Shown here: piece by piece, positions 1 through 64,000 of the stretch | Layout: each line of letters begins with the position of its first letter | How positions within the stretch are numbered: position 1 is the stretch's first letter | Assembly (NCBI RefSeq): GCF_019904295.1 | Contig: NZ_CP065359.1 | Span: 1,823,001-1,887,000 of the forward strand | Source of the DNA: Ruegeria sp. SCSIO 43209 | GTDB taxonomy: Bacteria > Pseudomonadota > Alphaproteobacteria > Rhodobacterales > Rhodobacteraceae | Direction: 5' to 3' | Length of the DNA stretch: 64,000 nucleotides | Notes under the pieces: model-generated | The model's input: only the letters and a program-made list of their open reading frames with translations | The model's database searches: none | Told to the model about the DNA's origin: nothing | Translations under genes and position numbers: made by a program

Positions 1-70
1 CAAGCACCAGAACCAGGCAAACCGCCAGTGCACCAATCGCATTCATGTTACGAGCAAATTCAGGTGACAT
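1..70 (-). CDS. Disulfide bond formation protein B-like, N-terminal fragment (runs off the window)
   Basis: Only the first 23 codons lie in the window. They start at an ATG read from position 70 and encode a short hydrophilic lead followed by a hydrophobic segment (ALAVCLVLVL), as at the start of a DsbB-type quinone-dependent thiol oxidase of the inner membrane. An AGGT Shine-Dalgarno (SD) sequence sits about 6 bases before the ATG. The upstream gene ends 9 bases earlier, so the two are probably co-translated. The DsbB call rests on the first residues and on the DUF5993-like neighbour, which I recall being found beside dsbB; the catalytic cysteines are outside the window. Confidence 0.45.
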   Translation of the reverse strand, partial: MSPEFARNMNAIGALAVCLVLVL

Positions 71-79
71 TGGACGACC

Positions 80-307
80 TCACAGTTGAATCGTTAAGGG
101 GGTCGTGGCGTGAAACTTCAGCCAGTAGGCACTCGCCAAAAGCGTCAGCACGAACAATGCGTATGAAATTCTGACCAGCTTAAAGTATGCCAGCACCATC
201 GTGCCGGCGAACAATGCAAATAATAGCGCGATCACAAGAAGCCCCTTACGTGAATTGAATTCGTATATTTCAATCTTTAACTCAAAACGAATTATTCCCA
301 AATTCAA
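80..307 (-). CDS. Small two-helix membrane protein, DUF5993-like
   Basis: A 75-residue reading frame with two hydrophobic segments (about residues 23-43 and 47-64). It ends in a His-Ala-Thr-Thr-Pro-Leu motif near the C-terminus that resembles DUF5993 proteins. Function is unknown. The start is uncertain: the longest frame begins at TTG (307) with no clear SD sequence, and the family is usually shorter, beginning close to the first membrane helix. It lies 9 bases upstream of the DsbB-like gene on the same strand, which suggests a shared transcript and possibly a shared role in periplasmic thiol chemistry. Confidence 0.5.
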   Translation of the reverse strand: MNLGIIRFELKIEIYEFNSRKGLLVIALLFALFAGTMVLAYFKLVRISYALFVLTLLASAYWLKFHATTPLTIQL

Positions 308-601
308 ACAGTTTTGGTGATTGGATCAAGCCAGTTCAATAAATTTGGTTTCGCTGAGGATCACCTCGGTTGATCCGGAATCCTGTGACCTGAATCTCTG
401 GGCCGCAATCAAGAGATTGATCTGGCTGACCTGTCGATAATGGTGCATCGAGTCACAGAATGCGCCCAACAAACTGACAGTTTAGACAGCGCGACCGCCC
501 GATTTGGCAATTTCGCAGCGTGAACTTGTCAATTGCGCATTGCATTAGCCCGATTTTTCAGCCCTATTACCGCACCAACACCAATCATATCTGGACTGCC
601 C
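308..601. other. Intergenic region with no gene seen
   Basis: About 290 bases separate the divergent DUF5993-like gene from the ABC importer ATPase. I see no convincing small gene, hairpin terminator or repeat. It presumably holds the promoters of both divergent units. Confidence 0.5.
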
Positions 602-1378
602 GTGACAGACGCCGCTCCCGTCATTGAGATCAAGAACCTGCACAAAAGCTTTGGCCAACTCGAGGTGCTCAAGGGCGTGGACATCACCGCGCATCGCGGC
701 GACGTCGTGTCGCTGATCGGATCATCCGGCTCGGGGAAGTCTACCCTGCTGCGCTGCTGCAATCTGTTGGAAGACAGCCAAGAGGGCGAGATTCTGTTCA
801 AAGGCGAGCCCGTCCGTTGGACTGGCAGCCACAATCATCGCCGTCCCGCCGATCCCAAGCAGGTGTTGCGCATCCGCACAAATCTGTCGATGGTGTTCCA
901 GCAGTTCAATCTGTGGGCCCATATGACCATCCTGCAGAATGTGATGGAGGCTCCGGTCACTGTCATGGGCCGCGACAAGGCCGAGGTCGAAGACAGCGCG
1001 CGCAAATATCTGGAAAAGGTCGGCATCGGCGACAAATGCGACGTCTATCCGGCGCAACTATCGGGCGGACAGCAACAACGCGCCGCAATCGCACGTGGGC
1101 TGTGCATGGAACCTCAGGCGCTGCTGTTTGACGAACCGACCTCAGCGCTCGATCCCGAACTGGAACAGGAAGTGATCAAAGTGATCAAGGATCTGGCCGC
1201 AGAAGGCCGCACCATGATCATCGTGACCCATGACATGAAGATGGCTGCGGATATCTCCAGCCACGTTGTGTTCCTGCATCAGGGCCTGATCGAAGAAGAG
1301 GGTTCAGCCGAAGACATTTTCACTGCCCCTGAATCCGAACGGCTTCAGGGCTTTCTCTCCGCCACTCAGGCGGCTTAA
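602..1378 (+). CDS. Polar amino acid ABC transporter, ATP-binding protein (HisP/GlnQ type)
   Basis: Energises uptake of a polar or basic amino acid through the two permeases encoded downstream. It has Walker A GSSGSGKST (residues 40-48), signature LSGGQ (153-157), Walker B LLFDEPTSALD (from about 174) and the switch histidine in IIVTHD, all intact. The 258-residue length is usual for the family. I chose GTG at 602 because the product then begins a few residues before the conserved first strand; an ATG at 533 would add 23 non-conserved residues. It is first in a four-gene importer operon and is followed 33 bases later by the binding-protein gene. Substrate cannot be read from the ATPase. Confidence 0.93.
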   Translation: MTDAAPVIEIKNLHKSFGQLEVLKGVDITAHRGDVVSLIGSSGSGKSTLLRCCNLLEDSQEGEILFKGEPVRWTGSHNHRRPADPKQVLRIRTNLSMVFQQFNLWAHMTILQNVMEAPVTVMGRDKAEVEDSARKYLEKVGIGDKCDVYPAQLSGGQQQRAAIARGLCMEPQALLFDEPTSALDPELEQEVIKVIKDLAAEGRTMIIVTHDMKMAADISSHVVFLHQGLIEEEGSAEDIFTAPESERLQGFLSATQAA

Positions 1379-1411
1379 CCAACGGACAGAACCAATAAAG
1401 GGGAGTAACTC

Positions 1412-2161
1412 ATGAAAAACCTGATTCTGACCACCGCAGCACTGGCGTTGACCGCCGGTATCGCAATGGCCGAAACTGTGCGCATGGGCACCGAGGGCGC
1501 CTACCCTCCGTACAACTTCATCAATGATGCTGGTGAGATCGACGGCTTCGAGCGTGAAGTCGGTGACGAGCTGTGCAAGCGCGCTGGTCTGGAATGCGAA
1601 TGGGTCAAGAACGACTGGGATTCGATCATTCCGAACCTGGTCTCGGGCAACTACGATACCATCATCGCCGGCATGTCGATCACTGACGAACGCGATGAGG
1701 TCATCGACTTTACCCAGAACTACTACCCGCCGACCGCCTCAGCTTACGTAGCTGCTTCAGATGGCGCTGACACGAAAGGTGGCATCGTCGCTGCACAGAC
1801 CGCAACCATTCAGGCCGGTCACGTTGCTGAATCCGGCGCGACTCTGGTCGAATTCGCCACCCCCGAAGAAACCATCGCCGCCGTGCGCAACGGCGAAGCG
1901 GATGCGGTGCTGGCGGACTATGACTTCTTGGTCCCGATTGTTGAGGAATCCGGTGGCGAGCTGGTCTTTGTCGGCGATCTTGTCCCGCTGGGCGGTGGCA
2001 TCGGCATGGGCCTGCGCGAGAGCGACGCAGAACTGCGCGGCAAGTTCGATGACGCTATTTCGTCCATGAAGGCGGACGGCACGCTCAACGAGATGCTGGT
2101 CAAATGGTTTGGCGAAGGTATCGCTACATACAACACAGACGGCTCGGTCGTAACCAACTAA
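1412..2161 (+). CDS. Amino acid ABC transporter, periplasmic substrate-binding protein
   Basis: Captures the substrate in the periplasm for the importer. Residues 1-20 form a signal peptide ending in AMA, after which the mature protein starts with the family 3 binding-protein pattern (MGTEGAYPPYNF, then an acidic 'GEIDGFEREVGDELCKRAG' stretch). Length is 249 residues, normal for the family. A strong SD sequence (GGGGAG) precedes the ATG. The binding pocket resembles the Lys/Arg/Orn/His group, and the gamma-glutamylation genes downstream are compatible with an amine-rich substrate, but that link is inference. Confidence 0.93.
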   Translation: MKNLILTTAALALTAGIAMAETVRMGTEGAYPPYNFINDAGEIDGFEREVGDELCKRAGLECEWVKNDWDSIIPNLVSGNYDTIIAGMSITDERDEVIDFTQNYYPPTASAYVAASDGADTKGGIVAAQTATIQAGHVAESGATLVEFATPEETIAAVRNGEADAVLADYDFLVPIVEESGGELVFVGDLVPLGGGIGMGLRESDAELRGKFDDAISSMKADGTLNEMLVKWFGEGIATYNTDGSVVTN

Positions 2162-2241
2162 GCCCTCCGTCCAATTGTCCGGCGCGTGCGCGCGCCGGAC
2201 CTGCCGGACCTGAGACCGGCCAGACGTTCGAAAGACGCCTT

Positions 2242-3129
2242 ATGTTCTCCTACTGCGCTGATCCTGACACGCTGGGCACGTTCCGCTGGTTCTCGTGCTA
2301 TCTGACCAATGGCGTCCACTGGTCGTTCTACTTGTCGTTCTTCAAGGTGCTGGGTCTGCTGGCCGTCACCGCCCCGGTCGCCCTGAGCTTCGGTTTTGCC
2401 GGCGCTATGGCAGCGCGATCGCATTTCCCGCCGCTTAGCTGGCTGGGTAAGGCCTATATCGCCATCGTGCGTGGCGTGCCTGATATCGCTTTCTTTCTGT
2501 TCTTCGTGATCGCTCTGGATCAGGGCTTTGAATGGCTGCGCCATAAAGTGCTCTGCCCCGAATGGACCGATCCGGTGCGGCAGGGCAACGACTTCATCGT
2601 CTGTCAGGCCGCCAAGCTGCCGCTGGGCACTGCACCCGAATGGGTGCATGAAACCTACGGCTTCTTCCTTGCCGTCGTCACATTCTCTATCGTGTTCGGC
2701 GCGTTTGCCGCCAACGTCCTGTTCGGCGGCATGCGCGCTGTACCACACGCCCAGCTTGAGACGGCCGCAGCCTACGGCATGACACGCCGCCAGACCTTTT
2801 GGCGTATCCTGGTGCCGCAAATGTGGGTCTACGCCCTACCTGGCCTATCGAACCTGTGGATGGTGCTGATCAAGGCCACACCACTGCTTTTCTTGCTGGG
2901 CATCGAAGATATCGTCTATTGGGCTCGCGAGTTGGGTGGCACAAAAACATCCCGCTTTACCGATTACCCTCATGGCGACTGGCGCATGTGGTACTTCCTC
3001 GCCCTGCTGATCTTCTACCTCGGCATGACCCGCGTCTCGGAAATCGGGCTTGAGAAACTGATGCGCCGCCTGTCCCATGGTCAGGCCACATCGGGCGGAG
3101 AGCTTCTGCGCAAGGAGACCACCGCATGA
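2242..3129 (+). CDS. Amino acid ABC transporter permease 1
   Basis: One of two inner-membrane subunits forming the import channel. It has about five hydrophobic helices and the EAA-type cytoplasmic loop for ATPase contact (ETAAAYGMTRRQTFWRILVPQ region). A soluble stretch of roughly 40 residues containing two cysteines sits between the early helices, longer than in enteric HisQ/HisM. The ATG at 2242 is chosen because the upstream frame overlaps the binding-protein gene in another frame. Its stop overlaps the next start (ATGA). Confidence 0.92.
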   Translation: MFSYCADPDTLGTFRWFSCYLTNGVHWSFYLSFFKVLGLLAVTAPVALSFGFAGAMAARSHFPPLSWLGKAYIAIVRGVPDIAFFLFFVIALDQGFEWLRHKVLCPEWTDPVRQGNDFIVCQAAKLPLGTAPEWVHETYGFFLAVVTFSIVFGAFAANVLFGGMRAVPHAQLETAAAYGMTRRQTFWRILVPQMWVYALPGLSNLWMVLIKATPLLFLLGIEDIVYWARELGGTKTSRFTDYPHGDWRMWYFLALLIFYLGMTRVSEIGLEKLMRRLSHGQATSGGELLRKETTA

Positions 3130-3932
3130 GCTGCATCCAGACCATTCAAGATTACGGCCTCCGTTCGCTGGGCTTCGGGGAACGCCTGCTGCCCAAAACC
3201 GATTTCACCCTCTGCGAGCACTTCACGCTGATCGGCTCGGGCATGATCTGGAATATCTATTTCGGGATCATGGCGATGGTCACGGGGTTCTTCCTCGCCA
3301 CCGCGTTGGCCGTCGGCAAAGCCTCGTCGAATAAATGGCTGCGTAAACCGTCCGAGTGGTTCATCTTTTTGTTCCGCGGCTCGCCGCTGTTCATCCAGTT
3401 CTTCTTTGCCTATTTCTTCTTCCTTTCGCTGAAGAAGCCCTATCCGATGTTCGACGCCTTCACCTCGGCCTGGCTGGGGGCGCTGATCGTGCTGTTCCTG
3501 AATACTTCCGCCTATTCGGGTGAGATCTTCTATGGCGCCCTTCGTTCAATCCCCAAGGGCGATATCGAAGCCGCCGACGCCTATGGCATGTCCGGTTGGT
3601 CGCGCTTCCGACGTATCGTTTGGCCCACAATGCTGCGGCTGGCGTGGCCCGCCTATACGAACGAAGCGATCTTTGTCTTCCAGTCCACCACACTGGTCTT
3701 CTTCTCGGCCTTCCCAGCCTGGCAACAACGGGGCGACGCGCTCTACTACGCCAGCTACTTCGCGGACAAGACGTTCAACCCGTTCATCCCCTACCCGATT
3801 CTGGCGTTCTATTTCATCCTGCTGACGCTGGTCATCGTTTGGGGCTTCGGAAGGGTCAACAAACGCCTGAACCGCCACCTACCGGCCGAGCGGAAAGCCA
3901 AGATGCGCTTCCGACTAAATTTGGCGCGCTAA
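3126..3932 (+). CDS. Amino acid ABC transporter permease 2
   Basis: Second channel subunit, 268 residues, with five predicted membrane helices and an EAA loop (EAADAYGMSGWSRFRRIVWPT). It starts inside the stop of permease 1 (ATGA overlap), indicating translational coupling and 1:1 synthesis. It ends tail-to-tail with the MtfA-like gene, sharing the four bases CTAA as stops on both strands. No terminator separates the two convergent genes. Confidence 0.92.
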   Translation: MSCIQTIQDYGLRSLGFGERLLPKTDFTLCEHFTLIGSGMIWNIYFGIMAMVTGFFLATALAVGKASSNKWLRKPSEWFIFLFRGSPLFIQFFFAYFFFLSLKKPYPMFDAFTSAWLGALIVLFLNTSAYSGEIFYGALRSIPKGDIEAADAYGMSGWSRFRRIVWPTMLRLAWPAYTNEAIFVFQSTTLVFFSAFPAWQQRGDALYYASYFADKTFNPFIPYPILAFYFILLTLVIVWGFGRVNKRLNRHLPAERKAKMRFRLNLAR

Positions 3933-4756
3933 GCCCACTCCACCGGGTTCAGCCGGAACAGTTTCGAAAGCTGCTCATAGACCTCGGGCACCTCGTGCTT
4001 CAGCGCTTTCGGGCGCTCAAAGAACACTTCGACCGAGACGGCAAAGAACTCTTCATGCCCGGTTGCGCCATAGGGGTCGATAACCGTGTGCCGCCCGCTT
4101 TCAACCGCGTGAACATGCGCGTCATAGGCGGTCAGGAATACCTTTTCCCATTCGGCAAAGCTCTGCCCTTCACTCAGGATCGGTACGCCATTTGTACCCC
4201 CGGACAAATCATCGATCTGATGCGCAAATTCATGCAGCACTACGTTCTGCCCGTCGCGATCATCCAGAGCGCCCTGCTGGCTGTGTGCCCATGATAAAAT
4301 GACCGGTCCGCGATCCCAGCTTTCCCCGGTCCGCACGATCTCTTTCTCGGACACGACATAGCCCGAGCGCCGCTGCTGCTTTGACTTGAACGCATTGGGA
4401 TAGATCAGAATGGTCGTCAGATTGTCATACCAAATGTCGCTATTGATCACGAGCAAACAGGCCTGCGCCGCAATCGACAGCTCCATCTCCTCAGTCACTT
4501 CCAACCCGTCGCAGCCGTAGAAGCTCACTTGATCCAGAAACAGGTTCACCTTGCCATCCAAGTGGCTGCGCAGCCCGGCGGGCAGCCGCCGGATGATGGG
4601 AACTTGCTGATCAATGATGTCCCGTTGATCCGAGGTCAGACGCGTCGCCAACAGCGCCGCGCGGGCCTGTCTCTTGGACCAGACGTAATAGCCGACCCCG
4701 CCTGCGATCAGTAACACTATGGTAAGAAAGATGAACATATATGAGACTATAGGCAT
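3929..4756 (-). CDS. mtfA: MtfA-type zinc metallopeptidase (M90 family)
   Basis: A zinc-dependent peptidase of the MtfA family, which in E. coli binds the Mlc repressor. The zinc motif HEFAH is at residues 175-179, followed by QIDDLSGG, and a glutamate-rich stretch (HEEFFAVSVEVFFE) supplies the third ligand. An N-terminal membrane helix (about residues 5-25) precedes the catalytic domain, which differs from soluble enteric MtfA. Length is 275 residues from the ATG at 4756; an ATG at 4828 would add 24 residues that do not look conserved. It stands alone, convergent with the amino acid importer. Confidence 0.9.
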   Translation of the reverse strand: MPIVSYMFIFLTIVLLIAGGVGYYVWSKRQARAALLATRLTSDQRDIIDQQVPIIRRLPAGLRSHLDGKVNLFLDQVSFYGCDGLEVTEEMELSIAAQACLLVINSDIWYDNLTTILIYPNAFKSKQQRRSGYVVSEKEIVRTGESWDRGPVILSWAHSQQGALDDRDGQNVVLHEFAHQIDDLSGGTNGVPILSEGQSFAEWEKVFLTAYDAHVHAVESGRHTVIDPYGATGHEEFFAVSVEVFFERPKALKHEVPEVYEQLSKLFRLNPVEWA

Positions 4757-4877
4757 CGCTACGCCCGGCACAATCGGGCACCTGAATGTTGTACAACTCG
4801 GAAGACAACGGTCTCGACCACTGTACAAGTCGGTTGATTTTCAACATCGCGCCTCACCGCAAGCGACGCCTGTTCGT

Positions 4878-4891
4878 AATTTGATCAAATT
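4878..4891. promoter_or_regulatory. Perfect 14-bp palindrome, candidate operator for the first gamma-glutamyl ligase
   Basis: AATTTGATCAAATT is a perfect dyad centred 65 bases before the ligase ATG, and it is followed by TTCGTGA. The same core with a nearly identical flank (TTTGGTGA) recurs at 6304-6319. Two copies in front of genes of one pathway make a shared repressor or activator site likely. The regulator is not in the window. Confidence 0.6.
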
Positions 4892-4949
4892 TCGTGACAA
4901 GACGCTAATCCTGATTTAAACCTCTCGTGACTAGACCACGGAGCCCCCA

Positions 4950-6269
4950 ATGGACCTGAGCGCCCTGCATACATTCCGCGTCGCCGCCTGTGACCTCAAC
5001 GGTCAGATGCGTGGCAAACGCGTGCCGCCCTCATACGGTGCCAAGTTGGACAAAGGCGCCGTACGCATGCCGTTCTCTGCGCTCAATGTCGATCTCTGGG
5101 GCGCTGATATCGAAGGCAGCCCGCTTGTCTTCGAAAGCGGTGATGCAGATGGTGTGTTGCGCCCCACCGGGCGTGGTCCGGTTCCCATGCCCTGGCTGGA
5201 TACACCCACCGCGCTGGTGCCCATGTGCCTCTACCACGATGACGGCACGCCTTTTGCAGGCGATCCGAGACACGCGCTTTCTGCGGTTCTGGATCGATTT
5301 TCCGAACGGGGCTGGTCGGTCATCGCCGCTACCGAACTCGAGTTCACTCTGCTTGACGCCTCAGGCGACCAACCGCAGCCTCCGATCAACCCGGTCACGC
5401 GCCGCAGGCTGCGGGACGAAGCCGTTCTGTCGATGGCCGAAATGGACGCGTTTGATGCGTTCTTCACCGATCTCTATGATGGTTGCGCCGCTATGGGTAT
5501 TCCCGCTCAGACTGCAATATCTGAAAGCGGGATCGGCCAGTTCGAGATCAATCTGAACCATCAGGACGCCATGCGCTGCGCCGATGATACGTGGCTTTTC
5601 AAGACCTTGGCGCGTGGCGTGGCACGCAAGCATGGCTTCACAGCGACCTTCATGTCCAAGCCCTATGCCGAGGATGCGGGCAACGGAATGCATGTGCATT
5701 TCTCGATCGTCGATGTCGATGGACGCAATGTCTTCGATGACGGAGGGGCCGAGGGAACCGATGAACTGCGCTCGGCGGTTGCTGGATGTCTGACCGCGAT
5801 GCCCGGCTCTACGCTGATCTTCGCTCCTCATGGCAATTCTTACACGCGCCTGGTGCCTGGTGCCCACGCACCCACCGGAGCAAGCTGGGCCTATGAAAAC
5901 CGCACAGCGGCCCTGCGCATTCCGGGTGGTGCCCCTGCCGCCCGACGGATCGAACATCGCGTTGCTGGCGGTGACATCAACCCCTATCTCATGCTGGCCG
6001 CAGTTCTGGGCGCGGCAATGGTTGGGATCGAGGATGGCCTGCGACCGCCCAGCCCGATTTCGGGCAATGCCTATGAGTTGACGGATCTGCCGCAGCTGGC
6101 AGCAGACTGGCCGTCGGCCATCTCTGCTTTCGAAACTGACCCGGTAGTTGCGCGCATTTTCCCGGACGATCTGATCCGCAACCTGGTAATGACCAAACGG
6201 CAGGAAATTGCGCGATTCGCGTCCCACCCCCCTGACGAGCACTGGCTCAGCTATCTTGAGAGCGTTTGA
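4950..6269 (+). CDS. Glutamine-synthetase-family gamma-glutamyl ligase (PuuA-like), copy 1
   Basis: Predicted to use ATP to join the gamma-carboxyl of glutamate to an amine such as putrescine. It shows the N-terminal beta-grasp region (DLNGQMRGKRVP), the metal-binding E-x-E segment (ATELEFTLL), a second acidic site (SESGIGQFEINLNH), the nucleotide/His segment (GNGMHVHFSI) and the arginine-rich glutamate site (ENRTAALRIPGG). At 439 residues it matches PuuA and is shorter than ammonia-assimilating GlnA. It starts a run of four amine-catabolism genes. Substrate is inferred from the neighbours, not from residues. Confidence 0.85.
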   Translation: MDLSALHTFRVAACDLNGQMRGKRVPPSYGAKLDKGAVRMPFSALNVDLWGADIEGSPLVFESGDADGVLRPTGRGPVPMPWLDTPTALVPMCLYHDDGTPFAGDPRHALSAVLDRFSERGWSVIAATELEFTLLDASGDQPQPPINPVTRRRLRDEAVLSMAEMDAFDAFFTDLYDGCAAMGIPAQTAISESGIGQFEINLNHQDAMRCADDTWLFKTLARGVARKHGFTATFMSKPYAEDAGNGMHVHFSIVDVDGRNVFDDGGAEGTDELRSAVAGCLTAMPGSTLIFAPHGNSYTRLVPGAHAPTGASWAYENRTAALRIPGGAPAARRIEHRVAGGDINPYLMLAAVLGAAMVGIEDGLRPPSPISGNAYELTDLPQLAADWPSAISAFETDPVVARIFPDDLIRNLVMTKRQEIARFASHPPDEHWLSYLESV

Positions 6270-6303
6270 ACCTCTTGCCCAGCTCGCTTCGCTCCGTTAG
6301 AAT

Positions 6304-6319
6304 AAATTTGATCAAATTT
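6304..6319. promoter_or_regulatory. Perfect 16-bp palindrome, candidate operator before the amidotransferase gene
   Basis: AAATTTGATCAAATTT is a perfect dyad ending 8 bases before the ATG at 6328. It shares its 14-bp core with the site at 4878-4891. Its position over the translation-start region would suit repression of a promoter just upstream. Confidence 0.6.
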
Positions 6320-6327
6320 GGTGAACT

Positions 6328-7008
6328 ATGAAAATCGGCATCCTTGTAACCGGCCACCCACCCGATGAATTGCATGAACAATTCGGGGAATATGATGGCA
6401 TGTTTCGCGCATTACTGGGTGGGAACGGCTTTGAATTCCAAACATACGCAGTGGTCGATGGTGAGTTTCCGGAAGACGCGCATCAGGCCGACGGGTGGAT
6501 CATCACCGGATCTCGTCATGGCGCATACGAAGATCACGCTTGGATTCCCCCGCTTGAACAGCTGATCCGGGATATTCAGAAGACAGGGAACCCCTTGATT
6601 GGTGTCTGCTTTGGACATCAGATCATCGCGCAAGCGCTTGGTGGAAAAGTGGAAAAGTTTGATGGTGGCTGGGCCGTAGGACGCACGGATTACAGCTTTG
6701 GCGATCAGACTGTCACCCTGAATGCTTGGCATCAGGATCAAGTGACCAAACTGCCCGCAGGTGCGGTGGTCACCGGTACGAATGACTTTTGCCAAAACGC
6801 CATGGTCACCTATGGCGATACGATCTGGACCGTGCAGGCCCATCCTGAATATGAAAATGACTTCATACAGGGCTTGATGGAGACCCGAGGCAAAGGCGTG
6901 GTTCCCGATGCGTTGATGCAGGCGGCAGCGAACCGGAAAGATGCCCCGGATGATAATGCCAAAATCGGACACCACATGGCAGAGTTCCTAAAGAAAGTGA
7001 GGGCCTGA
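6328..7008 (+). CDS. Class I glutamine amidotransferase-type hydrolase
   Basis: A stand-alone GATase1 domain of 226 residues. The nucleophile is Cys94 in GVCFGHQ, with His172 and Glu174 in QAHPEYE completing the triad. In the Puu pathway the gamma-glutamyl-GABA hydrolase PuuD has this fold, and the gene position between two PuuA-like ligases suggests the same step: releasing glutamate from a gamma-glutamylated product. The sequence is closer to the GuaA-like (COG0518) type than to the C26 peptidase type of PuuD, so the substrate remains open. Its TGA overlaps the next ATG by one base. Confidence 0.85.
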   Translation: MKIGILVTGHPPDELHEQFGEYDGMFRALLGGNGFEFQTYAVVDGEFPEDAHQADGWIITGSRHGAYEDHAWIPPLEQLIRDIQKTGNPLIGVCFGHQIIAQALGGKVEKFDGGWAVGRTDYSFGDQTVTLNAWHQDQVTKLPAGAVVTGTNDFCQNAMVTYGDTIWTVQAHPEYENDFIQGLMETRGKGVVPDALMQAAANRKDAPDDNAKIGHHMAEFLKKVRA

Positions 7009-8366
7009 TGGCCGACTGGACAGATCAGCTGCCTGAGGCGGCGCGCACCTACTTTGAAGGCAGACGGCTGGATGAGGTTGAATGCATCATCTCTGACCTG
7101 CCCGGCATCGCCCGCGGCAAGGCGGTCCCGGCGTCAAAGTTTGCCAAGCAATCCTATTTTCACCTACCCGACAGCATTTTCTACCAGACCATCACAGGGG
7201 ATTGGGGCGAAGCTGCAGGTGAGGACGGTTTCATTGAGCGGGACATGATCCTGAAACCCGACTTCTCAACTGCGTCGGCCGCTCCTTGGACGGGCGACTG
7301 GACCTTGCAGGTGATTCACGACGCGTTCGACAGAGATGGAGAGCCGATCCCCTTCAGCCCCCGCAATGTGCTCAAACGCGTTGTGAAGATGTATCACGAC
7401 AAAGGTTGGAAGCCGGTTGTCGCCCCCGAGATGGAGTTTTTTCTTGTCGCGCCAAATGTAGACCCGGCGCAGGGTATCAAGCCGATGATGGGCCGCTCGG
7501 GCCGACCTGCGGCGGCGCGGCAGGCTTACTCGATGACAGCGGTGGATGAATTCGGGCCGGTGATCGACGACATCTACGACTTTGCCGAATTTCAGGGGTT
7601 TGAGATCGACGGGATCACGCAAGAAGGCGGTGCCGGACAACTAGAGATCAACCTGCGTCATGGCGATCCGGTGAAGCTGGCGGACGAGGTATTCTATTTC
7701 AAACGCCTGATCCGCGAAGCCGCGCTACGTCACAACTGCTTTGCTACGTTCATGGCAAAACCGATCGAAGATGAGCCGGGGTCGGCCATGCACATCCATC
7801 ACTCGATCATCGAAAAAGAAACGGGACAGAACATCTTCTCCGGTCCACAAGGTGGCGAGACGGATGCGTTTTATCACTTCATCGCCGGCTTGCAGAATCA
7901 CCTGCCCGCAGGGCTGGCGGTGATGGCACCGTATGTGAATTCTTATCGCCGCTACGTCAAAGACCATGCGGCCCCGATTAATCTGGAGTGGGCACGCGAC
8001 AATCGCACAACTGGCATTCGCGTACCTCTGTCCGGCCCCGAGGCGCGCCGGGTCGAAAACCGCATCGCAGGCATGGACTGCAACCCCTATCTGGGCATCG
8101 CATTGTCGTTGGCCTGTGGCTATTTGGGCCTGACTCAGCAAGAGCGCCCACGCCGCCAATTCTATGGCGACGCCTATGAAGGCGACGGCGATATCCCTCA
8201 GATCATGGGTGAAGCTCTGGACCTGTTTGATGAAGCGACAGCCCTGCACGAAGTTCTGGGTCCCGAGTTCGCCCGTGTCTACGGCATCGTCAAACGTGCT
8301 GAGTACGAAGAGTTCCTGCAGGTCATTTCCCCGTGGGAACGCGAGCATCTGCTAATGAACGTCTAG
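7008..8366 (+). CDS. Glutamine-synthetase-family gamma-glutamyl ligase (PuuA-like), copy 2
   Basis: A second ligase of 452 residues with the same landmarks as copy 1: VAPEMEFFLVA, ITQEGGAGQLEINLRHGD, the GSAMHIHHS segment and DNRTTGIRVPLSG. The two copies differ considerably, so they likely act on different amines rather than being a recent duplication. Translation is coupled to the upstream amidotransferase (TGATG). The FAD oxidoreductase follows 12 bases later. Gamma-glutamylputrescine synthetase is the best-known activity of such proteins. Confidence 0.87.
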   Translation: MADWTDQLPEAARTYFEGRRLDEVECIISDLPGIARGKAVPASKFAKQSYFHLPDSIFYQTITGDWGEAAGEDGFIERDMILKPDFSTASAAPWTGDWTLQVIHDAFDRDGEPIPFSPRNVLKRVVKMYHDKGWKPVVAPEMEFFLVAPNVDPAQGIKPMMGRSGRPAAARQAYSMTAVDEFGPVIDDIYDFAEFQGFEIDGITQEGGAGQLEINLRHGDPVKLADEVFYFKRLIREAALRHNCFATFMAKPIEDEPGSAMHIHHSIIEKETGQNIFSGPQGGETDAFYHFIAGLQNHLPAGLAVMAPYVNSYRRYVKDHAAPINLEWARDNRTTGIRVPLSGPEARRVENRIAGMDCNPYLGIALSLACGYLGLTQQERPRRQFYGDAYEGDGDIPQIMGEALDLFDEATALHEVLGPEFARVYGIVKRAEYEEFLQVISPWEREHLLMNV

Positions 8367-8378
8367 GGCAAAGACGCG

Positions 8379-9683
8379 ATGAACCTGCTGTATTCTAATG
8401 ACCGCAAGGCGGAGTATCCGCCTAGCTGGTATGCCGCAACGGCGCACACCTTTGACCGCCACCCAGCGCTTGAAGGCGACCATACCGCAAACGTCTGCAT
8501 TGTCGGAGGCGGATACACGGGCCTTTCGGCAGCATTGCACCTGGCTGAGGCTGGGTTCGATGTTGTCCTGCTGGAAGCTCATCGCGCGGGCTTTGGGGCT
8601 TCGGGTCGCAACGGAGGCCAACTGGGCAGCGCGCAGCGTTTGGATCAAGAGGATCTTGAACGGCTTGTCGGCGATGAAGATGCGTTAAAGCTTTGGGATC
8701 TGGCCGAAGAAGCCAAGGATCTGGTCAAATCTCTGATCTCAAAACATCAGATCGATTGCGACCTGAAGCCCGGCATTGCGGTTCTGGGCTTTAACAACTC
8801 GGAGCGCGCAGAGCTACATGATCACGCGGCGCATCTGTCGGGTAAATACAAATACGACCAAATCGAAACTTTAGATGCCGATGCCGCGCGCGGGCTTTGC
8901 CCCTCACCAGCCTATGCGGGTGGGTATCTGGACAATGGTGCCGCGCACCTACACCCGTTGAACTACGCCCTCGGCCTTGCGCGCGCCGCTGTCAGAGCCG
9001 GGTTAAGACTGCATGAAGACACCGAAGTTCTTGGCATCGATCAGGGTGCTCGTGTCACTGTACGCACTGAAAAGGGCAAGATCACTGCCGATCACGTTAT
9101 TCTGGCCTGCAACGGATATCTTGGAGATCTGAACCGGCAAGTTGCATCGCGCGTGATGCCCATCAACAATTTCATCGCGGCAACCGAACCTTTGGGCGCT
9201 GAAGTGCAAAAAGTTTTGGCCAAAGATATCGCCGTTGCTGACACCAAGTTCGTGATAGACTATTTCCGGCTGAGCGCCGATGGCAGGCTGCTGTTTGGAG
9301 GTGGCGAAAGTTATGGTTATCGTTTCCCCGAGGACATCGCCGCAAAAGTCCGCAAGCCGATGACCGAGATTTTCCCGCATCTGCGTAACGTCAAAATCGA
9401 CTACGCATGGGGCGGAACGCTGGGCATCACCATGCGGCGCATGCCCTATTTGACCCGGGTTGCGCCAAATATCCTGTCCGCCTCGGGTTATTCTGGCCAC
9501 GGCGTCGGCACCGCGACCCATGCGGGGCAACTCATGGCGTTGGCGATCCAGGGGCAGGCTGAGGGGTTCGATACCATGGCCCGCGTTCCTGCAGTGCCCT
9601 TCCCGGGTGGTCCTGCTTTGCGGACGCCGTTGCTGATACTGGCCATGACTTGGTATGCGCTGCGTGACAGGCTGGGTATCTGA
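8379..9683 (+). CDS. FAD-dependent amine oxidoreductase, PuuB-like (gamma-glutamylputrescine oxidase type)
   Basis: A DAO-family flavoprotein of 434 residues with the Rossmann FAD motif IVGGGYTGLSAALHLAEAG (41-59) and a C-terminal GYSGHGVGTATHAG loop that contacts FAD. PuuB oxidises the free amine of gamma-glutamylputrescine to an aldehyde with release of hydrogen peroxide and ammonia. Its position directly after the ligase supports that step. No PuuC-type aldehyde dehydrogenase is in this cluster; it may be encoded elsewhere. Confidence 0.87.
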   Translation: MNLLYSNDRKAEYPPSWYAATAHTFDRHPALEGDHTANVCIVGGGYTGLSAALHLAEAGFDVVLLEAHRAGFGASGRNGGQLGSAQRLDQEDLERLVGDEDALKLWDLAEEAKDLVKSLISKHQIDCDLKPGIAVLGFNNSERAELHDHAAHLSGKYKYDQIETLDADAARGLCPSPAYAGGYLDNGAAHLHPLNYALGLARAAVRAGLRLHEDTEVLGIDQGARVTVRTEKGKITADHVILACNGYLGDLNRQVASRVMPINNFIAATEPLGAEVQKVLAKDIAVADTKFVIDYFRLSADGRLLFGGGESYGYRFPEDIAAKVRKPMTEIFPHLRNVKIDYAWGGTLGITMRRMPYLTRVAPNILSASGYSGHGVGTATHAGQLMALAIQGQAEGFDTMARVPAVPFPGGPALRTPLLILAMTWYALRDRLGI

Positions 9684-9753
9684 ACACATTCTTTACGACG
9701 AATTGGTGAAATCTCGCTGACGATGCGAATTGGGACTTGGCTTGCCTGCATAT

Positions 9754-9789
9754 CGAATTTATATTTCCCAAAGATAAAATTCGGGAAAT
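9754..9789. promoter_or_regulatory. Overlapping inverted repeats upstream of the DegT aminotransferase
   Basis: Two interlocked dyads lie 7-42 bases before the ATG at 9796. One is CGAATTT (9754-9760) with AAATTCG (9777-9783); the other is ATTTCCC (9763-9769) with GGGAAAT (9783-9789). The arrangement looks like an operator, or an mRNA element with two alternative hairpins, controlling the aminotransferase separately from the upstream operon. Confidence 0.4.
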
Positions 9790-9795
9790 CCAAAT

Positions 9796-10995
9796 ATGAC
9801 GCTTGTACCCAACGTTCATGAAGCCGAACCCATCCCCGCAGCCGCCCGAGACGCAATCGACGCCCTGATGAAGTCAGGCGATCTGTTTCGCTATACCGCA
9901 CCTCAGGATGCGCCCGTTGCTCTCCTGGAGGCAGAGTTTGCCGAACTGCTCGGCACAAAATACGCGCTGGCGGTCTCTTCCTGTTCTGCCGCGCTGTTTT
10001 TGTCGCTCAAGGCGCTTGGGCTGCCCCGCGATGCGCGGGTTCTGATCCCCGGATTTACCTTTGCCGCCGTGCCGTCTTCAATCGTGCACGCGGATTGCAT
10101 TCCGGTTCTGTGCGAGGTCGGGGACAATTATCGCGTCGATATGGCCGATTTCACGGCCAAGCTGGACAGCGTGCAGGCAGTGATCATCAGCCATATGCGC
10201 GGCCATACCTCGGACATGGACGCGATCATGGAGCTGTGTGAAGCGCGCGATATCCCGGTGATCGAAGACGCCGCCCACTCATTGGGCACAACCTGGCATG
10301 GGCGCAATATTGGCACCATCGGTAAGGTCGGCTGCTTCTCGTTCCAGTCCTATAAAATGATCAACGCAGGCGAAGGTGGCATTCTGGTCAGCGACGATGC
10401 GGATCTTGTGGCGCGCGCTGTTATCATGTCGGGCGCATACGAACACAACTGGAAAAAGCACTCTGGCTCACCAGAGCTGGAACAGGCCTTTGCCAAATGG
10501 CAGAACCAGTTGCCACTGTATAACCTGCGCATGAGCAACCTCAGCGCTGCAGTCATTCGTCCGCAAATCCCCGAATTGGCACGCCGTGTTCGCGACGGGC
10601 TGGCAAACCATGACTATGTGGCTGATCGTCTGAACACATCGCCCTACATCGATGTCCCTGCCCCTCTGACACCCGAGCAGCGCGCACCGGATTCGATCCA
10701 ATTCAATCTGGTTGACCTCAGCGACGATGAAATCCGCGCCTTTGCCGCCGCAGCCGAGGCACGCGGTGTCAAGGTGCAGGTCTTTGGCCTGAGTCAGGAT
10801 AACGCTCGTGCCTTCTGGAACTGGCAGTTCCTACCCGAACAGTTCGACCTGCCACAGACCCGTGCGATGCTGATGAAGGCCTGCGATGTACGTCTGCCCG
10901 TGCGTTTGACGCGCGATGAACTGGACGTAATCTCGGACATCCTGCTGGCTTCTGTTGGCGAGGTTGTCGGCCCGGTGCCAGTCTACGGGACCTGA
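9796..10995 (+). CDS. DegT/DnrJ/EryC1/StrS family PLP aminotransferase
   Basis: A fold-type I PLP enzyme of 399 residues. Lys187 in FSFQSYKMINAGEGG is the Schiff-base lysine, and EDAAHS (157-162) holds the PLP-nitrogen aspartate. Members usually transaminate keto-sugars, but the gene has no sugar-nucleotide neighbours. It follows an amine-oxidation cluster on the same strand after 112 bases, so a non-sugar amino donor or acceptor is possible. The upstream inverted repeats suggest separate control. No strong SD sequence is seen before the ATG. Confidence 0.82.
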   Translation: MTLVPNVHEAEPIPAAARDAIDALMKSGDLFRYTAPQDAPVALLEAEFAELLGTKYALAVSSCSAALFLSLKALGLPRDARVLIPGFTFAAVPSSIVHADCIPVLCEVGDNYRVDMADFTAKLDSVQAVIISHMRGHTSDMDAIMELCEARDIPVIEDAAHSLGTTWHGRNIGTIGKVGCFSFQSYKMINAGEGGILVSDDADLVARAVIMSGAYEHNWKKHSGSPELEQAFAKWQNQLPLYNLRMSNLSAAVIRPQIPELARRVRDGLANHDYVADRLNTSPYIDVPAPLTPEQRAPDSIQFNLVDLSDDEIRAFAAAAEARGVKVQVFGLSQDNARAFWNWQFLPEQFDLPQTRAMLMKACDVRLPVRLTRDELDVISDILLASVGEVVGPVPVYGT

Positions 10996-11004
10996 TCGTC
11001 AGTT

Positions 11005-11760
11005 CTATTGCAGATCAAGGTCGTTAATTGAAAGTAACAATGCGTCGATCCCGTCGGGGGTTGGCGCGACGCGCGACAAAATCCCGGCAACGGCAAGCCC
11101 GGTTTCTGTTTGCGTCAGAAACGGTGCACCGGAATCCCCCATCATGACGGGGCAGATCGCGCGCATCAGCCCCTGTCCGGCCTGTGCGGCATTACAGCTA
11201 TCGGTGCGACTGAGCACGTGGGGCCGCAATCCGGGATAGCCCGCGAACGTGCCCATCTGCGGGACAGTCCGGGAAACATCGAAAAAACCAACCTGCTCTC
11301 CAATTGGCTCGGCCAACTCCAACACGGCCCAATCCAGATCGGCGCGATTGTTGAATACACCGTCGCGCCCCTGTTCCGAATCCAGCCGATAGGCCAATAC
11401 ATTGGACACGGCGGCAGCCTCGCCGCGCTGATACCCTGCGGCAAACCGGATACTGGCCGGAGGAATCCAGCGGTTGCGCGCGCTGTTGTACAAGCAATGT
11501 GCCGCAGTCAAAACCAGCCGCTCAGACACCAGCACGCCTGTACAATGGGACCGCTGACTGCGGCTGGCAAAATTGACCCGGCCAATGGCGCGCCAGGGCG
11601 GGGTCGTTGCATCCAGAATTTCGCGCGCGCGAATCTCGTCGCAGCCCGCAGCCGTATCCCGACCCATTGTGCAGATAGGTTCCCACACGGATGTAAACTG
11701 GCCTTGGGCCTGTGCAGTCTGGGCCCAGATCAACGCGCCCAGAACAGACAGCCAGCGCAT
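11005..11760 (-). CDS. Secreted trypsin-like serine protease
   Basis: An S1-fold protease of 251 residues with a signal peptide (residues 1-18, ending AQA). The triad is His88 in LTAAHC, an Asp at 141 or 143 in ADLDWAVLEL and Ser210 in MGDSGAPF. Cysteines beside the active-site segments suggest disulfides in the periplasm or outside the cell. It starts 8 bases after the end of phaR on the same strand and is therefore probably read from the phaR transcript, although no functional tie to PHA is known to me. Target unknown. Confidence 0.85.
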   Translation of the reverse strand: MRWLSVLGALIWAQTAQAQGQFTSVWEPICTMGRDTAAGCDEIRAREILDATTPPWRAIGRVNFASRSQRSHCTGVLVSERLVLTAAHCLYNSARNRWIPPASIRFAAGYQRGEAAAVSNVLAYRLDSEQGRDGVFNNRADLDWAVLELAEPIGEQVGFFDVSRTVPQMGTFAGYPGLRPHVLSRTDSCNAAQAGQGLMRAICPVMMGDSGAPFLTQTETGLAVAGILSRVAPTPDGIDALLLSINDLDLQ

Positions 11761-11768
11761 CGGTCAGG

Positions 11769-12323
11769 CTAGCTCAGCTTCGATAGTTTTTGCTGCAGCT
11801 CGGCAAGTTGCTTTTTGATGTCGTCCAAATCCTCTTTGGGTTCGGGCGATGTTTCTTGTTCATCATCCGGCCCCGACCAGTTCCCCGACAGACCACCGGT
11901 CATGGCTTTTAGAAAGGCCTTTTGCTGCGCTTGCATCGCCTCGAATCCCGGCATCTGGGACATCGGGTTCATGGCGCTCATGTTCTCCATCATCTTCGAT
12001 TGGCTTTCGCGCAGCATCTCGAATGAGCTTTGCAGGAATTGCGGCATCATGCCCCCGCCTGGCACCATGTAGCTGCGCACCAGATCGTTCAGCACATTAA
12101 TCGGCAGAACATTTTCGCCGCGGCTTTCGTGTTCGGCAATGATTTGAAGCAGATACTGACGGGTCAGGTCATCACCGGTTTTCAGGTCGATGATCTGAAC
12201 CTCGCGGCCATCGCGTATGAAACCGGCTATATCTTCAAGCGTCACGTAATCGCTGGTCTCGGTGTTATACAGCCGACGGCTGGCATAGCGCTTGATCAGC
12301 AGCGGTTTGTCTTGTTCCGACAC
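11769..12323 (-). CDS. phaR: Polyhydroxyalkanoate synthesis repressor PhaR
   Basis: A DNA- and granule-binding regulator that represses phasin synthesis until PHA is present. The N-terminal PHB/PHA accumulation regulator domain starts with PLLIKRYASRRLYNT, and two short PHB_acc helices follow; a Gln/Ser-rich tail and a C-terminal coiled coil end the protein. The start chosen is GTG at 12323, which has a GGGGAGGG SD sequence; an in-frame ATG at 12380 lies within the phaP terminator. Candidate PhaR boxes lie upstream of phaP and between phaC and phaZ. Confidence 0.92.
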   Translation of the reverse strand: MSEQDKPLLIKRYASRRLYNTETSDYVTLEDIAGFIRDGREVQIIDLKTGDDLTRQYLLQIIAEHESRGENVLPINVLNDLVRSYMVPGGGMMPQFLQSSFEMLRESQSKMMENMSAMNPMSQMPGFEAMQAQQKAFLKAMTGGLSGNWSGPDDEQETSPEPKEDLDDIKKQLAELQQKLSKLS

Positions 12324-12375
12324 CCTGTACCCTCCCCAAGGATGATGCGTTGCAGCAGAGGTTATGCGACTGCAG

Positions 12376-12410
12376 AACAAAAAGAAAGGGCAGGTCCTAA
12401 GACCCGCCCT
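12376..12410 (-). terminator. Rho-independent terminator downstream of phaP
   Basis: On the minus strand, AGGGCGGGTC, a 4-base loop and GACCTGCCCT form a stem with one mismatch, followed by TTTCTTTTT. It lies 51 bases past the phaP stop and before phaR, so phaP and phaR are likely separate transcripts. Confidence 0.75.
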
Positions 12411-12460
12411 GATGCGATCACACCGCTTGGGAGGAATGGGTGCTGCGTCGCAGAATTACC

Positions 12461-12907
12461 TTACTTGGCAGTTGCTGCTTTCTTGGCTGCAGCAGTTACC
12501 TCGTTGGTGGCTTTTTTGACGGCTGCGGTTGCATCTTCTGCAGCGTCTTTGCCAGCTGCCATCAGCAGCTCAACGGTTTCGGTCTGAACTTTTTTCGCGA
12601 TCTCAGCGAAAGCAGCCAGGTTTTCGGCAGCAACTTCAGCCGACGCGCTTGCGAAATCGGTTGCAGCTTTTGCGTAATCCGCAGGCTCGGTTTTTGCTTT
12701 CGACATCTCGGTCAGTTTGGCCAGGGTTTCCTTGGTCCATTTGTTCGAGATTTCAGCCGATATTTCAGCTGCGTCCAGAGCAACACCCGACAGCTTTTCG
12801 TTCAGAGAAGCGGTCGATTTGAATGCGTCTTCCAGAGCGGTTGTGTCAACCGGGAACGCGCCCATCATGTCTTTCAGGGTCGCGGTAAAGTCTTGGGTCT
12901 TTGCCAT
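12461..12907 (-). CDS. phaP: Phasin family protein (PHA granule coat)
   Basis: Coats the surface of PHA granules. The 148-residue product is helical, lacks cysteine, and ends in an Ala/Lys-rich repeat tail (AAVKKATNEVTAAAKKAATAK-like) as in many alphaproteobacterial phasins. The ATG at 12907 gives the normal MAKTQDF-type start; the longer frame to 12988 runs into the PhaR boxes. It lies between phaC and phaR on the same strand and is flanked by candidate PhaR operators upstream and a terminator downstream. Confidence 0.9.
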   Translation of the reverse strand: MAKTQDFTATLKDMMGAFPVDTTALEDAFKSTASLNEKLSGVALDAAEISAEISNKWTKETLAKLTEMSKAKTEPADYAKAATDFASASAEVAAENLAAFAEIAKKVQTETVELLMAAGKDAAEDATAAVKKATNEVTAAAKKAATAK

Positions 12908-12974
12908 TGTCCTAAATCCTTCTAGCCGTTCCGGGCCCACCCCGGTTCTCATCAGCTTGAAGGCAATATGATTG

Positions 12975-13015
12975 CTGCATTGCAGCATTGCAAGTTTTTT
13001 CTTGCTGCAATGCAG
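12975..13015. promoter_or_regulatory. Paired PhaR-type boxes upstream of phaP
   Basis: CTGCATTGCAG (12975-12985) and its exact reverse complement CTGCAATGCAG (13005-13015) flank an extra TTGCA half-site and a T-run. TGC/GCA-rich dyads of this form are what PhaR of Paracoccus and relatives binds. They lie 68-108 bases before the phaP ATG. Confidence 0.75.
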
Positions 13016-13039
13016 AAAAATTTGAGTTTCAAAATGATA

Positions 13040-14842
13040 TCAGCGGTTTGCCTTGACCAAAACATAGGTACCCGGAGCCGGGCAAAGGCGCGGATGATCC
13101 GAATCGCCGGTATCGCGCGCGGGAACCTGCTTGCCTGATCGCTTCTTTAACCACGCTTCCCACATCGGCCACCATGAACCTTCGTGGAAGTCAGCTTCTT
13201 TCAGCCATGTATCAGCATCACACTTCAGCTCAGGATTGGTATAGTGACCATATTTTTTCTTACTGGGCGGGTTCACAATGCCCGCGATGTGACCGGACTC
13301 GGACACCACAAAGGTCTTCGACTTCGCGCCCATCTGCTGTACCCCGCGATAGCAATCCTTCCACGCGGCAATATGATCCGTCTCGCAGGTGATCGCCATC
13401 AAAGGCACATCGACATCCTTGATATGCAGCTTATGGCCAAACAATTCGAACCCGTCGTTGACGAAATCGTTGCTCTGACACAAACCGCGCAGATACTGGA
13501 TCGCCATCCGGCCTGGCAGGTTGGCCCCGTCGCCGTTCCAGTACAACAGGTCAAACGCTGGCGGTGTTTCACCCATCATGTAGCTGCGGATCGCCGGAGT
13601 ATAGATGAGATCTCTGGATCGCAGGAAAGACATCGTTCGCCCGATGATCCATGCCTTTAGAATACCATCCTTCGAGACCTGTTCTTCGATGCCATCTACA
13701 AAGTCATTTTGCAGGAACGGCGTGAACTCCCCCTGCTCACCAAAGTCTGTCAGGGTGGTGAAGAAAGTGGCAGATTTGATCGACTTGTCACCGCGCTGCT
13801 TCATCAGCGAAAGCGTCAGGCTCAGCGTCGTACCAGCAATGCAATACCCAACTGCATTGACCTGCTTGACCTTGCAGATTTTCTTCGCCTCTTCGATGGC
13901 GGTCAGGAACCCTTCCTGAATATAGTCCTCCATCCCAATATCGGCGTGTGAGCTATCGGCATTCACCCAGCTGACCACAAACAGGGTATAGCCCTGCTCT
14001 GTCACCCATTTGATCAGGCTGTTCTGAGCCTTCAGGTCCAAGATATAGAACTTGTTGATCCATGGCGGGAACAGAACGATCGGCGTTTCGTGCACCGTCT
14101 CGGTCACCGGTTTATACTGGATCAGTTCCATCATTCGGTTGCGATAGACGACGTCGCCGGGTGTAGTTGCGATATTCCCGCCAATCTCAAAGGCACTTTC
14201 GTCAGCAAGTCTGACAACCATTTCGCCGTCATTGGCCTCAAGGTCCGACACGAGGTTCTCCAGCCCCTGTATCAGGGACTGCCCTTCGGTCTCGATCGCC
14301 TTTTCCAGCGCATCGGGGTTGGTGGCCAGAAAATTCGTTGGCGCCATCATATCTATGATCTGCTGCGAGAAATACTGCAGACGCTGCTTATCCTTGGTTT
14401 CCAGATCGTCAACCGATGCAACGGCCTGCGCGATCGCTTCGGCATTGGTTTGGTACTGCTGGCGAATGAGGCGAAAGTAGGGGTTGGTTTCCCACATTGG
14501 ATTGGCAAACCGTTTATCTTTGGCAGCGGCTGGGGGTGCATCCCCGTCGCTTTGGGTCATCGCTTTCTGCGCTTCCGCAAAGTTGAGAACCGATTTTCCC
14601 CAATACTCAATTTGCTGCTCCAACAGCTTTGTGGGGTTTTGAAACGCTTCAGCCCAATACGCAGTTGCTGCTTTTGCAAAAAGCTCTTGATTCGGGCCAT
14701 CCAGAGCGGGGGTGTGCGGCGTTTTTCCGGCCATGACCTCGACCAGGCGTTTGGACAGTTCTTCTACTTTGTCCATATTTTCTTTAAGTCGTTCAATATG
14801 TTCTTCGGTCAGTTTTGGCGTCTGGTCTTCGGTAGTTGTCAT
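13040..14842 (-). CDS. phaC: Class I poly(3-hydroxyalkanoate) synthase
   Basis: Polymerises (R)-3-hydroxyacyl-CoA on the granule surface. Length is 600 residues, typical for class I. The lipase-box-like motif GYCIAG places the nucleophile at Cys334; Asp489 (in CETDHIAAW) and His518 (in SGHIAG) complete the triad. An N-terminal helical domain precedes the alpha/beta-hydrolase core. It is transcribed divergently from phaZ, with a 111-base shared promoter region, and lies upstream of phaP on the same strand. All key residues are intact. Confidence 0.96.
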   Translation of the reverse strand: MTTTEDQTPKLTEEHIERLKENMDKVEELSKRLVEVMAGKTPHTPALDGPNQELFAKAATAYWAEAFQNPTKLLEQQIEYWGKSVLNFAEAQKAMTQSDGDAPPAAAKDKRFANPMWETNPYFRLIRQQYQTNAEAIAQAVASVDDLETKDKQRLQYFSQQIIDMMAPTNFLATNPDALEKAIETEGQSLIQGLENLVSDLEANDGEMVVRLADESAFEIGGNIATTPGDVVYRNRMMELIQYKPVTETVHETPIVLFPPWINKFYILDLKAQNSLIKWVTEQGYTLFVVSWVNADSSHADIGMEDYIQEGFLTAIEEAKKICKVKQVNAVGYCIAGTTLSLTLSLMKQRGDKSIKSATFFTTLTDFGEQGEFTPFLQNDFVDGIEEQVSKDGILKAWIIGRTMSFLRSRDLIYTPAIRSYMMGETPPAFDLLYWNGDGANLPGRMAIQYLRGLCQSNDFVNDGFELFGHKLHIKDVDVPLMAITCETDHIAAWKDCYRGVQQMGAKSKTFVVSESGHIAGIVNPPSKKKYGHYTNPELKCDADTWLKEADFHEGSWWPMWEAWLKKRSGKQVPARDTGDSDHPRLCPAPGTYVLVKANR

Positions 14843-14866
14843 TTTAACAATTCCCCCCTAGTCTCG

Positions 14867-14877
14867 CTGCTGTGCAG
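14867..14877. promoter_or_regulatory. Candidate PhaR box between phaC and phaZ
   Basis: CTGCTGTGCAG matches 9 of 11 bases of the paired boxes upstream of phaP. It lies 25 bases from the phaC start and 77 from the phaZ start, so it could link both genes to the PhaR regulon. Confidence 0.45.
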
Positions 14878-14953
14878 AATAACGTCGTTGGCGTCGGGGG
14901 GCAAAGCGGCGAATGGTCCGAATTCTCAGGCTGATACTCAGGAGGCACATTCG

Positions 14954-16225
14954 ATGCGCTACATGATGACCTATGACCTGATGGAAACCATGCGTAACAC
15001 CAACCAATGGCTTGGTGCAACCGCAAGCGCGATGGCATCCTACCCCCTGTTCTCGATGACACCCAACCCGGCCTTCAACTGGATGGCTGCATGGGGCGAA
15101 GTAACCGAGCGCACATTTCAGCGTATGGTCGTCAAGCCTGATTGGGGCATCCGCACCTTTACCTGCGAAGACGGCAAGGACCATCTGGTCGATATCACAA
15201 CCGTGCTTGAGCGTCCTTTCGGCGACCTGATCCATTTCCGCGTTAATGGACGCACAGAACAGCCACGCAAGGTGCTGCTGGTTGCGCCGATGTCGGGGCA
15301 TTACGCGACCCTGCTCCGCTCGACCGTCAAAAGCCTGCTTGTCAATTGTGAGGTCTACATTACCGATTGGCATAACGCGCGCGACATTCCCGTGTCCGAA
15401 GGCAAGTTCGATGTCGAGGATTACACGCTCTACCTTGTCGATTTTATGAAAGAGCTCGGCCCCGAAACGCATGTTATTGCGGTTTGTCAGCCCGCACCGC
15501 TGACTCTGGCCGCAACCGCCTATCTGGCCGAGGTCGAGCCGAAGGCGCAGCCAAGTACCCTGACGCTGATCGGCGGTCCCGTCGACCCCGACGCAACTCC
15601 GACCGAAGTTACGGATTTTGGTCGCCGTGTAACGATGGGTCAGTTGGAAGAAACGATGATTCAGCGGGTTGGCTTTAAATACAAGGGCGTAGGCCGGATG
15701 GTGTATCCCGGCTTGCTACAACTGGCTTCGTTCATGTCAATGAATGCCGAACGTCACAGCAAGGCGTTCTCGGATCAGATTCAGCGCGTTATTCGTGACG
15801 AGGCATCCGACCACGATGCCCATAACCGGTTCTATGACGAATATCTGGCGGTGATGGACATGACTGCCGAGTTCTATCTTTCGACCGTTGAACGTGTCTT
15901 CAAAAACCGTGAGATCGCGCGCAACGAGTTCGTTGTAGCCGGCCACAAGGTAGATATCGGCAAGATCACTGATGTGGCTGTGAAATCGGTCGAAGGCACG
16001 AATGACGATATCTCAGCCCCCGGGCAATGCATTGCGGCGCTGGATTTATGCACGGGTCTGCCCGACAGCAAAAAGGCCAGCCATGTTGAACCCGGCGCGG
16101 GTCACTATGGCATTTTTGCGGGCCGCAGCTGGCGCGACAACATCCGTCCGCTAGTGATTGATTTCATGAATGAAAACAGCCGCAAACCCCGTCGACGAGC
16201 CGCCAATAGCAACAAAGTTGCATGA
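14954..16225 (+). CDS. phaZ: Intracellular PHA depolymerase
   Basis: Mobilises stored polymer. The 423-residue protein belongs to the intracellular PhaZ family with an alpha/beta-hydrolase fold; the nucleophile is a cysteine (Cys178 in AVCQPAP) instead of serine, as in Ralstonia PhaZ. The C-terminal half includes the family pattern EPGAGHYGIF with the likely catalytic histidine. The ATG at 14954 has a strong AGGAGG SD sequence; the much longer open frame upstream is only the antisense of phaC. Its stop overlaps the following gene's start (ATGA). Confidence 0.94.
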   Translation: MRYMMTYDLMETMRNTNQWLGATASAMASYPLFSMTPNPAFNWMAAWGEVTERTFQRMVVKPDWGIRTFTCEDGKDHLVDITTVLERPFGDLIHFRVNGRTEQPRKVLLVAPMSGHYATLLRSTVKSLLVNCEVYITDWHNARDIPVSEGKFDVEDYTLYLVDFMKELGPETHVIAVCQPAPLTLAATAYLAEVEPKAQPSTLTLIGGPVDPDATPTEVTDFGRRVTMGQLEETMIQRVGFKYKGVGRMVYPGLLQLASFMSMNAERHSKAFSDQIQRVIRDEASDHDAHNRFYDEYLAVMDMTAEFYLSTVERVFKNREIARNEFVVAGHKVDIGKITDVAVKSVEGTNDDISAPGQCIAALDLCTGLPDSKKASHVEPGAGHYGIFAGRSWRDNIRPLVIDFMNENSRKPRRRAANSNKVA

Positions 16226-16806
16226 GCCGCGCAGCGGCAGGAGACCTTCCTTTCCGTTGCAATTGCGGCGCCCTTTCGGGGCGCATTACTGAACACGGCG
16301 TCGTATCCGGCACTCATGTCGTGTGTTTTTGCCATGACTGCCGCGCGGCTCAGCTGTATTTTGAACAGCCCGACCCTGCACCCGGCCCAGTCGAGGTGTT
16401 TCAGATGTCACCGGAAGACATCAAGATCGATGCAGGGGTCGAGCACTTGGCAGCCATGCAACTTAGCCCCAAGGGCATGTTGCGGTGGTGTGCCAGATGC
16501 TGCAACGCGCCGCTGGCCACGACGCCGACAACTCCAAAATTTCCGTTCGCGGGTTTTATCGTCAAACGTATTCCCCACCCCAGCAGTTTGGGTCCCATTA
16601 CTACGCGTGGATTTGTGCCAAGGGCTGACGGCAAGCAGTCTCATGAGAAAATCCGCTATGCCGCTATGGGTCTGCTTAAACGCGTACTAAAATCGCGTCT
16701 GTCCGGGAGCTGGAAGAAAACGCCATTCTTTGACTCTGAAACCGGTCGGCCGGTGGTGCAACCAACTGTTCTGACCAAGAACCAGCGCGCGGTTTTCTAC
16801 GACTAG
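16222..16806 (+). CDS. DUF6151/GFA-like zinc-binding protein
   Basis: A 194-residue protein with three cysteine clusters, CNCG near residue 13, CFCHDC near 35 and CARCC near 90, matching the zinc-binding layout of GFA (glutathione-dependent formaldehyde-activating) type folds and the DUF6151 family. No enzymatic function can be assigned. Its start overlaps the phaZ stop, so it is translated with the depolymerase. It ends by overlapping the stop of the convergent hydrolase by four bases. Confidence 0.75.
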   Translation: MSRAAAGDLPFRCNCGALSGRITEHGVVSGTHVVCFCHDCRAAQLYFEQPDPAPGPVEVFQMSPEDIKIDAGVEHLAAMQLSPKGMLRWCARCCNAPLATTPTTPKFPFAGFIVKRIPHPSSLGPITTRGFVPRADGKQSHEKIRYAAMGLLKRVLKSRLSGSWKKTPFFDSETGRPVVQPTVLTKNQRAVFYD

Positions 16807-17513
16807 GTCAGCCGCAGTGGTTTCCGGAGCCAATCCTGCAGCATCGCAATCACGGATTCGGGTGCTTCCAGTGTCGGATAGTGCCCGGCCTCATCAATCA
16901 CGCGCAACTCTGCATCCGGAATGAGATCAGCCATGAAGGTATTCTTGCGGACCGGATTCTCCGCATCATGGGCACCGCAAATGATCAGCGTGGGCATCCT
17001 GATCCGGCGCAGCGTGCCTTGTTGGTCCGGACGGCGTTGCAGGGTTCTTATCTGACGCACAAACACATCCGAGCCCAATTCCTCGGCCATCTGCAACACT
17101 TCGTTCAAAATCGGGATGCGTTGCGGACCGGGAGACAACATGTCCGAGCCGATCAGCTTGCGCATCACTTCGTCCAACCTCCCCGCCTGCGCGCCAACGA
17201 TCAGGTCTTCGCGACTCGCCGCGATATGAGGTGTGTCGGCCTGCGCATCCGTCGCCAGCAAGGCCAGTCGTGTCACCCTCTCAGGTGCTCGCCGCACGAT
17301 CTCAAGCGCGACGCCACCACCCAGACCAAACCCGCACAAAGCAAACCGGTGCGGCAGTTGATCCAGCAAGCCCGACGCGATCTCTTCGAACCGTTCACCG
17401 CCGGTGATCGGTGCGACCATAACTGCACGTTCACGCGACAGCGCGGTGATCTGCGCCTGAAACAACCGTGCATCGCACATCAATCCGGGTAGCAAAACCA
17501 ACGGCTCGATCAC
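16803..17513 (-). CDS. Alpha/beta hydrolase fold protein with nucleophile Ser replaced by Gly
   Basis: A 236-residue alpha/beta-hydrolase domain. The nucleophile elbow reads CGFGLGGG (60-67), so residue 63, normally serine, is glycine (codon GGT). The acid (CGAHD) and histidine (DEAGHYP) positions remain. Either the protein is a non-catalytic fold member, it uses another mechanism, or it has lost activity. The frame is otherwise intact and ends convergently with the DUF6151 gene. A short gap separates it from the next upstream gene on the same strand. Confidence 0.82.
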   Translation of the reverse strand: MIEPLVLLPGLMCDARLFQAQITALSRERAVMVAPITGGERFEEIASGLLDQLPHRFALCGFGLGGGVALEIVRRAPERVTRLALLATDAQADTPHIAASREDLIVGAQAGRLDEVMRKLIGSDMLSPGPQRIPILNEVLQMAEELGSDVFVRQIRTLQRRPDQQGTLRRIRMPTLIICGAHDAENPVRKNTFMADLIPDAELRVIDEAGHYPTLEAPESVIAMLQDWLRKPLRLT

Positions 17514-17586
17514 CTCGGTGCCCTCCGCTCGTTGTTATTGTTTTGTTACAGGATGAGAGGTTTGCCAACGGCGGGCAAGCAAAACT

Positions 17587-18219
17587 TCACGGATAGCTGA
17601 TCGCCCGAAACGGTGGGAAATCCGCATAGCGTTCCTGCCTTTGGCCCAGCGGTTCATCTGGCTCCGCCCCGGCCCGCAACAAGCAGCCGCGCGGGGCGAT
17701 GTAGCTGTCGATCCGCCGTACAGGCTTGGGCCGCCAAACCAGATTGAACGCGCATAATTTGGGAAAGAACCAAATCTCGGAATAATCCAGATGGTCATGC
17801 ATCCACCACGCCAGATCGCGCCAATCGCGCCCCTGCGCATAGCGGTCTGCAAACCACGGAATTACCACCGACGCCCCTGCTACACGTGCGTCACCTTCGC
17901 CCCAATCCCAAATGTGGCACTCCAACGGGTTGTCATTGCGGGCACAGTTCAACCTGTTCTCGTTCCCGAACCGGTTCAGTGATCGCGAGCGATAGCCCGA
18001 GCGCACCGCGATACGACCAAAGGTTTCTTCCAGCGGATCCAGCAGGGTCTCGCAAAACGCGCGCCCGGTCTCGATCGCAAGATCAGGGTTGTCGGGAATA
18101 TTTTGCAATGCGTGAAAGTTCCCGATCTCGGTATATAGGAAATCACGCATGAAAAAATGCCGGGATAGTCGCACGCGACCCAACGTCTCAAGGCTCCACA
18201 TACTGCCCGGTCTACGCAT
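17587..18219 (-). CDS. Peptidase M15-like (D-Ala-D-Ala carboxypeptidase fold) protein
   Basis: A 210-residue protein whose N-terminal half follows the M15_3 pattern: LSRHFFMRDFLY, then a helix, then SGYRSRSLN (74-82), and His102/Asp105 in ECHIWDWGEGD as possible zinc ligands. The second half, rich in tryptophan, departs from classical members, so enzymatic activity is uncertain. The ATG at 18219 lies two bases after the upstream stop (TGAATATG), giving translational coupling; a longer frame to 18264 would overlap that gene by 43 bases. Confidence 0.6.
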   Translation of the reverse strand: MRRPGSMWSLETLGRVRLSRHFFMRDFLYTEIGNFHALQNIPDNPDLAIETGRAFCETLLDPLEETFGRIAVRSGYRSRSLNRFGNENRLNCARNDNPLECHIWDWGEGDARVAGASVVIPWFADRYAQGRDWRDLAWWMHDHLDYSEIWFFPKLCAFNLVWRPKPVRRIDSYIAPRGCLLRAGAEPDEPLGQRQERYADFPPFRAISYP

Positions 18220-18221
18220 AT

Positions 18222-19229
18222 TCAGCCACCGCCTTGCCTCTGAATCCCCTGCTCTGACAGCCACTCCAATATGCCCGCGACCGCCGCGTCGGTCTGACCC
18301 GGTGACATCAGACGCCCCGCGACCACGTGTGAGGCCGGATCATCCCCGGGCCCCATTGTCACCAATGAAACCATCGCCTGACCACCCCAGGTCTTGGCCG
18401 CCTCATGCATTTTATCCGGACGCACCACCTGATCATCATCAGAAAACCAGAACAGCGCCGGAACCCGCGCGCCCGAGAAGTCCAGCGCATTGACCGCATC
18501 CACAAGGGCAAACATCGGCACGACCGCCTCCCATGGATAAACGGTTGTCCAAAAGATGTTCTTCTCGGGATCAGTGCTTGAGACATCCCGGTCCTGTCCC
18601 ATCAAAGGCGGCAGCCAATGCCGGGCCCACGGCAAAGATGGCACCCAGGAACCAGCCGAGTTTACGCCAAAGTTCGGCGACACCAAAACCAACGCAGCCA
18701 CATCAGTGCTCAGTTCCGTGTCCATCGCAGCCGCGGCGGCCAGGGTCGCCCCCGTCGAGGTTGCGATCACAATGACTTGCTCACCAACAGCCCTGGCGGC
18801 AGCCAACGCCTCTGCTGTATCCTGCATCCAGCCCGACGCCGTACCTTCGGCCATTGCGTCCCCATCACGGCCATGCCCCTGAAGCCTTGTGTAGACAAGG
18901 TTGGCACCCAACGCGTCCGCAACGCGATCAGGTACTGGCCTGATCTCCTCGGACGTGGCGGAAAACCCATGAATGTAGAGCACTGCATAAGCTGTCCGCT
19001 GTTCGACAAAACCATCTTGCCAGACCACGCGCTTTTCAACACCTGGCACGATGTCATCATAGGCGGATTCGATGCTTTCAAAGTAAACCTGAACGCCTTC
19101 GCCAAATTTGCGCGGATCGAAACGCGGATGCAGGTCCACTGGCTCGCGCGTGCCAAAGGCGTAGATCAACACACCAACCAGCGTCAAACCCACCAGCACC
19201 CGCCCCACAACCCAGCCGAGGCGACGCAT
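18222..19229 (-). CDS. Membrane-anchored alpha/beta hydrolase
   Basis: 335 residues with an N-terminal membrane helix (about 8-25) followed by a hydrolase domain. Visible elements are the oxyanion HGFS (87-90), the nucleophile Ser158 in ATSTGA, the acid in SDDDQVV and the histidine in PASHVVAG. It probably faces the periplasm; the substrate is unknown. It overlaps the upstream hydrolase gene by one base (TGATG) and is coupled to the M15-like gene downstream, forming a three-gene unit. Confidence 0.82.
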   Translation of the reverse strand: MRRLGWVVGRVLVGLTLVGVLIYAFGTREPVDLHPRFDPRKFGEGVQVYFESIESAYDDIVPGVEKRVVWQDGFVEQRTAYAVLYIHGFSATSEEIRPVPDRVADALGANLVYTRLQGHGRDGDAMAEGTASGWMQDTAEALAAARAVGEQVIVIATSTGATLAAAAAMDTELSTDVAALVLVSPNFGVNSAGSWVPSLPWARHWLPPLMGQDRDVSSTDPEKNIFWTTVYPWEAVVPMFALVDAVNALDFSGARVPALFWFSDDDQVVRPDKMHEAAKTWGGQAMVSLVTMGPGDDPASHVVAGRLMSPGQTDAAVAGILEWLSEQGIQRQGGG

Positions 19230-19978
19230 CAGGTGCCTTCCAGGACTTCTCGCAGAGCCTGCTCAATCAGCCCGAGGCATCGCTCATCCGAGAACCTGTG
19301 ATCCGCATCTTTGACCAGCAGCAGTTGCATGTCCGGACCAGTGGCATGATCCAGCAGGCGCACCGCCGTATCGGTCGAGACGGCCGTATCTGCTGTCCCC
19401 TGCAGGAGACGCACAGGGAAAGGCAGATCAAGCGAAGCGCGCAAAACCAACCGCTGCCGCCCATCCTCAATCATCCGCTTGGTGATGACGTAGGGCTCCA
19501 TGTAGTCCGATGGCAGTTCTACATGTCCAACCGTCTCTAGTTCAGATTTCTGCTCGTTCGAAAACGACGCCCAATACCCATCCTCGGTAAAATCTGGGGC
19601 CGCCGCAATTGTCACCATACCTGCGATCCGTTCGGGCATGACACGCGCCAGCAACAGCGCTTGCCACCCGCCCATCGACGATCCCACAACAACCAGCGGA
19701 CCATCAGTTAACCGAGAAACTGCGGCCAGCGTATCCTCGTGCCAGTCCCCGATACACCCGTCAGTAAAGGCGCCCGAGCTTTCACCGTGCCCCGAATAGT
19801 CAAACCGAAGGAACCCCTGCCCGCGCGCGCGAGCCCACGCTTCCAGGTGCAGCGCCTTGGTGCCCTCCATATCTGATTTCAAGCCACCTAGAAAAACGAT
19901 GGTCGGCCCGCGCCCATCACTCTTGTGATACGCCAGACGTCGTCCCTGCGCGGTTTCCAGAAATTCTGCCTCTGCCAT
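19229..19978 (-). CDS. Alpha/beta hydrolase (ABHD10/esterase-like)
   Basis: A cytoplasmic serine hydrolase of 249 residues with nucleophile Ser101 in VGSSMGGW, an FDYSGHGESSG loop and the C-terminal DADH segment with the catalytic histidine. It resembles the group that includes ABHD10 (acyl-glucuronide/thioesterase-like). ATG at 19978 is chosen because a GAGGG SD sequence precedes it; 14 more residues upstream are not conserved-looking. First gene of a three-gene minus-strand unit. Confidence 0.82.
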   Translation of the reverse strand: MAEAEFLETAQGRRLAYHKSDGRGPTIVFLGGLKSDMEGTKALHLEAWARARGQGFLRFDYSGHGESSGAFTDGCIGDWHEDTLAAVSRLTDGPLVVVGSSMGGWQALLLARVMPERIAGMVTIAAAPDFTEDGYWASFSNEQKSELETVGHVELPSDYMEPYVITKRMIEDGRQRLVLRASLDLPFPVRLLQGTADTAVSTDTAVRLLDHATGPDMQLLLVKDADHRFSDERCLGLIEQALREVLEGT

Positions 19979-20040
19979 GCTACCCTCATTGCTTGTCAGC
20001 CCATCATGCATGTCACGCACCTCTCTGCAATTGCCCGATC

Positions 20041-20098
20041 CTTCTTCATCTGGCTAAAAATACCTCGGGGAGTGCGAGGGGCTGGCCCCTCGCTCCTG
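20041..20098. repeat. Dispersed GC-rich intergenic repeat, copy A
   Basis: CTTCATCTGGCTAAAAATAC is followed by CTCGGGG and the dyad GCGAGGGGCTGGCCCCTCGC. Related copies lie at 34571-34603 and 43077-43165. It sits between divergent genes, upstream of thrS. Elements of this form are frequent between Rhodobacteraceae genes and are probably non-coding REP-like repeats. Confidence 0.7.
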
Positions 20099-20194
20099 CC
20101 CTTGACACCTGTGTCCCCACCTGCCACATGAGCCGAGCATACATAACCCGCAACCGGGCGTTCAGTGGGCGCCAAACCGACGAGGAGAGCCGAT

Positions 20195-22153
20195 ATGGCC
20201 CTGGACTCACAGTCAGTCTCCCTTACCTTTCCCGATGGCAATTCCCGATCCTATGAAGCAGGCGTTACGCCCGCACAGGTCGCCGCCGACATCTCGACCT
20301 CGCTGGCGAAAAAAGCCATTTCTGCCACGGTGAATGGACAGCATTGGGACCTGCAATGGCCAATCGAAGCCGACGCGCAAATCGCTATTCATACCATGAA
20401 GGACGAGGCGCAAGCCAATGAGCTGATCCGACACGATCTGGCGCATGTCATGGCCCGCGCCGTGCAAGAGATTTGGCCCGCAACCAAGGTCACCATTGGC
20501 CCCGTCATCGAAAACGGCTGGTACTATGACTTTGACCGTGAGGAACCGTTTACGCCCGAAGATCTCGGCCTCATCGAGAAAAAGATGAAAGAGATCATCA
20601 ACAAGCGTGACCCGGTGACCACCGAGGTCTGGGACCGCGATCGCGCGATCGAGTTCTACAAGGCCAATAATGAGCCCTATAAAGTTGAGCTGATCGAATC
20701 CATCCCGGGTGATGAACCACTGCGCATGTATTGGCACGGACACTGGCAGGATCTCTGCCGTGGCCCGCACTTGCAGCATACCGGTCAACTGCCGGGCGAC
20801 GCGTTCAAGCTGATGTCAATCGCCGGGGCTTATTGGCGCGGCGACAGCGACCGCGCAATGCTACAGCGCATCTACGGCGTGGCCTTCACCGGCAAGGAAA
20901 AGCTTAAGGCTCATCTGCACATGTTGGAAGAAGCCGCCAAGCGCGACCACCGCAAGCTGGGTCGCGAGATGGATTTGTTCCACATGCAGGAAGAGGCCCC
21001 AGGGCAGATTTTCTGGCACCCTAATGGCTGGACCATCTACACTCTTCTGCAAGATTACATGCGTCGGCAACAGCGCAAAGGTGGCTATGTTGAGGTCAAC
21101 ACCCCTCAGGTCGTCGACCGCAAGCTGTGGGTAGCCTCGGGTCATTGGGACAAATACCAAGAGAACATGTTCATCGTCGAAGTGGACGAGGAACATGCAC
21201 GGGAAAAGGCGGTCAACGCCCTGAAACCGATGAACTGCCCCTGCCACGTGCAGATTTTCAATCAGGGTCTCAAATCCTACCGCGACCTTCCTCTGCGCAT
21301 GGCCGAGTTCGGATCGTGTAACCGGTACGAACCTTCAGGCGCGCTGCACGGCATCATGCGCGTACGCGGCTTTACCCAGGATGATGGCCATATCTTCTGC
21401 ACCGAAGACCAGATCGAATCCGAGACCGCTGAATTCATTCGGTTCCTGTCCGGGATCTACAAAGACCTCGGGTTTGAGAACTTCTCGGTCAAATTCTCGG
21501 ACCGGCCGGAAAAACGCTCAGGATCGGACGAAGTTTGGGACAAGGCTGAAGCCGCCCTGCTCAGCGCAACCCGCGCGGCTGGGATCGAGCCGGAACTCAA
21601 CCCGGGTGAAGGGGCATTCTACGGCCCGAAACTCGAGTTTGTTCTGACCGATGCGATCGGGCGGGATTGGCAATGCGGCACGCATCAGGTGGACTTTGTT
21701 CTGCCCGAGCGACTGGACGCCACGTATATCGGCGCTGATGGTGGCAAACACCGCCCAGTTATGTTGCACCGCGCGACCTTGGGCTCGTTTGAACGTTTCA
21801 TCGGCATTCTGATCGAAGAACACGCGGGCAAGCTGCCGTTCTGGCTGGCCCCGCGCCAAGTCGTTGTGGCCTCGATCACCTCCGAGGCCGATGAGTATGT
21901 GGCCGAAGTGGTCAGCACCCTTCGCGCAGCAGGCATCCGCGCCGAGGCGGATATTCGCAACGAGAAGATCAACTATAAAGTCCGCGAACATTCGGTTGGC
22001 AAAGTGCCGATCATTCTGGCCGTCGGTCACCGTGAAGTCGAAGATCGCACGGTCAGTGTCCGTCGCCTTGGCGAAAAACAGACGCAGGTCCAATCGCTTG
22101 AGGCTGTAACAAATGAGTTGAGCGTGGCTGCAACGCCCCCCGATCTGCTGTAA
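20195..22153 (+). CDS. thrS: Threonyl-tRNA synthetase
   Basis: Charges tRNA-Thr. The 652-residue protein has the TGS domain (about 5-65), the editing domain with H-x3-H at 80-84 and a further cysteine/histidine pair ([12 protein letters not shown]), the class II catalytic core with zinc ligands (Cys in [10 protein letters not shown], His in GTHQVDF) and the C-terminal anticodon-binding domain. A GAGGAGAG SD sequence precedes the ATG at 20195; the frame is open 10 codons further upstream but has no SD sequence there. Monocistronic. Confidence 0.97.
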
Positions 22154-22175
22154 CATTCGGCAGCAAACCGCTAGA

Positions 22176-22203
22176 AATCCGGCCCGGTGTTTTGGGCCGG
22201 ATT
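22176..22203 (+). terminator. Hairpin after thrS
   Basis: AATCCGGCCC and GGGCCGGATT form a 10-bp perfect stem with an 8-base loop, 23 bases past the thrS stop. There is no T-run on the plus strand, so it may stabilise the mRNA end or act with Rho. Confidence 0.5.
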
Positions 22204-22374
22204 GAAACAAATATCATTTTTCAATTCAAAAACAATTTGTTAACGTTCAAGGGTGCATGACGACCTTTGACGGGGTTGTGAGACACGGGCTCGTGAATTC
22301 AACTGCTGCCCCTGAACCATTACCTTGTCGTTGTCACAAGCAGACATACGCAGTCATTAACAAGGATTACCAAG

Positions 22375-22677
22375 ATGTCGAACACTGCAAAAACACTGGT
22401 TATCGCAAGCGCAGTTGCTGCAGCCGTTTCCGGCGCGGCCACAACCGCAACAGCCCAGGCCAAAGAAAAGTGCTATGGCGTTTCTCTGGCGGGTCAGAAC
22501 GACTGTGCAGCCGGCCCCGGCACAACTTGCGCGGGCACTTCGACCGTCGACTATCAGGGCAACGCATGGACCCTGGTTGACGCAGGCACCTGCGCCGACA
22601 TCGAGCTGCCTAAAACAGCAGACGGTGCAGATCGCAAAGGCTCGCTTGAGCCGCTGGAGCGTGACCTGCCTGCATAA
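22375..22677 (+). CDS. bufA: Bufferin-type metallophore precursor (BufA1, DUF2282)
   Basis: Secreted 100-residue precursor of a copper-chelating ribosomal peptide. Residues 1-29 form an export signal ending AQA, followed by [14 protein letters not shown]. Four cysteines (33, 44, 52, 73) are in the DUF2282 pattern; in Caulobacter bufferins such cysteines are converted to thiooxazoles by the MNIO enzyme. The gene heads a four-gene operon and is followed by a strong hairpin, which would favour more precursor than enzyme. The 220 bases upstream hold the promoter; no regulator is adjacent. Confidence 0.85.
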
Positions 22678-22697
22678 GGCTTTTCCGAATGAACCAG

Positions 22698-22725
22698 AAA
22701 GGGCGGGCAGGATCGCCCGCCCTTT
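22698..22725 (+). terminator. Intercistronic hairpin between bufA and bufB
   Basis: AAAGGGCGGGC and GCCCGCCCTTT form an 11-bp perfect stem with a 6-base loop (AGGATC) only 20 bases after bufA. Without a T-run it probably works as a partial terminator or an mRNA stabiliser that sets a high precursor-to-enzyme ratio. Confidence 0.6.
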
Positions 22726-22748
22726 CCACGTGATCAGGGGATTTGCAA

Positions 22749-23606
22749 ATGTTGGACAATGCGCTCAGATCGAACCGGCTGCCTGCAGCACCGGGCGTTG
22801 GTTACAAACCACAGCATTTCTCGCAGATTCTTGAACAGGCCAAGCCTGTGGCGTGGCTAGAGATTCATGCCGAAAACTACATGGGCGATGGTGGCAGACC
22901 TCTGGCACAACTGCGTCACCTGTCCGAACAATTCCCGATTTCAGTGCATGGTGTCGGGCTGTCGATCGGCGGCGAAACGCCACTTGACCCAGATCACCTG
23001 GACCGCCTGAAGCATCTTGTCGGCTGGTTGAACCCGGCCAGCTTTTCGGAGCATTTGGCATGGTCAACCCATGACAGCCACTTCCTGAACGATCTACTTC
23101 CTCTGCCCTATACCGATGCGACTCTGGCCCGCGTTTGCGACCATATCGATCAGGTGCAAGAGGTGGTCGGGCGGCAAATGCTGTTAGAGAACCCCTCAAG
23201 CTATTTGGCTTTCGAGGAAAGCACATGGTCCGAACCTGATTTCTTGCGCGAAATCACCCGGCGCACCGGCTGCGGGCTGTTGCTGGACGTGAACAACGTC
23301 TTTGTTTCAGCCACCAATCTAGATTTCTCACCGCAGGGCTATATTGATTCCTACCCGCTGGACCAAGTCGGTGAGATTCACCTGGGCGGTCATGACGAAG
23401 ACGAAGACGATCATGGGCATCCTTTACTGATCGACAGCCACGGGCGCGAGGTCGTTGATCCGGTCTGGTCCCTGCTGGACTACGTTCTGGACAAATCCGG
23501 CCCCAAACCCCTGTTGATTGAATGGGACACCGATGTGCCGGACTGGCCAGTGTTACGGGCCGAAGCCGAGCGCGCGCAAAAAGCGCTGGATCGCGTGCCC
23601 GCATGA
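22749..23606 (+). CDS. bufB: MNIO family Cys-modifying enzyme BufB (DUF692)
   Basis: Multinuclear non-heme iron-dependent oxidase, predicted to convert bufferin cysteines to 5-thiooxazoles. The 285-residue TIM-barrel protein shows the family metal-site segments WLEIHAENYM (36-45), SVHGVGLSIG (65-74), SEHLAW (100-105), LENPSSYL, DVNNVFVSA and EIHLGGH. The frame opens at 22743, but ATG 22749 gives the usual MLDNALR-like start. Its stop overlaps the bufC start (ATGA). Confidence 0.9.
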   Translation: MLDNALRSNRLPAAPGVGYKPQHFSQILEQAKPVAWLEIHAENYMGDGGRPLAQLRHLSEQFPISVHGVGLSIGGETPLDPDHLDRLKHLVGWLNPASFSEHLAWSTHDSHFLNDLLPLPYTDATLARVCDHIDQVQEVVGRQMLLENPSSYLAFEESTWSEPDFLREITRRTGCGLLLDVNNVFVSATNLDFSPQGYIDSYPLDQVGEIHLGGHDEDEDDHGHPLLIDSHGREVVDPVWSLLDYVLDKSGPKPLLIEWDTDVPDWPVLRAEAERAQKALDRVPA

Positions 23607-24364
23607 GCGTGTCGCAAACGACATTCCACATGGCACTGCTAGATGCCAACAAGCCCATTCCCGATGGGTTGCTGGACGCCGAGGCGCAGCCCGCTGGTCG
23701 TCGCTTCAGCGTCTATCGCAACAACGTCGCCGTCTCGCTGACCGAGGCGATGCATCAAGCCTTCCCGGTCATCACAAAACTTCTGGGCCCCCAGAATATG
23801 GACGGGCTGGCTGGAATATTCTTGCGCCAGCACCCGCCGTCCTCACCCCTGATGATGTTTTACGGCGAGGAATTCCCTAAATTTCTGGAAGGAATGGAGC
23901 AGTTGTCGCATCTGGGCTACCTGCCGGATGTTGCCCGTCTGGAACTGGCGCTGCGTAGGGCTTACCACGCCGCTGATCGACAACCCATAGATGCCGAAGC
24001 GCTCAGCTTGCCACCGGAAGATTTGATGCAAGCCAAACTGACCCTCGCGCCGTCGGTGCAGGTGTTGCGTTCAAGCTGGCCCGTACATTCGATCTGGCTA
24101 TTTAACACCGAAGAAGGCGCGCCGAAACCTGAGGCGGGCGCTCAGGATATTTTGATCATGCGTCCCGAATACGACCCTGCCCCACACCCATTGCTACCGG
24201 GTGGTGCGGCATGGATCGCGCTGATTCAGGATGGCAAATCCATCGGTGAGGCATTTGAATCCACCATGGCCGAAACACCCGAATTTGATCTTGGAACCAC
24301 TCTGGCACTGCTTTTGCAGGGCGGTGCAATAACTTCTGTGACTATCGAAAGGCTGGACACATGA
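23603..24364 (+). CDS. bufC: Bufferin partner protein BufC (DUF2063)
   Basis: A 253-residue protein with the DUF2063 N-terminal domain (SQTTFHMALLD, then GRRFSVYRNNV and SLTEAMHQAFPV), which in related systems binds the precursor leader and presents it to the MNIO enzyme. The start is taken at 23603, in the bufB stop overlap, instead of the upstream in-frame ATG at 23522. Its own stop overlaps the DoxX gene (ATGA), so the three downstream genes are translationally coupled. Confidence 0.88.
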   Translation: MSVSQTTFHMALLDANKPIPDGLLDAEAQPAGRRFSVYRNNVAVSLTEAMHQAFPVITKLLGPQNMDGLAGIFLRQHPPSSPLMMFYGEEFPKFLEGMEQLSHLGYLPDVARLELALRRAYHAADRQPIDAEALSLPPEDLMQAKLTLAPSVQVLRSSWPVHSIWLFNTEEGAPKPEAGAQDILIMRPEYDPAPHPLLPGGAAWIALIQDGKSIGEAFESTMAETPEFDLGTTLALLLQGGAITSVTIERLDT

Positions 24365-24879
24365 CTGCCCTGATCTCAACTTACAATAATGCGATGGAAA
24401 AAGCGGATCACGCGTCCGGTTGGCTGACACCAACCCTGGCTCGGGTGGTCTTTATCGCCGTGTTGTTCGTCTACTACTGGAACTCGGCCACGCTGAAAAT
24501 CGACGGCTCAATCTTTTCGCCATCGGCCGGAGCCTTCGGTCAGATCTTTCCCAAAGCTGCAGAGGCGGTGCTGTATGATGTGACTCAGATGACCTTTTTC
24601 CAGCGGGTCGTCATCTTCTTTGGCACAGTGGCCGAATTTGTCCTGCCTGTGCTTTTGCTGGTCGGCCTGCTGACGCGCCTTGCCGCGCTTGGCATGATCG
24701 GATTTGTCTGGGTTCAAACACTGACCGATGTCACCGGACATGGCGTCAAACTGGGCGGCTTGTTCGACAACGCAATTACGTTGATGGATCAGCGCGTGAT
24801 GTGGACATTCCTGCTGCTGGTGATTGTGATCAACGGCGCGGGTCCGCTGTCTCTGGATCGGTTACTACGCCTGAAGTGA
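24361..24879 (+). CDS. DoxX family membrane protein of the bufferin operon
   Basis: 172 residues with four hydrophobic helices and the DoxX-type early motif (LARVVFIAVLFVYYWN). DoxX proteins accompany many MNIO/DUF2282 operons; a role in membrane redox supply or export has been suggested, but none is proven for this type. It begins in the bufC stop codon overlap and ends one base before the convergent membrane protein gene. Confidence 0.85.
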   Translation: MTALISTYNNAMEKADHASGWLTPTLARVVFIAVLFVYYWNSATLKIDGSIFSPSAGAFGQIFPKAAEAVLYDVTQMTFFQRVVIFFGTVAEFVLPVLLLVGLLTRLAALGMIGFVWVQTLTDVTGHGVKLGGLFDNAITLMDQRVMWTFLLLVIVINGAGPLSLDRLLRLK

Positions 24880-24880
24880 C

Positions 24881-25249
24881 CTAGAAATGTGCCTTGGGCT
24901 CGTCCGGTTTTCCTGCGGCGAGCCCAAGCAACCCTGCTACGCCTGCAAAGGCAATCGGGAACATGGTGAAAACGCCGAAGCCAAAGGCATAGTACATCCC
25001 AGCCGCAGAAATCAGCAGCAAAATGCCCGCAATCAGCGCTCGAGAATGGGCCATCGCCCCGCCAACGATTGCCAACAAAGGCGCCACGATCGAAGCCGTC
25101 TGGATCAACTCGGGGTTCTCTACCTGCTCGGCAATGCCTTCGATCTCACCAAACTGGTCGATCAGTTCCACAAAGCCGTAGCCAAAAAAACCGACGATCA
25201 TCCCGATCAGCCCGGCAATGACGCCTAAAATCATGGCAGCGTTTCGCAT
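24881..25249 (-). CDS. Conserved membrane protein, DUF4064-like
   Basis: A 122-residue protein with about four hydrophobic stretches (5-27, 55-67, 70-85, 88-112) and a soluble acidic patch between the first two. The layout resembles small DUF4064 membrane proteins, but the assignment is weak and no function is known. It is convergent with the bufferin DoxX gene and stands 42 bases downstream of the ArsC-like gene on the same strand. Confidence 0.6.
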   Translation of the reverse strand: MRNAAMILGVIAGLIGMIVGFFGYGFVELIDQFGEIEGIAEQVENPELIQTASIVAPLLAIVGGAMAHSRALIAGILLLISAAGMYYAFGFGVFTMFPIAFAGVAGLLGLAAGKPDEPKAHF

Positions 25250-25291
25250 TCACAGGTCTCCGCTTGTTGCCCGTGTCACATAAGCAGTTCT

Positions 25292-25609
25292 TCAGGCAAC
25301 ACCAAGGGCCTGACGGGTTTCAGGCGTCCAGCCCAGATACATCTGACCATTGGATACTATCAGTGGGCGTTTCATCAGGGTCGGATGATCAGCCAACAGC
25401 GCGAGCACCGGTCGATTGCGTGTGTCATCATCCAATCCCCGCCAGGTTGTTGATCGCGTATTGAGCAAGGCTTTGCCGAAAGTCTCGTACGCCTCGGACA
25501 GCACATTTTCGGGAACCCCTTGCGCGCGGACATCAACGAAAACCGCATCTGGAAGCAGTTTCAATGCCTTACGGCACGTATCGCAAGTTTTTAACCCATA
25601 TAGCTGCAT
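25292..25609 (-). CDS. ArsC/Spx-family thioredoxin-fold protein (YffB-like)
   Basis: 105 residues of the arsenate reductase-like fold: YGLKTCDTCRKAL carries a CxxC at 9-12 and the later segment LMKRPLIV with the cis-proline and basic residue matches the YffB/Spx branch. True arsenate reductases have a single N-terminal cysteine with three arginines; here the pattern fits YffB-type proteins of unknown substrate. A single gene with its own promoter region upstream. Confidence 0.85.
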   Translation of the reverse strand: MQLYGLKTCDTCRKALKLLPDAVFVDVRAQGVPENVLSEAYETFGKALLNTRSTTWRGLDDDTRNRPVLALLADHPTLMKRPLIVSNGQMYLGWTPETRQALGVA

Positions 25610-25823
25610 TATCTAACTAATCCTGTAATCGCTGCAAATTTAGACAAACCCATCAGGTTGCCCCAGTTATTCTTGATTTTTTACTTCACCGTGTAATGTT
25701 GAAAAAGGCGAAACACGCGACCCGGGCTGTATCGTGAGGGCGAACAGTGACGTGTGGCGGTTTTGCCAGCCAAGGCCCCCACCAATTTGTGGGACAACTT
25801 GTAAGTAGAAGGAGACACGGGAA

Positions 25824-26030
25824 ATGCCAACCGGCACCGTGAAATGGTTTAATACAACCAAAGGCTATGGTTTTATTGCGCCCGACGAAGGGGGCAAAGA
25901 TGTGTTTGTTCATATCTCGGCCGTAGAACGATCCGGTCTGACCGGACTCGCTGACAATCAGAAAGTCTCGTACGAGTTGCAGGACGGACGTGACGGCCGC
26001 CAAATGGCTGCTGATTTGAAGCCGCTGTAA
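25824..26030 (+). CDS. csp: Cold-shock domain protein (CspA family)
   Basis: A 68-residue single-domain RNA/ssDNA chaperone. RNP1 (KGYGFI, 13-18) and RNP2 (VFVHI) are both present. A strong AGGAGA SD sequence precedes the ATG. The region from about 25690 to 25823 probably includes a long 5' leader, as is usual for cold-shock genes, although I cannot define its structure. A monocistronic gene between two minus-strand genes. Confidence 0.95.
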   Translation: MPTGTVKWFNTTKGYGFIAPDEGGKDVFVHISAVERSGLTGLADNQKVSYELQDGRDGRQMAADLKPL

Positions 26031-26145
26031 GGCACAGCCCGCCCCGGCGGGAAAGATAAAAGAAGGTTGACGGCCAATTTCAGGCCGTTAACCGCAAACC
26101 CTAGTGAACGCGCCCACCTTGGGACGTGCTCGGTTTTCTGTTGAA

Positions 26146-27057
26146 TCAACCCTCTCGGATAACAGCCTCAAACTCACGCCATTCCCGTGCGGTCATGCCT
26201 GAGTTTTCCTGAGTGACATCTTCACCGCTGAGCATCCGACGCAAGCAGGTCACCATCTGCGCCGAGAGGTTGACTGCGCCAAGGCGGTAGTCCTCAAACG
26301 CGCGGTAGGCAAACGGTACCCAGTCGGCGACAATCTTGCACATGGTATCTGCGTAAACGCGGATTTCGTACTGCGCGTGCGGGTCGGCACGCAGACGCAA
26401 GAAGTGGAACAAGTTGTGCAAGTCCACCTTCCAATACCATTGCGTATAAATGTTGGCTGGAAGGTTCATCCGCGCCAGTTCACGCGCAAGCCCTTGCTGG
26501 CCGTCCTGACCGATCATCGCCTCGTAGTTGTCATAGCAGCGCGCACTGTCCGCTTTCAGTATCTCCAACACGCGCGCGGCCTCTTCGCCTTGCAATGTGT
26601 CTCCACGGCCCTGATTGTTAACCTCGGATTGCGCGGCGACATGTTCGGGTGCCGGGATATAGAACTCTCGATCCAGGATCGAATACCGCGCCGAATATTC
26701 GTTCACATTCGCCGTGCGGTGGCGGATCCACTGGCGGGCTACGAATACGGGCAGTTTGACGTGCAACTTGATCTCGCACATTTCAAACGGGGTCGAATGC
26801 CAGTGGCGCATCAGATAGCGGATCAGGCCTTCATCATTTTGCACCGATTTGGTGCCTTTGCCGTAGGAAACACGCGCGGCCTGACAGATCGCAGCATCGT
26901 CGCCCATATAGTCGATAACGCGGACAAATCCGTGATCCAGAACCTGATGCGCCGTGTACAGATGATCTTCCATACCTTCGGCAACGACGCGGCGGGTCGG
27001 GCTCGACTGTGCGCGTTGAGCTTCGATCTCGGCCAGTTGGTCGGCAGACAGAGGCAT
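26146..27057 (-). CDS. thyX: Flavin-dependent thymidylate synthase
   Basis: Makes dTMP from dUMP using FAD and methylene-tetrahydrofolate. The ThyX signature RHR-x7-S is seen as [14 protein letters not shown], and the C-terminal region has RxxR-type nucleotide-binding residues. Length is 303 residues from the ATG at 27057, which has a GGAAAGGATAA SD region; the longer frame to 27255 overlaps the divergent gloA start. No thyA is present in the window. Confidence 0.95.
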
Positions 27058-27234
27058 GAAATTATCCTTTCCAGCAATGAGTCGCCGACCACTATATATC
27101 GGCAAGCTTGCCATCGGAACCGCGATATGTGCGGCGCATTGCGCTAAATCGGAATTGTGTCCGGCCAGCCCCTCGACATGGGATGAAGGCGCGCTAAGGT
27201 GCTTGGCATCACAACCAATGCAAGGAAAGTCGCG

Positions 27235-27663
27235 ATGGGGCTGACATATCTCCACACCATGGTCCGCGTGAAGGATCTTGAGAAATCCATAGCGTTTTAT
27301 GAACTATTGGGCCTGAAGGAAACGCGTCGTTATGAAAGCGAGGCTGCGCGGTTCACACTGGTATTCCTCGCCCCACCGGGACAAGAGGACGCGCCCATTG
27401 AACTTACATACAACTGGGATGGCGACGACGCACTGCCAAGCGACAGCCGCCATTTCGGGCATCTCGCCTATGGCGTCGACAACATTTACGAGACCTGCCA
27501 GCATCTTCAGGACAATGGCGTCGTGATCAACCGCCCGCCACGCGACGGGCGTATGGCGTTCGTTCGCTCGCCCGACAATGTCTCGATCGAGTTGCTGCAA
27601 AATGGTGAAGCGTTAGCCCCGGCAGAGCCTTGGTCTAGCATGGAAAGCACCGGCCACTGGTGA
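27235..27663 (+). CDS. gloA: Lactoylglutathione lyase (glyoxalase I)
   Basis: Detoxifies methylglyoxal with glutathione. A 142-residue VOC-fold protein with metal ligands in the usual order: His in YLHTM near residue 5, Glu in IELTYN, His in HFGHLAY and Glu in VSIELL. An AAGGAAAG SD sequence precedes the ATG at 27235. The promoter region is shared with divergent thyX. Its stop overlaps the GTG start of the first DUF1194 gene. Confidence 0.93.
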
Positions 27664-28364
27664 TCCGCTGGCTGGGAGCATTGGGGCTGGCTGTCACGGG
27701 CAGCCCCCTTTGGGCCGAGACCTGCCGCCTGGCGCTGGCGCTGGCCATGGACATCTCGACCTCGGTGGACGCGACCGAGGATGCGCTGCAACGACAGGGG
27801 CTGGCCAACGCATTGATTGCGCCCGAGGTGCAGGAGGCTTTCTTCCTTTCACCTCAACCGGTTGCATTAGCCGTCTATGAATGGTCCGGCAGTTTCAACC
27901 AGACATTGCTTTTGGATTGGACGATAATCGATACTCGGGCCAATTTGATCTCCGCCGCGCATCGGATCGGGACATCGAAGCGATCGGAAGACGAGTTCCC
28001 AACTGCGATGGGTCACGCACTGGCTTTTGGGGCGACCCTGATGGAGAGCGCCCCAAATTGTCTGTTCCAGACCATCGATATCTCGGGCGATGGCAAGAAC
28101 AACGATGGCTACGGGCCACAGATCGCTTACAAACACTTTCCGTTCGAAAACACGACCGTGAATGGTCTGGTGATCAATGCAGCTGATTTCGAAGGAGAAA
28201 TCGACTTGATCCCGTTCTTTCAGAAAAATGTTCTACACGGACCCGGAGCTTTTCTTGAGATCGCCGCTGGGTTCGAAGATTTTGAGCGTGCCATGCGTCG
28301 CAAACTGGAACGGGAATTGAAAGGATTGGAACTTAGTGCGTTGCAACCGGATAATGCGAAATGA
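27660..28364 (+). CDS. DUF1194 (VWA-like) secreted protein, first of a tandem pair
   Basis: 234 residues with a signal peptide (to about residue 19, LWA) and a von Willebrand A-like domain: the MIDAS-type motif DISTS (31-35), a threonine in FPTAMGHAL and DISGDGKNN. It begins at GTG overlapping the gloA stop and ends in an ATGA overlap with a second DUF1194 gene. The pair probably forms periplasmic metal-dependent adhesion-type domains; the function is unknown. Confidence 0.8.
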   Translation: MIRWLGALGLAVTGSPLWAETCRLALALAMDISTSVDATEDALQRQGLANALIAPEVQEAFFLSPQPVALAVYEWSGSFNQTLLLDWTIIDTRANLISAAHRIGTSKRSEDEFPTAMGHALAFGATLMESAPNCLFQTIDISGDGKNNDGYGPQIAYKHFPFENTTVNGLVINAADFEGEIDLIPFFQKNVLHGPGAFLEIAAGFEDFERAMRRKLERELKGLELSALQPDNAK

Positions 28365-29131
28365 TCCGCCTGTGTGCGACACTTCTTTGCCTGCTGGCCA
28401 ACCCGCTTTCAGCGCAATGTCGACAGGCCTTGGCGTTGGGAATGGATGTCTCTGGTTCGGTCGACAGTCGTGAGTACAGGTTGCAACTTAGTGGCCTTGC
28501 GGCGGCGTTGCGCCATCCCGAGGTGGTTCAACTGATCCTTTCAAACCCGTCCACCTTTGTACGGATCGCTATCTACGAATGGAGCGAACCTGGCCACCAA
28601 CGCCTCTTGCTTGGTTGGACAGATGTTCGCTCGACTGCTGATCTGCGTCGAATTCAGCAACATTTAGAAAGCACAACACGCTCATCAGCGCCGCAGGGAA
28701 CGGCGGTCGGGTCGGCCATGTTGTACGGTGCTGATATGTTGGAGAGCCAAAGCGATTGCTGGCGGCGAACACTGGATCTGTCCGGTGATGGTAAACACAA
28801 TCTCGGACATCACCCGCGGGACATAAAAGCCGCTTTGCAAAACACTGATATTACGATCAATGCCCTAGTAATCGGTATCGACGACCCCAATCCAGGAGAC
28901 ACTCGCCAGGTAGAGATTGGGGAGCTATCCGCCTATTACCACGCGTGGGTCATCCGAGGCCCCGATGCTTTCGTCGAAGTCGCCCTTGGCTTCGAAGCCT
29001 ATGAAGATGCGATGACACGTAAACTGATCCGTGAGCTTGAGGGTCTGTCGCTCTCCCAAACTCAGCCATCAAAGCTATCAGTAGATATACCGAATCTGAT
29101 CGGTCCAATATCGTTCGACCCGACGCAGTGA
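28361..29131 (+). CDS. DUF1194 (VWA-like) secreted protein, second of a tandem pair
   Basis: 256 residues, clearly paralogous to the preceding protein: signal peptide to about residue 18, MIDAS-type DVSGS (29-33), YEWSEPG, GTAVGSAML and DLSGDGKHN. Its last 54 bases overlap the 3' end of the convergent MarR gene, an unusually long antisense overlap for real genes. It is translationally coupled to the first DUF1194 gene. Confidence 0.78.
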   Translation: MIRLCATLLCLLANPLSAQCRQALALGMDVSGSVDSREYRLQLSGLAAALRHPEVVQLILSNPSTFVRIAIYEWSEPGHQRLLLGWTDVRSTADLRRIQQHLESTTRSSAPQGTAVGSAMLYGADMLESQSDCWRRTLDLSGDGKHNLGHHPRDIKAALQNTDITINALVIGIDDPNPGDTRQVEIGELSAYYHAWVIRGPDAFVEVALGFEAYEDAMTRKLIRELEGLSLSQTQPSKLSVDIPNLIGPISFDPTQ

Positions 29132-29575
29132 ACCGGTGATCTCTTCAATCCCATCGGTCCCGATCACGCCGCGGTTTTGCAGCCCTTCGGCATGGCGGGC
29201 GAACAGGTCTGACACGATGTCACGAATCTCGCGCCCGCGCGGGGTCAGGCGTACCCGTACCGAGCGGCGGTCGATCTCGCATCGTTGATGGTGCATATAG
29301 CCCATCTCGACCAGTTTCTTAAGATTGTAGCTGACATTGCTGCCTTGATAGTAACCACGGCTCTTCAACTCTCCGGCGGTTACTTCATGGTCGCCTATGT
29401 TGAACAACAGCAGGGCCTGCACCGCGTTGATCTCAAGTACGCCGACACGCTCGAATTCATCCTTGATAACGTCCAGAAGCAAGCGATGAAGACGCTCGAC
29501 CAGCGCCAACGCCTCAAGATAGCTCGTCATGAACCCCTTGGTCCCGGGCGCGGTGACCTGTAACTCCATACTCAT
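29078..29575 (-). CDS. MarR family transcriptional regulator (LdtR-like)
   Basis: A 165-residue winged-helix regulator. The central region carries the MarR pattern: an EINAVQALLLFNI helix, TAGELKSRGYYQGSNVSYNLKKLVEMGY recognition helices, and the wing CEIDRRSVRVRLTPRG. It resembles the LdtR group that controls L,D-transpeptidase and stress genes in alphaproteobacteria, but the target here is unknown. A GGAGGA SD sequence supports the start at 29575. Its 3' end overlaps the tail of the DUF1194 gene. Confidence 0.88.
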   Translation of the reverse strand: MSMELQVTAPGTKGFMTSYLEALALVERLHRLLLDVIKDEFERVGVLEINAVQALLLFNIGDHEVTAGELKSRGYYQGSNVSYNLKKLVEMGYMHHQRCEIDRRSVRVRLTPRGREIRDIVSDLFARHAEGLQNRGVIGTDGIEEITGSLRRVERYWTDQIRYIY

Positions 29576-29652
29576 TCAATCCTCCGATTCATCGCGCTGT
29601 TTCTGAAAACATGACGCGAATTCCCGAAAAATCGGTTAAGCCTGATGATTGC

Positions 29653-29910
29653 TTATTTTTGAAAGGTTTGCGCGATATCCGCGATCAATTCGGCCAGCGG
29701 TTCCGGCGGGCTGGCCTGACCAGAGACCCATTGATACAGGTCCTGGTCATTTTCATGCAGCAAGGCATCGTATGTGTCCAATCCCGCCTCGTCCATCGAA
29801 GACAGATTGCGATCGGCATATGCCGTCAGGATCAAATCCATCTCTTTGATGCCCCGCCGCATCGAGCGCATTTTCATGCGCTTGATCCGGGTCTCACGCG
29901 GCTCGGTCAT
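29653..29910 (-). CDS. sdhE: Succinate dehydrogenase assembly factor 2 (FAD flavinator)
   Basis: An 85-residue helical protein that promotes covalent attachment of FAD to SdhA. It contains the family motif RRGIKEMD (about 18-25), in which RGxxE is the key pattern, followed by the five-helix bundle sequence with YQWVSG. It overlaps the upstream XRE gene by four bases (ATGA). The succinate dehydrogenase operon is not in the window. Confidence 0.9.
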   Translation of the reverse strand: MTEPRETRIKRMKMRSMRRGIKEMDLILTAYADRNLSSMDEAGLDTYDALLHENDQDLYQWVSGQASPPEPLAELIADIAQTFQK

Positions 29911-30299
29911 TGATTGCGTTCCAATTTCAGACGCAGCGCTTTTTCGACGCGAGCCAGACGCTCGGAGTTGGCTCGCATCTCACCTCGGATCGTGCGTAGC
30001 TCTGCAACAAGATCGCGCAATTCCGAGTCCGTATCGCCATGCAGGCTTGTTTCGTCCATGCCGTCGCCCTCGCCCGTCAGAAGCCACATGATCGAGACAT
30101 TCAGTAGCCCCGCCATCATCGACAGCTTGTTCGCGCGGGGTTCCGACAAATCATCTTCCCACGAAGTGATCGTGGCTTTTTTGACACCAAGCCTGCGGGC
30201 CAATTGGGTCTGCGTCATGCCTGCGGCTTCGCGTGCGCCAGCAACGCGATCCCCGAAGGTTGCGGTGTCCGGTCCGAACCAGTCTGTTTCGTCGTTCAT
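29907..30299 (-). CDS. XRE-type helix-turn-helix regulator
   Basis: 130 residues with an N-terminal Cro/CI HTH (FGDRVAGAREAAGMTQTQLA and the following recognition helix, about 15-70) and a C-terminal predicted coiled coil (from about 95: ELRTIRGEMRANSERLARVEKAL). The start at 30299 gives a canonical HTH protein; the longer frame upstream overlaps the divergent aminotransferase gene's region. It is co-translated with sdhE, an arrangement which suggests control linked to respiration, but no operator is recognisable. Confidence 0.85.
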   Translation of the reverse strand: MNDETDWFGPDTATFGDRVAGAREAAGMTQTQLARRLGVKKATITSWEDDLSEPRANKLSMMAGLLNVSIMWLLTGEGDGMDETSLHGDTDSELRDLVAELRTIRGEMRANSERLARVEKALRLKLERNQ

Positions 30300-30370
30300 C
30301 GGGGTCTCCAAAGGGTAAAACTCAATTGGCTTGATCGTTATTTCGGCGCACCCTATGACAGTCGGGCTGA

Positions 30371-31594
<1,224 letters not shown>

Positions 31595-31608
31595 TACCGG
31601 AGTTTGTT

Positions 31609-32010
31609 ATGTCCACAGCCCTGCCTGAATACTATTTCCGCGTGCGCGAAAATGGGGCAGCGGTGTTCAGGATCGACACGGAAAATCGCCATCGCCGGAT
31701 CGAGATGGAACAGATCGCGGTCATCAACATCCGCAATGGCGAGGTCAAACCGCAGGGCCAGCGTGTACTAAGCGACGCCGACAACGATGAAATCGCGCGC
31801 TGGATGGAAGAGCGCAAAGCCCTGCTATCCCGCCGCGATATGGATGATATTCACCGTGCGGTTGACTACCTGAATCTGACCACGCAATGGGCTCAGTCTA
31901 AAGCAACGGATGCGCAATTAGAGGACGTGACCGACCCATTGCTAATGGCAATGCACGACTTGCGGTCGGTACTTGTTCGAAAGAAATCCGACCGGATGAG
32001 CAAAGAATGA
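31609..32010 (+). CDS. Conserved hypothetical protein of unknown function
   Basis: A 133-residue protein without membrane segments. It starts with a short beta-rich part (YYFRVRENGAAVFRIDTEN), then a hydrophobic strand and two helices with many charged residues. No domain is recognised. The ATG at 31609 lies 15 bases after the aspC stop, so co-transcription is likely. It ends just before the convergent MATE gene. Confidence 0.7.
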   Translation: MSTALPEYYFRVRENGAAVFRIDTENRHRRIEMEQIAVINIRNGEVKPQGQRVLSDADNDEIARWMEERKALLSRRDMDDIHRAVDYLNLTTQWAQSKATDAQLEDVTDPLLMAMHDLRSVLVRKKSDRMSKE

Positions 32011-32014
32011 TCCC

Positions 32015-33379
32015 CTAGGCGGGAACTTCTCCTACATCGCGCACCGACCTTAGCCAGAAGCGCGCCATCAACAATACGGCAGCACAAGCGAGGCCAATCA
32101 CGAGGCCAAGCCAGACTCCGATCCCCTCCATACCTCGAACAAAGCCGAAATAGTACGAAGCGGGGATACCGATCACCCAATAGCTGAGTGCGGCCATCAC
32201 CATCGGTACTTTTGCATCCTGCAAACCTCGCAACAGGCCTAGTGCGATGACCTGCGCCCCATCGACCAGCTGGAACAACGCAGCCATCGCCAGCAGGCCA
32301 GTGCCGATTAGCAGGATCTGTGGCCGCTGCGGATCATCGGCCTCCATAAACAGCGAGATCAGGGGCTCAGCGCATGTCAGGAACAGAACAATTGTCAAGA
32401 CCGACACGATCAACGACATCCCGGTCACCGTAATCGCGCCTTTCTCAAGATGCGCCCGATCCCGTCGACCCAACGCGTTGCCCGCCCGAATAGTCGCCAC
32501 ATTAGACAGGCCCAAATGAACCATGAACGTCGCTGAGGCGAGGTTCAACGCAATCCCGTGAGCTGCCAGCGGCACTGGACCCAACCAGCCCATCATGACA
32601 GCAGAGATCGCGAATAACGACACCTCCGCCAGTGTCGTCAGACCGATGGGAACGCCCAAACGCAGCACGCTCATGAACATCTCCCAATCCGGGCGCCAAA
32701 ACCGCTGAAACAAGCTGTGTTCCGGCAACGCACGCACCGCATAAATCACGACCGCCACCAATGATACGATCTGCGTCACCACTGACGCGATAGCCGCACC
32801 AATCACCCCAAGTTCGGGCGCGCCCCAGTTTCCGAAGATCAGCGCATAGTTGGTCACGCCATTGACCACAGCTGCAACAATCGTGATCCACAGCACAATC
32901 TGCGTCCGCTCAAGCGCGGCCAAATAGGACTTCAGGACCATCACCAACAGCGCCGGGAACAAGCCCCACCCCGCGACCCGCAGGTATACTGACGCAGTTT
33001 CAGCGACTTGCGGCTCTTGCTTCAAAGCAATCAGGATCGGATGGGACCACCACAAAAGGGGCATCATCACCGTCGCATAGATCAGTGATAGCCACAGACC
33101 CATACGAGTGGAGCGGCGAATGCTGGTCTCATTCTCCTCGGCGGCAGCGGTCGCCACCATTGGCATTACGGCCCACCCAAACCCGGCACCAAACAGGAAC
33201 AGGACGAAGTAATAGCTGTTGGCCAGCGTCACGGCAGCCAACGCCTCGACCCCGTACCAACCTAGCATGACGGTATCGGTCAAACCAATCGCATACTGTG
33301 CCAGATGCCCGCCAATCAATGGCAGGCCCAGCACCGCGATTGCGCGCAAATGGCCGGGATATGTCATCACATTGTTCAT
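32015..33379 (-). CDS. MATE family multidrug efflux transporter (NorM-like)
   Basis: A 454-residue membrane protein with about twelve helices in two homologous halves. The N-terminal half has LGLPLIGGHLAQYAIGLTDTVMLG and the C-terminal half the repeat-related LFLTCAEPLISLF segments, typical of Na+ or H+ driven MATE exporters. The ATG at 33379 is preferred over 33415, whose first residues are polar and poorly conserved-looking. Convergent with the preceding hypothetical gene. Confidence 0.92.
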   Translation of the reverse strand: MNNVMTYPGHLRAIAVLGLPLIGGHLAQYAIGLTDTVMLGWYGVEALAAVTLANSYYFVLFLFGAGFGWAVMPMVATAAAEENETSIRRSTRMGLWLSLIYATVMMPLLWWSHPILIALKQEPQVAETASVYLRVAGWGLFPALLVMVLKSYLAALERTQIVLWITIVAAVVNGVTNYALIFGNWGAPELGVIGAAIASVVTQIVSLVAVVIYAVRALPEHSLFQRFWRPDWEMFMSVLRLGVPIGLTTLAEVSLFAISAVMMGWLGPVPLAAHGIALNLASATFMVHLGLSNVATIRAGNALGRRDRAHLEKGAITVTGMSLIVSVLTIVLFLTCAEPLISLFMEADDPQRPQILLIGTGLLAMAALFQLVDGAQVIALGLLRGLQDAKVPMVMAALSYWVIGIPASYYFGFVRGMEGIGVWLGLVIGLACAAVLLMARFWLRSVRDVGEVPA

Positions 33380-33508
33380 TCCGCCAGCCTTAGGCTTGCG
33401 CGCTGCCCGAGACAAGAGCGGAACAAACTTATTTCATAATGAGACTCGCAAGAACAAAGCGACGAAAGCCATCACCTTTGGTGCAACGGCTTTACAGTTT
33501 ATCGATTT

Positions 33509-34438
33509 TCAGCCGATCTTCGCGTCAGGATGCAGCGCTGTCCCCAGAATATGGTCCGAGTTATGAATTACGTGATGCGCCTGCCCAACTATCAACGGAT
33601 CAGGCTCACCAACGATCCTGAGGTCTTTGTCCGGGTAGTCCAGCGTCGACAGGAAATGTCGCATGCAGTTCAGACGCGCGCGTTTCTTGTCGTTGGATTT
33701 GACAATCGTCCAGGGCGCATCAGCGGTGTCGGTGTAGAAGAACATCGCCTCTTTCGCCTCGGTATAATCATCCCATTTGCTCAGGCTAGCCTTGTCAATC
33801 GGTGACAGTTTCCATTGCTTCAACGGATCAGTTTCACGACTCCCAAAGCGCCGCTGCTGTTCTTCCTGCGTGACCGAGAACCAGTACTTGTAAAGCTGAA
33901 TGCCCGAGCGCACCAGCATCCGCTCCAACTCGGGCGTCTGCCGCATGAATTCCAGATACTCATTGGGTGAGCAGAAGCCCATCACCCGCTCGACGCCCGC
34001 ACGGTTGTACCAGGACCGATCATAAAACACCATCTCGCCCACGGTGGGCAGCTGCTGCACATAACGCTGGTAATACCACTGCCCCTTCTCCTCATCCGTC
34101 GGCTTGTTCAATGCGACCACACGCGCCTGACGCGGGTTTAGATGCTCCATGAACCGCTTGATGGTCCCACCCTTGCCGGCGGCGTCGCGGCCCTCGAACA
34201 ACAGCACAAACCGCTGCCCGGTCTCCTGCGCCCACAATTGCACCTTCAGCAACTCTGCCTGCAGCTCGGCCTTTTGCGCCTCGTAATCCTTGCGTGCCAT
34301 CTTGCGGCCATAGGGGTACTTGCCGCTCTCGAAAGCTTGCCGGATTTTCTCGGATGTTGGTGCCGAGGCATCCGCCTTCAGGTCAGTTACAGCTTTGATC
34401 TGCGACGATTTTTGTTTGATCTGGGGTGCCGCATCCAT
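33509..34438 (-). CDS. ppk2: Polyphosphate kinase 2
   Basis: Transfers phosphate between polyphosphate and nucleotides, commonly GDP or ADP. The 309-residue PPK2 class I domain has a Walker A GRDAAGKGGT (83-92), the Walker B/lid segment YDRSWYNRAGVE (139-150) and the family C-terminal pattern with NSDDKKRAR-like phosphate contacts. The ATG at 34438 is chosen over 34459; both are possible. A single gene between the MATE and AhpD-like genes. Confidence 0.93.
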   Translation of the reverse strand: MDAAPQIKQKSSQIKAVTDLKADASAPTSEKIRQAFESGKYPYGRKMARKDYEAQKAELQAELLKVQLWAQETGQRFVLLFEGRDAAGKGGTIKRFMEHLNPRQARVVALNKPTDEEKGQWYYQRYVQQLPTVGEMVFYDRSWYNRAGVERVMGFCSPNEYLEFMRQTPELERMLVRSGIQLYKYWFSVTQEEQQRRFGSRETDPLKQWKLSPIDKASLSKWDDYTEAKEAMFFYTDTADAPWTIVKSNDKKRARLNCMRHFLSTLDYPDKDLRIVGEPDPLIVGQAHHVIHNSDHILGTALHPDAKIG

Positions 34439-34570
34439 ACATGTTCTCCTCGGTTTCACTGTCGAGGAGTTGCTTAGCCGATTGTCACACGGCGCGCTTT
34501 GATTGGTGTCAAATTGACATAGGTTTTATCGGGGCGTCAAAGAACAGGCCTATGCCCGTTCTTTAAATGA

Positions 34571-34603
34571 CCCCAAAATACATAGGGGAGCGGCCAGCCC
34601 CGC
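34571..34603. repeat. Dispersed GC-rich repeat, degenerate copy C
   Basis: CCCCAAAATACATAGGGGAG, then CGGCCAGCCCCGC, resembles copy A in order (A-rich box, GGGGAG, GGC/GCC core) but is shorter and imperfect. It lies just past the stop of the AhpD-like gene. Confidence 0.35.
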
Positions 34604-34605
34604 AC

Positions 34606-35214
34606 TTACCGATGTCCCCAATCATCAGGATTGTCCGAGTTGTTCGGCGACAAGCCCAAAATGTCTCCGTCAGTCGAACACCCCAACCCCAAAACGGTTC
34701 TGTTCGCATAGGAGAAATACGAACACACCTGATTGATCTCAAGAATCTCGCCATCTTCCCACCCCGCCTCTCGCAGAGCTATCACATCCGCCTCAGTCAG
34801 ATCACCGGGTGCCTCGGTCAGCTTGCGCGCATATCTCATCGCTTCGACCTGTGCCGCGTCCAGCGGGGCCGAGGCCGGATCACGCGCCTCAATCGCCGCA
34901 CGGATCGCATTGCCGCGCACCTCATCCTGCAGCAACCGCTGCAATCCGGAAAAGTGATGTTCTACGCAATACCCGCACCGGTTCAGAGAGCTGACCCACA
35001 CGCCCAACACTTCAAGAAACCATTTTGGCACCTTGTTGGCCGAATGGTGCAACACGTTCTTGTAGACTGCCATATGGGCTTCCATCGAATGCGGCCGCAG
35101 GCTGTGCGCCATCATGATGTTGTCTACATTGTTGTCCGGCCCGGTGACCCGGTCATAAAGCTTCCTCAGCTTTCCCGTAGCCTCTTCGAATGGAATGGTT
35201 CTGATCCAACTCAA
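34606..35214 (-). CDS. Peroxidase-related carboxymuconolactone decarboxylase/AhpD-like protein
   Basis: A 202-residue helical protein with the AhpD active-site pattern NRCGYCVEHH: Cys80 and Cys83 form the redox pair, with His87 behind them. Such proteins are annotated as uncharacterised peroxidase-related enzymes and reduce peroxides with a dithiol partner; the partner is not in the window. The start is a TTG at 35214 with a GGGGAG SD sequence and no suitable ATG nearby, a rare but credible start. Confidence 0.8.
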   Translation of the reverse strand: MSWIRTIPFEEATGKLRKLYDRVTGPDNNVDNIMMAHSLRPHSMEAHMAVYKNVLHHSANKVPKWFLEVLGVWVSSLNRCGYCVEHHFSGLQRLLQDEVRGNAIRAAIEARDPASAPLDAAQVEAMRYARKLTEAPGDLTEADVIALREAGWEDGEILEINQVCSYFSYANRTVLGLGCSTDGDILGLSPNNSDNPDDWGHR

Positions 35215-35401
35215 TTCTTCTGCTCCCCTAATTTCTGCTTCCGGAACAAAGCCTAAACGGGATTTCGAAACATGACGAGACCTTGGAAAGCTCGCGGTTT
35301 GATAACAATCTGTTTTGCATAACTGATATATGCTGGGCAGCTACCCTTACTGTCTGCTACGTCCCTATTGAAACAACTTTCTGACCAAAGACTTTTCAAC
35401 T

Positions 35402-35956
35402 GTGCGCCCACTCATCTGTATTTTTGCCCTGTCTTGTTTTGGCTCTGCTATAGCTATGTTCAATCCAGCGTTCTCAGATTGGTTATTGCTGACAGGACCG
35501 TGCGCATTGGCAAGTTTGCTACTGCTGTTCGGAAAAAGGCTACGCCGGCTCAAAACTTCGAAAAACTGGGCTGTCGTCGATGGATCAAATGTTTTGCACT
35601 GGAAAGGCGGTGTTCCTAATATCGCCACAGTCCGCGAGGTTGTCGACGAGTTGAAGACAAAGGGGCGGACACCGGGCGTCGTCTTTGATGCCAATGTAGG
35701 ATACAAAATCTCAGATCGCTATATGAACGACAGTTCCCTTGCGGCTTTGCTTGGGTTGCCATGCAGCCACGTGATGGTTGCGCCGAAGGGTACTCCTGCC
35801 GACCCGCTGGTCCTTCAGGTAGCGCGGGATCTCGGCGCTGCTATCGTCACAAATGACCGGTTCCGTGATTGGGATGACGAATATTCGGATGTGCTTGAGA
35901 AAAGTTCTCTTGTTCGAGGTGGCTTTAAAGACAAAACTCTCTGGCTGTCATTGTAA
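35402..35956 (+). CDS. Membrane-tethered PIN/NYN-like (Zc3h12a-type) ribonuclease domain protein
   Basis: 184 residues. Two hydrophobic helices (about 5-19 and 26-43) are followed by a predicted nuclease domain with spaced acidic residues: Asp60 in AVVDGSNV, Asp96 in VVFDANVG, Asp134 in TPADPLVL and Asp152 in VTNDRFRDW. This order matches PIN-like/NYN RNases of the Zc3h12a group. The start is a GTG. The gene is alone and its base composition is AT-richer than its neighbours. Role unknown; a membrane-associated RNase is the reading. Confidence 0.6.
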   Translation: MRPLICIFALSCFGSAIAMFNPAFSDWLLLTGPCALASLLLLFGKRLRRLKTSKNWAVVDGSNVLHWKGGVPNIATVREVVDELKTKGRTPGVVFDANVGYKISDRYMNDSSLAALLGLPCSHVMVAPKGTPADPLVLQVARDLGAAIVTNDRFRDWDDEYSDVLEKSSLVRGGFKDKTLWLSL

Positions 35957-36093
35957 ACGCGCTGCAATACAGCGCTGAATATCGCTCCGGTTCCGTTGGC
36001 CCCGACAAACCGGATACAACACCTCGCGTCCCTCTTCCCCCGGACCACATCACCTGCCATAATGGGGGAAACTCAAAAACAAGAGCAGCACCC

Positions 36094-38052
36094 ATGCCCG
36101 ACGATCTGTTGACGCCAGAAACAACGACCGCTTACGACGCCTCGTCCATCGAGGTGCTGGAAGGTCTGGAACCGGTCCGCAAACGCCCCGGCATGTATAT
36201 CGGCGGCACGGATGAGCGTGCATTGCACCATATGGTGGCCGAGATACTCGACAACTCAATGGACGAAGCTGTTGCGGGCCATGCCAACCGGATAGAGGTC
36301 GAGCTGCACGCAGATTACGCCCTGACCGTTCGTGACAACGGGCGCGGCATTCCGATCGACCCGCATCCCAAGTTCCCCGACAAGTCGGCACTTGAAGTGA
36401 TCCTCTGTACCCTGCACGCAGGCGGTAAATTCTCGGGCAAGGCGTATCAGACTTCGGGCGGTCTGCACGGTGTGGGTGCATCGGTGGTGAATGCCCTGTC
36501 GGATTCGATGGTCGTGCAGGTGGCACGCGACAAACAGCTATTCGAACAACGCTTCTCGCGCGGTATCCCACTAGGTCCGGTGGAAAGAGTAGGCGCAGCG
36601 CCCAACCGGCGCGGTACAACCGTCACGTTCCACGCCGACGCGGACATCTTCGGCCACCACAAATTCAAACCCGCGCGCCTATTCAAATCCATCCGCTCCA
36701 AGGCCTATCTGTTCTCGGGCGTCGAAATCCGCTGGAAATCCGCCATCGACGACGGCGAAACCCCGACCGAGGCGACCTTTCACTTCCCCGGCGGTCTTTC
36801 GGATTACCTGAAGGAGACGATGAACGGCTCGTCGACCTATGCCGAGCAGCCCTTTGCCGGCACCGTGGACTTTAACGAGAAGTTCGGCACCCCCGGCAAA
36901 GTCGAATGGGCGATCAATTGGACACCTTCGCGCGACGGGTTCATCCAGTCCTACTGTAACACCGTCCCAACCCCCGAAGGCGGCACACATGTCGCCGGTT
37001 TCTGGGCTGCGGTCCTCAAGGGGATCAAGGCCTATGGCGAGCTGATCAACAACAAAAAGGCCGGTCAGATCACCCGCGACGACCTAATCACCGGAGGCTG
37101 TGCGCTGGTGTCGTGCTTCATCAGTGAACCGGAGTTCGTCGGCCAGACAAAAGACCGCCTCGCCACAGTCGAGGCGCAACGGCTGGTCGAAAACTCCGTC
37201 CGCGACCATTTCGACAACTGGCTGGCGGCTGACACGAAATCCGCCGGAGCGATCCTCGACTTCCTCATCCTGAGGGCCGAAGAACGCCTGCGCCGACGGG
37301 CCGAGAAGGAAACACAACGCAAGTCCGCCACTAAGAAACTTCGTCTCCCCGGCAAGTTGGTGGACTGTAGCAGTTCAACACGCGACGGTACGGAATTATT
37401 CATCGTCGAGGGCGACTCGGCGGGCGGGTCCGCCAAAATGGGCCGGGACCGCAAAACACAGGCCCTGCTGCCCTTGCGCGGTAAAATCCTGAACGTGCTG
37501 GGCGCGGCCAGTTCCAAGCTGGGCACCAATGCCGAGATCAACGACCTGACCCAAGCGCTGGGTGTCGGCCTTGGCACCAAGTTCAACGTCGACGACCTGC
37601 GCTATGACAAGGTCATCATCATGACCGACGCGGATGTGGACGGGGCACATATCGCCTCGCTGCTGATGACGTTCTTCTTCACGCAGATGCGCCCGATGAT
37701 CGACGCGGGCCACCTCTATCTGGCCTGCCCGCCCCTCTACCGCCTGACCCAAGGCGCCAAGCGCGTCTATTGCCTGGACGAGGCCGAGCGTGACGAATGG
37801 CTTGAAAAAGGTCTGGGCGGCAAAGGCAAGATCGACGTCTCGCGCTTCAAAGGTCTGGGTGAAATGGACGCCAAGGACCTGAAAGAGACCACGATGGACC
37901 CCGCCTCCCGCAAACTGATCCGCGTCACGATTGATGAGGACGAACCCGGCGAGACCGGCGATCTGGTCGAGCGCCTGATGGGTAAGAAACCCGAACTGCG
38001 GTTCCAATACATTCAGGAAAACGCGCGGTTTGTGGAGGAGTTGGATGTTTAG
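36094..38052 (+). CDS. parE: DNA topoisomerase IV subunit B
   Basis: The ATPase subunit of topoisomerase IV, which decatenates chromosomes with ParC. At 652 residues it has the GHKL ATPase motifs EILDNSMDEA, DNGRGIP and GGLHGVGASVVNALS, and the TOPRIM motifs EGDSAGG and DADVDGAH in order, then the C-terminal PLY-type end. Length and motifs identify ParE instead of GyrB, which is about 800 residues. It ends by overlapping the convergent gene by four bases. Confidence 0.96.
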   Translation: MPDDLLTPETTTAYDASSIEVLEGLEPVRKRPGMYIGGTDERALHHMVAEILDNSMDEAVAGHANRIEVELHADYALTVRDNGRGIPIDPHPKFPDKSALEVILCTLHAGGKFSGKAYQTSGGLHGVGASVVNALSDSMVVQVARDKQLFEQRFSRGIPLGPVERVGAAPNRRGTTVTFHADADIFGHHKFKPARLFKSIRSKAYLFSGVEIRWKSAIDDGETPTEATFHFPGGLSDYLKETMNGSSTYAEQPFAGTVDFNEKFGTPGKVEWAINWTPSRDGFIQSYCNTVPTPEGGTHVAGFWAAVLKGIKAYGELINNKKAGQITRDDLITGGCALVSCFISEPEFVGQTKDRLATVEAQRLVENSVRDHFDNWLAADTKSAGAILDFLILRAEERLRRRAEKETQRKSATKKLRLPGKLVDCSSSTRDGTELFIVEGDSAGGSAKMGRDRKTQALLPLRGKILNVLGAASSKLGTNAEINDLTQALGVGLGTKFNVDDLRYDKVIIMTDADVDGAHIASLLMTFFFTQMRPMIDAGHLYLACPPLYRLTQGAKRVYCLDEAERDEWLEKGLGGKGKIDVSRFKGLGEMDAKDLKETTMDPASRKLIRVTIDEDEPGETGDLVERLMGKKPELRFQYIQENARFVEELDV

Positions 38053-38690
38053 ACTGGCTCACCTTTTGCCAACCAATTGAAAATTTCGGCCAAAAGCTCA
38101 CTTGTTGGGTACTGTCTGATCTCTTCTTCATCAGCGCCTTCAGCGAGTTTCTTCTCCCAATACCACTCTTGGAAATCAGAGTATTTCCCCCAGATACGTC
38201 TTGCCGCGACTGGCGCAATTCCAGCTTCTGAAACCAGCCAATTTCGAACATGTTTGACAGCATTTTGGGGCGCTTTCTGATCATCGGCACCATAGGCTTC
38301 TATGTCACAGCCGGATATATCGGAGAGAGCCGCTTGGAAGCGGTACCGTTTTTCCTCAAGTATCAAAAACTTTTTTTGGTCCCGCCCCTCTCCAAAATAT
38401 TGACGACATCCAAAGTCAATTCCAAGCTCGAAGGGCATATTGAGCCTGAAGTGCTCACCCTTTTTCTTCGCTTGGCAACGGCTCAGATCGTGTATCGAAT
38501 ACTTGGAGCATTCGATCAGGCTGCGAATTTTCTCTAGGCGGTTCTCTCCGCTATCATTACGCTCCGATGCCAGTCTGGGCCTGAGGCCCAGATAAGCTAC
38601 GCAGAACATGATAGCTTGGAGAATAGGTTCGAAGTCTTCGTCAAACGGGCAGTTGATAAATACACAACTTTCAAAAGGGTATTCAGGCAA
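38049..38690 (-). CDS. Rossmann/TIR-like domain protein of unknown function (possible effector)
   Basis: 213 residues. The N-terminus VFINCPFDEDF is a strand-loop typical of nucleotide/TIR-like folds, then LGLRPRLASE, SKYSIHDLSR and NMPFELGID, in which Glu88 could correspond to a TIR-type catalytic glutamate. Similar proteins occur widely but have no assigned function. It starts at TTG, 3 bases after DUF2188, with an AAAGG SD sequence. The pair is visibly AT-richer than parE. A defence role is inference. Confidence 0.6.
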   Translation of the reverse strand: MPEYPFESCVFINCPFDEDFEPILQAIMFCVAYLGLRPRLASERNDSGENRLEKIRSLIECSKYSIHDLSRCQAKKKGEHFRLNMPFELGIDFGCRQYFGEGRDQKKFLILEEKRYRFQAALSDISGCDIEAYGADDQKAPQNAVKHVRNWLVSEAGIAPVAARRIWGKYSDFQEWYWEKKLAEGADEEEIRQYPTSELLAEIFNWLAKGEPV

Positions 38691-38693
38691 ACT

Positions 38694-38918
38694 TTAGCCT
38701 TTCGACTTCACTGGATCATTCCCATAAGAATCTCGTTCTCTAATTCGACCATCTCGACCATGAATATAGAGTTCAGTACTCTGATTTTTGGCAATTTTCC
38801 GGGCTTCACGTATTGCTTCACCCTGAGTTGAATAAGTGCCCGTAACTTTTGACGAACCTGCTTTGCGCACGCTCCATTTGCCCCCATTAGGCACAACGTG
38901 CTGACCTTTAGTTGCCAT
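38694..38918 (-). CDS. DUF2188 domain protein
   Basis: A 74-residue protein that is almost entirely one DUF2188 domain: QHVVPNGGKWSVRKAG, then TGTYSTQGEAIREARKIA, then ELYIHGRDGRIRERDSYGNDP. Function is unknown; the fold is predicted to be small alpha/beta. A GGAG SD sequence precedes the ATG. It is the first gene of a two-gene unit with the TIR-like protein, so it could be a regulator, partner or inhibitor of it. Confidence 0.85.
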   Translation of the reverse strand: MATKGQHVVPNGGKWSVRKAGSSKVTGTYSTQGEAIREARKIAKNQSTELYIHGRDGRIRERDSYGNDPVKSKG

Positions 38919-39279
38919 CTCCGACTCCTAACCTTTGTAACGTGTCCCTAACTTTTAAGATATGCCAACTAAACACTTACTCCAACTACGAACCGCAAAA
39001 GATTTAACAATTTATGAAGATCTGCCCAAGACTCGAAATAGTTTGTACAAGCTGAGGCTAACGCGTGGGTGATGACTCGCATCATGCATTGGGTCGATAG
39101 TACGGAACGTCTCCCCACCCGGTAGGCCGGGCTTCAGCCCAGCACACCGCAACCCCCTTGCTTAACCCGTTGATCCCGTTCACACTTACCCTCAACCCGT
39201 CATCCAAGAACGACTTTTGGGGTTCCGAGCGTCCAAGACCCAATAAGACGACAAACAGATTTCCAAACGGGAGGACGAC
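38919..39279. other. Intergenic region with a small GC-rich hairpin; no gene seen
   Basis: 361 bases between divergent genes. The first 100 or so bases upstream of DUF2188 are AT-rich and probably hold its promoter. A short repeat hairpin is at 39121-39145. I see no convincing open reading frame. Confidence 0.5.
39121..39145. repeat. Short GTAGG-type hairpin repeat, copy 1
   Basis: GGTAGGCCGGGCTTCAGCCC contains the hairpin GGGCT-TC-AGCCC. It has the same layout as the paired hairpins at 39563-39625 (GTAGG, G-rich arm, short pyrimidine-rich loop). Confidence 0.4.
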
Positions 39280-39561
39280 ATGAAAACACTAACCCTCGGG
39301 CTGGCCCTGACCCTGCTGGCCTCGGCGGCCCCCGCGCAGCAGCTGCTCAGCACTGCATCGCCCATTCCGGACGGGGCCGAGACGCGGTTTTGCTACTATG
39401 ACGGCATGGCCTATTCGCCAGACGCCTTCATCCTGCTGACCGGTGACAACACCGTAACCTCAACCATCAGCACGCGCGAGGAGCGGCTGCTGCGGTGTCA
39501 TCGCAATGACGATGGTTCTCTGGTCTGGAAACCACAGAGCACGTTTCAAACCAACAACTGA
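39280..39561 (+). CDS. Small secreted DUF1496-like protein
   Basis: A 93-residue precursor with a signal peptide (1-19, ending APA). The mature part has RFCYYDGMAYSPDAFILL and a later RLLRC, giving the two spaced cysteines seen in DUF1496 (YnjH-like) proteins. A GGGAGGA SD sequence precedes the ATG. Function unknown; likely periplasmic. It is convergent with the alpha/beta hydrolase, separated by a double hairpin. Confidence 0.65.
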   Translation: MKTLTLGLALTLLASAAPAQQLLSTASPIPDGAETRFCYYDGMAYSPDAFILLTGDNTVTSTISTREERLLRCHRNDDGSLVWKPQSTFQTNN

Positions 39562-39562
39562 C

Positions 39563-39625
39563 GTAGGATGGGTTTCCAACCCATCAAAGCGGAGCGGGGA
39601 CGATGGGGTGAAACCCCATCTTACC
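39563..39625. repeat. Inverted pair of short hairpin repeats between convergent genes
   Basis: GATGGGTT-TCC-AACCCATC (39567-39585) and GATGGGGT-GAA-ACCCCATC (39602-39620) are two hairpins, with outer GTAGG and CTTAC flanks in inverted orientation. They sit between two converging gene ends and may also end transcription on both strands. Confidence 0.5.
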
Positions 39626-40391
39626 CAACATTCCGATCCAACCAGTTGGCAATCTGTTCGGCTGGGCCTTCCCAGCCCGGCTCCATGAACAGAAAATGCG
39701 CGTGGTTGTCGACAGGCAGGAAAGTCGCACGGTCTCCGTAAAGCTTCGCCAGAGCACGGCAGGTGTTGGGGTTCACGGCCCGGTCCTCGGTGCCTGAAAC
39801 GATCAGCACCGGGCAATCGACCTTGTCGATGTCCACCTTCATCGCGTGGTGGTCATCGAACATCCAGAAGAACATCTCGAACATCACCCGCCCGCTTTCG
39901 GGGCCGAGTTGGTCATACACCTCATGCTGCTGCGCCTCGGGCATCTTGTTGAGCGCAAAGGGGGCCATCAGGTCGAAATCGACCCGCATGGGCTGTTTCC
40001 AGAACGCCCCACCCTCCATCAACGCGCGCGGCACAGCGCGTTCGTCGTCGGTTTCCGGCAATGTGCCCCAAGCCGCGTTTGGGTTGATCAGGACAATTGC
40101 GCTGGCCAACCCCCGAGACGCCACCTTCTGCGCCACTACCCCCGCAATCGCATGGCCCAGTAGCACGGGTTCGCTATCCAACCCCTGCACGAAGTCCGAA
40201 ATGTCATTGGCGTAATCTAGGACGCTTGTGTCGGTGAGGCCGGGATCGGGATCTGCCTTGGGGTCGCCACCATGGTAGCGTAGCGCGGGCGTATGCACCG
40301 TCCAGCCACGTGCATGAAAGAAGCCCGCATAATCCTCCATACACCACGGCCCGGCAAAAGCACCGTGGATCAGAACAATCTCTTTCGTCAT
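39621..40391 (-). CDS. Alpha/beta hydrolase with nucleophile Ser replaced by Ala
   Basis: A 256-residue alpha/beta-hydrolase domain with oxyanion LIHGAF (7-12). The nucleophile elbow reads LLGHAIAG, so residue 81 is alanine (GCG) where serine (TCG) is expected. The acid (GTEDRAV) and histidine (VDNHAHFLF) are present. A single base change would restore serine. It is last in the minus-strand catabolic unit, 59 bases after the alcohol dehydrogenase. A GGGAGA SD sequence precedes the ATG at 40391. Confidence 0.8.
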   Translation of the reverse strand: MTKEIVLIHGAFAGPWCMEDYAGFFHARGWTVHTPALRYHGGDPKADPDPGLTDTSVLDYANDISDFVQGLDSEPVLLGHAIAGVVAQKVASRGLASAIVLINPNAAWGTLPETDDERAVPRALMEGGAFWKQPMRVDFDLMAPFALNKMPEAQQHEVYDQLGPESGRVMFEMFFWMFDDHHAMKVDIDKVDCPVLIVSGTEDRAVNPNTCRALAKLYGDRATFLPVDNHAHFLFMEPGWEGPAEQIANWLDRNVG

Positions 40392-40449
40392 GAAAATCTC
40401 CCTCACCTCCGACCAGTATGAGAGGTGAGGGATGGGTTCGGCAAGCCTG

Positions 40450-41593
40450 TCAGTGTGCTGCGTTGAAGAGCGTAGTCAGGTTTTCTTCGGTCAATTCGAT
40501 CGGATTCCCTCCGCATGAGGGGTCGATGATTGCGCCCTGGACCAATTCGGGGATGGCGGCTTTGGTGACGCCGAGGTCGGAGAGATTGCGGGGGATGGCG
40601 AGGCTGTCGTTGAACTCTTGCACGAAGCTGCGGAAGCCGTCGAAGCCGCCGTCGATGCCCAGATAGGCGGCGGCCTGCTGGAAGCGGTCGGCGATGACTG
40701 GCGCGTTGAACTCGAGCACGGCGGGCATGCAGACCGCGTTGGTGGTGCCGTGGTGGGTGTTGAACACCGCGCCGACGGGGTGGCTCATGGCGTGGATGGC
40801 GCCCAAGCCTTTCTGGAAGGCGGTGGCCCCCATCGCCGCCGCGCTCATCATCTGGGCGCGGGCTTCGATGTCGGTGCCGTCCGCATAGGCACGTGGCAGG
40901 TAGTCCTTGACCAGCCGCATTCCTTCCAGCGCGATGCCCTGAGACATCGGGTGGTAATGCGGGCTGCTGAACGCCTCGACACAATGCGCGAACGCATCCA
41001 GACCGGTGCCTGCGGTGATGAACCTGGGCATGCCCACCGTCAGCTCGGGGTCGCAGATCACCACGGTCGGCAGCACCTTGGGATGGAAGATGATCTTCTT
41101 GGCGTGGGTTTCAGAATTGGTGATGACGCTGGCGCGCCCCACTTCGGACCCTCCCGGCAGTTGTGGGGACGGCGATGATCGGCGCGATGGCATCGGCATC
41201 CGCTCGGGTCCACCAATCGCCGATGTCCTCAAAGTCCCAGACCGGGCGCGTCTGACCACACATGAAGGCGACCATCTTGCCCAGATCCAGCCCCGAGCCA
41301 CCGCCAAATGCGATCACCCCGTCATGACCGCCCGCGTTATAGGCCGCAACACCGGCCTCGAGGTTCTGTTCATTGGGGTTCGGGTCCACATCCGCGAACA
41401 GACCCCGGCCCAGACCGGCGGTCTCCATGATATCCAGCGTCGCGGTGGTGATCGGCAGGTCGGCCAGCCCCTTGTCGGTGACCAGCAGCGGCTTCTTCAT
41501 GCCGGCCGCAGCACAGGCTTCGGGCAATTCATTGATCCGCCCGGCCCCGAATTTGATTGCGGTTGGATAAGACCAGTTTCCAACAAGTGACAT
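40450..41593 (-). pseudogene. Iron-containing alcohol dehydrogenase, frameshifted
   Basis: Two overlapping frames together make one group III (iron-dependent) alcohol dehydrogenase. The N-terminal part (from ATG 41593) has the NAD-binding FGGGSGLD and runs to VPTTAG; the C-terminal part continues with SEVGRASVI and holds the metal-site histidines (FAHCVEAF, HAMSHPVGA, FNTHHG). Near 41149-41156 the motif PTTAGTGSEVG is broken, consistent with loss of two bases. It may be a true mutation or a sequencing error. It would oxidise an alcohol to an aldehyde ahead of the adjacent aldehyde dehydrogenase. Confidence 0.85.
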
Positions 41594-41660
41594 GTTTGCT
41601 TTCCTTCGTGTCAAAAGGCCTGCCCCGGCGAGGGGGTCATTCCGAGGCAGGCCGGCGTCC

Positions 41661-43043
41661 TTAGCCCGTGACCTTTTTCAGGTGATAGGATTTGGGACGT
41701 GTCAGGTTGTGATAGCCAATGACCGACAGACCGCCGCCGCGCCCGGTATTCTTGCAGCCGGTCCAGCACAGGCCGGGATCCAGATAATCGGCGCGGTTCA
41801 TGAAGACGGTGCCCGTCTCAATCTGGTCGCCCACCCGCGCAGCACGGTCCAGATCGCGGGTCCAGAGGCTCGCCGTCAGGCCAAACGCGCTGTCATTCAT
41901 CAGCCGGATGGCCTCGTCATCCGTGGACACTTTCATAATGCCCACTACCGGACCAAAGCTTTCATCCCGCATCACCCGCATGTCATGGGTGACATTGGTC
42001 AGGATCTGCGGCGTCAGATATGCGCCGCCATCATCCTCGGGGAAGATGTCGATATGGGCCACCGCACCAGCCTCGACCGCCTCGGCAATCTGCGCCCGCA
42101 CCTCATCGGCAAAGCGCACATTGGCCATCGGGCCAATGGTGGTCTCAGCGTCCAGCGGATTGCCCAGCTTATAGCCCTTCACGATCTCCACCGCCCTGGC
42201 GACGAAGTCGTCATACAGGCTTTCATGCACATAAATCCGCTCGATCCCGCAGCAGCACTGGCCCGCGTTGAACATTGCCCCGTCGATCAGCGTCTCAACC
42301 GCCGCCTCCAGATCGGCATCGTCCATCACATAACCCGGATCCTTGCCGCCCAGCTCAGTCCCGACGCCGGTAAAGGTGCCCGCCGCCGCGCGCTCCATCG
42401 CCTGGCCGCCGCCGACCGAGCCGGTGAAGTTCACGAAGTCGAACGCATTGCCCGCGATCAGATCGTTGGTCACGTCATGGCTCAGAAAGACATTCTGGAA
42501 CACGTCTTCCGGCACACCCGCTGCATGGAAGGCCTGCGCCATACGCTCGCCCACCAGCAGGGTCTGCGTGGCGTGTTTCAGGATCACCGTATTACCCGCG
42601 ATTAGCGCCGGGGCCACCGTGTTGATCGCCGTCATGTAAGGATAATTCCAGGGCGCCACCACAAACACCACCCCATGCGGGATGCGCCTGATATAGCGCT
42701 TGAACGTCTCATCTTCGCCCACCGCGATATCAGCCAATGCGCTTTCGGCAATCCCGGCCATATGGCTTGCGCGCTCGTTGAAGCCGCCGAATTCACCGCC
42801 ATAGCGCACCGGGCGACCCATCATATGCGCCAACTCGGGCACGATTTCCTCATTCATCGCGCCAACAGCAGCCACACCCGCCATCACGAGATCAATGCGT
42901 TCCCGCAAGGGCCGCGCCGCCCAAGCCGCCTGTGCGGCCCGCGCCCGGCCCGCAACCTCAAACGCCGCCTCCCGCGACAACACCTCGCGCTCGGCAAAAA
43001 CCGACCCATCAATCGGCGAGACACATTGCAACATCTGCCCCAT
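41661..43043 (-). CDS. Aldehyde dehydrogenase family protein
   Basis: A 460-residue NAD(P)-dependent aldehyde dehydrogenase. The catalytic cysteine lies in NAGQCCCGIE (about residue 264, three cysteines in a row), the general base glutamate in GTELGGKDPG (about 230) and the substrate asparagine in APWNYPY (about 133). ATG 43043 is preferred because GGAG lies five bases upstream; GTG at 43049 is an alternative. It sits between the ligase and the alcohol dehydrogenase, consistent with oxidation of the aldehyde made there. Confidence 0.92.
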   Translation of the reverse strand: MGQMLQCVSPIDGSVFAEREVLSREAAFEVAGRARAAQAAWAARPLRERIDLVMAGVAAVGAMNEEIVPELAHMMGRPVRYGGEFGGFNERASHMAGIAESALADIAVGEDETFKRYIRRIPHGVVFVVAPWNYPYMTAINTVAPALIAGNTVILKHATQTLLVGERMAQAFHAAGVPEDVFQNVFLSHDVTNDLIAGNAFDFVNFTGSVGGGQAMERAAAGTFTGVGTELGGKDPGYVMDDADLEAAVETLIDGAMFNAGQCCCGIERIYVHESLYDDFVARAVEIVKGYKLGNPLDAETTIGPMANVRFADEVRAQIAEAVEAGAVAHIDIFPEDDGGAYLTPQILTNVTHDMRVMRDESFGPVVGIMKVSTDDEAIRLMNDSAFGLTASLWTRDLDRAARVGDQIETGTVFMNRADYLDPGLCWTGCKNTGRGGGLSVIGYHNLTRPKSYHLKKVTG

Positions 43044-43076
43044 AGTCACTCCATCTCTAAAGAGAGCAGGATCCCT

Positions 43077-43165
43077 GCTTCATCTGGCCATAAATATCTC
43101 GGGGGCCGCCATTGGTGCGCCATTGGTTCGAGCGCCAATGGCGGCGGGGCTGGCCCCTCGCTTTC
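43077..43165. repeat. Dispersed GC-rich repeat, copy B with an inserted inverted repeat
   Basis: GCTTCATCTGGCCATAAATA, then CTCGGGG, and at the far end GGGGCTGGCCCCTCGCTTTC, as in copy A. Between them lies GCCGCCATTGG ... CCAATGGCGGC, an 11-bp inverted repeat absent from copy A. It separates the aldehyde dehydrogenase from the ligase. Confidence 0.65.
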
Positions 43166-43171
43166 ACCCTC

Positions 43172-44524
43172 TCAAGCCCGCTCGAACCCGCGGGCAATTT
43201 CCCAATCGGTCACCACGCGCTCAAACTCTTCGATCTCAACCTCGGCCGCGCGCGCATAGTGATCGACAACGTCATCTCCCATCGCAGCCCGCAACATCGC
43301 CGAGCCATGCAGCGCATCCCGCGCCGCGCGCAGATCGCCCGGGATCATCCCCGTCTCTCCCTGATAGACGTCGCCCGTGGTCGGCGGCTGCAACTCCAGC
43401 CCTTCTTCGATCCCAGCGATCCCCGCCGCCAGCATCCCAGCCATCGCCAGATAGGGGTTCATATCCGAGCCCGGGATACGGCATTCCACCCGCACCGCCT
43501 TGGTGCCGTCACCGCACAGGCGGAACCCGGCGGTGCGGTTGTCCACCGACCAGATGATCCGCGTCGGCGCAAAGGTCCCCTTCATGAACCGCTTGTAGCT
43601 GTTGATGTAGGGCGCCATGAAACAGGTGTAATCGGCGGCGTATTTCAAAAGACCCGCCATGTAGCTTTTCATCACATCCGACATGCCGAGCGGATCTTTT
43701 TCGTCGAAAAAGATCGGCCGCCCCTCGGACCAGAGCGACTGATGCACGTGGCTGGAACTGCCCACTTTCTCATGATGCCATTTCGGCAGGAAGGTCGCGG
43801 CATGCCCATGCTGCCAGGCAATCTCTTTCACCGCGTTCTTGGCGATCGAGTGATACTCGGCCGTCTCCATCGCAGGCGCATATTTGATGTTCAGCTCTTC
43901 CTGCCCGGTCTCGGCCTCACCTTTCGTGTTCTCGACCGGTATCCCCGCATCCCACAGATGGTTGCGGATCGGGCGCATCACATGCTCTTCCTTGGTGGTC
44001 TGAAGGATGTGATAGTCTTCGTTGTACCCCGAGATCGGCTCAAGGTCGCGAAAGCCTTCCTTGCGGATCTGATCAAAGCTTTTCTCGAACAGGAAAAACT
44101 CCAGCTCGGTGGCGCACATGGCGTCATAACCCATCGCCTTCAGCCGGTTCACCTGGCGTTTCAGGATCGAGCGCGGCGCGTGTGGCACTTCTTCATGCGT
44201 GTGATGATCCAGCACATCGCACATCACCATCGCCGTGCCTTCCAGCCACGGCACTGGGCGCAGCGTGCTCAGATCCGGCTTCATCACATAATCGCCATAG
44301 CCCCGCTCCCAACTGGTCGACGCATACCCATCCGGCGTCCCCATCTCGAGATCCGTCGCCAGCAGATAATTGCAGCAATGCGTCTCTTCCCACGCTCCCG
44401 CAACAAAATGACCCGCATGAAACCGCTTCCCCATCAAACGGCCCTGCATGTCAACCAGACAAACCAATACCGTATCAATCTCGCCAGACGAAACCTCAGC
44501 CTTCAAATGCTCAAATGTCAGCAT
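43172..44524 (-). CDS. Glutamine-synthetase-family gamma-glutamyl ligase, copy 3
   Basis: A 450-residue ligase with ATELEFFLFE and ETGQEELNIKYA metal segments, GSSSHVHQS and DNRTAGFRLCG. It differs from the two copies at 5-8 kb. GS-family ligases acting on amines include PuuA (putrescine), IpuC (isopropylamine) and GlnA4-type ethanolamine ligases. With alcohol and aldehyde dehydrogenase genes beside it, an amino-alcohol substrate is the best guess. An AGAGG SD sequence precedes the ATG. A perfect palindrome lies 22-42 bases upstream. Confidence 0.87.
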   Translation of the reverse strand: MLTFEHLKAEVSSGEIDTVLVCLVDMQGRLMGKRFHAGHFVAGAWEETHCCNYLLATDLEMGTPDGYASTSWERGYGDYVMKPDLSTLRPVPWLEGTAMVMCDVLDHHTHEEVPHAPRSILKRQVNRLKAMGYDAMCATELEFFLFEKSFDQIRKEGFRDLEPISGYNEDYHILQTTKEEHVMRPIRNHLWDAGIPVENTKGEAETGQEELNIKYAPAMETAEYHSIAKNAVKEIAWQHGHAATFLPKWHHEKVGSSSHVHQSLWSEGRPIFFDEKDPLGMSDVMKSYMAGLLKYAADYTCFMAPYINSYKRFMKGTFAPTRIIWSVDNRTAGFRLCGDGTKAVRVECRIPGSDMNPYLAMAGMLAAGIAGIEEGLELQPPTTGDVYQGETGMIPGDLRAARDALHGSAMLRAAMGDDVVDHYARAAEVEIEEFERVVTDWEIARGFERA

Positions 44525-44545
44525 GCAATACCTCTGTGATATGCG

Positions 44546-44566
44546 AGAATTTTCGACGAAAATTCT
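44546..44566. promoter_or_regulatory. Perfect 10-bp inverted repeat, candidate operator before the ligase gene
   Basis: AGAATTTTCG, a single A, then CGAAAATTCT: a 21-bp dyad 22 bases before the ligase ATG. It resembles the GGAATTTTTTCC-type site by the divergent RpiR gene in its GAATTTT core. It could also fold as an mRNA hairpin. Confidence 0.55.
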
Positions 44567-44579
44567 TTGTCCCTGTAAC

Positions 44580-44607
44580 GACCGGCCCGCGAAAGAACGG
44601 GCCGGTC
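44580..44607 (-). terminator. Intercistronic hairpin after the TRAP binding-protein gene
   Basis: GACCGGCCCG and CGGGCCGGTC form a 10-bp perfect stem with an 8-base loop, 8 bases past the dctP stop. There is no T-run on the minus strand, so partial termination or mRNA stabilisation favouring binding-protein synthesis is more likely than full termination. Confidence 0.5.
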
Positions 44608-44614
44608 CAGTGTT

Positions 44615-45649
44615 TTATCCGTAACGATAGGGCCGCCCGGCCTTGAGCATTTCAGCGTTGTAGCGCTTGAAGATATCCACGACCTTTGCCTTGGTCTCGG
44701 ATTCCGCAGCAATTTCGTCCCAGAACTTAACAGCAGCTTCTTCAACCGTCGCCCACTCTTCATCCGGGATGGTCGTCAATTGCATCTTGGTACCGTTAAC
44801 CCGCAGGTTGGCCTCGCCGCCCCAATACCACCACTGGCGGTAGTAGTGCGACTGGTCACAGCAGACCTTGAACAGAGTTTGCAGATCTTCCGGCAGCTCG
44901 TTCCAGCGATCCATATTGGCAAAGAAGTGGCCGGCCCAGGCCCCCGAAATGTTGTTGGTTAGGAAGTAGTTAGTCACATCCGCCCAACCCACGGTGTAGT
45001 CTTCGGTGATGCCCGACCAGGCAATACCGTCCAACTCGCCGGTTTGAACTGCAACTTCGATGTCTTCCCACGGCAGCGTGACGGGAACAACGCCAAACTG
45101 GCTGAGGAACCGGCCTGCTGTCGGGAAGGTGAAGATGCGTTTGCCCTTCATATCCTCCAGCGAATTGATCGGATCCTTGGTCGCAAAGTGACACGGATCC
45201 CACGCGCCGGCGCTGATGTGTTTAACGCCAACCTTGGAATACTCTTCGTCCCAGATTTCGTTCAAGCCCCACTGGTTGAACAGCACCGGTACGTCCAGCG
45301 AATAGCGCGAAGCGAACGGGAAGTAGCCGCCGAAAACAGTGACTTCGGTGGGCGAGGCCATCGAGTCATCATCCGATTGAACCGCGTCGATGGTTCCCTT
45401 CTGCATAGCGCGGAACAGCTCTCCGGTCGGGACCAGTTGATCGGCGTAGAACAGCTCGATCTGCATACGGTCACCGGCGATCTGGTTGAACATCTTGATA
45501 GCCGGGTCGATCACATGCTCGGCCAGTGCAGGACCGGCATAGGTCTGCATCCGCCATGTGATCGTGCTTTGCGCCAGTGCAGGCGTTGCCAAAGGTGCCG
45601 CCGCAACCCCTACCCCCGCAGTTTTCAGAAACTTACGTCTTGTCGTCAT
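44615..45649 (-). CDS. TRAP transporter solute-binding protein (DctP family)
   Basis: A 344-residue periplasmic binding protein with a twin-arginine type leader (TTRRKFLKTAG, cleavage near ALA). The mature sequence has the DctP-fold features: LFYADQLVPTGELFRAMQKGTIDAV, GKRIFTFPTAGRFLSQFG and LDGIAWSGITEDYTVGWADV. Substrate is not evident; a TRAP system usually imports organic acids, amino acids or compatible solutes. A GAGAGGA SD sequence precedes the ATG. It follows the two TRAP membrane genes. Confidence 0.93.
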   Translation of the reverse strand: MTTRRKFLKTAGVGVAAAPLATPALAQSTITWRMQTYAGPALAEHVIDPAIKMFNQIAGDRMQIELFYADQLVPTGELFRAMQKGTIDAVQSDDDSMASPTEVTVFGGYFPFASRYSLDVPVLFNQWGLNEIWDEEYSKVGVKHISAGAWDPCHFATKDPINSLEDMKGKRIFTFPTAGRFLSQFGVVPVTLPWEDIEVAVQTGELDGIAWSGITEDYTVGWADVTNYFLTNNISGAWAGHFFANMDRWNELPEDLQTLFKVCCDQSHYYRQWWYWGGEANLRVNGTKMQLTTIPDEEWATVEEAAVKFWDEIAAESETKAKVVDIFKRYNAEMLKAGRPYRYG

Positions 45650-45700
45650 GTCAATTTCCTCTCCGTTTAAGTTTGGGTGCCCGTGTGTCGGGCCTTCTGG

Positions 45701-47020
45701 TTAATTTCCGTAAACATACCCGGGCAGCCACAAGGCGATCTCGGGGAATATCATGATTATTGCGAGCGCCAGGATCATCACCCCGACAAAGGGCACGATT
45801 GAGCGGTAAATGTCCCGCAGGCTGATTTCTGGTGGAGCCATTGCGCGCATCAGGAACAGGTTGTAGCCGAAAGGCGGCGTCATATACGCGATCTGGGTGG
45901 TGATGGTGTAAAGTACACCGTACCAGATCAGATCGAAACCAAGCGCCCCCACGAGCGGCACATAGAGCGGCGCCACGATGACGAGCATTGCGGTATCGTC
46001 CAGGAACGTGCCCATGATGATAAAGCTGAGCTGCATCAGGATCAGGATCAGCCACGGTGACAGCCCCAACTGCTCGGTGAACAGGTTCTCGATGGCCTTG
46101 ACCGCGCCCAGCCCGTCAAACACCGCGCCGAAGCCCAGCGCCGCAAGGATGATCCACATGAACATGCACGAGATGGCCAATGTTTGCTTGGTACAATCCT
46201 CGAAAATCTTCCACGTCATCCGACGTTTGAGGACTGACGCCACAAGCGCCGCCAACGCTCCGATGGCCGAACTTTCTACCAATGAGGTCCAACCATTCAC
46301 GAACGGCAGCATCATCGCAGCGAAAATCATCAATGGCAGTGCCCCGGCCCAGAGCAGACGGAGTTTCTCGGACCTTGGGACCTCGTGCGCGTCTTCCATC
46401 GCTGGTCCCAGATGCGGCTGAAGCCGGCAACGAATCCAGATGTAGAGGATGAACAAAGACGCCATCAGCAGCCCCGGCACAATGCCTGCCAGCCAAAGTT
46501 GACCGACGGGTTGCCGCGCGATCATGGCATAAAGCACCAGAACTACCGAGGGCGGCACAAGAATGCCCAAGCTCGACCCGGCCTGAATGACCCCCGTCAC
46601 CATGGTCTTGTCGTATCCGCGCCGCAGCAGTTCAGGCAGCGCAATCGTCGCCCCGATGGCCATACCTGCCACGCTGAGCCCGTTCATGGCCGAGACCAGC
46701 ACCATCAGACCGATGGTGCCGATGGCAAGCCCACCGTTCACCGGCCCCATCCAGACGTGGAACATGCGATAGAGGTCATCGGCCAGACGACTTTCGCTCA
46801 GGACATAGCCCATGAAGATGAACATCGGCAGGGTCAGCAGCGGGTACCATTTCATCAGCTTCATCGCCGCCGAAAACGGAATGTCCTGCCCGCCTGTCCC
46901 CCAGAGCGCCAGTGCCGCAATGGCTGCGACGGCACCAATTGCACCAAAGACGCGCTGCCCGGTGAACAGCATCAGCATCATCGAAGCGAACATGAAGATT
47001 GCGATAAATTCCTGGCTCAT
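45701..47020 (-). CDS. TRAP transporter large permease (DctM family)
   Basis: A 439-residue inner-membrane protein with about 12 helices, including the DctM motif region LFIFMGYVLSESRLADDLYRMF and VIQAGSSLGILVPPSVVLVLYA. It moves the solute with Na+ or H+ flux together with the small subunit. The ATG at 47020 overlaps the DctQ stop (ATGA). The upstream extension of the open frame is antisense-like and not used. Confidence 0.95.
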   Translation of the reverse strand: MSQEFIAIFMFASMMLMLFTGQRVFGAIGAVAAIAALALWGTGGQDIPFSAAMKLMKWYPLLTLPMFIFMGYVLSESRLADDLYRMFHVWMGPVNGGLAIGTIGLMVLVSAMNGLSVAGMAIGATIALPELLRRGYDKTMVTGVIQAGSSLGILVPPSVVLVLYAMIARQPVGQLWLAGIVPGLLMASLFILYIWIRCRLQPHLGPAMEDAHEVPRSEKLRLLWAGALPLMIFAAMMLPFVNGWTSLVESSAIGALAALVASVLKRRMTWKIFEDCTKQTLAISCMFMWIILAALGFGAVFDGLGAVKAIENLFTEQLGLSPWLILILMQLSFIIMGTFLDDTAMLVIVAPLYVPLVGALGFDLIWYGVLYTITTQIAYMTPPFGYNLFLMRAMAPPEISLRDIYRSIVPFVGVMILALAIIMIFPEIALWLPGYVYGN

Positions 47021-47601
47021 GCCCGCGCTGCCCCGATCTCTTGCCCGTTGATCCGCGCAATGTCTTTGAAAAATTCTGATATCGCCTGCAGCAGCATCAG
47101 GAAGAAGCCGAAGACCATGATCGCCTTGACCGGCCAGATGTATGGTCGCCACGCAGTGGAGGATCGTTCTAGCCGTCCGACTTCTTCGCTGCCGGTCAGA
47201 AGGCCTGTGAAATAGGCGACAGGCTCATCACCCCAATAGCCCAGGCTGTACGCCGTGGATCCAAGCCCACCGTAGAACAGTACACCCAGATAAAGGATCA
47301 GCAGCAGCACCGTGAAGGCATCGAACCAGGCTTTCCTGCGATGGCTCCAATTATGGTAAAACAGATCCATCCGCACGTTCGAACCCAGTTGGATCGAATA
47401 CGGCCCCCCCATGATGTAATAAGTCACCATCGCAAACTGCGCCATTTCTAGCGTCCAGAGCGAAGGCAGAAAGAAGGTCTTCGAGATCGAGGACCACAGC
47501 AGGATACCCATCATCACGAACAGGCCCCACATCATGACCCGCCCGATCCGGTAGTTCACCGCATCGACCACACGCACATATGCTGACATTGCCTTGATCA
47601 T
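47017..47601 (-). CDS. TRAP transporter small permease (DctQ family)
   Basis: A 194-residue protein with four hydrophobic helices, the usual DctQ layout (first near residues 23-45, last near 160-180). It pairs with DctM and is coupled to it by ATGA overlap. Its own start overlaps the stop of the amidohydrolase gene by four bases, indicating that the amidohydrolase and the transporter are made from one transcript. Confidence 0.92.
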   Translation of the reverse strand: MIKAMSAYVRVVDAVNYRIGRVMMWGLFVMMGILLWSSISKTFFLPSLWTLEMAQFAMVTYYIMGGPYSIQLGSNVRMDLFYHNWSHRRKAWFDAFTVLLLILYLGVLFYGGLGSTAYSLGYWGDEPVAYFTGLLTGSEEVGRLERSSTAWRPYIWPVKAIMVFGFFLMLLQAISEFFKDIARINGQEIGAARA

Positions 47602-48389
47602 TCGCCCACCCCGCTACAGAACGGAGCAATGGTACGATTGATCCACGGGGCCAGACAATCGGCCATGACCCGCTGCTGCTCGGCTGTCTGAATCAGATCA
47701 TTCCGGATCTCGATCATGACGTTCAACAATCCGTTGGGCGCTGCGTGAAGATCCAAAGTGTGCGCCACCCCGTCTGCCGCCGAATAGGGTTCGTTCAATC
47801 GAGTAACCAGGGGCAGCTCGTGCGCGGCGCTGGCCAACATCGCCTTGGCAAAGCGGGCGTCCTGGCCATGCAGCAAACCAAGCTCAACATCGCGCGGTGT
47901 TCCGCGGTATATCGGCGTGAAACTATGAACCGTCACCATGAGTTTTAGCGTGCGGTGATGACGGATCAGAACATCCTCTAGCCCTTGGCAAAACGGCACG
48001 TATACGCCTTCAATCCGCTGCTGACGCGCATTGGCGCTCAGTTCAAGGTTCGCCGGGATCGGTGTGTCTTCACTGCATTCCGGCATAGCATCGGGGGCTT
48101 CGGGAGGGCGGTTGCAGTCATAAACCAGCCTCGACACCCCGCCATGCACCAGCACGCCGTTCAACTGCTGGGCCAGTGCCTGTGCAACCGGCAGCGCGCC
48201 CGGGTCCCACGCGATATGGCTGCGCAGTGCCTCGGCACTTAGCCCCATGTCCCCCAGTCCGTCCGGGATACGATGCGAGGCGTGTTCGCACACCACCACA
48301 ACCGAAGGCTCTTCCGGCGCGTCGTCGATGTGAACGACGGGACCGAAATCAGGCTGAGCAGAGGTGAGAGTGGCGCTACGTGATTCCAT
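47598..48389 (-). CDS. N-formylglutamate amidohydrolase family protein
   Basis: 263 residues of the FGase family (HutG-like zinc amidohydrolase). Likely metal ligands and active-site residues are in CEHASHRIP (about 34-42), VYDCNRP and TVHSFTP. Classical members hydrolyse N-formylglutamate in histidine catabolism, but no hut genes are here. It is first in the minus-strand unit with a TRAP importer and a gamma-glutamyl ligase, so hydrolysis of a gamma- or N-acyl-glutamate is plausible. No clear SD sequence precedes the ATG; the upstream palindrome lies right against it. Confidence 0.85.
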   Translation of the reverse strand: MESRSATLTSAQPDFGPVVHIDDAPEEPSVVVVCEHASHRIPDGLGDMGLSAEALRSHIAWDPGALPVAQALAQQLNGVLVHGGVSRLVYDCNRPPEAPDAMPECSEDTPIPANLELSANARQQRIEGVYVPFCQGLEDVLIRHHRTLKLMVTVHSFTPIYRGTPRDVELGLLHGQDARFAKAMLASAAHELPLVTRLNEPYSAADGVAHTLDLHAAPNGLLNVMIEIRNDLIQTAEQQRVMADCLAPWINRTIAPFCSGVGE

Positions 48390-48390
48390 T

Positions 48391-48404
48391 TGGAAAAAAT
48401 TCCA
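48391..48404. promoter_or_regulatory. Inverted repeat TGGAA-N4-TTCCA, candidate RpiR operator
   Basis: TGGAAAAAATTCCA abuts the amidohydrolase start codon. Related half-sites (AAATTTCC at about 48427, AAAATTCC at 48440 and AAATTTTCCAC at 48468) follow in the 120-base region shared with the RpiR gene, as expected for a cluster of binding sites. The RpiR protein is the obvious candidate to bind. Confidence 0.5.
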
Positions 48405-48511
48405 CAGAGGTTCTTAACCTGTCAATAAATTTCCTGTATAAAATTCCCCAAGTCAGATTGCATTGTCAAATTTTCCACATAAACATGGGTAGAAAGGGAA
48501 AGGAGTATTCC

Positions 48512-49381
48512 GTGCGAGTGACAGAAAGGCTCCTTGCGCATCGCGAAATGATGACACCGACCGAGCGGCAGTTGGTCAACGTGCTGCTGGATGATTACCC
48601 CATGGCAGGGCTTGGCAGCATTACCGAGCTGGCCAGTATCGCCTCGGTTTCCACCGCCACGGTTGCGCGGATGCTTCAGAAAACCGGCTTTGATGGCTAT
48701 CCGCAGTTTCAGTCCGCGATACGTAGCGAAGTGAAAGAGATGATCTCGGGGCCCGTCGCCAAACGGGATGTCTGGCAGAATGACTTACCTGAAGAACACA
48801 TTCTCAACCGCTACTCCCGCCAAGCGCTTGAGAACCAGCGGCGTTCGATTGATGAGGTCGACCCGGATGAGTTTGACAGTTTCTGCCGTATGCTTTGCGA
48901 TCCCAAACGGCGTGTTTTCATCACCGGCGGACGCATAACCGGGACCCTGGCGCAATATCTCTACCTCCACCTGCAGATGATCCGTCCTGATGTGAAGCTG
49001 CTGTCAGATGCAGCGTCGTGGACTCACGATCTGCTCGAAGTGCGCGAAGGCGACGTGCTGGTGGCCTTGGATGTGCGGCGTTATGAGAACACTACTTTGT
49101 TGATCGGGCAGCTTTGCCATGAACGCGGGGCCGAGGTTGTCCTGCTGACGGATCAATGGCGATCCCCCATCCACCGGCTGGCGAAACACACCTTTGCGGT
49201 AAGGATCGCAGTGCCTTCGGCATGGGATTCCATGACTTCGCTAATGGTGCTATTGGAATGCGCGATTGCCGAAATGCAGGAACGTCTCTGGGACAGTGTC
49301 AAGCAGCGCACGGACGAGTTAGAGCAGGCCTTTGACCGGACGAAGCTGTTTCGCAAGTTCGGCCAAAGCTCGGGGTCCTGA
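48512..49381 (+). CDS. RpiR family transcriptional regulator
   Basis: A 289-residue regulator: an N-terminal HTH_6 (MTPTERQLVNVLLDDYPMAG and IASVSTATVARMLQKTGFDGYP, residues about 12-65) followed by a SIS domain (RVFITGGRITGTLAQYLYLH onwards). SIS domains bind phosphosugars or other acids. GTG at 48512 is chosen because AAGGAG lies seven bases before it; ATG at 48485 is closer to the operator cluster and has no SD sequence. It is divergent from the catabolic unit and is the likely local regulator. Confidence 0.9.
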   Translation: MRVTERLLAHREMMTPTERQLVNVLLDDYPMAGLGSITELASIASVSTATVARMLQKTGFDGYPQFQSAIRSEVKEMISGPVAKRDVWQNDLPEEHILNRYSRQALENQRRSIDEVDPDEFDSFCRMLCDPKRRVFITGGRITGTLAQYLYLHLQMIRPDVKLLSDAASWTHDLLEVREGDVLVALDVRRYENTTLLIGQLCHERGAEVVLLTDQWRSPIHRLAKHTFAVRIAVPSAWDSMTSLMVLLECAIAEMQERLWDSVKQRTDELEQAFDRTKLFRKFGQSSGS

Positions 49382-49462
49382 CGTCAGGTAGCGACGTTTC
49401 ATAAGGTACAACTGCGCGTGAGCCCTGTTGTCAGACGCTGCGCAGACCGTACACTCCAGCGT

Positions 49463-50350
49463 ATGACATTCATCGCTGAAAACCAATTACCTCTGCTGAT
49501 ACTGGCCTTTATGATCGGCCTGTTTGGCACAGGATTTCTGTTCCGCAAACCTGCAGGGCATCGGGCGTGGAAACTGGCGGATCTGGTCTGGGTCGTATTG
49601 GGTGGGATCGGTGCGCTGGTCGCCGTGTTGGCCGGGCTTTACACCTCGGACAGTTCGCGGCTGGACCGGCAGATCGACGTTGCTTATGCCGCCACGCTTG
49701 CATTCGACCGTGATGCCGCGCGGTTTCGGCTGAGGTTCTGTGACCCCGCTTACGACCCGGATACAGCTGTTTTGTGCGAAAAGGTAGAGTTTCTGTCCGC
49801 CTCAACCGCAAGCAATGCCGATTTACCGTTGTTCATCGCGGTCACGAACGAAGTAGCCCCGCTTCAAGGCCTGCATTTTCTATTCGGCCGCACGTCGAGT
49901 GATGACATGGATGAGGCCCGCGAGATGGCCGCGAAAGCGGATGCCTTCAGCATCGATCAATTTCTCGTCTTCACATCTCTGGACGATGATACACAAACCG
50001 CAATTGACAACATGCGGCGCAAGGTGCCTGCGATTGCCGGTGATTATCTGATCCTGGCCCAAAGCTATGACGATCTGATCGAACAGGTCGGCAAGCTCAA
50101 GGATGAATGGGAATATCTGCAGGCGAATGCGCATATTTTGGTACTACAGATCATTGCCCTATGTCTGGTAAGCTTTGCTGCACCGTTCCGTCTGGGCAAA
50201 TCCATCGTTGAGCTACGCACAGCCTTCAACGCCGATACGACTGCGCCAGCAGATGCGGATCAGCCCCCAGAAAGTACCGCGCCAGAGTCCAAAGGTTCCG
50301 CGCGCCCCGCCGAAACCAACCCTGACGGATATAGCGTTCCGCACTCGTAA
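49463..50350 (+). CDS. Membrane protein of unknown function
   Basis: A 295-residue protein with two N-terminal hydrophobic helices (about 8-27 and 41-60), a soluble loop rich in Asp and Ala (65-215) and one more helix near 230-245, then a Pro/Ala/Ser-rich tail. No domain is recognised. Its last 125 bases overlap the convergent glycosyltransferase gene on the other strand, an exceptionally long overlap. The tail has low complexity and may be poorly conserved. Confidence 0.6.
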   Translation: MTFIAENQLPLLILAFMIGLFGTGFLFRKPAGHRAWKLADLVWVVLGGIGALVAVLAGLYTSDSSRLDRQIDVAYAATLAFDRDAARFRLRFCDPAYDPDTAVLCEKVEFLSASTASNADLPLFIAVTNEVAPLQGLHFLFGRTSSDDMDEAREMAAKADAFSIDQFLVFTSLDDDTQTAIDNMRRKVPAIAGDYLILAQSYDDLIEQVGKLKDEWEYLQANAHILVLQIIALCLVSFAAPFRLGKSIVELRTAFNADTTAPADADQPPESTAPESKGSARPAETNPDGYSVPHS

Positions 50351-50900
50351 CCGCGTCTGCTTTCAACAGCACCGGGCGCGGCAAAGCGCGGATCAAGGCG
50401 ACATCCTCCATCAGTGGCTGATCTGGGAATCCTCCGACAGAGTCATAATCCCTGCGGCGTACCAACAGCCCCTGATCGCCGTAGGGCAAACCAAACACTC
50501 TGCTACGCAGGTTGGCCCAACCGGCAACCCAGCGGGCACCAATCCCACTGACGCGAAACCGCAATCGGAAGGCTGCTGGTCTGTGCGAACGCAGATGCTC
50601 TGCCACGATGGCGCTCCAGCCTGACTGCAACTCGGTGTCGGCATGCAGGATTAGCAGCCAGTCGCCAGATGCTTTGGCACACCCCCTTTGCAACTGCCCT
50701 CCCCTTGACGCCGGGCCTGTTACGATCATGGCTCCGGCTTCATCCGCCATCTCAAGTGTTGGATCCTCTGAGCCGCCATCGGTCACGATTAACTCTCGGA
50801 TCAGGCCTGAATGAAGCCCTTCCATCAAAGCCTGCAGCGTTCCCAGCAGGGAATGCCCCGCGTTAAGGGTCGGAATCACAATGCTGATCGGGGCGGACAC
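50226..50900 (-). CDS. Family 2 glycosyltransferase (TIGR04283-like)
   Basis: 224 residues with a GT-A fold: SIVIPTLNAG, the ELIVTDGGSEDPT donor-site strand and the DxD-like HADTELQ (about 91-97); later RRDYDSVGGFPD and MEDVALI (the ED acid pair) follow the GT2 order. It resembles the TIGR04283 group, which includes arsenosugar-associated enzymes. The gene's 3' end overlaps the preceding hypothetical gene. It is divergent from ygfZ with a 73-base gap. Confidence 0.88.
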   Translation of the reverse strand: MSAPISIVIPTLNAGHSLLGTLQALMEGLHSGLIRELIVTDGGSEDPTLEMADEAGAMIVTGPASRGGQLQRGCAKASGDWLLILHADTELQSGWSAIVAEHLRSHRPAAFRLRFRVSGIGARWVAGWANLRSRVFGLPYGDQGLLVRRRDYDSVGGFPDQPLMEDVALIRALPRPVLLKADAVTSAERYIRQGWFRRGARNLWTLARYFLGADPHLLAQSYRR

Positions 50901-50973
50901 GTCTGAAACCCTCTGGTCATGGCAGCGCGATTTCCTATATCACGAAGCCAGACGAATTGACGAGGATCAACCC

Positions 50974-51711
50974 ATGTCCAATCGCCGCATTCTGCGCCTG
51001 ACCGGCAACGATACTGATAGCTTTCTGCAGGGGCTGATCACAAATGACGTGCAGCGGCTGGACGACGGGCTGGTCTACGCCGCCCTTCTGACCCCGCAGG
51101 GCAAGTACCTGGCTGACTTCTTTCTCAAACGAGACGGTGAGTCGGTGCTGCTGGATGTGACCGAAGTGCTGGCCGACGGGCTTGCCAAACGACTGACGAT
51201 GTACAAGCTGCGTGCAGATGTGACCATCGACCAGACCGACCTGAACGTACAACGCGGCACCGGCCCCGCGCCCGAAGGCGCCCTACCCGACCCGCGGCAT
51301 CCTGATCTGGGATGGCGCGCTTATTCTACCGCTCCGGAAGGTGATGACGGTACGGACTGGGATGCTATCCGCGTCCGTCACTGTATCCCCGAAACCAGCA
51401 TCGAACTGACGCCAGACAGCTATATTCTTGAGTCCGGGTTCGAGGCGCTGAATGGCTTGGACTTCAAGAAGGGCTGCTATGTCGGACAAGAGGTCACCGC
51501 GCGCATGAAGCACAAGACTGAGTTGCGCAAAGGTCTGCGCGTTGTCGAGATCGCGGGCACCGCTCCGGTCGGGACCGAGATTCACTCCAGTGGTAAACCC
51601 GCCGGGGTGTTGTTTACACAGTCTGGCGGAAAGGCGATCGCATACCTTCGGCTGGATCGCGCGGGGGACGAGATGCAGGCAGGTGGCGCGACGCTAAAAC
51701 TGCCAGGTTGA
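50974..51711 (+). CDS. ygfZ: Folate-binding Fe-S cluster assembly protein YgfZ
   Basis: A 245-residue GcvT-like protein that supports maturation of some Fe-S proteins. The hallmark KGCYVGQE (166-173) contains the required cysteine and is followed by the conserved TARMKHK. The ATG at 50974 has GAGGA upstream; the longer open frame to 50881 lies in the glycosyltransferase's divergent promoter. A single gene followed by the ABC membrane domain gene. Confidence 0.92.
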   Translation: MSNRRILRLTGNDTDSFLQGLITNDVQRLDDGLVYAALLTPQGKYLADFFLKRDGESVLLDVTEVLADGLAKRLTMYKLRADVTIDQTDLNVQRGTGPAPEGALPDPRHPDLGWRAYSTAPEGDDGTDWDAIRVRHCIPETSIELTPDSYILESGFEALNGLDFKKGCYVGQEVTARMKHKTELRKGLRVVEIAGTAPVGTEIHSSGKPAGVLFTQSGGKAIAYLRLDRAGDEMQAGGATLKLPG

Positions 51712-51817
51712 TTTTGTTGCTGAACCGGCACGCCCATTCTTTTGAAACTGTTTGCGTATTTGACGCGGCCGGGCCGCGCGGTATCACTGACTGCAATTGG
51801 CCTAACGGGATACGTGC

Positions 51818-52753
51818 ATGTTTCGCCTCTATACCGCGATATGGCGTGTCAGCGCCGGACGGCAAATCATCCTTATTCTGCTGTCATTGGCGGTGGCTGC
51901 GCTGGCGGCTGCTCCGCTTGAGTTCCAGCGCGACATCGTCAATCACCTGACATCTGATAGCATCGAAGTGGATCGCCTGCTGTTGCTGGGCGCCGGGATG
52001 ATGGGCGTCATCCTGTTGAGCCTTACGTTGAAATGGGTGCTCGGGTATCGCTCTGGAACGCTGGGCGAGGACATCATCCGACTGATCCGGGGACGGTTGC
52101 TTGCCCGATCAATCGATCTCAGCGAAGAGGGGCAAGACCTTCGTTCGGGCACGATGACAACGGCCGTATCTGCTGAGGCGGAAGAGCTGGGCAAGTTCGC
52201 AGGCGGTGCGTTTTCCGATCCTGTGGTGCAAATCGGCACATTGATCAGCGTAATCGGCTACATCTCTTCCACCCAACCGGGGCTGGGCTTGATCGCACTT
52301 TCCATGATCGTTCCGCAGATCATTATCGTTCTGGCCTCTCAGCGAAAAGTGAACATCTTCGTGGCCGAGCGTGTTCGAATCCTGCGCAGCGCGACCGACC
52401 GCTTGACGCACGAGGATATCGAGGCGGCATCGCGAGCGATTGAGAAACAGTTCGACGAGATATTCGAGACCCGCCGCAAGATGTTCATCTGGAAACTCTC
52501 GGCCAAGTTCCTGCTGAGTATCATCAATGGCGCAGGGACTGTTGGGATTCTGATGCTGGGCGGCTGGCTGGTGTTGCAGGGTAAAACCGATGTCGGCACC
52601 GTCGTGGCCGCGATAAGCGGTCTCGGACGCATTCAAGGCCCGACCGCTTTCTTGATCGCATTCTACCGACAGGTCAGCGCCAATCGCATCAAGTACGAAC
52701 TGATGCTGGAGCTGTTTGGAGATCATCCCGAGCGCTATCGCATTCGGACCTAA
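51818..52753 (+). CDS. ABC exporter-type transmembrane domain protein without an ATPase domain
   Basis: A 311-residue protein that resembles only the type 1 exporter membrane domain: six predicted helices, with the DIIRLIRGRLLARSIDLS region corresponding to the first coupling helix and the intracellular loops. It lacks Walker motifs and no ATPase gene is adjacent, so it is an orphan half-transporter. It must use a partner encoded elsewhere, or have lost transport. The C-terminus stops right after the last helix instead of continuing into an ATPase. A terminator follows. Confidence 0.7.
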   Translation: MFRLYTAIWRVSAGRQIILILLSLAVAALAAAPLEFQRDIVNHLTSDSIEVDRLLLLGAGMMGVILLSLTLKWVLGYRSGTLGEDIIRLIRGRLLARSIDLSEEGQDLRSGTMTTAVSAEAEELGKFAGGAFSDPVVQIGTLISVIGYISSTQPGLGLIALSMIVPQIIIVLASQRKVNIFVAERVRILRSATDRLTHEDIEAASRAIEKQFDEIFETRRKMFIWKLSAKFLLSIINGAGTVGILMLGGWLVLQGKTDVGTVVAAISGLGRIQGPTAFLIAFYRQVSANRIKYELMLELFGDHPERYRIRT

Positions 52754-52778
52754 AAAAGGGCCGCAGAGCGACCCTTTT
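52754..52778. terminator. Bidirectional terminator hairpin between the ABC domain gene and efp
   Basis: AAAAGGG and CCCTTTT flank an imperfect CCGCAGAGCGA apex. The stem is AAAAGGG/CCCTTTT plus two CG pairs. The A and T runs at its two sides suit termination on both strands of the convergent genes. Confidence 0.65.
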
Positions 52779-52797
52779 GCACCGAACTATCGTCCGC

Positions 52798-53361
52798 TTA
52801 CGCGCGTTCGGAATACTCCATGGTCTCGGTATTCACTACGATCATCTCATCCTGCCCGATAAAAGGCGGCACCATGACCTTGACGCCATTGTCCAGAACC
52901 GCTGGCTTAAACGAGTTCGCCGCAGTCTGACCCTTCACAACCGGCTCGGTCTCGACGATCTTGCAGGTCACTTTTTGGGGCAGCGTGGCGTTCAGCGCCT
53001 CGCTTTCGTAAAACTCCACAACGATAGTCATGCCGTCCTGCAGAAACGGGCGGCGCTCACCCAGCAGTTCCGAAGGTAGTTCGATCTGCTCGTAGGTCTC
53101 GGAATCCATGAACACCAGCATGCCATCGGATTCGTACAGGAACTGCTGATCCTTCTGCTCAAGGCGCACGCGTTCGACTTTGTCGGCCGAACGGAAGCGT
53201 TCGTTCAGCTTTGAGCCATTGCGCAGGTTGCGCAGCTCGACCTGGGCAAAAGCTCCGCCTTTGCCGGGCTTTACGTGATCCACTTTGACCGCCGCCCACA
53301 GTCCGTCATTATGCTCAAGCACATTGCCGGGGCGAATTTCGTTCCCATTTATCTTGGGCAT
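52798..53361 (-). CDS. efp: Elongation factor P
   Basis: Relieves ribosome stalling at polyproline. 187 residues in three domains, with the exposed loop KPGKGGA (31-37) carrying the residue Lys34 that is modified or contacts the P-site tRNA in other bacteria. The ATG at 53361 is within a run of small overlapping reading frames described in the findings. It is convergent with the ABC membrane domain gene, separated by a terminator. Confidence 0.96.
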
Positions 53362-53495
53362 GACTTAAATCCTTCACAAACGGTTGATGCGTCAGTTCTC
53401 GTCCCTATATCTGGCGTGACCACACCTGACAAGACAACGAAACCTAGTGCTGCACCTGCAGCGAGCCATGCAAATGACGCAACGCAACTATGCAT
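53349..53495 (-). CDS. Possible small membrane peptide gene overlapping the efp start
   Basis: A 48-residue frame starting at ATG 53495 and ending inside the first codons of efp. It has one hydrophobic helix (about residues 5-26: [19 protein letters not shown]) and two late cysteines. It directly follows the stop of another frame with a membrane-like end (53497), one base apart. No homologue is known to me; this may be chance. Confidence 0.25.
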
Positions 53496-53580
53496 TTTAG
53501 GTGTATCCGAATCGCATGTAATAGGTCATAAGGACCGTCACGCCGAAAATTGCAAGAGCAAGAAAAACAGGAAAGACGAG

Positions 53581-53901
53581 ATGAGAGATTTCGTTGACGG
53601 CACTGCCTTTAACAACGAACAAGGCAATCGTGCACGCAAACTTTTCGCAGCCGTTGTACTGGCTGCTCTGGATGATGCCATCGCCGACGACAAGAAGTAT
53701 GGCAACGGACCGGAACAAATTGCCCGTTGGGCACGTTCGCGCGATGGGCGCGAAGTACTATCGTGCGCCGGCATCGACCCCAATGAGCGGGTTGTAGGCG
53801 GGCTGATGGAATTTGTTGGTCGCGGCGTACGGACGTCCGTCGCCCTGTCCCGCGAAGAAAGCGAACGCCGGAATGCGGCTCAGCAGGCCGAAGCTGCCTG
53901 A
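53581..53901 (+). CDS. DUF6280 family small protein
   Basis: 106 residues, soluble, mostly helical, with charged ends (MRDFVDGTAFNNEQGNRAR; SREESERRNAAQQ). It resembles the DUF6280 family found in alphaproteobacteria; function unknown. AGGAAAGACGAG gives an SD-like sequence just before the ATG at 53581; the longer frame upstream is antisense-like to efp's leader. A strong terminator follows the gene. Confidence 0.75.
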   Translation: MRDFVDGTAFNNEQGNRARKLFAAVVLAALDDAIADDKKYGNGPEQIARWARSRDGREVLSCAGIDPNERVVGGLMEFVGRGVRTSVALSREESERRNAAQQAEAA

Positions 53902-53922
53902 TTGTTCCCCGCATCCGATTGA

Positions 53923-53954
53923 AAAAACGCGCCCTGACATCGGGGCGCGTTTTT
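53923..53954 (+). terminator. Rho-independent terminator after the DUF6280 gene
   Basis: AAAAACGCGCCC, an 8-base loop, then GGGCGCGTTTTT. The stem is a perfect 7-bp GC run extended by A/T pairs, followed by T-run TTTTTC. It can also serve the convergent membrane gene at 53975. Confidence 0.85.
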
Positions 53955-53974
53955 CTTTGGGCTGATTGGTCAGA

Positions 53975-54544
53975 TCAAAAATACATGATCCATTGCCACG
54001 CCACCCAAAGCTCTGCCGTCAGTAACAGCGCAAAGAACAGTTTTGCCGAAACCGACAGGCCGCGCTGCCAAAGCACCACATAGGCGGCAATGCAAATCGT
54101 CACTGAGATCGGCGCGATCCAAGCTGCATGATGTGTGCTGTCCCAATAGCTGATCGGACTGTGAAAGACCCATGAACTGATCGGCCAGAACTGCGGTCGG
54201 CCATCGCCTGCGTGCAATAGGAAATCCATCACCAAATGAAGTATCCCTGCGGATGCGCCAATGGTCAGCAGGTGCCAGCCGCGCCACAGCCCGAGTGCAA
54301 GTGCCACTCCCCACAAAATGAACGAGTTATCGATGGCGAATACGGTTTGCCACGCGGGTGAAAAGTAAAGCTGATCAAACACCACCTGTGCCGGGATGTT
54401 CAGGATGTGCAGCGAAACGCCGGCCATCAAGTATAGCGACAAATCCGGCAACAAGGAACCAAACAGAGCTGCCCATAGCGTCGCGCCCCGGGCCGGGCGG
54501 GCAAAAACAGCAGCACCGATCAAAAGATGCGCAGGCGTATTCAT
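53975..54544 (-). CDS. Membrane metal-dependent hydrolase, YdjM-like
   Basis: A 189-residue membrane protein with about five hydrophobic helices and the YdjM/DUF457-type start MNTPAHLLIGAAVFA. Conserved histidines and aspartates (His6, Asp34 in SLLPDLS, His103/Asp106 in ILHLVMDFLLH) fit a metal site at the membrane face. In related genomes it is annotated as a cobalamin-linked protein because cobQ is nearby, but that link is weak. It is divergent from cobQ by 60 bases. Confidence 0.75.
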   Translation of the reverse strand: MNTPAHLLIGAAVFARPARGATLWAALFGSLLPDLSLYLMAGVSLHILNIPAQVVFDQLYFSPAWQTVFAIDNSFILWGVALALGLWRGWHLLTIGASAGILHLVMDFLLHAGDGRPQFWPISSWVFHSPISYWDSTHHAAWIAPISVTICIAAYVVLWQRGLSVSAKLFFALLLTAELWVAWQWIMYF

Positions 54545-54604
54545 ATGGGGCTTTTCCTTTGGCCTTAAATCAGGTCATCTGCGCCCGAGCATAGGAGACA
54601 GGCC

Positions 54605-56062
54605 ATGGCGCGGTCCATCATGATTCAAGGCACCGGCAGCAATGTCGGCAAATCGGTTTTGGTGGCCGGGTTGGCCCGTGCCTATACGCGACGCGGGTTG
54701 CGCGTGGCTCCGTTCAAGCCGCAGAACATGTCGAACAATGCCGCTGTTACGGAAAACGGCGGCGAAATCGGGCGCGCGCAAGCCCTGCAGGCGCGGGCGG
54801 CCAAACGACCGACGCATACGGATATGAACCCAATCCTGCTCAAACCCGAAACCGATACCGGCGCGCAGATCATTCTTCAGGGCCAGCGCGCAGGCACGAT
54901 GAAAGCGGGCGATTATCGCAAGGACAAGTCCAAGCTGCTGGGGGCAGCTCTGGAAAGCTTTGAAAGGCTTTGCTGCGACGCTGATCTGGTGTTGATCGAA
55001 GGCGCGGGTAGTCCGGCAGAAACTAATCTGCGCAAGGGTGACATCGCCAATATGGGATTTGCCTGTGCCGCACAGGTTCCGGTGGTTCTGGTGGGCGACA
55101 TTCATCGGGGTGGCGTGATCGCTCAGATCGTGGGGACGCAAGCCGTCTTGGAGGCCGGGGACCTTGCGATGATCCGGGGCTTTGCGATTAACCGCTTCAA
55201 GGGCGATGTCTCCCTGTTCGATGAAGGGCGCGACGATATCGCATCCCGGACCGGCTGGCACTGTATGGGCGTGGTGCCCTGGTTCCATGATGCATGGAAG
55301 CTGCCGGCAGAAGATATGATGGACATCCGCTCTCATACCGGAGGGGCATGTAAGATCGCTGTGCCTCAGCTTGAGCGGATGGCCAATTTCGATGATCTCG
55401 ACCCGCTTTCCGCCGAACCGGGCGTTACGGTCGAGATCATCCCAGCAGGCCGCCCCCTGCCCGGAGATGCCGATCTGGTGCTGTTGCCGGGCAGCAAGTC
55501 TACAATCGGCGATCTGGCCTATTTCCGCGCGCAGGGCTGGGATATCGACCTTTATGCCCATGTCCGCCGCGGGGGTCATGTTCTGGGCCTGTGCGGGGGT
55601 TATCAGATGCTGGGCAAAACCATCTCGGACCCCGATGGCGTCGATGGACGCCCCGGTCAGGTCGAAGGGTTGGGATTGCTGGATGTCAGCACGACAATGG
55701 CCGGAGAAAAGCAGGTTATCCTGCGCTCAGCAACCGCCCTGCCCGGTCATGAACCCGTCAGCGGATATGAGATCCACATGGGCCGTACTGATGGCCCGGA
55801 TTGCGCTCGGGCCTGGCTGCAGATCGAAGGTCGCCCGGAAGGTGCCGCCAGCGCCAATGGGCGCATACGCGGCAGCTATCTGCATGGGATTTTCACCTCG
55901 GACACGTTTCGCGCCAGCTATCTGGCAGAGCTGGGCGTGACATCGGAAACAGCTTACGAAGACGGCGTCGAACAAGTGCTGGACGACCTTGCCGACCATC
56001 TGGAACAGCATATGGATCTGGATCTGCTTCTCGCGATGGCGCAGACGCCACGCACCAGTTAA
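54605..56062 (+). CDS. cobQ: Cobyric acid synthase
   Basis: Amidates adenosylcobyrinic acid a,c-diamide in vitamin B12 synthesis. 485 residues: an N-terminal BioD-like domain with the P-loop GTGSNVGKS (9-17), then a class I amidotransferase domain with the cysteine Cys330 in [10 protein letters not shown] and the histidine in SYLHGIF. Length matches CobQ instead of CobB. No other cob genes are in the window. Its stop is 3 bases before the convergent PopZ-like gene. Confidence 0.94.
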
Positions 56063-56065
56063 GCC

Positions 56066-56803
56066 TCAGTCAATATCCGCTGCGGCGATCGCCCGCGTGA
56101 TCTCACGCCGAACCATCTTGCGCAGGTTTTTCGTGATCCGTTCGCCCAGCGCGCCCTGCAGCTCTTCCCGGACGATCTGGGCGACGAGTTCGCGCAATTC
56201 CTCTTCTCCGATTGTCACATCGGTCGGCTTCTGTGCCATATCTTCCACCACCTCCGGGTCGCGAATAAATGTGGCTTCGGATTTTGGTTCAGCCGCCTGA
56301 GACTGCGCAAAAGCTCTGTCTGCCGGCCATTCAACAGCCTGCGTCTTGGTGCCAGAGTAGTCGTCATCGCTCTCGCCATCGGGCTCCCACTGATCCTCGG
56401 TGCGCGCGATAGCAGCTTCCAAAGCTTCAATCTTGGCGCTGAGGCTTCCCGCTAGGTCGCGCTTTGGTGCGTCTGCCTTGGCGTCGACATCACCAGCGCG
56501 CACAATATCGCTGGGTTGCAGCCGCATCGGTTCGGCAGGGTTGCTTGGCGCATTTGCGGCCTGCTTTGGGGTACTGTCACCCGCGCTATGCTGGGGCATC
56601 AGTTTCAAGGGCGCGGCCTTCTTGGCGATCAGCGGTTCATTGCTGACGCGCAGCGCATCCGTTAAAACCAATCGGCCCGGCTTGGCAGCCGGGGCCGTCG
56701 GAACAAAGATGAATTCTGATTCGTCATGCGCGTCCTCGTCGACCATTCGCTTAACCGACGAAAGAACGTCCTGAATATTGGCGCTTACAACACGATCTGA
56801 CAT
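56066..56803 (-). CDS. PopZ-like polar scaffold candidate
   Basis: A 245-residue protein with three parts: an N-terminal short helix (NIQDVLSSVKRMVDED, 9-24) matching the EEILxSIRRxIxED start of PopZ, a long acidic/proline/alanine linker (30-195), and a C-terminal helix region with ELRELVAQIVREEL and LRKMVRREITRAI. This is the layout of the pole-organising protein PopZ (DUF2497). It lies beside tolC and pcm as in other alphaproteobacteria, from memory. Sequence similarity is weak, so the call is inferred. Confidence 0.5.
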   Translation of the reverse strand: MSDRVVSANIQDVLSSVKRMVDEDAHDESEFIFVPTAPAAKPGRLVLTDALRVSNEPLIAKKAAPLKLMPQHSAGDSTPKQAANAPSNPAEPMRLQPSDIVRAGDVDAKADAPKRDLAGSLSAKIEALEAAIARTEDQWEPDGESDDDYSGTKTQAVEWPADRAFAQSQAAEPKSEATFIRDPEVVEDMAQKPTDVTIGEEELRELVAQIVREELQGALGERITKNLRKMVRREITRAIAAADID

Positions 56804-56876
56804 TATTTTCTACCGCTCTAACCTAGGCCCGATTGTAGCCAATCTGAGCCAGCGCCACAACAGGTAGCGATGCCCT

Positions 56877-58295
56877 TTAGTCGCGGCGCAATGCCTTGAG
56901 CACTCGATCCAGATCGCGGCTTTGCTTACTGACCTGCGACGGCGCCTTTTTCACGAGGTTGTAATACAGGGTCGGATCATAGATCTGCACTGCAAGGCCC
57001 AAACGCTCTGCCGTCAACAGCCCCTGGGCTTGCAGCAGTTCATATGCGGCCCGCGACCGCTCGGTCCGGGATGCTACCTCGGCCAATTGCGCGTCCAGCA
57101 AATCCTGCTGGGCATTCAGGACGTCCAAGGTCGTCCGTGCACCCAACGTTGCTTCTTCACGAATACCGTCAAACGCCACCTGCGAAGCACGAACCCGTTC
57201 TGTTGACGCCCGCAGGCTTGCAGTTGCCGCCTGAAACGCAGCATAGCGATCGGCAACACCTTGTGTGATGTCTTTCTGAACGTTCAGAAGGTTGGCACGC
57301 GACGCATCACGAGTTGCCATCGCACGACGCACCGCTGCCGCCAGACCGCCACCGGAATAGATCGGCTGATTGAAGTTCAGTGAGATCGTCGCATCGTTGA
57401 TGTAATCGTCATTGTCGTAGCTCTCGGTAATGCCCGCATCCGCATTCAAGCTGACATTCGGACCCAGATTTGCACGCTGCTGCTGCACGATCAGGTCCAG
57501 CGCACGCACCTGATGCTGTGCGGAAAGAATCGCAGGGTGGTTACGCTGAGCCAAATTCACCGCATCCGCCTCTGAACGCGGCAGGTTGGGCAGCCTTGGC
57601 TGGCCAGCCGTCCGCCCAGGTGTCTTGCCAACGGCGTTTACGTATTCAGCCTGAGCAATGCTCAGGTTACCACGTGCGACCGCCAAATCAGCCTGAGAGC
57701 TGGCCAATTGTGCCTCGGACAGGGCAACGTCTGTACGTGTAACCTCACCTACTTCAAAGCGATCCTGCGATGCGCGCAGTTCTTCCGCCGACACTTCCAC
57801 GTTGTTCTGGCGGATCGCAACCGTCTCTTCCTGCAGCAGAACACCCAGATAGGCGTTCGCGGCTCTGATCAGGATTTGTTGTTCAATATCAATAAGAGAC
57901 TGACGGGTGGATAGCACAGTTTCCTGCGCCGATTGCTTGCCAAGGATGGAAGCGCCACCGTCATAGATCAACTGGCTCAGCGTGAGACCGGAAAAAAAGC
58001 TCGAGGGTTCGCGCGTCGTGATCAAGCTGCTCGTATTGGTGCGCGTGTAATCCCGGCTCACCCGCACGGTCCAGTTGATGATCGGACGCAGCGCTGAGAG
58101 CGCAATGGCGACATCTTCATCCGCTGCGCGTAACAAGGCACGGTTCTGCTCAAGCAGGCCGCTGGTGTTATACGCGCCGATGAATGCATCGGTCAGATTA
58201 TCTGCCCAAACCGACCTTTCGGGCATCACACTTAATGCAACACCAGCAGCCAAAGTCAGGCCTTTGACCAGCTTTCCTGTCGTCGTCCCGCGCAT
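56877..58295 (-). CDS. tolC: TolC family outer membrane channel protein
   Basis: A 472-residue outer-membrane efflux protein. A signal peptide ends near residue 31; two repeats of the coiled-coil barrel follow, seen in the heptad-like helices around RAANAYLGVLLQEETVAIRQNNVE and RYAAFQAATASLRASTERVRASQ. It gives an exit duct for type I secretion and RND/MFS pumps. It lies upstream of the PopZ-like gene and downstream of pcm on the same strand. Confidence 0.93.
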   Translation of the reverse strand: MRGTTTGKLVKGLTLAAGVALSVMPERSVWADNLTDAFIGAYNTSGLLEQNRALLRAADEDVAIALSALRPIINWTVRVSRDYTRTNTSSLITTREPSSFFSGLTLSQLIYDGGASILGKQSAQETVLSTRQSLIDIEQQILIRAANAYLGVLLQEETVAIRQNNVEVSAEELRASQDRFEVGEVTRTDVALSEAQLASSQADLAVARGNLSIAQAEYVNAVGKTPGRTAGQPRLPNLPRSEADAVNLAQRNHPAILSAQHQVRALDLIVQQQRANLGPNVSLNADAGITESYDNDDYINDATISLNFNQPIYSGGGLAAAVRRAMATRDASRANLLNVQKDITQGVADRYAAFQAATASLRASTERVRASQVAFDGIREEATLGARTTLDVLNAQQDLLDAQLAEVASRTERSRAAYELLQAQGLLTAERLGLAVQIYDPTLYYNLVKKAPSQVSKQSRDLDRVLKALRRD

Positions 58296-58390
58296 AACTA
58301 AGTCCTCTCAAATCGAAATTACGCAACCACCAGCGCAGTTTGCGCCGGTGTTTTCAAGTAATCAAGGCATCAAAATACTTCTATTGCCAA

Positions 58391-59056
58391 CTATAGCGAA
58401 AATGCACACTCAGCGCAAAATGCGGGCAAAATCGGTGCGCTAGCATTGAATGCAAATCGCCACGAGACACGGCCTGAGGACTTGAGCCCCATACGAACCG
58501 TGCCAAGATCACCCTCCATGAACAGGCAAATGATCCGGCCCCCATCCTTGAGTTGATCCAGCAAAGTGTCTGAAAGCTGCTCGACCCCACCCTGAATCAT
58601 GATCACATCGTAGGGTCCATGCTCAACCGCGCCTTGTTCAAGCGGTCCTTCATGAACAATAGCGTTGTCTACGTCAGCTTCCATCAGAAGCGTCTGAGCT
58701 TCAGCCGCCAATGCCGGGTCGGATTCCACGGCCACAACCAACTCTGCCATTCGTGCGGCAATTGCGGTTGAGTAACCCAGCCCCGGAGCGATATCCAGCA
58801 CCACTTCATCATTGGAAATGTTGACTGCGTCCAACATCTTAGCCAGCGTCCTGGGCTCAAGCAGACAACGTCCATCACCCAACTCGACCAGATCACCAAC
58901 ATAGGCTGCCTCACGTTGCGCATCCGGCACGAAGTTTTCGCGCGCAACGCTCAGCATCGCATCAATGATAGGGAACTTGGTCACATCCGAGGGCCTGACC
59001 TGAGTATCAACCATCGTAAGGCGCCGGGCTGCGAAATCTGTCATGTGATCGCTCAT
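58391..59056 (-). CDS. pcm: Protein-L-isoaspartate O-methyltransferase family protein
   Basis: A 221-residue SAM methyltransferase. The SAM motif I EVVLDIAPGLGYS (84-96) is present and the first part, with RRLTMVDTQVRPSDV and ENFVP, matches the Pcm family. It lacks the typical motif GTGSGY and the conserved substrate threonine segment, so it may be a divergent Pcm-like protein without repair activity. It is first in the pcm-tolC-PopZ-like series. The start at 59056 has AAGGA directly adjacent, so 59044 is also possible. Confidence 0.8.
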   Translation of the reverse strand: MSDHMTDFAARRLTMVDTQVRPSDVTKFPIIDAMLSVARENFVPDAQREAAYVGDLVELGDGRCLLEPRTLAKMLDAVNISNDEVVLDIAPGLGYSTAIAARMAELVVAVESDPALAAEAQTLLMEADVDNAIVHEGPLEQGAVEHGPYDVIMIQGGVEQLSDTLLDQLKDGGRIICLFMEGDLGTVRMGLKSSGRVSWRFAFNASAPILPAFCAECAFSL

Positions 59057-59269
59057 TCCTTATCAGACTGTTATCTGGCTTTTGCCACATCCGCCTGCCT
59101 GCAGCAACGGGCCAGATTGCATTTCCGGGCGCGGCAAAAACGTACCATTGGGGTATTGTCAAATTTCCAAACAAGACAGAAATAATCGCCCTCAAGGCTA
59201 TGGACGTTCATCCTGAAAGCTGATAGAACGCCCCTCACACCACGGCAAGTTATTGATATTGCTTAAAAA

Positions 59270-59343
59270 GGCGAGTTGGCGGAGTGGTGACGCAGCGGAT
59301 TGCAAATCCGTGTACACCGGTTCGATTCCGGTACTCGCCTCCA
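59270..59343 (+). tRNA. tRNA-Cys (anticodon GCA)
   Basis: A complete 74-base cloverleaf. Acceptor GGCGAGT pairs with ACTCGCC, followed by T and an encoded CCA. The anticodon arm GCGGA-TTGCAAA-TCCGT exposes GCA, and the T-arm has GGTTCGATTCC. The sole tRNA in the window. No integrase or duplicated 3' end is seen near it. Confidence 0.96.
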
Positions 59344-59600
59344 ATTCACTCCAGATCCTTGACTTAGGGCGATTACGTTTTCCGCCTCGTGCGCATTTTC
59401 CTGGAAAACGACAAAACGCTACGCCAGTCCCACCTGCGCCAGCTGTTTCGTCATTTCTCCCAAATTATCCAGCTCCTGTACTACGCAGTTCTAGACGGTG
59501 TTGGCTGCAAAGCGAAGGCGCTGGCGACAAACTATGTCGCCGTGTTTCAGAATCTGGATAAAAGGAATCCGAAGCCATGAGGAACGACAGGCGGCATAAC
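59344..59600. other. Intergenic region after tRNA-Cys with one doubtful small frame
   Basis: 257 bases. A 63-codon frame on the plus strand from GTG 59389 (RIFLENDKTLRQSHLRQLF and so on) has no SD sequence and no recognised domain; I do not call it a gene. No clear terminator is seen after the tRNA. Confidence 0.4.
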
Positions 59601-60374
59601 TCAACTTCCATTGCGTAGATATGTCCAGCGATAGTGGGGCGGCGTAGGACCTTTGTTACGTCCGCCTTGCTGGGTCTGCTCCCAGGCATGGGCCAGAATA
59701 CCGACCGACCGCGAAAGGCAAAACAAACCCCGTGCCAATGGAGGGGCAAAGCCTAGCTCTGCATAGATCACTGCCGTGACACCATCGATATTCATCGGCA
59801 CCGGCTTGCCTTTCCGGCGCATCAGGTCGGTTTCCACGGCTTGCCCGACTTTCATGAACCGACCCTCGCAGGCGTCCTGTTCGACTGCATCAGCAACCAG
59901 GGCCATCAGCCGGGGTGCGCGCGGGTCCGTCGGTGTATGGAACCGATGCCCGAAACCCGGCAGTATCTTCCCGCGCTCGGCGATCCAGTCGTCCAATGCC
60001 TGTTCTGGGCCTTCGGCATGGGCGTCTACAAAGTGATAAAGCTCCATCGCCTGCTCGCCGGCACCACCATGGATGTCACCCAGCATATTAACAGCACTCG
60101 CCATCGCGTTGTTAAGAGACAGCCCGCAGGTCACCGCCATTCGCGCAGCCGCGATCGAAGGGGCTTGCGGGCCGTGATCCACGGCGGCGACCAAAGCGGC
60201 CTCGAACAATCGAGCCTGCGCAGGTGTCGGTCTGTCACCCCGCACCATAAACCAGATCATTTCAGCGAAACCCAGATTGCCGATCAGGTCTTGAATCGGC
60301 TGGCCACGCAGTTCAATGCGCCCGGGCTCCATATCGATGATGGCGGTGCGCCACCAATCGGCAACATCGCTCAT
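59601..60374 (-). CDS. Citrate-synthase-fold lyase (citryl-CoA lyase family)
   Basis: 257 residues of the citrate synthase superfamily but only about 60% of its usual length. The histidine segment NMLGDIHGGAGEQA and the later GFGHRFH and arginine/aspartate pocket (TDLMRRKGKPVPMNIDG) are recognisable. Such short proteins are annotated as citryl-CoA lyases, cleaving a CoA ester to acetyl-CoA and an oxo-acid. It overlaps the CoA-transferase gene upstream by four bases. Direction of reaction and substrate are unproven. Confidence 0.78.
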   Translation of the reverse strand: MSDVADWWRTAIIDMEPGRIELRGQPIQDLIGNLGFAEMIWFMVRGDRPTPAQARLFEAALVAAVDHGPQAPSIAAARMAVTCGLSLNNAMASAVNMLGDIHGGAGEQAMELYHFVDAHAEGPEQALDDWIAERGKILPGFGHRFHTPTDPRAPRLMALVADAVEQDACEGRFMKVGQAVETDLMRRKGKPVPMNIDGVTAVIYAELGFAPPLARGLFCLSRSVGILAHAWEQTQQGGRNKGPTPPHYRWTYLRNGS

Positions 60375-61558
60375 ATCACCCTCTCATGTCGCAACGTTTC
60401 GATCTCTGCGTCCGACAGTCCAAGCTCGGCCCAAATCGAGAGGTTGTCGGCCCCAAGATCCGGTGGCGCGGATCGTGGCATGCGGCGTGCGCCATCAATG
60501 ACCACTGGGCTGCCCGCAAGGCGTAACCTCTCTCCGTGCGCCGACAGAGTTCCAATCAGCCCGCGACCTGAGAGTTGATCGTCGGACAAAGCCTGCGGCA
60601 CCGTCATAACCGGCCCGGCCGGTACACCCAACGCATTCAACTCTTGGACCCAATCACTGGATGGACGGGTAGAAAGCGTGCGTTCCAGCTCTTGACGCAA
60701 TTCATGCCGGTTGGTCTTGCGATCCTCGCGGGTTAGGTAGTCCGGATGCGTCAAAAGGTCGGCGCGGCCCAGATGTTGGGCGAGCGCATGCCATTGTTCG
60801 TCGCGATTGGCGGCGATATTAATAGGGTTGTCGGATGTGGCAAAAGTTCCGGACGGGGCCGAGGTTGTGTTTTCGTTCCCATGCGGCGCAGGAGTCACGC
60901 CACCGACCAGATAGTTGGACACCACCCACCCCATGGTCGAAACCACCGCCTCGTTCATTGCGACATCAAGGAATGCCCCGCGCGGGTTGGCATTCAAGGC
61001 CGCGCTTATGGCAAAGGCCGCCGTCATCCCGCCGACGGTATCTGCCAGAGGATAGCCGACCCGGTAAGGCGCGGTATCCGACGCACCTGTGATTGACATG
61101 ACACCGCTGATCCCCTGCACGATCTGGTCATAGGCCGGGTCATCCCGGCGTGGTCCATCCTGACCAAACCCGCTGATGGCACAATAAATCAGTCTGGGGT
61201 TCTCGGCGCGCAGAACCTGATACCCCAGCCCAAGCCGGTCCATCACGCCGGGCCGGAAGTTCTCGACCAGCACATCGGCAGTCTTGACCAGCCGCTTGAG
61301 CAGAGCCTTTCCCCGATCAGCCTTCATATCCAAAGTCACGGATTTCTTGTCTGCATTCTGCGCCAGAAAGCTGATGCCCATGCCGGCCTTGTTCCGATCA
61401 GTATCCGCCCCCAGCACACGGGCCAGATCTCCGCTGCCGGGCCGTTCGACCTTGATCACTTCGGCCCCCATCAGGGCCAGTTGGTAGCAACAATACGGCC
61501 CGGCCAGGACATTAGTCAGGTCAAGAACCCGAATGCCTGAAAGTGGCTCAGTCGCCAT
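60371..61558 (-). CDS. CaiB/BaiF family CoA-transferase
   Basis: A 395-residue class III CoA-transferase. The N-terminal GIRVLDLTNVLAGPYCCYQLALMGAEVIKVE and the central ISGFGQDGPRRDDPAYDQIVQG are typical; the aspartate in RDDPAYD is the expected acyl-CoA intermediate residue (about 163-169). It could move CoA from a donor to a carboxylate brought in by the adjacent transporter. The ATG at 61558 overlaps the TctA stop by 11 bases; the downstream gene is coupled to it. Confidence 0.9.
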   Translation of the reverse strand: MATEPLSGIRVLDLTNVLAGPYCCYQLALMGAEVIKVERPGSGDLARVLGADTDRNKAGMGISFLAQNADKKSVTLDMKADRGKALLKRLVKTADVLVENFRPGVMDRLGLGYQVLRAENPRLIYCAISGFGQDGPRRDDPAYDQIVQGISGVMSITGASDTAPYRVGYPLADTVGGMTAAFAISAALNANPRGAFLDVAMNEAVVSTMGWVVSNYLVGGVTPAPHGNENTTSAPSGTFATSDNPINIAANRDEQWHALAQHLGRADLLTHPDYLTREDRKTNRHELRQELERTLSTRPSSDWVQELNALGVPAGPVMTVPQALSDDQLSGRGLIGTLSAHGERLRLAGSPVVIDGARRMPRSAPPDLGADNLSIWAELGLSDAEIETLRHERVI

Positions 61559-63059
61559 CGGCCACGCCTGCCGCTCGCGCCTTGGCGCGACGTGCGCGGT
61601 AACTGGGCAACAGCACCAGAAGGAGGGCAATTACCAACAGGCCCAGCGTCATCGGACGTTCCCAGATAAAGGCGATGCCGTCATACAGCTGCATGGAACG
61701 GGCGAAGTTATCCTCCATCATGCCGCCAAGGATGAAACCGATCAGCAGCGGTGCCAGAGGGTAATCGGCAAATTTCAGTGCTGTGGCGCAGACGCCGAAG
61801 CCGACCAATATCAGCAGTTCCGTGGCATTGTTCTGCCCGATATAGGCCCCCATGAGGGTGAAGAACAAAATGAACGGGATCAGATAGTTGCGCGGTACTG
61901 CAAGCACCTTGGCGATATAGGGGATCAACGGCAGATTCAGGATCAGCAGCACCAGATTGCCAATGAACATCGACATGATGACAGCCCAGAATACCTGTGG
62001 CTCGTCGATCATCAGGCGCGGACCCGGTGTCACATTCAGCGCGATCAGTGCGCCCAACAAAATGGCCGTAGTTCCGGAACCTGGAATGCCGAGCGTCAGC
62101 AACGGAACAAAGGAACCGGTACAGGCAGCATTGTTAGCTGTCTCGGGTGCTGCCAGACCTTTGATCGAGCCTTTGCCGAACTCCTCCTGCTCTTCTTTCG
62201 GGGCAATATTGCGTTCAACCGCATAGCCAAGGAAACTGGCAATCGTTGCCCCTGCCCCCGGAAGCACACCGATAAAGAAACCCTGGACAGATTGGCGACC
62301 AACCACCGGAGCGATGGCCTTCGCCTCGGATCCTGTGATGCGCAGGTCCTTGATTTCGCCTTCATCGCCTTGCAGGTCCTTGGGTTTGAGAACCAGAAAC
62401 AGCGCTTCGGGCAGGGCAAACATCGCCATTGCAAGCGTGATGAAACCAAAGCCGGACTGCAGATCCATGATCCCCATCGTGAAACGCGGCAAGTTGAACA
62501 GCGCGCCCTCGCCGACAGTGGCCATGATCAGCCCGAGAATGGTCATGACAATTGCCTTGGCCACCTGCCCGGTTCCCGCAAAGGCGGCGATGGCGGATAG
62601 ACCCACTACCATCAAGGCAAAGTACTCAGCCGAGTGGAACAGCAGTGCGACCGAGGATAATGCAGGCGCAAAGACCATCAGCAGTAGCGCGCCTATCGTA
62701 CCCCCGGCGAAACTGGCGATAGCGGCAACTGTGAGCGCCTTCCCGGCTTTGCCCTGGCGAGCCATCGGATAGCCGTCGAAGCTTGAGGCCACGGTTCCCG
62801 CGACCCCCGGCGCGTTCAGAAGAATGGAAGATGTCGAGCCACCAAAGATTGCGCCGTAATAGACACCGGCAAGCAGGATCAATGCGGCGGACGGATCGCC
62901 CATCGAAATGGCGACCGGAATCATGATGGCGATAATCGACATCGGCCCAAGACCGGGCAGCATGCCGATGAATGTACCAATCAGACAGCCCGCTATGACC
63001 ATCAACAGGTTTTGGATGGAGAATGCCGTTTGTAGGCCGATCAACAATCCTTCAAGCAT
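61548..63059 (-). CDS. tctA: Tripartite tricarboxylate transporter, large permease (TctA)
   Basis: 503 residues, about 12 hydrophobic helices. The start region (LGLQTAF-like, GTFIGMLPGLGPMSIIAIMIP) includes the TctA signature GMLPGLG. It moves a carboxylate with Na+ with the help of TctB and TctC. The ATG at 63059 is one base past the end of TctB, so the two are tightly coupled. Confidence 0.93.
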   Translation of the reverse strand: MLEGLLIGLQTAFSIQNLLMVIAGCLIGTFIGMLPGLGPMSIIAIMIPVAISMGDPSAALILLAGVYYGAIFGGSTSSILLNAPGVAGTVASSFDGYPMARQGKAGKALTVAAIASFAGGTIGALLLMVFAPALSSVALLFHSAEYFALMVVGLSAIAAFAGTGQVAKAIVMTILGLIMATVGEGALFNLPRFTMGIMDLQSGFGFITLAMAMFALPEALFLVLKPKDLQGDEGEIKDLRITGSEAKAIAPVVGRQSVQGFFIGVLPGAGATIASFLGYAVERNIAPKEEQEEFGKGSIKGLAAPETANNAACTGSFVPLLTLGIPGSGTTAILLGALIALNVTPGPRLMIDEPQVFWAVIMSMFIGNLVLLILNLPLIPYIAKVLAVPRNYLIPFILFFTLMGAYIGQNNATELLILVGFGVCATALKFADYPLAPLLIGFILGGMMEDNFARSMQLYDGIAFIWERPMTLGLLVIALLLVLLPSYRARRAKARAAGVADGD

Positions 63060-63060
63060 G

Positions 63061-63543
63061 TCAGCCTCCGAAAACGCCCGGCAAGGGTCGCATGTAGATG
63101 CCAAGAACCTCTTGCACGAGGTACCAGACTGAACCTGTAGCGATTACGGCAACCGGCAGCATGACGTGCCATTTGCGTTCGCCCAGAATGAAAGAACCGA
63201 GGATCAGGAACCCGGATGTCGAGATCAGAAATCCAACCGGACGCAGGCACAGCGCATAGGCAACCATCAAAGCCAGCAACAGCAGCGCCTGGCCCAGGTG
63301 ATATTCGCCCAGCCTCCGATAATCGATATCAGCCTCTTTGGGCTCAGCCTTTTCAAATCCCAGCAGAATAATCGTTGTGGCAATTATCCCCAAAATCGAC
63401 AGCACCTTGGGAAAGGTGCTCGGCCAAATGGGGTTGCGCTGCATGAAGGGGGGCAGACTGCCATCCATCGTGAACCAGGCGGTGTAGCCATATGTCAGGC
63501 AAATGCCCAGCAAAACGAGCGCGATCCAGCGATCCAGCGCCAT
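63061..63543 (-). CDS. tctB: Tripartite tricarboxylate transporter, small subunit (TctB)
   Basis: 160 residues with four hydrophobic helices in the pattern of TctB (6-24, 38-55, 85-100, 110-150). It lies between TctC and TctA on the same strand. A polar loop (FEKAEPKEADIDYRR) separates the first two helices from the rest. Standard member of the family. Confidence 0.9.
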   Translation of the reverse strand: MALDRWIALVLLGICLTYGYTAWFTMDGSLPPFMQRNPIWPSTFPKVLSILGIIATTIILLGFEKAEPKEADIDYRRLGEYHLGQALLLLALMVAYALCLRPVGFLISTSGFLILGSFILGERKWHVMLPVAVIATGSVWYLVQEVLGIYMRPLPGVFGG

Positions 63544-63609
63544 GTTTCCCCCTCCTTTGATTTATTGTTGGTTGAGGCAGAGCGGTTGCCCGCTCTGCCC
63601 GAGGTATCC

Positions 63610-64000
63610 TTACAGGAAACCCAACTTTTTCATCAGATCGCCGATCTGCTTTTCCTGCTGTTCCAGGAACGATTGGAAATCAGCACCCGAGTTGTGGATG
63701 TTCACCCAACCGTTACGGGCGCGGACCTCTTCCCATTCAGGTGTGTCATACATCTTGGCGATGGCTTCTTGATAAGCTACCAGCTTGTCCTCTGGCAGAC
63801 CGGGAGCAGCAAAGAACCCACGCCAGTTCACGAAAGTTGTGTCGATGCCCTGCTCTTTCATGGTCTGCGCATCAGGGGCTGCATCCACGCGCTCTTCCGC
63901 GGTGACGCCAATGATCTTCACCTCACCTGCATTCGCCAGATCGACAGCCTCCGAGAAACCGGTCGATAGCGCGGCAATCTCACCGGACAGAAGCGCGGCC
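63610..64000 (-). CDS. tctC: Tripartite tricarboxylate transporter, substrate-binding protein (TctC), C-terminal part
   Basis: The open frame continues past the right edge of the window, so only the C-terminal 129 codons are seen (from AALLSGEIAALSTGFSEAVD to the end). It has the Bug/TctC pattern: VKIIGVTAEERVDAAPDAQTMKEQG, FVNWRGFFAAPGLP and the final AIAKMYDTPEWEE segment. The full protein is a periplasmic binding protein for a carboxylate. It is first in its operon. Confidence 0.9.
   Translation of the reverse strand, partial: AALLSGEIAALSTGFSEAVDLANAGEVKIIGVTAEERVDAAPDAQTMKEQGIDTTFVNWRGFFAAPGLPEDKLVAYQEAIAKMYDTPEWEEVRARNGWVNIHNSGADFQSFLEQQEKQIGDLMKKLGFL

Follow-up and report, generated by a model that had tools for sequence, protein, structure and literature searches.

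A probable Eto-type ethanolamine catabolic operon with a split alcohol dehydrogenase gene, and a second locus carrying the same enzymes, in Ruegeria sp. SCSIO 43209

What substrate is served by a gene group that combines a TRAP importer with a glutamine-synthetase-family ligase, two dehydrogenases and a hydrolase, and is its route a new one? Such a group lies in the window analysed here, a stretch of 64,000 nucleotides from Ruegeria sp. SCSIO 43209 (contig NZ_CP065359.1, positions 1,823,001 to 1,887,000). The initial annotation had proposed that an amino-alcohol is imported, gamma-glutamylated, oxidised twice and released as an amino acid by a protein of the N-formylglutamate amidohydrolase (FGase) family, and that this hydrolase and an RpiR-type regulator would be new features. 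Ethanolamine, a piece of cell-membrane fat, is an amino-alcohol of this kind, and membrane-lipid ethanolamine is described as a widespread marine nutrient (PMC10132767).

Gene content and relation to the MED193 operon

A list of open reading frames and a domain profile search recovered all the genes named in the initial annotation between 39621 and 49381, in one minus-strand run with the regulator divergent. The RpiR-family gene (48380..49381, plus strand; HTH_6 and SIS domains) probably starts downstream of the first listed GTG, and a search of 48200-48700 for a sigma-70-like promoter between it and the operon found none, a result that says little. The minus-strand run begins with the FGase-family gene (47598..48389; PF05013, E 7.2e-37), a predicted gamma-glutamylglycine amidohydrolase (GGAH) that matches PDB 2odf (Atu2144) and is one of five family matches across the whole genome. 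It is followed by the TRAP small permease EtoV (47017..47601; PF04290), the large permease EtoW (45701..47020; PF06808), whose start was set at 47020 within a frame listed from 47152, and the binding protein EtoX (44615..45649), which carries a Tat signal. Downstream lie a glutamine-synthetase-family (GS) ligase, the predicted ethanolamine gamma-glutamylase (43172..44524; PF00120; best PDB match 5dm3, E 7.8e-238), an aldehyde dehydrogenase, predicted to act on gamma-glutamylacetaldehydeamide (41661..43049; PF00171), and an iron alcohol dehydrogenase, predicted to act on gamma-glutamylethanolamide (40450..41614), with PF00465 and ADH_Fe_C on separate pieces. Apart from the alcohol dehydrogenase, the reading frames of the operon genes are open.

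These eight genes are shared, in equal order and orientation, with the Eto operon of Phaeobacter/Roseobacter sp. MED193 (Westermann et al. 2023, PMC10132767), and the order of RpiR divergent to GGAH-EtoV-EtoW-EtoX-GS-aldehyde dehydrogenase-alcohol dehydrogenase was also found at the locus in the MED193 genome itself. MED193 is closest in EtoX (91% identity), the aldehyde dehydrogenase (86%), the ligase (82%) and the two alcohol dehydrogenase pieces (90% and 87%), and more distant in EtoW (61%), EtoV (58%), the FGase-family protein (48%) and RpiR (47%). The last two values, together with the absence of any NCBIfam model matching the FGase-family protein, weigh against assigning the operon to the Eto type. 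We nevertheless assign the genes, with little doubt, to the Eto type, as an ethanolamine catabolic operon carried by a Ruegeria-like marine alphaproteobacterium and a typical member of a known marine ethanolamine route. The pathway of the initial annotation, being that published for MED193, is very probably right in its chemistry; its novelty did not survive comparison with the literature. PMC10132767 lists the FGase-family hydrolase as well as RpiR in its Fig. 5C legend, and a gamma-glutamylglycine amidohydrolase of the FGase family is proposed in PMC6529630 too. A new pathway is thus rejected, since the same operon is in print; the operon is an already published system and adds no new principle.

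Related systems were compared in the same way. The MED193 operon was related by its authors to a Chromohalobacter salexigens pathway, the status of which is given as demonstrated in PMC10132767 and as predicted in silico in PMC6529630. The Streptomyces coelicolor GlnA4 pathway shares the sequence of ethanolamine gamma-glutamylation, oxidation and hydrolysis by a predicted FGase-family enzyme, but differs in dehydrogenase class, regulator and transporter (PMC6529630, Fig. 2 legend).

The isopropylamine (Ipu) pathway likewise has a chemical logic equal to that of the window operon. Acquisition of a GlnA4-type or Ipu pathway by an alphaproteobacterium would account for this logic, yet the Streptomyces cluster contains a short-chain dehydrogenase, a glutamine amidotransferase and a putative transporter of its own (PMC6529630), whereas the window, compared by gene descriptions, has iron alcohol dehydrogenase, aldehyde dehydrogenase, FGase, TRAP and RpiR genes as in MED193, and we give such an origin a negligible probability.

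The canonical Eut pathway uses the same substrate through ethanolamine ammonia-lyase and yields acetaldehyde and ammonia, whereas the predicted products of the window operon are glycine and glutamate; domain profiles detected no lyase or microcompartment protein among the ten window proteins scanned.

The binding protein and the proposed route

The source for the C. salexigens Csal_0678 ethanolamine TRAP system, with structures 4uab and 4xf5, is reportedly Vetting et al. 2015. The ligase of the window operon finds its best structural match in 5dm3, which we take to be a neighbouring C. salexigens protein. EtoX itself is orthologous to both Csal_0678 (E 2.7e-190 to 4uab/4xf5) and MED193_10041. 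The ligand in 4uab is ethanolamine (PMC12410723), and ethanolamine binding by Csal_0678 has been reported (PMC12410723, PMC4646407). In the alignment column of the TRAP selectivity arginine, EtoX from the window has Phe, and all six other TRAP binding proteins found in the genome have Arg; Csal_0678 likewise lacks this arginine (PMC4646407). An acidic platform residue, Glu216, is present in 9 of 9 EtoX rows of the alignment and in none of the six other TRAP binding proteins of the genome, and presumably corresponds to Csal Glu220.

The enzyme logic would suit any short amino-alcohol, and the operon could instead serve a related one (L-alaninol, propanolamine or serinol), yielding alanine or another amino acid. 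Indeed, a second structure exists for Csal_0678, 4xf5, presumably with 2-amino-1-propanol bound. Against this, MED193 EtoX binds ethanolamine with a Kd of 7.9 uM and leaves four analogues unbound, the analogues named in the section consulted including no other amino-alcohol (PMC10132767). Moreover, five operon proteins of MED193 (GGAH, EtoX, ETAGA, GAADDH and GETADH) are raised on phosphorylethanolamine (PMC10132767). We thus regard a different amino-alcohol as very unlikely.

For ethanolamine, what is established comes from these orthologues, namely ligand binding and the higher levels of the five proteins on phosphorylethanolamine, and we infer each enzyme step and the role of RpiR. EtoX would bind ethanolamine in the periplasm and EtoVW would carry it into the cell, where the GS-family enzyme would couple it to glutamate using ATP. 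The resulting gamma-glutamylethanolamide would be oxidised to gamma-glutamylglycine in two steps, first by the iron alcohol dehydrogenase and next by the aldehyde dehydrogenase, and the FGase-family protein would release glutamate and glycine, with RpiR controlling the operon.

Conservation and the interrupted alcohol dehydrogenase

The initial annotation had named a gene order not conserved in relatives as a result that would speak against the pathway. Instead, of 80 loci fetched by EtoX, 69 have all eight genes in unchanged order and orientation; this set is the closest 80 of 584 confirmed relatives, and the result speaks for close relatives. Such recurrence shows that the grouping is not due to chance. 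Six of the 80 loci, all with ample flanks (L030, L058, L059, L060, L062, L064), carry the TRAP genes but lack part or the whole of the remaining set nearby, so importer and enzymes are not inseparable, which counts against the Eto assignment.

A further point against it is the alcohol dehydrogenase, whose frame is interrupted near 41,150 and which lies on the minus strand in two pieces of different frames (41614-41111 and 41307-40450). The break distinguishes this operon from that of MED193. In favour of the Eto assignment, the genome holds an intact paralogue (C1:3326229-3327371), on which the alcohol dehydrogenase step would depend here. In a comparison of 54 genus genomes at E <= 1e-120, a cut-off that shorter pieces would escape, the window gene is the only split copy among the listed matches. 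One match of 374-381 of 381 residues with no stops was found in 52 of the 54, and a frame break as a trait common to the genus is thus rejected. In the window genome (G000) the near-full-length match is the second copy, and the 3' piece of the window gene accounts for the one remaining row. Two genomes, G017 and G018, gave no match at this cut-off, the contig of G018 ending inside the aldehyde dehydrogenase gene.

These observations raise the question of whether the operon is decaying, the TRAP locus having lost the full pathway and the enzymes of a second locus, described below, doing the work. The uniqueness of the split gene in the genus comparison would fit, as would the relative G015, in which the TRAP locus lacks the ligase and both dehydrogenases while its second locus keeps all three. 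Nevertheless, the remaining operon genes are open and the missing step can be supplied in trans by the intact copy. Apart from the break, moreover, 3.8 kb of the two copies is identical, so that the interruption either arose very recently or stems from a sequencing error. Decay is therefore an unlikely explanation, and we retain an Eto-type operon as the preferred one.

A second locus with the same enzymes

In contrast to MED193, the genome contains a second, near-identical enzyme set elsewhere. The segment 40447..44521 (minus strand), covering the ligase and both dehydrogenases, recurs at C1:3,323,301-3,327,377 (L126:8302-12378) with 99.4% identity over 4,077 aligned columns; all 21 mismatches fall at or beyond 40,675, and the single gap opening is at the frame break. 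At the DNA level, the ligase gene is 85-89% identical to four TRAP-locus copies and 76-88% to four copies of the second-locus type, ranges that do not settle the direction of copying.

Besides these three genes, the second locus holds FGase, EamA and DeoR genes and an Opp-type ABC importer, and is neighboured by a phosphonate-monoester-hydrolase-like phosphodiesterase (L126:3134-4663), an inositol-monophosphatase-like phosphatase and a Na/Pi transporter with a PhoU domain; a substrate-binding protein of the locus is encoded at L126:14310-16346. No description of it was found in titles and abstract openings of the accessible literature, which leaves subscription papers mostly outside, and with its duplicated enzyme module and phosphate-linked setting it is the one lead with novelty. 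A tentative reading, to which we assign a low probability, is that the second locus may import an intact phospho-ethanolamine ester (e.g. glycerophosphoethanolamine), break it down intracellularly and transport the phosphate. Free ethanolamine would then be the substrate of the TRAP operon, with one enzyme module shared or exchanged between the loci. If so, the phosphorus and the nitrogen of phospholipid head groups would both be released intracellularly in some marine bacteria. The gene company of the second locus varies between relatives, and the reading is rated lower because the Na/Pi gene is unmatched there in G015 and G068, both of which have ethanolamine genes beside the phosphodiesterase.

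Downstream of the window operon lies an accessory alpha/beta hydrolase gene (39621..40406, minus strand; PF12697), which did not figure in the reasoning of the initial annotation and is unmatched at the MED193 locus. It is present in 11 of the 80 stretches, all titled Ruegeria, and was rejected as a core pathway gene.

An ethanolamine operon of the MED193 type

All the genes that the initial annotation had named were found at 39621..49381 in the families that it had given, with Pfam matches to FGase (N-formylglutamate amidohydrolase), DctQ, DctM, DctP, Gln-synt_C, Aldedh, Fe-ADH (two pieces) and RpiR (HTH_6 and SIS). The last gene of the run, an alpha/beta hydrolase (39621-40406), had not figured in its reasoning. 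Overlaps of 4 bases between the FGase and EtoV (TRAP small permease) genes, and between those of EtoV and the large permease EtoW (start taken at 47020), fit a single operon. The proposed route, in which an amino-alcohol is imported, glutamylated, oxidized twice and hydrolyzed, is correct in outline and matches the published ethanolamine operon of Phaeobacter sp. MED193, described as RpiR, GGAH (gamma-glutamylglycine amidohydrolase), EtoV, EtoW, EtoX, ETAGA (ethanolamine gamma-glutamylase), GAADDH and GETADH (PMC10132767). The FGase-family hydrolase and the RpiR control had been thought new, but GGAH and RpiR are already part of that operon, and for Streptomyces this route, likewise with a hydrolase of the FGase family, has been proposed (PMC6529630). 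The MED193 locus, which was recovered by our EtoX scan, has a gene order identical to that of the window operon, and its iron alcohol dehydrogenase (ADH) is 90% and 87% identical to the two window ADH pieces. The window operon is real and already known.

MED193 EtoX is reported to bind ethanolamine with a Kd of 7.9 uM, and GGAH, EtoX, ETAGA, GAADDH and GETADH to be of higher abundance on phosphorylethanolamine (PMC10132767). As presented in the papers cited here, the experimental support consists of ethanolamine binding and protein induction, the single enzyme steps and the role of RpiR being predictions. PMC10132767 relates the operon genes to Chromohalobacter salexigens and Agrobacterium tumefaciens, citing Vetting et al. 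2015 (reference 32 there); it describes the C. salexigens pathway as demonstrated, whereas PMC6529630 describes it as predicted in silico. FGase-family membership alone is little informative, since the genome encodes five such proteins and the NCBIfam search assigned no name to that of the operon, whose one PDB match is 2odf (named Atu2144). The best PDB match of the glutamine-synthetase-family ligase (GS) is 5dm3.

For EtoX, the TRAP ethanolamine-binding protein, the top PDB match is by far 4uab/4xf5 (E 2.7e-190; runner-up 1e-18). 4UAB is described as Csal_0678 of C. salexigens with ethanolamine (PMC12410723), a protein reported to be without the arginine with which TRAP binding proteins engage carboxylates, the commonest replacement being Phe (PMC4646407). 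Our alignment of 15 rows combined the window protein, six further TRAP binding proteins found in its own genome and eight EtoX relatives. The arginine column holds Arg in all six other binding proteins, Phe in the window EtoX and five relatives, and Tyr in three relatives of a 63%-identical type. A Glu at window position 216, which is probably Glu220 of PMC12410723, is present in 9/9 EtoX rows and in 0/6 of the others.

The divergent, 63% identical EtoX is carried by G005, G020 and G026 (fetched loci L129, L131 and L130) and by G073, all genomes of the window's genus, with Tyr in place of Phe in all three aligned copies. The L130 copy lies in the same kind of operon, and the enzyme genes do not adjoin the L129 copy. 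Its ligand may differ.

Conservation among relatives

At least 584 EtoX relatives were confirmed, of which the best 80 were retained, so that the following counts describe close relatives. Conservation of gene order, the lack of which the initial annotation had listed as refuting its proposal, is borne out: 69 of these 80 loci carry all eight genes in the same order and orientation. Among the 11 incomplete loci, five lie on short stretches (L021, L036, L073, L080, L082), where a contig end may explain the gaps, and six have sufficient flank and yet lack some or all of the neighbour genes (L030, L058, L059, L060, L062, L064). Identities to the window proteins in this set are 86-99% for EtoX (80 loci), 64-96% for GS (73), 70-95% for the aldehyde dehydrogenase (ALDH; 71), 44-67% for FGase (76) and 39-93% for RpiR (76). 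The alpha/beta hydrolase is found in 11 of the 80 loci, every one titled Ruegeria. Within the genus, EtoX is present in 48 of 54 genomes, own included (44 at >=91%, four at 63%), and GS in 53; GS lies <=6 kb from EtoX in 41 of the 48, some of the other seven being located at contig ends.

At L030:4277-12921, etoVWX and FGase occur with the other enzymes not nearby, and the neighbours, judged by eye from their first residues, resemble a molybdenum oxidoreductase pair and a methyltransferase.

A broken alcohol dehydrogenase and a 4.1-kb repeat

The window ADH is spread over two ORFs that do not share a frame (41614-41111 and 41307-40450), with the break near 41,150. The same genome holds a second set, with GS and ALDH proteins 100% identical to those of the window and an intact ADH, in a near-exact repeat (window 40447-44521 and L126:8302-12378; 4,077 aligned columns, 99.4% identical). 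Over the first 3.8 kb the two copies differ by nothing but a gap at the frame break; the mismatches, 21 in all, are confined to the far end. Given this near-identity, either the break arose very recently or the sequencing or assembly of a long repeat introduced it in error; the repeat itself reflects recent copying between the loci or an assembly effect. Among the 54 genus genomes, the window's alone has two GS matches at E <= 1e-150, and 52, the window's through its second copy, have one ADH match that is free of stops and spans 374-381 of 381 residues. The intact second ADH could serve the window operon in trans.

The second locus

Beyond the known operon, the remaining lead is the near-identical duplication and the second locus, which lies outside the window in fetched stretch L126 (C1:3,315,000-3,334,900). 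This second gamma-glutamyl ethanolamine module and its neighbours (L126:3134-19901; C1:3,318,133-3,334,900) comprise, in gene order, a sulfatase-family protein, here called the phosphodiesterase (best PDB match 4upk, phosphonate monoester hydrolase, E 1.3e-243; NCBIfam PehA match below cut-off), an inositol-monophosphatase-family protein (best NCBIfam histidinol-phosphatase, below cut-off), a Na/Pi transporter with PhoU, an FGase 52% identical to that of the window, GS, ALDH, ADH, EamA and DeoR, followed by a family-5 binding protein and ABC transporter genes (Opp-type importer).

A tentative inference is that this locus may handle phospho-ethanolamine esters. Against this reading, the phosphodiesterase, Na/Pi transporter and ethanolamine enzymes stand together at this locus only in the window's genome among those examined; the ABC importer belongs to the oligopeptide class, and its best structural relatives are not named as phosphoester binders; and transporter and phosphodiesterase are retained in genomes whose second locus is missing the ethanolamine module. 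At E <= 1e-150 the phosphodiesterase is matched in 47 of the 54 genus genomes; besides the own genome, close matches (80-90%) are confined to G003, G007, G015 and G068. G003 and G007 keep the phosphodiesterase, phosphatase, Na/Pi, EamA, DeoR and ABC genes there, with FGase, GS, ALDH and ADH absent. The second locus of G068 has FGase, GS and ADH, with no ALDH or Na/Pi match. G010 and G014 show phosphatase-FGase-GS-ALDH-ADH without a match to the phosphodiesterase or Na/Pi gene in the fetched stretch (only a 6-kb contig in G014). In G015 (L127, G015:C23; L128, G015:C5), FGase, GS, ALDH and ADH are at the second locus, with no Na/Pi match, and the TRAP locus is without GS, ALDH and ADH, etoX being followed by the alpha/beta hydrolase. 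This differing gene content indicates that one copy of the enzyme module per genome is the norm and that it can sit at either the TRAP locus or the second locus.

A Na/Pi-transporter-like gene also lies between etoX and gs in eight of the best 80 of at least 584 loci (L014, L016, L017, L018, L023, L025, L028, L033; Pfam family checked in L014 only); the match is near full length in seven of them and shortened in L023, and L061 has a ninth match at another position. It is another case of phosphate transport adjoining ethanolamine genes.
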